A DNA stretch of 21,250 nucleotides from positions 1-21,250 of the IMG/VR virus record IMGVR_UViG_3300046492_000604; one strand, written 5' to 3'. Shown here piece after piece: positions 1 to 21,250 of the stretch; within the stretch, counting starts at the first letter, position 1, and every line of letters starts with the position of its first letter. The translations under genes and the position numbers were made by a program. The notes beneath the pieces are model-generated. The model worked only from the letters and a program-made list of their open reading frames with translations. It was not told where the DNA came from and did not search any database. The stretch is from a virus.

Positions 1-297
1 TTAAGATTTCTTTCCTTCTTTTAATTCCTGAACTTCCTGCTGTAGTACATTGACTTGCCCCTCGAGGACTTTCAATCTGATTTCGTTGATTCTACTTTGT
101 GTATCCTGCGAAGAGCGGATATCTTTGATATCGCCCTTCAATTGGAAATAGCCTGTCATTACAGAAACAACAATACTTATGGTGCTGGCTATGGTTACTA
201 TCATATTCTTGATGGTAATGCCCCTGATCTCTCTGTGTTCAAATGTTGTCATGGTGTAGATGTTGATGAGTGGGTGGGAGAAGCGCAAACGATACAT
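1..297 (-). CDS. Small single-pass membrane protein, possible lysis accessory (holin/spanin-like)
   Basis: Encodes 98 aa from the ATG at 297, or 83 aa from the ATG at 252 ('MTTFEHREIRGITIKNMIVT'). The shorter form looks more natural because the first 15 residues are of a different character. One hydrophobic helix (about 31-50 of the long form, 'MIVTIASTISIVVSVMTGYF') is followed by a charged coiled coil ('INEIRLKVLEGQVNVLQQEV') and a basic end. This is the plan of small lysis-region membrane proteins found after tail genes. No partner endolysin lies inside the window. The stop codon occupies the first three bases, so the gene is complete. The function is inferred from topology and place only. 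Confidence 0.55.
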   Translation of the reverse strand: MYRLRFSHPLINIYTMTTFEHREIRGITIKNMIVTIASTISIVVSVMTGYFQLKGDIKDIRSSQDTQSRINEIRLKVLEGQVNVLQQEVQELKEGKKS

Positions 298-556
298 TTA
301 CGCTATATTGATTACGCATGGTGCTCTTCACTTTTATATTTAATTAGGAGGAGATCGTGCTTGTTGGGCGGATAGAGTTGTGGTGTTTAATATTTCAATA
401 AGGTGATTTATAGGTTTTTATTAATATTCTCAGAAAGTTAACTAAGAAGGACACACAACAGACAAATGGAACTGACTACAAGTGTATGAGATTCAGCGTT
501 TATGCATTTTGCTGGATGCCTACATTTGATGCCCAAAGTGAAGGGGATTATAAAAA
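298..556. other. Intergenic region after the SGNH gene
   Basis: These 259 bp (304 if the shorter start of the next gene is used) show no convincing gene on either strand. No good TTTG/TAnnTTTG promoter and no strong terminator are visible. A weak GCAT/ATGC stem lies near 504-518. Confidence 0.4.
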
Positions 557-1231
557 CTAATTAACAAACTCATCGATAAGTCTTTTCCAATTAAAATAAC
601 CTGCTTCTGAAAGATGAGTGCCGTCGATTGTTAAATCAGAATCTATTTTGTCACCTTTTAAAAAGTTAGGATAAAGGTTTATGAAAGTTACTCCTTTCAT
701 TAAGCAGATGCTTTTCGCTTCTTCATTGTAGCCAATAATTTTATTATTTAAACTATCTATGCCAGTTGGTAAAACAGATTCTACATAAATAATAGTGGCT
801 GGCGATTTAAGCCTTACTAAATCTATCATCGATACAAGATGCGCTATTACGGTATCGGCACTTATGTTATACTTAAAATCATTTACCCCAAACTCAAGAA
901 ATAACTTTTTAGGCTTGCGATTGATGAGTTTATTTATCACTTGAATTCCATTCTCTGATATACTGCCGGCGAATCCCATGTTTTTAACAAAAGGGTTATT
1001 AAACTCCTTTTTAACGTTAAATCCTTCTGTAATACTGGTTCCTAAAAATATAATCTCATTATCGTTTGGTTTAGACTTAAAAAAATCAGCCCATCTTTCC
1101 TCTTGAGTTATTACATGATGAAAAAGCTCCCAGTGGGTATAATAAAATCGTTTCCCAATAAAAAACAGTATGAATAGTATATTTAATGAAATGGAAGATA
1201 TTAATAATACCTTTTTTAAACTATTAGACAT
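557..1231 (-). CDS. Membrane-anchored SGNH/GDSL-type hydrolase
   Basis: Encodes 224 aa. One hydrophobic anchor (about 8-26, 'VLLISSISLNILFILFFIG') precedes a complete SGNH domain. Block I is 'IIFLGTSITEGF' with S66, where GTS replaces GDS, as is common in acylhydrolases of this clan. Block II is 'NMGFAGSIS', block III 'EFGVNDF' with N117, and block V 'DGTHLSEAGY' with D203 and H206. All four catalytic positions are present, so the enzyme should be active. It would sit outside the inner membrane and deacylate an ester, perhaps O-acetyl groups on envelope glycans. The gene is AT-rich compared with the spike. It starts 20 bp downstream of the spike, whose enzyme class it shares. A lysis-related esterase role is possible. 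Confidence 0.82.
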   Translation of the reverse strand: MSNSLKKVLLISSISLNILFILFFIGKRFYYTHWELFHHVITQEERWADFFKSKPNDNEIIFLGTSITEGFNVKKEFNNPFVKNMGFAGSISENGIQVINKLINRKPKKLFLEFGVNDFKYNISADTVIAHLVSMIDLVRLKSPATIIYVESVLPTGIDSLNNKIIGYNEEAKSICLMKGVTFINLYPNFLKGDKIDSDLTIDGTHLSEAGYFNWKRLIDEFVN

Positions 1232-1241
1232 GCCGTAAATT

Positions 1242-1264
1242 TAACATTATTTAAGTTAATGTTA
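1242..1264. repeat. AT-rich hairpin at the tail-spike stop codon
   Basis: TAACATTA (1242-1249) and TAATGTTA (1257-1264) form a perfect 8-bp stem with a 7-nt loop. It straddles the tail-spike stop codon and ends about 10 bp before the next ATG. It could lower read-through into the SGNH gene or modulate its translation. There is no GC-rich stem and no clear U tract, so a strong terminator is unlikely. Confidence 0.4.
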
Positions 1265-3854
1265 CTTCTTTAAACGTTCCTGTTCCGACATACGAACCTC
1301 GCACAAACTGTCTTACTGGTGTGCTTGTGCTTGTCAAGGTTTGTTGGAATACGCCATTGTTTTTGAGTGTAATTAAAGAACCGTTAACTGGCCATCCATC
1401 ACTGGCATTCACGTAGTCTATAGTCATTCCATCTACCCAAGCAGTCCAAGCTTGAGAAAACGGTATCGAACCAAAATTGTTGCCAATGAAAGCCACTTGT
1501 GTCGGTAGCGGTTCCAAGATGAAAAAAGATTGCCAACCAGTAGCTGACCAACCAACTCTTATGTATAATTTTGTTTGGGCGGATCCAAAAGTAGCCAATT
1601 CTTGCCTGTACATATCATTGCTGAGATGGTGCGTTATCAAAAAACCATTTATTGGCCACCCATTTGCAATTTCCACATACTCGTATGTAATACCCTTTCG
1701 ATAAGCAGCGGGTAGTGCGGACGTTGTACGACCTGACTGTCCTAAATCAACGATATCTCCTCCTTTATAATAAATTGGAAATAATATCTCGTATGTTTTG
1801 CAAGCAATCAAGATCTTTAAAGACCGTCCTGGATGTATAAACTCATTAGGATAATTAGTAGGATCGTATGGGGCAAAGTAATCTTGGCCATTTCTTGCGT
1901 CCTGCCATAGAGCGTACAAATCCATAAAGCAGCAAGCGTATTTTCTTGCAAGGGTACTAAGCCCTTTATTATACTCTTCATTAAATATTTCTCCCTGATG
2001 CCCTTGGTGATCGTCTGTTGTAGTATTCATTGTACACAGTACGATAGCAAGTTTATCTTTAGTGAAATTTGAATTGCTACGAATGGTGCTAAGGCCGGTA
2101 TCCATTATATCAATGAGCTGTTTAGGTGTACTACCGTTAGTATCATTAATACCCCAGCGTAAAACAAGTACATCAGGAGCTACAGATAGATCATTTGCTA
2201 AATGGGTAGAAAGCCATTGAGCGGCGCTTTGCCCTCCCGAACCATGGTTTATAAAGTTTAATGCGGGTATATAATCTCTTAGCGCTAATGAATTCAATAT
2301 TTGATCTATTGCTGTATCGCTGCCATCGTCTGTGCCAGCCGTAGTACTATCGCCTGAAAAAACAATTTTCAATGTAGTGGGATTGGAGGCACTCATGTTT
2401 GCTTTTAGTTTTTTATGGAATGAACTCAGATACTCAGTGCCAAATATGTGCTGGTTGTTGTCTGCATAACTGTTTAATTGTTGCTTAACTGTATTGCCGT
2501 TCGGGCTATTTCGCAAAAATCTTATATCACCTTGTATTTTAGTGCCATATTTATTTGTCGGGATAGAGGTAACAAAAAAATCACCCACATCTTCGATTAC
2601 TTTCTCTGCTGCCAAAGCGGCGTTTACCGCCGCCGTATCATCCGTCACACCATCCCCAACAGCCCCGTAATCAACCCTGAAAGATTTAATCTGCCCCGAT
2701 GGTTCTGATGAGCCGCCCCCACTACCCCCTGAAGGTGCATTAATCCAATGCAGGTCGCCGTCGGTGTTGCTGTTTTTCGCTAATATTTGTCCGCTTGTGC
2801 CTCCCGAAGGAATCTTAAACAATCCGGTGATTTGTGCCTGTAGTTTTCCTAATGCTTGTAAAATGCTGTCGGTTGCCGATACTGCCGCGGCACTTCCAAA
2901 GCCAATACCGTTGAGTATTGCGTTTAACACCCGAGATACGGTAAAATATTTATTTGTAGTTCCTTCAGGTACAGCATCGGTTGTGCCGGGAGATGCAACA
3001 ATTTGAATGTATGCCGATCCGCTCCATCTGTATTCGTTATTGGTATCGGTAGTGATATAGATCTTTCCGGTTTCACCTGTTGCGGGCAGTGAGGCATAAT
3101 TGGCAGCCTCCAGTACATCATCAACATAACTTGGGAGCAGCGCCGACGCGATCTTTCCGCTGCCATCTAAGCCCGCGTAGCCGTTTGGGGTGTTTTTATT
3201 GTCGGTTTCTTCAAATTGTACACCCGAAGCTATCAGGGAAATTCCGGTACCCCAAATGCCGCCAGTCTTGGGGCCGAAAAAATAATAGGAAGATGTATTG
3301 ATATAAAAATCTCCATCGGTACCCAAACTGTTAGCGGGGTTTGTACTACCGTTTAATATGGTTTTGCCATTAGTGCCATTGGTCCCGTTTGTTCCGCTTG
3401 TGCCTTGTGGTCCTTGCGGTCCCGTTTGCATGGAAAATACCTGACTCCATACCCCTCCAGTCTTTTTGTAAAATATCCCGCTTACGGTATTTATAAAAGT
3501 ATCTCCGGTATTGCCGGTTGCAGTAGCCGGGGCGGTAGTGCCATACAATACAGTGGTATCTGTGGCGCCTCCTGTGGCAATGGTGTAAACAACAATCCAA
3601 ACACCTGCTATTTTTTGAGCGAAGGAGCCTGCGGCAGTATTGATAAATACATCGCCATTTTTACCGGTTGTATTTTGGGGGAGCACCGGGCCAAAGGTCA
3701 GGTTAGCCCCGGCATTAAGCCCCGAATTGATAAATTGAAGCAGCGTGGCAAAATCAAACTGGTAATCGGTATTATTACTGATCAGGATCGATTTGTCGGA
3801 GGCATTTATAGTTTCTGCTATCGGTAGCTCGCTTATTTTTTTATCGTTTGCCAT
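1251..3854 (-). CDS. Tail spike/fibre with SGNH esterase domain
   Basis: Encodes 867 aa. The N-terminus 'KKISELP' is typical of tail-attachment domains. Four modules of the form G-x-x-GD-x-Y/F-INT ... GG-x-W follow (about 64-92, 114-142, 178-207, 260-288). A short collagen-like run (GPQGPQG, then GTNGTNG) lies near 145-163. At 394-410, 'VDYGAVGDGVTDDTAAV' is the entry of a pectate-lyase-type spike, but no long beta-helix follows. An SGNH hydrolase comes instead: GDS (S503), G540 in 'NHGSGGQS', GIND (N570) and H674 in 'EFIHPG'. The C-terminus has two copies of a 'GWPxNGxLIT' receptor-knob module (about 724-780, 811-867). It probably removes acetyl or acyl groups from host surface glycans during adsorption. 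Confidence 0.85.
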   Translation of the reverse strand: MANDKKISELPIAETINASDKSILISNNTDYQFDFATLLQFINSGLNAGANLTFGPVLPQNTTGKNGDVFINTAAGSFAQKIAGVWIVVYTIATGGATDTTVLYGTTAPATATGNTGDTFINTVSGIFYKKTGGVWSQVFSMQTGPQGPQGTSGTNGTNGTNGKTILNGSTNPANSLGTDGDFYINTSSYYFFGPKTGGIWGTGISLIASGVQFEETDNKNTPNGYAGLDGSGKIASALLPSYVDDVLEAANYASLPATGETGKIYITTDTNNEYRWSGSAYIQIVASPGTTDAVPEGTTNKYFTVSRVLNAILNGIGFGSAAAVSATDSILQALGKLQAQITGLFKIPSGGTSGQILAKNSNTDGDLHWINAPSGGSGGGSSEPSGQIKSFRVDYGAVGDGVTDDTAAVNAALAAEKVIEDVGDFFVTSIPTNKYGTKIQGDIRFLRNSPNGNTVKQQLNSYADNNQHIFGTEYLSSFHKKLKANMSASNPTTLKIVFSGDSTTAGTDDGSDTAIDQILNSLALRDYIPALNFINHGSGGQSAAQWLSTHLANDLSVAPDVLVLRWGINDTNGSTPKQLIDIMDTGLSTIRSNSNFTKDKLAIVLCTMNTTTDDHQGHQGEIFNEEYNKGLSTLARKYACCFMDLYALWQDARNGQDYFAPYDPTNYPNEFIHPGRSLKILIACKTYEILFPIYYKGGDIVDLGQSGRTTSALPAAYRKGITYEYVEIANGWPINGFLITHHLSNDMYRQELATFGSAQTKLYIRVGWSATGWQSFFILEPLPTQVAFIGNNFGSIPFSQAWTAWVDGMTIDYVNASDGWPVNGSLITLKNNGVFQQTLTSTSTPVRQFVRGSYVGTGTFKEVTLT

Positions 3855-4468
3855 CAGTTTAAAAAATCAGTTATTGGTAAATTGTAATTGTTAATTGTGC
3901 CCGCATAATTGAAATCTGTTTTGTCGATACCCCTAATACGTGGACCGGATTGGCGGCTACTTGTATTTTTTTCATTATAGCGCCAAAGCGGAAAGTCATC
4001 GTGGTTGTCTCTTAAAAACTTTTCTATATCATTGGCATAAGCATTAGCGATACTGCGTTGTTGCTGCACCAATTTTACTATCTCGGGCGATGAAAGTGCC
4101 TCGCCATTATCGTGGCGCTTTATAACCGGGCCGGTGGCTGTATAGTGAACGGAGTCGTTTTCAATAAAGCGGGCAAAGGTGAAATAAACCAGGGCAGGGG
4201 CAAGACCCTCATACAAAACGATGCGCCCGTATTCGTCAAGGTATTCACTACCGTTTAAAAGATCTTTATATGCCTGCGGCGCATCGTCCTTTATGGTGCC
4301 GTCGTCGTTGCAATAGGTTATTAATTGGTAATACAATGCGTAACCTAAAAATGGTTTCAGGTCGAGCTCCTGTGCTTTTTTAATGAAAACTTTGAGGCGC
4401 TCGGGTTTAATATTTACGTTGATATCCTCGTATTGCTGAAATATGGTTTGATTGATTAAATAGATCAT
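3854..4468 (-). CDS. Head-tail connector-like protein (DUF6712-like)
   Basis: I place the start at 4468 (204 aa, 'MIYLINQTIFQQYEDINVNI') and not at the longer in-frame ATG at 4516. The extra 16 residues include 'STPQTGLGG', which is translated from a CCCC-AAAC-GGGG intergenic element. A perfect AGGAGG lies 7 nt before the 4468 ATG, unusual here but supportive. The protein is helical: 'VFIKKAQELDLKPFLGYALYYQLI', 'YKDLLNGSEY', 'GLAPALVYFTFARFIENDSV', and 'VKLVQQQRSIANAYANDIEKFL'. This is the pattern of small adaptor proteins that join portal to tail. It shares one base with the tail-spike start (TGATG), so the two are probably translationally coupled. Confidence 0.65.
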   Translation of the reverse strand: MIYLINQTIFQQYEDINVNIKPERLKVFIKKAQELDLKPFLGYALYYQLITYCNDDGTIKDDAPQAYKDLLNGSEYLDEYGRIVLYEGLAPALVYFTFARFIENDSVHYTATGPVIKRHDNGEALSSPEIVKLVQQQRSIANAYANDIEKFLRDNHDDFPLWRYNEKNTSSRQSGPRIRGIDKTDFNYAGTINNYNLPITDFLN

Positions 4469-4545
4469 AGCATGGCCTCCTAACCCCGTTTGGGGAGTTG
4501 AAAATGTTTTGTTCATGATTGTGTTTATTGATGCCGGGGAGCCTC

Positions 4546-4620
4546 AAGTTGGAAGTCTTAAGTCTGAAGTCAATTTTTTCTAATGGACTTAGAACTAACA
4601 ACTAAAGACTTATGACTTAA
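4546..4620. repeat. Imperfect inverted repeat built from AAGTC words after the portal gene
   Basis: The left arm (4546-4571) has repeated AAGTC/AAGTT words, and the right arm (4586-4620) has GACTT/AACTA words. The two arms can pair around a loop containing TTTTTTC. It occupies the gap directly behind the portal stop and could end or protect the portal mRNA. Confidence 0.55.
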
Positions 4621-5904
4621 TCAAGGGCACATAGCCTCAGCTTCGGCTTGTTTGAAGCCATAGGCATATACTAAAGCAGCTATTTTGCTTTTTTGAGGAA
4701 TGGCTGATTGCAGAAGCTCATTGATGCTGTTTCCGGCCTTAATACCCGGGGTGTCATCGGCTGCTATCGCTGTAACCGGCACAATGTTCCAGTTGTTACC
4801 AGGATTTATATCCCTGTAAAAGCGACTAAAAATTTCGGCTAATGTTTCAGACAGATCAAGCCTGTCGGAGGCGGTATTGTCATTAAATTCCAGGATAGCT
4901 TGTTTCTTCTCACTTCCATTGCTTAGCCCCGATGATTTTTCGGCATTGATCAGCTCTTTGGGCACCGAAAAGCCTTTAATGATGCGGGCCTCAACAGATC
5001 GTTCGGTGGTTTCAAACAGCTTGTCGTTATTTTGAATAGGGTAGGCTTTGAACTCCGGTTTGGAGCTTTCGTCTTCATATTCGATAACGATAATTTTTTG
5101 CGCGCTTTTTGCTCCCTGAAACGCGCCGAGATCTTTTTCAAGCTGCGATGGTACATTGATACCAGTGTATTCATCAGCATCGGGCCGGGTATTTTCAGCC
5201 TCTTCGCGGCGCGACTGCATAAAAAGCATGGTTGATGGCAAAAAACCAGTGGTTACTTCACGGTTGTTGAAAATTTTGATCCCGGCCTCGGTTTCAAAAT
5301 CTTCCCATACCGAATCTGCTTCAATCAATGGGTAATCATCAACTTCGGGGTTAAAATAAAACAACTGGCCTTTATAATTTTCCCATCCGCCGGCAATGCG
5401 CACCTGCTCGCTAATTACTTCCGGGTCGGGATTATACCTGTCTAAAAAGGTGATCTTGCTGCGCATGATGTTTTTCCAGGTTTTGCGGCCCCAATCGCTG
5501 TACAATGCATATTTATCAGCTGTTTCCGGGTTATCGGTATCGCCCATGCGGATGTCCTCAAACTTTACATAGCTTACTGATGTGATCCTGAAGCTGGCGT
5601 TGTAATTTACATGAATACCAAAACCTGTGAATAGCGCTTTATCGGCAGCCAGAGCCTTTAATAATTTAGCGATAGTTAAGCCTTTGGAGTTGATCACCTG
5701 TTTGCCCAATTCTTTTTGTTCAAGCCCATTACCGGCTATAAATTTTGTCCGTTTGTTCCAGCAATCTTTTGCTGTTGGGGAGCCGGCTACCAACTCCAGC
5801 ATGCGTTGAGGGTAAGCATTATCCAGGTCATAATTAAGGATGCCGTAAGTTTGATTCGGCCTTACCAATATTCGCCGTTCAATTTGCGGGAGATAAGTTT
5901 TCAT
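4621..5904 (-). CDS. Portal protein
   Basis: Encodes 427 aa. The N-terminal part ('NYDLDNAYPQRMLELVAGSP' then 'KDCWNKRTKFIAGNGL', about 24-61) is the start I associate with Bacteroidetes phage portals. A helical, charged middle follows ('RNPD'-like 'LDRYNPDPEVISEQVRIAGG', and 'KDLGAFQGAKSAQKIIVIEY'). The clip/stem region contains 'RIIKGFSVPKELINAEKSSG' (about 310-330), the kind of motif seen in many portals. Length is normal for the family. Portals form the dodecameric ring at the unique vertex, through which DNA is packaged and to which the connector and tail attach. A connector-like protein follows, consistent with this call. Confidence 0.75.
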   Translation of the reverse strand: MKTYLPQIERRILVRPNQTYGILNYDLDNAYPQRMLELVAGSPTAKDCWNKRTKFIAGNGLEQKELGKQVINSKGLTIAKLLKALAADKALFTGFGIHVNYNASFRITSVSYVKFEDIRMGDTDNPETADKYALYSDWGRKTWKNIMRSKITFLDRYNPDPEVISEQVRIAGGWENYKGQLFYFNPEVDDYPLIEADSVWEDFETEAGIKIFNNREVTTGFLPSTMLFMQSRREEAENTRPDADEYTGINVPSQLEKDLGAFQGAKSAQKIIVIEYEDESSKPEFKAYPIQNNDKLFETTERSVEARIIKGFSVPKELINAEKSSGLSNGSEKKQAILEFNDNTASDRLDLSETLAEIFSRFYRDINPGNNWNIVPVTAIAADDTPGIKAGNSINELLQSAIPQKSKIAALVYAYGFKQAEAEAMCP

Positions 5905-6149
5905 ATCGAACCTCCTTGATCTGGGGTTTTAGCTTCCGCTGATTTGCGCTTATCATTAGTCTGTTCCATAACTCCCCCTTTAGAGGGCTGGGGGGCAAAC
6001 AACGCCGCTATATGCGGGTATCGTTGTAAATACCATTCGGCTTCTTCATCGCTTAAGTTTTCATTACTATGAATGGCTGCCGAACCGGGTGCAAATTGAT
6101 GTAGGCCAAGTTTAAGGATGTACTTTTTTTTCAGTGTGTCATTAGTCAT
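5901..6149 (-). CDS. Small conserved phage protein upstream of portal
   Basis: Encodes 82 aa of unknown function. The informative core is 'HQFAPGSAAIHSNENLSDEEAEWYLQRYPHIAALF' spanning residues 17-51 (key parts 'FAPGS', 'HSNENLSDEEAEWYL' and 'RYPHIAALF'). I recall this from short proteins encoded just before the portal in Bacteroidetes phages. The ends look less conserved: the first codons come from a GTCATTA repeat, and the segment 'PQPSKGG' is written by a CCCC-TTTAGAGGG element inside the gene. Its stop overlaps the portal start by 4 bp (ATGA), implying translational coupling. A structural or assembly role with the portal is the natural guess. Confidence 0.6.
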   Translation of the reverse strand: MTNDTLKKKYILKLGLHQFAPGSAAIHSNENLSDEEAEWYLQRYPHIAALFAPQPSKGGVMEQTNDKRKSAEAKTPDQGGSI

Positions 6150-6228
6150 TTGGTCATTAGTTTTAGGTTATAAAAAGAATCTTAATGGTCATTAGCCATT
6201 ATAAAATGACTAATGACCTCATGACACA
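6134..6228. repeat. Imperfect inverted repeat built from GTCATTA words
   Basis: The left arm (6134-6160) holds three degenerate GTCATTA-like copies, and the right arm (about 6203-6228) holds their complements. The element overlaps the start of the following gene, so that gene's first codons (MTNDT) are written by the repeat. Words differ from those in the other gaps, but the architecture is the same. Confidence 0.6.
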
Positions 6229-6233
6229 ATGAA

Positions 6234-6821
6234 TTATGCTGCAACTAATGCCTCAATTGCTGCTATTGTGCTGGCATATGTGGCGTTGCCGGTTCCGGGA
6301 GCAATAGATACTGCACGCGGTGGGTAAGGCTCTTTCATTTTATCCGGGTTGGTGAGCTTTAATTTGTAACCGCCATCAAGTGATTCATCCGCTGCGTTGC
6401 GTTCGGCATCGGTTAGGATTAACCCGTTTACTGCACCAAAAAGTTCTATTGCCGAATCACTTGAGTTATAGTTATTAACTGTAATGGCCCGTACCCTGCC
6501 GTAGCCCATGGCCATAAGCTGGGCCTTAACCTCAACAGATAAGCCGGCGATATTGAAATCGATCTCTTCAGTATAACGGGGGCCTACCTGAGTTTTGGTT
6601 AGTTTCGACGTTGTATTGAAGCTGTTGTTTGTTCCTTCAAATTTGTAAACCTTGGCATTGCTTACTGCTGTCATGCCTTTAACAATAAGTGGGTTGGTTG
6701 TGTCATACGTGAGCACAATATCATCTGCATTAAAAATGTAGATCACATCCTCAATACCCGAGGTGATAGGTTCATCGGTTCCCAGGCTGAAACCGGCGTT
6801 TATTTTATTATAAATTGACAT
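6234..6821 (-). CDS. Putative major tail (tube) protein
   Basis: Encodes 195 aa. Features include 'GIEDVIYIFNADDIVLTYD', 'NPLIVKGMTAV', 'KVYKFEGTNNSF', and 'EEIDFNIAGLSVEVKAQLMAMGYGRVRAITVNN'. It also has 'IELFGAVNGLILTDAERNAA' and a C-terminal 'TYASTIAAIEAL'. This alternating strand pattern, with a single helix around 'EVKAQLMAM', is typical of small tail-tube proteins of Bacteroidetes phages. The tube polymerises around the tape measure. Here it is separated from the tape measure by the head genes, which is unusual. The call is by pattern; another small virion protein placed after the capsid is the main alternative. Confidence 0.6.
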   Translation of the reverse strand: MSIYNKINAGFSLGTDEPITSGIEDVIYIFNADDIVLTYDTTNPLIVKGMTAVSNAKVYKFEGTNNSFNTTSKLTKTQVGPRYTEEIDFNIAGLSVEVKAQLMAMGYGRVRAITVNNYNSSDSAIELFGAVNGLILTDAERNAADESLDGGYKLKLTNPDKMKEPYPPRAVSIAPGTGNATYASTIAAIEALVAA

Positions 6822-6831
6822 GTTATTGTTG

Positions 6832-6922
6832 GTTGATTAAGTTAAATTGTTGATTAAGTTGATTGGGTTAATTAGGGATAGTTTAATGAGTCAAAAACTA
6901 CTCACCGAACCAACCCAATCAA
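6832..6922. repeat. Imperfect long inverted repeat built from GTTGATTAA-like words
   Basis: The left arm (about 6832-6870) repeats GTTGATTAA/GTTGATTGG words. The right arm (about 6886-6922) is its rough complement. The core is an 11-bp perfect stem, TTGATTGGGTT (6859-6869) with AACCCAATCAA (6912-6922). It fills the gap between the capsid and tail-tube genes and may act as a terminator or mRNA end-protector. Confidence 0.55.
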
Positions 6923-6929
6923 TAATTCA

Positions 6930-8138
6930 CTATGCCGACAGATAAAACAGCTCGTTAGCAAATTTGAAGTTTACGGCTGCTTTCATGCGGGCCTTCATAC
7001 GTACCACGTTATCGTTTGTGTAAGGTTTCAGATACACGGTTGATAATTCTGAAGCATCGCCCAGCAAGTCAACACCAAGAAATAAGTTGGATGATCTTGC
7101 ACCTAAAATGGTGTTGGCCTGCCAGTGGTTCATGATCTGAAGCGGAATACCCAGGTAATCCATCTTTTTCATATCGGTAAATGCATTGATAACATTAAGC
7201 GCTTTGTTGGCTTGTGCCTGTGCATAAGCATAACCTACGTGTAAGGGGATCTGTAAGTTAAAGTCTTCCTGGATCCTGTCGGCAGGGTCAAGCTGGGCGT
7301 ATACACTGCCTAATACCTGTAATACATTGCTTACGTTAATATAGTTTACTGTAGCAGCGGTTGCAGTACCGGTAAAAGTTGCAGGTTTACGGCTGTTAAC
7401 TTCGTTGTAATTGCGCACCAGTTTAAATGAAGTAGCGCTGGCAATCTGGATAAAATATGATTGGCCCTGAATAGCGATGCCTGGCGCACCATTAGTTGTG
7501 TCCTTGCTGGTGCCGGTTACGCCTGTAATGGTAACAACGTCGCCATCGGCAAGGGTTGAAGTATCGGCTATGGTTACAATGCCGTTTGCATCAATTGCTG
7601 TTGCCGCCAATGAGGTAGCTGGTTTGCTTAAACCTACTTTATAAACGCCGGATGCCGCTGCAATAGAAGGAAGTAAACCAGGGAAATCGGCGGTAAAAGC
7701 TGCTTCTTTAGTGGCGCTTTTACCAAGCCAGTATAAACGTTCGTTAGCTATCTGGATTTTGGTTAAATAGCGCTGCACCATAAAGTCCGAAAGGTCAACC
7801 ACGCCTTCGTAATCCATAAAGGCACCGGGTTTTAGGGCCTGAGCTTCCCAGCTTTGGGCAAGCTTATCCCATTGTTCCTGTTTCATGAATTCATAAACTA
7901 CCGGGTCAAGATAGCTTTCGGTTTGGTGAGCTGTTGTACCCTGATCGGTAAAGATGCCCGAAGGATTTTGCAAAATAATGTCGTCGTCGACATCAAGAAT
8001 TACTTTGCGGGCTTTTACGTCGTTAATTACTGTGAGCAGGCCACGTTTCACCGAATCGGCTTCGAGTAATGTGCTTGCCATAAATCCTGCCAGCGCTTCG
8101 CCGGCGTAGGTGTTGTTTGTAAATGTAAATTGAGCCAT
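6930..8138 (-). CDS. Major capsid protein (HK97-like) with an inserted beta domain
   Basis: Encodes 402 aa. N-terminal features ('YAGEALAGFMASTLLEADSV', 'GLLTVINDVKARKVI', 'TTAHQTESYLDPVVYEFMKQ') and C-terminal features ('FTDMKKMDYLGIPLQI', 'NDNVVRMKARMKAAVNFKF') match my picture of Bacteroidetes phage HK97-fold capsids. Its position directly after the protease-scaffold gene agrees. Between about 171 and 268 is a Thr/Ala/Gly-rich insert ('GIVTIADTSTLADGDVVTIT', 'SYFIQIASATSFKLVRN'). It resembles the small beta-barrel module often annotated as FCCH-like in phage proteins, and is probably exposed on the capsid surface. The upstream gap (8139-8252) holds a hairpin and AT-rich leader only. Confidence 0.82.
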   Translation of the reverse strand: MAQFTFTNNTYAGEALAGFMASTLLEADSVKRGLLTVINDVKARKVILDVDDDIILQNPSGIFTDQGTTAHQTESYLDPVVYEFMKQEQWDKLAQSWEAQALKPGAFMDYEGVVDLSDFMVQRYLTKIQIANERLYWLGKSATKEAAFTADFPGLLPSIAAASGVYKVGLSKPATSLAATAIDANGIVTIADTSTLADGDVVTITGVTGTSKDTTNGAPGIAIQGQSYFIQIASATSFKLVRNYNEVNSRKPATFTGTATAATVNYINVSNVLQVLGSVYAQLDPADRIQEDFNLQIPLHVGYAYAQAQANKALNVINAFTDMKKMDYLGIPLQIMNHWQANTILGARSSNLFLGVDLLGDASELSTVYLKPYTNDNVVRMKARMKAAVNFKFANELFYLSA

Positions 8139-8145
8139 AAAGTTT

Positions 8146-8173
8146 AGCTCCCCTGCCCCCTAAAGGAGGAGCT
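8146..8173. repeat. CCCC/GGGG-type hairpin in the major capsid leader
   Basis: AGCTCC (8146-8151) and GGAGCT (8168-8173) form a perfect 6-bp stem with a C-rich loop containing CCCCCTAAA. It lies 7 bp before the capsid ATG. It belongs to the family of CCCC-TAAA-GGGG elements found at several gene gaps here. It could cap or stabilise the capsid mRNA. Confidence 0.45.
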
Positions 8174-8252
8174 TTTGATTGTTTTAAACGTATAGGGATA
8201 GTGAAAAAGGGTTAATTAAATATGATAAGGTTTAGGTAAGCTGTTGACAGGT

Positions 8253-8849
8253 TTAGGAAGCGATAGCTTTTTTAACCGCGTTCTTAGCGATCTCACTTTG
8301 TGGCGCGAAGAATGGAGCAGGCTCTGAATGAGCTTTATTGCTGCGTTTTGAACCTTCAGGTATAAAAGTTGATTTGATCTCGTTTTTTACCTCAGTACGC
8401 GTTTTTTGCAGGCGATTGTTAGCTTCCTCGAGCGCAGCGCGGGCTTCGGTTAATAAAGCATTTTGCGCATGTAAACGGGCTTTTAGCTGTTGTATGCGGT
8501 TTTGTACATCTACAGGCTTTTTAGCGGCTTTAAATTGGCTTTCAGGTAAATCCTCGTCGTCATCTTCTGCTTCGGGTGTTTTTTCAGGATCGGCAGGTAT
8601 TACGCTTTGGATCTTTCCTTGTTGAATATCCAGTTGTTTGCCATCGGCACAAGTGTAGGTGTCGGAAATGGCTGGCGAGGTCATGTTTTCGTCCTGGTAA
8701 ACTTCGGCGCCTTCTTCAATTTGACCGGTGTGGTGCAGCGTGCCTTTATCGGTGATGGTTTGCTTGTTTACTACTTTCTTAAAAAAGTTCATGATCTTGT
8801 CTAATACCGATGTGGTTTTCTCGATAAATTCTTTGTTTTCGATGTTCAT
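8253..8849 (-). CDS. Possible separately initiated scaffold protein nested in the protease gene
   Basis: An in-frame ATG at codon 204 (8849) follows an A-rich leader (CATAAAAAATAACAACAGC), as good as any start signal in this window. The linker just before it is low-complexity Asn/Ser. Initiation here would give a 198-aa scaffold of acidic linker plus coiled coil. That mirrors the lambda C/Nu3 and similar protease-scaffold overlaps. It is an inference from sequence only; cleavage of the full-length protein could give the same fragment. Confidence 0.4.
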   Translation of the reverse strand: MNIENKEFIEKTTSVLDKIMNFFKKVVNKQTITDKGTLHHTGQIEEGAEVYQDENMTSPAISDTYTCADGKQLDIQQGKIQSVIPADPEKTPEAEDDDEDLPESQFKAAKKPVDVQNRIQQLKARLHAQNALLTEARAALEEANNRLQKTRTEVKNEIKSTFIPEGSKRSNKAHSEPAPFFAPQSEIAKNAVKKAIAS

Positions 8850-9458
8850 GCTGTTGTTATTTTTTATGTTTAAGATTTTGTTAATGCATCGCTGGTAAAC
8901 CGCGGGGGCTGTACTTGTATAATTTTTGATAAGGGCACAGTTGGTAATTTCTGTGCTGTAATCCTCAATTTGGTCAATAAAACCAAGATCAAGGGCCTGA
9001 TCGGCACTCATCCAGGTGACGGAATTGATCAAACTGTTTACTGTAACTCCGTCTAACCCGGATTTGTCCATGTAGATCTGCGCCAGGCGCTCCTGAACTA
9101 CATTCAACATCTGCACATCTTTTAAAAGTTCATCGGCATTGCCGCCGGTGCCAACCATGGGTTTGTGGATCATGAGCAGCGCGTATTTGCTCATTACTAC
9201 CTGCCGGCCGCCCATTGCGACAACTGATGCTGCCGAAGCGGCCAGCGCGTCGATATAGGTAGTAACTTTACCGGGATATTTTTTTAGCAGATCATAAATG
9301 GCGATGGCATCAAAGGCACTGCCGCCTACCGAACTGATGTGTACTTCAACATCGCTGCCGGCCGCTGCCTCAAGCTGGGTTTGTATGTAAGCTGATGATA
9401 AGTTGCCCGAGCCTATGCAGTCGGTTTCGGTGTCATATAAATAAATTTTGTAGCTCAT
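8253..9458 (-). CDS. ClpP-like head maturation protease fused to scaffold domain
   Basis: Encodes 401 aa. Residues 1-170 are a ClpP/S14-type protease. They include the substrate loop 'SVGGSAFDAIAIYDLL' (43-58), the nucleophile S75 in 'DALAASAASVVAMGG', H98 in 'LMIHKP', and the closing 'SADQALDLGFIDQI'. By manual alignment the usual third acidic residue falls on V147 ('SVTWMSADQA'), so the triad may be altered. Residues 204-401 look like a scaffold, with an Asp/Glu-rich linker ('EAEDDDEDLPE'), an Ala/Leu/Glu coiled coil (about 325-365), and a basic C-terminus. It processes and organises capsid subunits during head assembly. The major capsid gene is next, as expected. Confidence 0.88.
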   Translation of the reverse strand: MSYKIYLYDTETDCIGSGNLSSAYIQTQLEAAAGSDVEVHISSVGGSAFDAIAIYDLLKKYPGKVTTYIDALAASAASVVAMGGRQVVMSKYALLMIHKPMVGTGGNADELLKDVQMLNVVQERLAQIYMDKSGLDGVTVNSLINSVTWMSADQALDLGFIDQIEDYSTEITNCALIKNYTSTAPAVYQRCINKILNIKNNNSMNIENKEFIEKTTSVLDKIMNFFKKVVNKQTITDKGTLHHTGQIEEGAEVYQDENMTSPAISDTYTCADGKQLDIQQGKIQSVIPADPEKTPEAEDDDEDLPESQFKAAKKPVDVQNRIQQLKARLHAQNALLTEARAALEEANNRLQKTRTEVKNEIKSTFIPEGSKRSNKAHSEPAPFFAPQSEIAKNAVKKAIAS

Positions 9459-9611
9459 ATTGGATTGTTGTTTTGTCCGAAAGTCGGGAAGTCAGAAAGT
9501 CCGGAAGCAGGACTGGGGCTTGTTATTTCGCCTGGAATAGCAGTCGATTTTTTTGATCTCTTATAATGCCGGTTGGCATATATCAAAGGTCGGTGTTATT
9601 GTTTGTTTTTA

Positions 9612-9632
9612 TGGTGACAGTGTTTTGTCAGT
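9612..9632. promoter_or_regulatory. Operator-like palindromic element, copy 1
   Basis: This is a 21-bp element whose core is TGACA-N6-TGTCA (9615-9630, with spacer GTGTTT). It is identical base for base to a second copy 146 bp away. Dyad symmetry and duplication suggest a protein-binding site, with the neighbouring HTH-like protein as the first candidate ligand. Confidence 0.45.
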
Positions 9633-9757
9633 TGTCATCTGAACCCGAATTTGCTGAACTATTTGAAAAAGTAGAATTTTCTATGGCTTGTCCTCATCTT
9701 CAGGGGAGCGCTTCGGTGAATTGACGTAACAAATGTCGGCACAAATTTCCTTTAATC

Positions 9758-9778
9758 TGGTGACAGTGTTTTGTCAGT
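9758..9778. promoter_or_regulatory. Operator-like palindromic element, copy 2
   Basis: Second identical 21-bp copy, with core TGACA-N6-TGTCA at 9761-9776. It lies about 10 bp beyond the stop codon of the HTH-like gene. The sequence between the two copies is not otherwise repeated. Confidence 0.45.
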
Positions 9779-9788
9779 GGGAGAGTTT

Positions 9789-10028
9789 TTAAGCCGCGTT
9801 CTCAGAAAAACAGTTGAGTGCCCGCCAGATGGTGCGTTCATCTTTGCCAAACTTGATTTCGGCCTCAAGTACAGCCTGGTTTTTAGAAATGCCGCGTATT
9901 TGTTGCTGTGCGTTTACCCATAAATAAATTTCGCGGTACAGAAATACTTTGGTTGTTATAAACCCAGCCTTGTACATAGCCGAGAAAATGCCTTCGTCAA
10001 ACAGGGTATTGGCAATTTGAATATCCAT
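9789..10028 (-). CDS. Small HTH-like protein at the tail/head junction
   Basis: Encodes 79 aa. The C-terminal half, 'RGISKNQAVLEAEIKFGKDERTIWRAL' in register across residues 45-71 (shown here with key parts 'ISKNQAV' and 'DERTIWRAL'), reads like a helix-turn-helix. A first helix is followed by a turn at FGKDE and a recognition helix RTIWRAL. The N-terminal half ('YKAGFITTKVFLYREIYLWV') is a hydrophobic helical segment. Similar small proteins accompany Bacteroidetes phage structural genes in my recollection, with no assigned function. Two identical palindromic elements lie immediately downstream, ahead of the protease gene, making a DNA-binding role plausible. The ATG directly abuts the TAACCCC array, so its translation signal is odd. 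Confidence 0.6.
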   Translation of the reverse strand: MDIQIANTLFDEGIFSAMYKAGFITTKVFLYREIYLWVNAQQQIRGISKNQAVLEAEIKFGKDERTIWRALNCFSENAA

Positions 10029-10029
10029 A

Positions 10030-10089
10030 GGGGTTAGGGGTTAGGGGTTAGGGGTTAGGGGTTAGGGGTTAGGGGTTAGGGGTTAGGGG
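10030..10089. repeat. Perfect heptamer tandem repeat, 8.6 copies (GGGGTTA / TAACCCC)
   Basis: Eight perfect gggttag units run from 10031 to 10086, with partial copies at both ends. The array fills the gap between the tape measure stop and the next gene, and touches that gene's ATG at 10028. The plus strand is G-rich and could form a quadruplex. The transcript carries the C-rich version, in a position where most starts in this window have A-rich leaders. Confidence 0.95.
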
Positions 10090-10119
10090 TATGTTTAGTG
10101 TGAAGATTGGCATAGTTTA

Positions 10120-12468
10120 TCAAAGGTTTACGCGGTTGATTGTTTGGGCAAGTATATTTTGTTGATTGTTTATATCTTTAACATCAACATAAACAGGAGG
10201 GAAGTTATTGATCATTTGATAGGCAAGTGTATTGGCCAGATCTTTCACATCATTAACCGGTTGATTATAATACCGGTTAGCATTACCGCCGTCAGTAAAT
10301 ATACCGCCTATGGCATAACCTCGGCTGGGATTTGACATGGAGAAATCACGACCACCGTGTGCCACATTAATAGCACTTACCAGGTTGCGGGCCCATGGAT
10401 TGCGCATGGCTTCGGATACCACGACTGCTTCGCCTGAGCGAAGGTAGGCGTTGGTATTATCAGTACGACTATACCCCGGTAATAATGCGCCCCGGCCATC
10501 TGACTGATAGTGCAAACCGCCTTTAGCATATTGCGGTGGTTTTTGGGCCACGATAGTGGCAACCTGTATGGCTGTTGAAGCAATTATGCCGGGTATTACA
10601 AACGGTGCCAATATGCCGGTTTGTGAAGTAGCCTTGGTAACTGCCAGTGCACCGTTGATAACAGCCTGCAATATGGATGCCTTTTGCTCTGCTTTAAAAG
10701 CTTTGATTTTCTCGGCAGCTTCTTTTTTCTGGTATTTATCTTCAATAGCCTGGCGCTGTGTGTTGGTTAGGTTTTTATTGCCTAACTCGGCTGCCTTATC
10801 CTTTTCGAGGCCTTTTATTTTGGCATCGCTTTGGGTTTTGATATTGTTTTGGATAATAGAAAATGCCTTATCTGATACCTGTTGTGCACTTTGCAGTGCA
10901 AACTCTGTACGTTGTTGCTCGTATTGTTGTGTTAACTGGGTAATATCCTTCTGCTTTTGATCTTCGAGAGCCTTGACCTTCTCAGCATTACCGGCTACCA
11001 GGCTTATCTCGTAAGTGTATTTATCATCGATCAATTTTTTTTCGGCATTTAACTTTTCGCCAGGCAGCAAAGCTTTATCAACATTTTTTTGATCTTTTTC
11101 CATTTTATCTTCATGCTGATGGGCGTCTATCATCGCCTGAATTTGCTTTTGAGCTTCGGCAAAATCATTCTTATTGAAAAACTGGATCTTATCGCCAATA
11201 CCAAGATGGAATTTCTGTTGAAGTTGCTCGCTTTTTTTGTTGTAATTTTCCTGGCTGATCAGCTTTTTATCCAGTTGTTTATTCAGTAGAGCGAGTTCGG
11301 TGTCGTAGTTCTGCTTATCGAGTTCAATCTGCTTGGCAAAATCAATTGCTTTGGCTTGAAGAATTTCGGAGGAGCGGATTTGATCAATTGTCGGTTTTTC
11401 TACTTTCTTATGAGGAATAATGGGGCCGCCGTTATTTGTTTTATCTGAACCGTTTTCATTTAACTTTTTGCCGGATAAAATTAGTTTTTGCCTTGCTTCA
11501 ATTTCCTGATATAGTTTTTCATTCTGATCATTTAATAGTTTCGAATCTGTTGATAAATCATAGATTATTTTGTCGCTGGTGTCAAGATCCTTAGCAAGGA
11601 GTCCTGAACTACGGGCCAATCCTTTGATTGTTTCTCCTTCGTCGTGAACAGGATTTTTTAAAGTATATTCATATTGGCTATCAGCAGCTTTTTTCTTTTC
11701 AAGTATATCAAGATTTTTCTTACGCTCGTCGGCAATTTTTTGATTGTTTTCTAATGCTCTACCGGCATTTACGGTAATCCTGCTTTTCGCTGCTTCCGCG
11801 TAGGCCGTTGCCAGAATTTGTTCTTTTAAGTTTTTATATGATTCTGCTGCAGCATTGTTCAAAATAGCTTCATCGCTTATGTTTTTAAATGTTTCAGGCC
11901 ATTGATCTTTCAATGCGGCTACAGCTTTCTTTTTTTCGGCCATTGACAGCGTGTGGCTTTGTGTGGCCCGGTACAGAGCAGTTAAGTTAGTGATCTCATT
12001 CTGTGCTGCCTGGTCTCCTTTTAATTTGGTTTGTATGAGCGATTCGGTAATAATTGCGTTATCCTTCATTGCCTTACCAAGGGCCGAGAGCGTGGTTTGT
12101 CCCTTGAGCATGTCGGCCACCCAATCGATAATCACATCGCTGTAACTGGCAAGCAAAGTGATTCCCACGGAGATAAGAGAGTTCCAGGATAAAAAGGATG
12201 AAGCCAACTCTTTCAAAATGTTTTTAGGCTTTTGCCCAGATGCAGCAAGTTCCTTATTTTGTTCGTTTAGCTTTTGCATAGCGTCTACCACTTCCGGTAG
12301 TTTTTCACCGATGGCTTTAATACCTTCTTTTAAACCATCCGAAAACTCGGGAAATTTGCTATTTACTCCGATAACCGCTTTTCTTAATTCATTTAAAGCA
12401 TCAGTGTATTTTTTTGTCTTCTCGATATCGTCATTGCTGATGTCGAGCTTATAGTTGTAATTTGTCAT
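10120..12468 (-). CDS. Tape measure protein
   Basis: Encodes 782 aa. A hydrophobic stretch lies at about 91-121 ('FLSWNSLISVGITLLASYSD'). A long charged, Lys/Glu/Gln-rich coiled-coil region follows at about 130-600. A second Ala/Ile-rich hydrophobic region at about 600-642 ('GILAPFVIPGIIASTAIQVA') comes next. The tail is Gly-rich and contains 'PPQYAKGGLHY' and 'LRSGEAVVVSEAMRNPW'. This hydrophobic, coiled-coil, hydrophobic, KGG plan is characteristic of phage tape measure proteins. The protein fills the tail tube, sets its length and is ejected with the DNA. By the usual rule of about 0.15 nm per residue it implies a tail of roughly 115-120 nm. It ends the first tail block and is followed by a tandem repeat rather than by the distal tail genes. 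Confidence 0.9.
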   Translation of the reverse strand: MTNYNYKLDISNDDIEKTKKYTDALNELRKAVIGVNSKFPEFSDGLKEGIKAIGEKLPEVVDAMQKLNEQNKELAASGQKPKNILKELASSFLSWNSLISVGITLLASYSDVIIDWVADMLKGQTTLSALGKAMKDNAIITESLIQTKLKGDQAAQNEITNLTALYRATQSHTLSMAEKKKAVAALKDQWPETFKNISDEAILNNAAAESYKNLKEQILATAYAEAAKSRITVNAGRALENNQKIADERKKNLDILEKKKAADSQYEYTLKNPVHDEGETIKGLARSSGLLAKDLDTSDKIIYDLSTDSKLLNDQNEKLYQEIEARQKLILSGKKLNENGSDKTNNGGPIIPHKKVEKPTIDQIRSSEILQAKAIDFAKQIELDKQNYDTELALLNKQLDKKLISQENYNKKSEQLQQKFHLGIGDKIQFFNKNDFAEAQKQIQAMIDAHQHEDKMEKDQKNVDKALLPGEKLNAEKKLIDDKYTYEISLVAGNAEKVKALEDQKQKDITQLTQQYEQQRTEFALQSAQQVSDKAFSIIQNNIKTQSDAKIKGLEKDKAAELGNKNLTNTQRQAIEDKYQKKEAAEKIKAFKAEQKASILQAVINGALAVTKATSQTGILAPFVIPGIIASTAIQVATIVAQKPPQYAKGGLHYQSDGRGALLPGYSRTDNTNAYLRSGEAVVVSEAMRNPWARNLVSAINVAHGGRDFSMSNPSRGYAIGGIFTDGGNANRYYNQPVNDVKDLANTLAYQMINNFPPVYVDVKDINNQQNILAQTINRVNL

Positions 12469-12541
12469 TAGCTATGTTTTTAATGCTATTTGGCATATAT
12501 GATATACGGTGTTTATAATGAAGAAATTATTCACCCCTTAC

Positions 12542-13048
12542 TTAATTAAACTTATTTAATTCTTTATTAGCACACATGTCCCATCTTAAATAGAAATTGC
12601 TATCCGCAAATACGTAATTTGATGGTAAAGCGGTTGGAGTAGAAGCTTTTTTATTAACTACTTTCCAATTTGGGCTTATCGAATAAGCATAGAGCAATCC
12701 TTCCTTGTTGTTATAAATGAAGGGGAACATTTTGTAGTCGACATAGGTGCCTATAAAAGATGATCTGTATTTACTTAAACTGTCATTTACAATCGCCTCT
12801 CCCAACGATATAAATTTAAAATCAGATGAAGTATTTGACTTGATCAATCGCAATAAAGGCAATTCAACCCCTTTTGCAGGACTAACAAAATATTTAAGTG
12901 CGTAAACTTTATCACCTTTGTTGAAGTGATTAACCTTGTAATTATAATAGTGAGCCATTATCAGTTTTCGATTGGTAACGCCCAAAAACGCGATGATTAT
13001 TAAAATAGCTGTAATAGCAAGCATGCTATATTTCTTTTTATTTGACAT
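12542..13048 (-). CDS. Membrane-anchored hypothetical protein, paralogue B (moron candidate)
   Basis: Encodes 168 aa. After 'MSNKKKY' comes one hydrophobic helix (about 8-24, 'MLAITAILIIIAFLGV'), then a soluble domain collinear with the preceding gene. The matches are 'VNHFNKGDKVYA', 'NDSLSKYRSSFIGTY', 'YAYSISPNWK', and 'NKELNKF' at the C-terminus. Only 43 bp separate the two genes, so they are probably co-transcribed. Overall identity is low to moderate, which suggests an old duplication with both copies retained. The function is unknown. The single membrane anchor and position favour an envelope role in the host cell over a virion role. A tail-assembly accessory role cannot be excluded. Confidence 0.75.
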   Translation of the reverse strand: MSNKKKYSMLAITAILIIIAFLGVTNRKLIMAHYYNYKVNHFNKGDKVYALKYFVSPAKGVELPLLRLIKSNTSSDFKFISLGEAIVNDSLSKYRSSFIGTYVDYKMFPFIYNNKEGLLYAYSISPNWKVVNKKASTPTALPSNYVFADSNFYLRWDMCANKELNKFN

Positions 13049-13091
13049 GGAGATTTGTATTTTGATTAAATAACAGTGCAGTTTTTAAAAT

Positions 13092-13631
13092 TTACATCTT
13101 GATTTTTCTAAAGGTATTAAGTTCTTTATCTGTCATCAGGTGTCCCCATACATAAAGGGGACCATCCTCAAATTCGTATCCCGCCGGCGCACCGGTAAAG
13201 CCTTTCTTGATTAACGCTTTCTTGTTTGTAGTGATTGAAAAGAAAAGCATAGGATAATATTCATTACCTTCTATGCTCTGAATTTCATATCCGGTATAAG
13301 TACCTATACAAGCGGTTTTATATTTGCATAAACTATCGCTACTTATTGACCATGCAGAGCTCGCCATAAATGGTTTTCCTTTCGAATTTCCGCTTATAGG
13401 CTTAACCTTTCTAAACAACATTAAATTATTTGATTCATTAACAATAAAGTCATTAGCATATAACTTATCATTTATTTTAAAATGATTGTGCCTGAGATTA
13501 AAATAATAGAGGTCTAAAAAGCTTTTGTTACACCAAAATGCTACTAAGAGTATTATTACAACGGAAATGCTGCTTATTAACCAGATGGTTCTTTTCTTAT
13601 TTTTTTGTTCAGAATCTTTTGCTTTTAACAT
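13092..13631 (-). CDS. Membrane-anchored hypothetical protein, paralogue A (moron candidate)
   Basis: Encodes 179 aa of unrecognised family. The N-terminus is Lys-rich (residues 1-14), followed by one hydrophobic segment (about 15-34, 'TIWLISSISVVIILLVAFW'), and then a soluble domain of about 140 aa. This fits a signal anchor with the domain outside the inner membrane; no lipobox is evident. Shared with the next gene are 'NHF' then 'DKLYA', 'DSLCKYK', 'IGTYTGYE', a 'SITTNKK' strand, and a C-terminal 'DKELNTF'. The two are clearly tandem paralogues. The gene is visibly more AT-rich than the tail genes around it. Membrane-bound non-structural genes inside a tail operon are typical of lysogenic-conversion or superinfection-exclusion genes, but no function can be read from the sequence. 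Confidence 0.75.
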   Translation of the reverse strand: MLKAKDSEQKNKKRTIWLISSISVVIILLVAFWCNKSFLDLYYFNLRHNHFKINDKLYANDFIVNESNNLMLFRKVKPISGNSKGKPFMASSAWSISSDSLCKYKTACIGTYTGYEIQSIEGNEYYPMLFFSITTNKKALIKKGFTGAPAGYEFEDGPLYVWGHLMTDKELNTFRKIKM

Positions 13632-13674
13632 GATAACTTAGGTTTTGCTAATTTTATTGGTAAAGATAAGTAAC

Positions 13675-13725
13675 GGCTTAAATAAATCAAATATGTTAAT
13701 GCAATCTTTTTATAAAAGCTATTAA
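13675..13725 (-). promoter_or_regulatory. Candidate Bacteroidetes-type promoter for the inserted gene pair
   Basis: On the minus strand a CATATTTG (13695-13688) resembles the Bacteroidetes -7 element TAnnTTTG. A TTTT about 18 nt upstream stands in for the -33 TTTG. The predicted start would lie roughly 50 bp before the first inserted gene. Both boxes are imperfect. The 143-bp gap is very AT-rich and holds no other feature I can name. An own promoter would fit independent, lysogenic expression. Confidence 0.3.
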
Positions 13726-13774
13726 TATTACTTATTTCTGTTTTATAGCAAGTTTTAACCTATTTTGCAAGCGG

Positions 13775-15826
13775 TTACCCAAGTTTTACCAGTTCTACTT
13801 TGGTTGGCTGTCCTTTACGCCAGCTATCAATTTTATTGATGTAATAATAGCAGCTATCTTGTTCCAGATAAACCGGAATGAGTAAATCAAGCTCAAGGAT
13901 ATCGCGCGGGGTTAGTAAAAAATAACGCACTACCTTTTTGGTTTGCGTTAGTATCCTTTCCAGTTGAGGATAATAGCTTGTTTTTAAGCCGGGCTGCATA
14001 CCAGTTTTACCCGGCATATCTTTGAAGCAAAGATTATAGTTGCCATCGGGTTTGTAAAAGTAGGGTACTGATATGATATCGTTAACGGTAATGTCATTAG
14101 CCGCATCGCCGTCAGTAAACTTTATGCTGGTATTATCGCCGTAATTGCGAAGGTCGATCTTTTGATCAACCAGGATCCGTGGCGATGTGCTAATGCTGAA
14201 ACTCTCATCATCGCCGGTGGTGTCGGCTTTTTTTATTTGGACAATAGTGCCGCCAATGTACGGGCGGTTGAATGTTGGCGCAAACTGGCTTTCAAATAGA
14301 TCTGCAGTGGCAGGCAAGGTTTTATCTGGCACGGTGATCTGTGCATTGGCGAAGTCTTTTGGTATAATATTATCATCCTCTTTGTATTTCATGTAGTTTG
14401 TTTGTGCATAGCCCCCCAATTGAAATGAAATGGTTTTGCCCTGGTCAATACATTTGCCCGTCCAATTTTTAGCGACAGGAATATTGGCGACAATATCTGC
14501 GAAAGAGTTAAATGATATTGTTTTGGTACTGTTATCTGTTTGGCAAACAATGCCGAAGCGTTGCAATGTGTCTTTAAGCAAATCTTTTTGACTTATATCC
14601 GGAAAAATGCGTTCGCATTGGATTTCCTGACCGTAAAGCACAGGTTTTTGATCAGCAACGAACTGAAATTTTGCACCTTTTTTAATGATCACCCGGGTGT
14701 TGTAACGGTGCAGGTGAAATGACACAAACAACGATTCGCCTTTTACCAGCTCAAAATCATGTGTTATTTTGATGTTCTTAAATTCCTCAAAACGATCGCG
14801 TGCGCCAGGCGGAGTTGATTTCTGGTCAAAATTTAATCTAATTGCTTCCTGCTGACTTTCTATACCATTAACATCGCGATAATTGATAAATAGCTCAAAA
14901 TAACCATCGTTGCCGGTGCCTGCTATGCCGGCCATGGTCATGTCAAATATTACACTGGCTGTACCATGAATGGCTTGGGTGGCGTGGTATTCCTGAAAGC
15001 CAATTGGCATAGTGATATCGGTAGGGTCATGTGCATTCAGACCTAACGGATCGCCATCTAACACTATATCTGAAGTTGATGTATACGACAATGAGGCCGA
15101 CTGGCCCAAGCCGTCAACAGCGTTTTGCAGATCGGTACCATGCTCAAAACTATCGTTAGCAAACTGGCAAATGAGCAATGGATACAATGGATTGTTAAGC
15201 AGGGAGCCTTTAGCTTTATATCCAGCTGATTTTATTATCAGGTCGATAGCTGTTTTAATAAAAAAACCAGGGCGCTGGTTACGTACGTTTATGGGCTCGG
15301 TAAAATCAACTTCTCCAATAAAACCATAATCAACCACCGGCCAGATCCAGCCGCCGGTATTTGTTTGCGATGTAACCACATTTTGAACATTCCACTTATG
15401 ATCATATAATTGCCAAAGTAAGGTTTTACCAAAATTAGTCCATTGACTCGTGCTGTCGCCCATATCATAAATCTTACCGTCAATGGCGTCAAAAAAGTCA
15501 ACATTGCCGCTTAATATCGTTATGTTAGCCATATCCTGCTCAATGCTGTTGAGTACAGCAAGGCCGTATGGAATGATCTCGAGCCCATCCTGTATGATTT
15601 TTGCCTGGTAGTTATCATAAGGAAGGGTTGAGGCAAAAGCTATATCATCAGGGAAGCCCAGTATTTGCCGGTTACGCTGCGTTAGCGGCAGCTTAAACTG
15701 GTTGCTGGTATTGCCCTGCTGGTTTTTAACCTCGGCCAGGTTATTGATCTGAAAAGTAAGCGCAATAGGGCTATCATCAGTTAAATCAACCAGTTGGTCA
15801 TTAATATAAAGTTGTATCTGGTTCAT
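13775..15826 (-). CDS. Baseplate hub / tail-associated structural protein
   Basis: Encodes 683 aa. The N-terminus ('IQLYINDQLVDLTDDSPIAL' then 'NQQGNTSNQFKLPLTQRNRQ', about residues 4-53) is a signature I recall from large tail-hub proteins of Bacteroidetes phages. In these the first strands pack against the distal tail ring. A middle region (about 330-480) has 'LLKDTLQRFGIVCQTD' and 'TISFNSFADI', typical of a gp27/Tal-like hub fold that reads a surface and then rebuilds local coordinates. The C-terminal part (610-683) is beta-rich ('YFLLTPRDILELDLLIPVYL', 'SCYYYINKIDSW'). No peptidase or lysozyme motif was found. It lies between the distal-tail-like gene and the two inserted membrane proteins. 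The role is inferred from pattern and position. Confidence 0.6.
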   Translation of the reverse strand: MNQIQLYINDQLVDLTDDSPIALTFQINNLAEVKNQQGNTSNQFKLPLTQRNRQILGFPDDIAFASTLPYDNYQAKIIQDGLEIIPYGLAVLNSIEQDMANITILSGNVDFFDAIDGKIYDMGDSTSQWTNFGKTLLWQLYDHKWNVQNVVTSQTNTGGWIWPVVDYGFIGEVDFTEPINVRNQRPGFFIKTAIDLIIKSAGYKAKGSLLNNPLYPLLICQFANDSFEHGTDLQNAVDGLGQSASLSYTSTSDIVLDGDPLGLNAHDPTDITMPIGFQEYHATQAIHGTASVIFDMTMAGIAGTGNDGYFELFINYRDVNGIESQQEAIRLNFDQKSTPPGARDRFEEFKNIKITHDFELVKGESLFVSFHLHRYNTRVIIKKGAKFQFVADQKPVLYGQEIQCERIFPDISQKDLLKDTLQRFGIVCQTDNSTKTISFNSFADIVANIPVAKNWTGKCIDQGKTISFQLGGYAQTNYMKYKEDDNIIPKDFANAQITVPDKTLPATADLFESQFAPTFNRPYIGGTIVQIKKADTTGDDESFSISTSPRILVDQKIDLRNYGDNTSIKFTDGDAANDITVNDIISVPYFYKPDGNYNLCFKDMPGKTGMQPGLKTSYYPQLERILTQTKKVVRYFLLTPRDILELDLLIPVYLEQDSCYYYINKIDSWRKGQPTKVELVKLG

Positions 15827-15834
15827 GAGGTTTA

Positions 15835-15849
15835 GTAAATGTTATTTAC
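15835..15849. repeat. Short perfect inverted repeat ahead of the hub gene
   Basis: GTAAAT (15835-15840) and ATTTAC (15844-15849) are perfect inverted copies separated by 3 nt, ending 8 bp upstream of the next start codon. It could hinder or tune initiation of the hub-like gene, or be chance. The surrounding 100-bp gap otherwise shows nothing clear. Confidence 0.3.
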
Positions 15850-15926
15850 CGAAGTGTTGCTTAAGTTATTGATGGTGATCATTACTACGGTATTGATAAC
15901 ATCAGTTTTGTGAAAGAATAAGCCCG

Positions 15927-18032
15927 TTACTGGGTTTGAATATTTATTGACGGCATGTTGAATGTTATGCTAAATGGGGCCTGCCCGTTGCGGGTTTCAT
16001 ATTCGCTGTAGGTGGCGGTATTTATCACAATGGATTGCCATCTGATGGGATTTTTATTTACCAGCATTTGTACCTTCGGTGAATATTTTATCGACTGCAG
16101 TCCGCGGATATCATTTACAGAAAGATCTTCGGCCATAACCTTCATTTTTTGCCCCGCGCTTTTGCTGATCACTTCTTCAATCCCATCCTGGGTTTGCCAG
16201 TTTTGTACAAAGTTTTTAATGATCACAGCATTCTGAACATCAAGGCTAATTTCCTGATTGAAAACAAAACGATAGTAGTTCCAGGCACCGCTGAGCCCGA
16301 TCCACCTCAAATATATAGCGTTATCGTCAACAGCATCATCTATCCTTACGGTTTGCGCCCTGGTTAGTGAATGTGTGCCATTTTCGTCATCGTACCTGAT
16401 CTGGATATTGAAGTAATAGGCCTCCGGCGGGAAATTTGCATTAACCGTAAACCTGTGCAAGCCTGCCTGACCTGCTAACGGCATTGTAAAAGATGTTTGG
16501 TTGCCAATGCTAAACTTGCTGCCATCTTCATTCAGGATCCATGAATTGTCTTCGTTTTGCAGATAATCAGGTTGTGTAGCACCCGGCAGCAGGTTCCGGT
16601 TAATATCAAGCAAGGTAAGCATGCAATAGGGCTGGAGGTTTGTCATCTCATCGGTATAAATAAAACCAATATCAAACGGGTATCCGGTGGAGTATGCGGG
16701 CTCTTTAAAATCTGTTATCCACTGCGCGGGCGTATTGATGTTTGGTACGTAAGCCGCGAGGTTCCCGCCATATTTATCCCCAAGTTGTTTTGCTGCATAA
16801 ACAACATAGTACGGATGTTGAATTTGACTGAAACCACTTGTAAACCCTTCGGCCGACCCATCGTCATAATGCTGGGCATACTCAATTGTGTAACCGGTAC
16901 AAAGGTTTGTATCGTAATAATCGACCTGATTATAGCCTCCTCCATCGACCGGGCGCAACAAGCTCTGTAAAAAGTTTGACAGGTCAGCCTTTATGAATCC
17001 TGTATTATCAGGCCGGTTTACCGATTTTATGGTTGATGGCATACCGGTAAGCCGATCGGTATATGCAATTTGTGTATGCAGTTCATAATATGGGTACATA
17101 CTGTTTATATTAACAAAGCCGGTATTTCCATTACTTGTAAAGGGAGTGTTTATCACTATACTATTAGTGCCAATTACCTTTTCAACGGTATAAACACCTT
17201 TATATTCAGCAGTATTTATATAAACTTTATCGCCTACCTTTACTTTTAACAAACCTGTATTGGGATCATTGAAATTGGCATTAACACTGATGTTAGCGTG
17301 TCCTTGCCCGCTATCGGCTGTTATACTTTTAATTGTAAAATCTTTTCTTTGATAGGTAAACACAATGGGATTGAACGCCGCGTTCCAGCGCGAAATATAA
17401 CCGTCAGGAAGCATTACCGAAGGATCGCCGGTTAACAGGTTGGTGGCTGTTGAAATACTGATTTCTGCCGTGTCTGTACAGCCTAATAGGTTGCTGTCTT
17501 TTACCAATACATGTTTTAGCCCTCCGCTCAGGTTTGTAAAAACAGGAGAATTTTGCCAGGTTGCACCCATATCCATGCTATACTGTACGGATGCAAAACT
17601 TGAACTTGCATTGACAGTAAGCTGAGCGTCGGCCGCTCCTGGCGCCGACTCGATTTTATTGATATCTATATAATTGATCTTCAGATCACATACAGAAGGA
17701 TTGGTGGATGGATTATCTCCGGGTTTTACGGAAATTATGCTGAACGATATATAATTGCTCCGGATCATATCGCCCTGGGGGCTGTATTCATAGTCTCTGA
17801 TCACGCCCGAATAAAGTGGGAATGATTGTCCGGCTACGGTAACGGTGTAATTACTTGTATACCCGTTTTCGTTGCGCTGATAGGTTACCTCGCAGTTATT
17901 GCCATTGGTGGGTTGCCTGGTATCGGCATCAATAATGCTGATAAATACATCGCCCCGGTCAATCTGTCCCCCGTTTTGATCGGGGTAGGTTGTTGAGTTG
18001 ATGGTTTCATTAATGGTGGCTATTATGTTCAT
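15927..18032 (-). CDS. Large distal-tail-like (Dit-like) structural protein with SprB-like repeat module
   Basis: Encodes 701 aa. Residues 115-195 form a beta module with the pattern 'VQYSMDMGATWQ', 'SPVFTNLSGG', 'VLVKDSNLLGCTDT'. It resembles repeats of Bacteroidetes surface adhesins (SprB/CHU type). Residues 240-310 are another small beta domain ('VGDKVYINTAEYKGVYTVEKV'). Around 573-589, 'IYLRWIGLSGAWNYYRF' matches a motif I associate with Bacteroidetes phage tail proteins that play a distal-tail role. The C-terminus ('RWQSIVINTATYSEYE', then 'FSITFNMPSI') ends like a Dit-type beta-sandwich. The protein would sit at the tail tip, linking tube to baseplate. The hub-like protein follows 100 bp downstream. 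The structural assignment is good; the exact Dit equivalence is inferred. Confidence 0.6.
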   Translation of the reverse strand: MNIIATINETINSTTYPDQNGGQIDRGDVFISIIDADTRQPTNGNNCEVTYQRNENGYTSNYTVTVAGQSFPLYSGVIRDYEYSPQGDMIRSNYISFSIISVKPGDNPSTNPSVCDLKINYIDINKIESAPGAADAQLTVNASSSFASVQYSMDMGATWQNSPVFTNLSGGLKHVLVKDSNLLGCTDTAEISISTATNLLTGDPSVMLPDGYISRWNAAFNPIVFTYQRKDFTIKSITADSGQGHANISVNANFNDPNTGLLKVKVGDKVYINTAEYKGVYTVEKVIGTNSIVINTPFTSNGNTGFVNINSMYPYYELHTQIAYTDRLTGMPSTIKSVNRPDNTGFIKADLSNFLQSLLRPVDGGGYNQVDYYDTNLCTGYTIEYAQHYDDGSAEGFTSGFSQIQHPYYVVYAAKQLGDKYGGNLAAYVPNINTPAQWITDFKEPAYSTGYPFDIGFIYTDEMTNLQPYCMLTLLDINRNLLPGATQPDYLQNEDNSWILNEDGSKFSIGNQTSFTMPLAGQAGLHRFTVNANFPPEAYYFNIQIRYDDENGTHSLTRAQTVRIDDAVDDNAIYLRWIGLSGAWNYYRFVFNQEISLDVQNAVIIKNFVQNWQTQDGIEEVISKSAGQKMKVMAEDLSVNDIRGLQSIKYSPKVQMLVNKNPIRWQSIVINTATYSEYETRNGQAPFSITFNMPSINIQTQ

Positions 18033-18056
18033 TTTTTATTAGTTAGAATGTGGGAT

Positions 18057-18497
18057 TTAAAAAATGTCAAAATACATGGTCGATAGCGTTATGGTTAAAC
18101 CGATGCCCGTGGTGTTAACATCAAACTTGTTATAAACCGGTATGCATTTGGCTTTTTGCCCCGCTTTGACCCTGAAGTACCGGCCTTCGCCTTCGCGGTA
18201 TTTGGAAGTTTTTACCACAAATTGGTTAGCTAATTGTAGTGCTTGCGATACATAGGTTTCGTTTTCCGCGGTAAACTGTCCAAAATCTGTTTTGAACAAA
18301 AATTCCATGTAGACAGTAAATGTATTATCAACAGAACCGTTAACCTGCGGACTTACTTCAATAGGCTGGAGCGGGTAAAGAAATACGCAGGGAAAAGTGA
18401 CATCATCTGCAAGGGTATTCAATTCGGCCTGGGTGCCATAGGCAAATGCCGGGCTGCCGGTGAGTGTTTGCACTATAGCTTCAATTTGGTTACGCAT
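18057..18497 (-). CDS. Putative tail-completion/terminator-like structural protein
   Basis: Encodes 146 aa. The visible pattern is an N-terminal helix ('IEAIVQTLTG'), a strand segment 'FPCVFLYPLQPIEV', a segment 'VYMEFLFKTDF', an amphipathic helix 'ETYVSQALQLANQFVVKTSKY', then alternating hydrophobic strands ending 'GLTITLSTMYFDIF'. Size and layout match small tail-terminator or tail-completion proteins of siphophages, in which a compact beta-sheet packs on helices. The neighbours are the chaperone-like gene upstream and the large distal-tail protein 24 bp downstream, so a structural role is likely. I do not recognise a diagnostic motif, so the exact role is an inference from size, predicted fold and position. 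Confidence 0.45.
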   Translation of the reverse strand: MRNQIEAIVQTLTGSPAFAYGTQAELNTLADDVTFPCVFLYPLQPIEVSPQVNGSVDNTFTVYMEFLFKTDFGQFTAENETYVSQALQLANQFVVKTSKYREGEGRYFRVKAGQKAKCIPVYNKFDVNTTGIGLTITLSTMYFDIF

Positions 18498-18507
18498 AAT
18501 AATTAAA

Positions 18508-18529
18508 GCCCCGGTCCCTGGTTTGGGGC
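18508..18529. repeat. GCCCC/GGGGC hairpin in a gene gap
   Basis: GCCCC at 18508-18512 pairs with GGGGC at 18525-18529 around a 12-nt loop, followed on the minus strand by TTTAATT. It sits 11 bp upstream of the next gene's ATG. It could be a weak terminator after the chaperone gene or one of the CCCC/GGGG intergenic hairpins seen elsewhere in this window. Confidence 0.4.
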
Positions 18530-18566
18530 GATTTAATGTTTAATAGCCTTGCAGGGATAAGGCGTT

Positions 18567-18869
18567 TTAGATTGTAGTTTGAGATAATTCGCTGTATCGT
18601 TTTTGATATTCGGCTTCGGTTTTGTTAAGCAGGAGTTTGGTAAGTACCCGCTCATATGGCATACACATAATCAGGTGCCATTTGGTAATATCACCGCCTG
18701 CCAGTGAATTTACAGTATTGATGTATTTGAATTTTTCGAATGATTGGATACCTGCCCTTTTTTCAAGCGCGTTAGGAGCCGATGCCAAAAGCTTGTTTTC
18801 GGTGTCGATAAGTTGGGATAACAGGTAAAAAAATGTTTCGAAATGGGCAGCGCCTCCGTTACCCGTAGT
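18567..18869 (-). CDS. -1 frame extension of the tail chaperone-like gene (GT-like C-terminal part)
   Basis: This frame is open from just after a TAA at 18875-18873 down to the stop at 18567, and it has no ATG until well inside it. An independent start is therefore unlikely, apart from rare CTG or TTG codons. If ribosomes slip -1 at the six-A run (18874-18869), K187 is followed by 'TTGNGGAAHFETFFYLLSQL' and then a well-formed domain ('FEKFKYINTVNSLAGGDITKW', 'ERVLTKLLLNKTE'). The fusion would be 287 aa. The LAGGDIT-K pattern looks like a short conserved tail domain of Bacteroidetes phage chaperone genes; that is recollection, not a search result. Alternatively, a one-base deletion or assembly error in the homopolymer split a single gene. 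Confidence 0.6.
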   Translation of the reverse strand, partial: TTGNGGAAHFETFFYLLSQLIDTENKLLASAPNALEKRAGIQSFEKFKYINTVNSLAGGDITKWHLIMCMPYERVLTKLLLNKTEAEYQKRYSELSQTTI

Positions 18870-19429
18870 TTTTTAACTTCGTCCATAAAGCTTTCCACTT
18901 CGTATTCGTTGTATTTTTTGCCCGTTGCCCGGCAATAAAAGTATTGCGCCAATACCTGGCAGCACGCATTTAATGAGGGGTTAAAATGTTCTTCCCAATC
19001 ATCTTCGCCATGTGTTTTTATATGGATATTTATTTCTTCGGCTATGATATCGCGTGCAGCCATAAACGCACCGGCCGGTTCAACCGAAAGGTTTTGCATT
19101 ACTTTTACTTTTATTTTTTGGGGCGATGTTCCATCGGCCTCAGGTAGTGTGAAAATTACCTCTTTGGGGATTTCATTGCTGTTGTAAAGGTGTTTGATCT
19201 GATACGATAATGAAAGCACTGCTTCGCCAAAGTGGTGCAGATCATCATAGTTTTTGATATTGTGAAGTTCATGGACCGGCATGCCCGACAGGATACTGAT
19301 TGCCTCAATGTCTGTTATATCCGGCTTTGCTTGTAATTCCATCAATTGGCCAAGGGTTACTTCACTTAGTTGTGTTGGCATCTGAATCCGCAACTTGCCC
19401 TGCGTTGTTTTTAATATTCGTTCTGTCAT
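18710..19429 (-). CDS. Tail assembly chaperone-like protein, zero-frame product
   Basis: Encodes 239 aa in the zero frame. Residues 15-80 ('MPTQLSEVTLGQLMEL', 'AISILSGMPVHEL', then a Leu-rich helix) resemble the N-terminal domain of phage tail assembly chaperones. A second block at 87-185 ('KVMQNLSVEPAGAFMAARDII', 'YFYCRATGKKYNEYEVESF') continues the fold. After K187 the zero-frame sequence turns into Ser/Thr/Asn-rich text (to 'SNHSKNSNTSIL') that looks non-native, while the -1 frame continues sensibly. This is the arrangement of lambda G/GT-like chaperone genes. Chaperones of this kind coat the tape measure during tail assembly. The tape measure here lies five genes downstream rather than next door. 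Assignment is by sequence resemblance and the frame overlap, not by a search. Confidence 0.6.
   Translation of the reverse strand: MTERILKTTQGKLRIQMPTQLSEVTLGQLMELQAKPDITDIEAISILSGMPVHELHNIKNYDDLHHFGEAVLSLSYQIKHLYNSNEIPKEVIFTLPEADGTSPQKIKVKVMQNLSVEPAGAFMAARDIIAEEINIHIKTHGEDDWEEHFNPSLNACCQVLAQYFYCRATGKKYNEYEVESFMDEVKKLRVTEALPISKHFFTCYPNLSTPKTSFWHRLLTRLKKGQVSNHSKNSNTSIL
18827..18874 (-). other. Candidate -1 ribosomal slip region
   Basis: Two homopolymer runs lie in the only stretch where both the zero and the -1 frame are open. On the coding strand, GTT AAA AAA CTA sits at 18877-18866 (A6 run 18874-18869). CAT TTT TTT ACC sits at 18836-18825 (T7 run 18833-18827, fitting X XXY YYZ with all U). 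The T7 site is the more canonical slippery heptamer. A slip at the A6 site yields the more natural-looking Gly-rich linker. Confidence 0.45.
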
Positions 19430-19470
19430 AGCTATAAAGCCTGTATTGGTTTTGTGAATGATTGTTGATG

Positions 19471-20730
19471 TTAAATCAATCCGTGTAATGCGCCTGATTG
19501 TTGGTGAGTGTGCTGATACGGAAGGCGTGACTGAAGTTTTCCGGCACTATGTATCTTTAGTTTATTAAGAGCGATATACCTTAACGGATCTATTAAGTGG
19601 TTCCATGAATCAACCGGCTCATTAATGGTTTTGCCTGTTGCATCTGTACGCCATTTGAAACGATTAAGCTCATTGCGCAGATTTACACTATTGCGGGTTA
19701 CATTTATTTTGTAGCGCTTTAGGATATCAATAGAATTTTTAACGCTATCGGCACCCTTTTTTGCTGGGGTAATGCGCCATCCGAGGCGTTTCAATTCTTC
19801 TATTGATTTTGGTTCGGCGCTATCAGCAATAATTTCGTTATTGAGACTTACGCCCGCCTCTTTTAACTTTGCTGATATATCCGTATTGGTTAAACCTGTT
19901 TCATAAAATAACTCATTAGCCCAGAGCTCGCCGTTTTGCTGGTATAGTTCAATGCATCCGGTTTCGTCGTTGGTAAAACCAAAATCTAAACCCAGGGCTA
20001 TCAAACGCGCATCGACCGGAATGGATTCGCAGATATACCAGTTATCAAATATAAGTCCGGTTATTTTACCGGTTAAGCCACGGGCGTATACCTTCCATAA
20101 TTCAATGTCAACAGCTTTTAGCGCTTCTATCTTATCCCGTACTTCCTGAGCCAAAAACGGGTTGTGCCTGTGGTCGGATACAATGAGTTGTATTCCCGGT
20201 TTGCCGATCAGGTGCTCATGCGCCCAGAAACCTGTATTGGGGTTATAATCAATGAAAATACGCTTTTTAGTACGAAGGGCAAGTTCTGTATATACGTCCC
20301 ACGTTAAACCGTTGGCTTCATTTATAAACAGATAATCGCGCTTGCCGGATTTAGCGTCCTGACTGTTGTCGTAACTTTTAAACTCGATTATGCTGCCATT
20401 CATGAATTCGAAAATACGGTCGCTTTTATTGTAGTTTTTAATTTTTGCCTGTAATACCGGCGATGAGTTGAATATATTCAATGCATCGCGCATTGCGCCG
20501 GCTTTAAGGTTTGGGATATCCTGTCCAACTATAGTTATTACCTGTTTTGGGCTTTCGCCTGCAATGCAAAACAGCGCCTGTTCAATGGCAAATGTTTTAC
20601 CGCTGCTGGTACCGCCCTGGTTAATTACTATATGCGCGGTTGACTGATAATTTTGTTTGAACAGGATAGAACACTGAAAGCCTTCAGGCTCCTTTAATGT
20701 AATATCGGGGCTTGTTTCTTCATTGGTCAT
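19471..20730 (-). CDS. Terminase large subunit (packaging ATPase/nuclease)
   Basis: Encodes 419 aa, a normal length for a PBSX/Terminase_3-type large subunit. The N-terminal ATPase carries a Walker A motif GGTSSGKT at residues 39-46. The Walker B motif with its catalytic Glu is YLFINEAN (133-140, E138). A probable coupling segment, DYNPNTGFW, follows at 161-169. The C-terminal RNase H-like nuclease domain begins at LGLDFGF (247-252, D249). Further acidic residues are D303 in 'IIADSAEPKSI' and D381 in 'LIDPLRYI', so the usual metal-binding triad is present. The protein drives ATP-dependent packaging and cuts the DNA. It follows the small subunit, and no truncation is visible. Start ATG at 20730. 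Confidence 0.95.
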   Translation of the reverse strand: MTNEETSPDITLKEPEGFQCSILFKQNYQSTAHIVINQGGTSSGKTFAIEQALFCIAGESPKQVITIVGQDIPNLKAGAMRDALNIFNSSPVLQAKIKNYNKSDRIFEFMNGSIIEFKSYDNSQDAKSGKRDYLFINEANGLTWDVYTELALRTKKRIFIDYNPNTGFWAHEHLIGKPGIQLIVSDHRHNPFLAQEVRDKIEALKAVDIELWKVYARGLTGKITGLIFDNWYICESIPVDARLIALGLDFGFTNDETGCIELYQQNGELWANELFYETGLTNTDISAKLKEAGVSLNNEIIADSAEPKSIEELKRLGWRITPAKKGADSVKNSIDILKRYKINVTRNSVNLRNELNRFKWRTDATGKTINEPVDSWNHLIDPLRYIALNKLKIHSAGKLQSRLPYQHTHQQSGALHGLI

Positions 20731-20779
20731 TGTTATTCATTGTTAATCCGGTAGCCCAAGCGTACATGGGGCACCTGTG

Positions 20780-21250
20780 TTATAGTTGTACATCTTTTTC
20801 GCTGTCGGCAGGGGGAGGGCCGGAGTTGAAGATCTCCACCGTTAACTTGTTTCCGGCTTCTGTGTTGGTTGGTGATGGCTCGTATTTCTCGTTCCATCCC
20901 ATATTTTTTAAGGCGAACATCGCCCCGGTTGTGTTTTGATGCAAATGAGCTTCATAACAGGCTTCTACACGTAATATCCCTTGTTTAACAACAGGTGCAA
21001 ACCTGCCGTTCTGTATATAATCGTTAAACTCCTGCCGGCTGTTAAAGCCAAGGGCAAGGGCCAGCCCTGACAGGGTTGCCGGCTCAGGTTCACGGTCCCA
21101 AACTTTTTGTTCAATAGTTTCTGCATTGTCTTTACTGTTTTTTATCGGTTTTTGTTCAAGGTGATATTTGCCCTGTATGCGGACGAAATACTTGTCAATG
21201 AGCCGCTCAACCTGGGCCGCGTCATTAAAGGAAGATAGATCGGGTTTCAT
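20780..21250 (-). CDS. Terminase small subunit (DNA-packaging protein)
   Basis: Encodes 156 aa if the ATG at the window edge is the true start. The reading frame could continue beyond the window, so the N-terminus is uncertain. The central segment, about residues 58-80 with 'TLSGLALALGF' followed by 'RQEFNDYI', is the helix-turn-helix-like stretch seen in small terminase subunits of Bacteroidetes and other phages. The Asp/Glu/Pro-rich tail after 'NMGWNEKYE' is also typical. Small terminases bind the packaging site on phage DNA as oligomers and hand the DNA to the large subunit. The next gene on the same strand, 49 bp downstream, is the large terminase, which strongly supports the call. The family assignment is by motif and context. 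Confidence 0.8.
   Translation of the reverse strand: MKPDLSSFNDAAQVERLIDKYFVRIQGKYHLEQKPIKNSKDNAETIEQKVWDREPEPATLSGLALALGFNSRQEFNDYIQNGRFAPVVKQGILRVEACYEAHLHQNTTGAMFALKNMGWNEKYEPSPTNTEAGNKLTVEIFNSGPPPADSEKDVQL

Follow-up and report, generated by a model that had tools for sequence, protein, structure and literature searches.

Variable predicted envelope proteins linked to the tape measure N-terminus in a chromosomally fixed phage-like element of Mucilaginibacter: candidate immunity proteins

Gene organisation of the window

The stretch of DNA analysed, hereafter the window, is an entire IMG/VR record of 21,250 bases (IMGVR_UViG_3300046492_000604), whose own host is probably Mucilaginibacter, judging from its relatives. 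The gene order is terS, terL, three small or medium-sized tail genes, a hub-like gene of 683 aa (hereafter the hub), a pair of small genes (A and B), the tape measure protein (TMP) gene, a small gene, a ClpP protease gene and the genes for a probable capsid, a probable portal and a fibre. A structural set derived from Caudovirus is present, namely TerL, TerS, ClpP protease, tail proteins and lysozyme. The main features are the following:

20780..21250 (-): terS, first gene of the structural operon (GP3_package, E 2.5e-8)
19471..20730 (-): terL (Terminase_3C, E 6e-15)
13775..15826 (-): hub-like tail protein of 683 aa, bordering the slot on its upstream side
13092..13631 (-): B (B179, 179 aa), slot family 0, gene 1 of the cassette; predicted N-terminal anchor (TM-like segment 13-42) and soluble domain
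12542..13048 (-): A (A168, 168 aa), paralogue in slot family 0, immediately upstream of the TMP gene
10120-12468 (-): TMP (tape measure), 782 aa
10849..12468 (-): variable N-terminal part of the TMP, about 540 residues, column conservation 0.25-0.39; partner of the cassette by covariation
10120..10848 (-): conserved C-terminal part of the TMP, about 240 residues, column conservation 0.89, with the only TM-like segment of the TMP (residues 618-642)
8253..9458 (-): ClpP-like prohead protease (E 3e-27)
6930..8138 (-): probable major capsid protein (MCP), from its position and 98% conservation
4621..5904 (-): probable portal (weak Pfam match, E 0.08)
1251..3854 (-): tail fibre with a GDSL-like domain
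1..297 (-): small conserved terminal protein (cluster c4), last gene of the window

No toxin family was recognised in the TMP of the window by Pfam and PHROG profile searches. Elsewhere in the window, an AT-rich ORF of 224 aa (G+C 0.31) with an N-terminal anchor lies after the fibre gene at 557-1231 (-), with no dyad of the kind described below; this spot is occupied by other genes in relatives, including an acyltransferase-like cluster, and constitutes a second variable site. The gene of 82 aa at 5901-6149 (-), between the probable portal gene and o195, has the top dN/dS of the element among close relatives (0.37 and 0.28). The gap between o701 and the hub (15827-15926) measures 0.1 kb in the window vs 0.57-0.67 kb in many relatives, and the larger gap contains no clear ORF in L003, L006, L007, L008, L009 and L014. 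Short CCCCTAA repeats are found at 10029-10053, immediately upstream of a 79-aa gene.

A pair of predicted membrane-anchored paralogues

A sequence-only reading of the locus had singled out A and B as an adjacent, collinear and AT-rich pair, each with one N-terminal anchor, interrupting a run of large tail genes. This description holds, as the pair does lie between the 683-aa tail gene and the TMP gene, the two paralogues align from end to end with 32% identity and 52% similarity (E 7e-16), the motifs pointed out at the time, i.e., NHF..DK.YA, DSL.KY, IGTY and KELN.F, are all invariant between them, and their G+C (0.33 and 0.32) is below that of the hub (0.42) and the TMP (0.41). The AF2 model of A (pLDDT 92) comprises one helix of TM length (3-25), a second helix (27-39) and a beta domain; here and below, TM segments and signals are predictions from crude hydropathy and pattern scans.

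The view that the pair matches no recognised family was likewise borne out, with no fitting family in Pfam, PHROG or PADLOC profile searches and no PDB or viral fold match to the model of A in Foldseek; within these searches, neither homology nor a fold match to known exclusion or immunity protein families was detected. B and the capsid protein had zero matches among 50,697 phage records. The dN/dS of the pair, 0.18-0.20, indicates that it is maintained.

The host element in Mucilaginibacter

A hub alignment search returned 58 genome loci, nearly all from Mucilaginibacter, plus 68 viral contigs. The element was matched in 89 of 150 Mucilaginibacter genomes, mostly in single copy and in two copies in a few, a proportion not to be read as a true prevalence, as genome completeness is not given. 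Nine genomes read on both flanks revealed a common chromosomal setting, with a run of host genes upstream, including a GNAT, an RRM protein and an Omp85-like protein, and a YCF48-like gene downstream in six of the read stretches; the same host flank was found in almost all genome loci having enough upstream sequence. Between the host borders lie terminase, structural, holin-like and lysozyme genes, and no integrase, repressor or replication genes were seen in the ORF lists read there. In two genomes devoid of the hub (G008 and G009), the site retains terS, a whole or truncated terL and the terminal small gene, remnants implying that the element was once present and was lost through internal deletion. 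A mobile prophage is ruled out by the fixed locus together with the deletion remnants at these two emptied sites.

The distances of terL, o239 and o701 follow those of the host flank genes (Mantel r 0.75-0.88); those of TMP residues 1-230 track them little or not at all (Mantel r 0.16-0.23), all these values retaining some effect of relatedness, which is not fully removed. When the window is compared with its nearest relative, most dN/dS values of structural genes fall in the range 0.02-0.17. From the fixed locus, the co-divergence with host genes and the purifying selection, we conclude that the element is a domesticated phage-like element, GTA- or PBSX-like, vertically inherited at one fixed locus.

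Despite its extreme conservation, the probable capsid protein does not follow the host genes in its similarity (Mantel r 0.04-0.09). Two close elements, L017 and L135 (terL dS 0.04), have a sharply diverged tract centred on the hub, the TMP and the capsid (hub dS 0.81), which looks like a recent recombinational module exchange.

The hub-TMP slot and its cargo families

Across 89 non-redundant loci, the slot between the hub and TMP genes contains 0-5 genes, with a G+C usually below that of the hub. The cargo belongs to four mutually unrelated families, whose predicted TM anchors, lipoboxes or signal peptides indicate membrane-anchored, lipidated or secreted proteins:

Family 0: 54 proteins, including the pair of the window
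Family 1: secreted
Family 2: lipoproteins
Family 3: secreted, about 300 aa

The presence of the pair in relatives, a comparison suggested by the earlier reading, proved variable, with many slots holding other families or nothing. In some elements, the slot is shorter than 300 nt and without cargo, which means that the cargo is dispensable in those elements. Searching 400 family genomes gave 61 matches to family 0, spread over 33 genomes; 59 are no more than 6 kb away from the hub, and the remaining two lie together on a different contig in a single genome. No Pfam or PADLOC family was found for families 0-3, the PHROGs search having covered the window pair only. The AF2 model of family 1 is confident (pLDDT 91), and Foldseek returned nothing solid for it, the PsbP-like match being weak (E 0.015, TM about 0.3). 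Lipoprotein genes on the opposite strand are present in the slots of L042, L054, L112, L031, L098, L100, L101, L076, L082 and L126; opposite-strand slot genes include some relatives of family 2 and some TPR proteins.

Promoter and dyad operator of the cargo genes

As suspected, the cassette has a promoter sequence of its own upstream of B, overlapped by a dyad:

13661-13691 (-): Bacteroidetes-type promoter TTTG-N19-TATCTTTA, ending 30 nt upstream of the start of B
13644-13664 (-): candidate operator with the dyad TTTACCAATAAAATTAGCAAA; it overlaps the -7 element and resembles the Bacteroidetes LexA box CTAA-N5-TTAG

The pattern TTTG-N17-21-TAnnTTT[GA] occurs upstream of 56 of 104 cargo genes vs 0-4% of structural genes; as this relaxed pattern was chosen post hoc, after the window site had been seen, the structural-gene and shuffle controls matter. 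The enriched form is TAnnTTT[GA], and no enrichment was observed for the strict Bacteroidetes promoter TAnnTTTG. After the promoter, the dyad TTTACYAAN5TTAGYAAA is found in members of all four cargo families, with counts of 68 in 89 slots, 9 in 58 terS upstream regions and 0-2 for every other gene of the element. It is strong before the cargo, and weak before terS and in a minority of terS regions, where more matches appear in relatives if one further mismatch is allowed. The cargo genes have a predicted promoter of their own together with a putative, SOS-box-like operator that is also found before terS.

The dyad CTAA-N5-TTAG was established by EMSA as a Bacteroidetes LexA box, assigned to Sphingobacteriaceae, in which both half-sites matter (Sanchez-Osuna et al., 2021, PMC8565304). 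The dyad of the element is alike, with cargo sites mostly bearing CCAA in one half-site (63 CCAA/TTAG vs 17 CTAA/TTAG), so that binding of LexA is uncertain. Genome scans with the dyad matched genes named from their sequences as radA, dinB, splB-like, umuD-like and LexA-like repressor genes. We reject a role of the dyad as a common promoter element, since it has one to a few matches per genome, mostly at slot or SOS-type genes.

Association of the cargo with the TMP N-terminus

In three lineages (L044, L084 and L088), the TMP gene is relocated between terL and o239 and the hub-TMP slot is closed; each of these relocated TMP genes has one cargo gene directly upstream, of families 3, 1 and 2. 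The cargo is, from such arrangements, associated with the TMP itself and not with the position of the slot.

Among lineages with diverged hubs (n=60), the nearest neighbour in TMP residues 1-230 predicted the cargo family with 87% accuracy, compared to 70% for the TMP C-terminus, 45-63% for the controls (hub, o79, terL, o701, o146, o239, Clp and MCP) and 33% for shuffled labels, relatedness being again not fully removed. Within families, the similarity of the cargo covaries with that of the TMP N-terminus when the hub is controlled for (partial r 0.34, p 0.003 in family 0; partial r 0.74, p 0.0002 in family 1). Linkage co-transfer alone would yield part of this covariation, but the hub, which is just as adjacent, and o79, which is close by, covary far less with the cargo than the TMP N-terminus does.

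TMP fragments were found in 19 of 89 slots, mostly as truncated N-terminal “ghosts” interleaved with the cargo, and in the readable ghosts the TMP type matches that of the cargo preceding them. In the clearest case (L061), the cargo shares 76% identity with the L112 cargo, and behind it comes a stretch matching the start of the L112 TMP at 77%; in L037, L040 and L057 ghosts of the window-type TMP come after family 0 cargo. The element L015 has a hub 92% identical to that of the window, but the TMP type and the lipoprotein of L120/L135. These patterns give good support to the view that the cargo and the TMP N-terminus form one exchangeable module, which recombination swaps while the backbone is inherited vertically. 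Modules that have been displaced can be seen retained upstream, as orphan cargo with a truncated TMP start.

Proposed function and alternatives

On balance, we favour reading the pair as polymorphic immunity proteins, i.e., injection-exclusion proteins, that have as their cognate partner the N-terminal portion of the adjacent TMP in a domesticated particle locus, the most likely effect of which would be to protect the cell from particles made by its relatives. What suggests immunity against kin particles is that unrelated envelope proteins, each paired with a TMP allele, accumulate as orphans. Kin particles would dock and their TMP would act in the periplasm and inner membrane, where the resident anchored or periplasmic cargo would bind the matching TMP and block or disarm it. 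Old cargo, when kept, would confer protection against older TMP types still made in the population, and the operator common to the cargo and terS would raise protection when DNA damage induces particle production. Particle production, binding, protection and induction by DNA damage are steps that we infer. There are precedents in long-tailed phages, where the TMP is the target or determinant of exclusion (HK97 gp15, TP-J34 Ltp and SNIPE), and in P22, where SieA acts on ejection proteins. The earlier proposal of an exclusion-type cassette under diversifying pressure stands as the best reading, while its status as a moron of a mobile prophage does not, given the fixed locus and vertical inheritance; the generic action on different incoming phages gives way to an association specific to the adjacent TMP N-terminal allele.

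The main rival accounts for the same genetics. The cargo would be a docking or licensing protein for DNA injection by the matching TMP, whereby gene transfer would be limited to kin and old cargo would keep the cell receptive to older particles. Such cognate entry factors would account just as well for the covariation, the relocation, the arrays of orphans and the targeting to the envelope, and siphophage TMPs do employ inner-membrane and periplasmic host factors. However, with an SOS-like co-regulation with the structural operon, dying producers would be receptive, which makes little sense, and several elements are entirely without cargo; we regard this possibility as unlikely. It is still less probable that the cargo proteins are ordinary superinfection-exclusion morons directed against unrelated phages, their TMP association being linkage: AT-rich islands, a promoter of their own, variable presence and envelope location would all be expected of morons, but the cargo relocates together with the TMP, the TMP N-terminus is a far better predictor of the cargo than the equally adjacent hub, and family 0 is restricted to the slot but for the two matches in one genome. 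A role in tail assembly, as TMP-specific chaperones or minor virion components, would fit the location just before the TMP and the covariation with it, but is very improbable for proteins with TM anchors, lipoboxes and signal peptides, belonging to four unrelated families, with a separate promoter sequence and sometimes encoded on the opposite strand, which can be completely absent or retained as orphans without their TMP.

Extending the immunity reading, we put forward tentatively that Mucilaginibacter might have a genus-wide, SOS-controlled particle of phage origin, whose TMP would make up, with the linked envelope proteins of several families, a polymorphic injection-immunity system, i.e., kin discrimination based on a GTA or killer particle and not on a secretion system.

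Comparison with known systems

Like HK97 gp15, TP-J34 Ltp and P22 SieA, the cargo consists of small proteins, here predicted to be envelope-anchored, in a phage-derived genome. The specificity of these three is linked to a tape measure or ejection protein, and here the candidate link to the TMP consists of covariation and co-relocation. The cargo has no detectable homology to them and, unlike them, comes in several families and in multi-copy arrays tied to the TMP allele, in a fixed inherited element.

CDI and Rhs loci are polymorphic toxin-immunity loci with orphan modules. The likeness lies in an exchangeable variable end with a cognate small protein, and in displaced truncated orphan modules beside the active one; the differences are that here variability resides in the N-terminal two thirds of the TMP, the partner gene is upstream, no toxin domain was recognised and the partner proteins are anchored or located in the periplasm. 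PBSX of Bacillus subtilis is a fixed, defective phage-like element under DNA-damage control. The present element is likewise fixed and phage-like, with a DNA-damage control suggested by the operator, but belongs to another phylum and has other genes.

With the GTAs, namely RcGTA, BaGTA and BhGTA, in the definition of Kogay et al. (2022, PMC9662315), the element has in common a structural cluster derived from Caudovirus, fully endogenised and co-diversifying with the host, and in both no integrase or replication genes are seen. The passages of that review consulted mention no polymorphic TMP-immunity module in the three GTAs.

Significance

A recurrent, hypervariable and TMP-linked slot in a chromosomally fixed element is beyond what a single sequence could reveal. 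No GTA of Bacteroidota was found in a limited literature search. If the immunity reading is true, specificity could be set by TMP alleles that have exchangeable immunity partners dedicated to them and arrays of orphans, as with colicins or CDI, and natural cargo-TMP pairs could be used to map the passage of the TMP across the inner membrane. It would also mean that, in a soil-dwelling genus of the Bacteroidota, a domesticated phage particle polices who receives its DNA or its damage, and strains that can be cultured would allow a direct test of how particles of the GTA and PBSX kind deal with self and kin.
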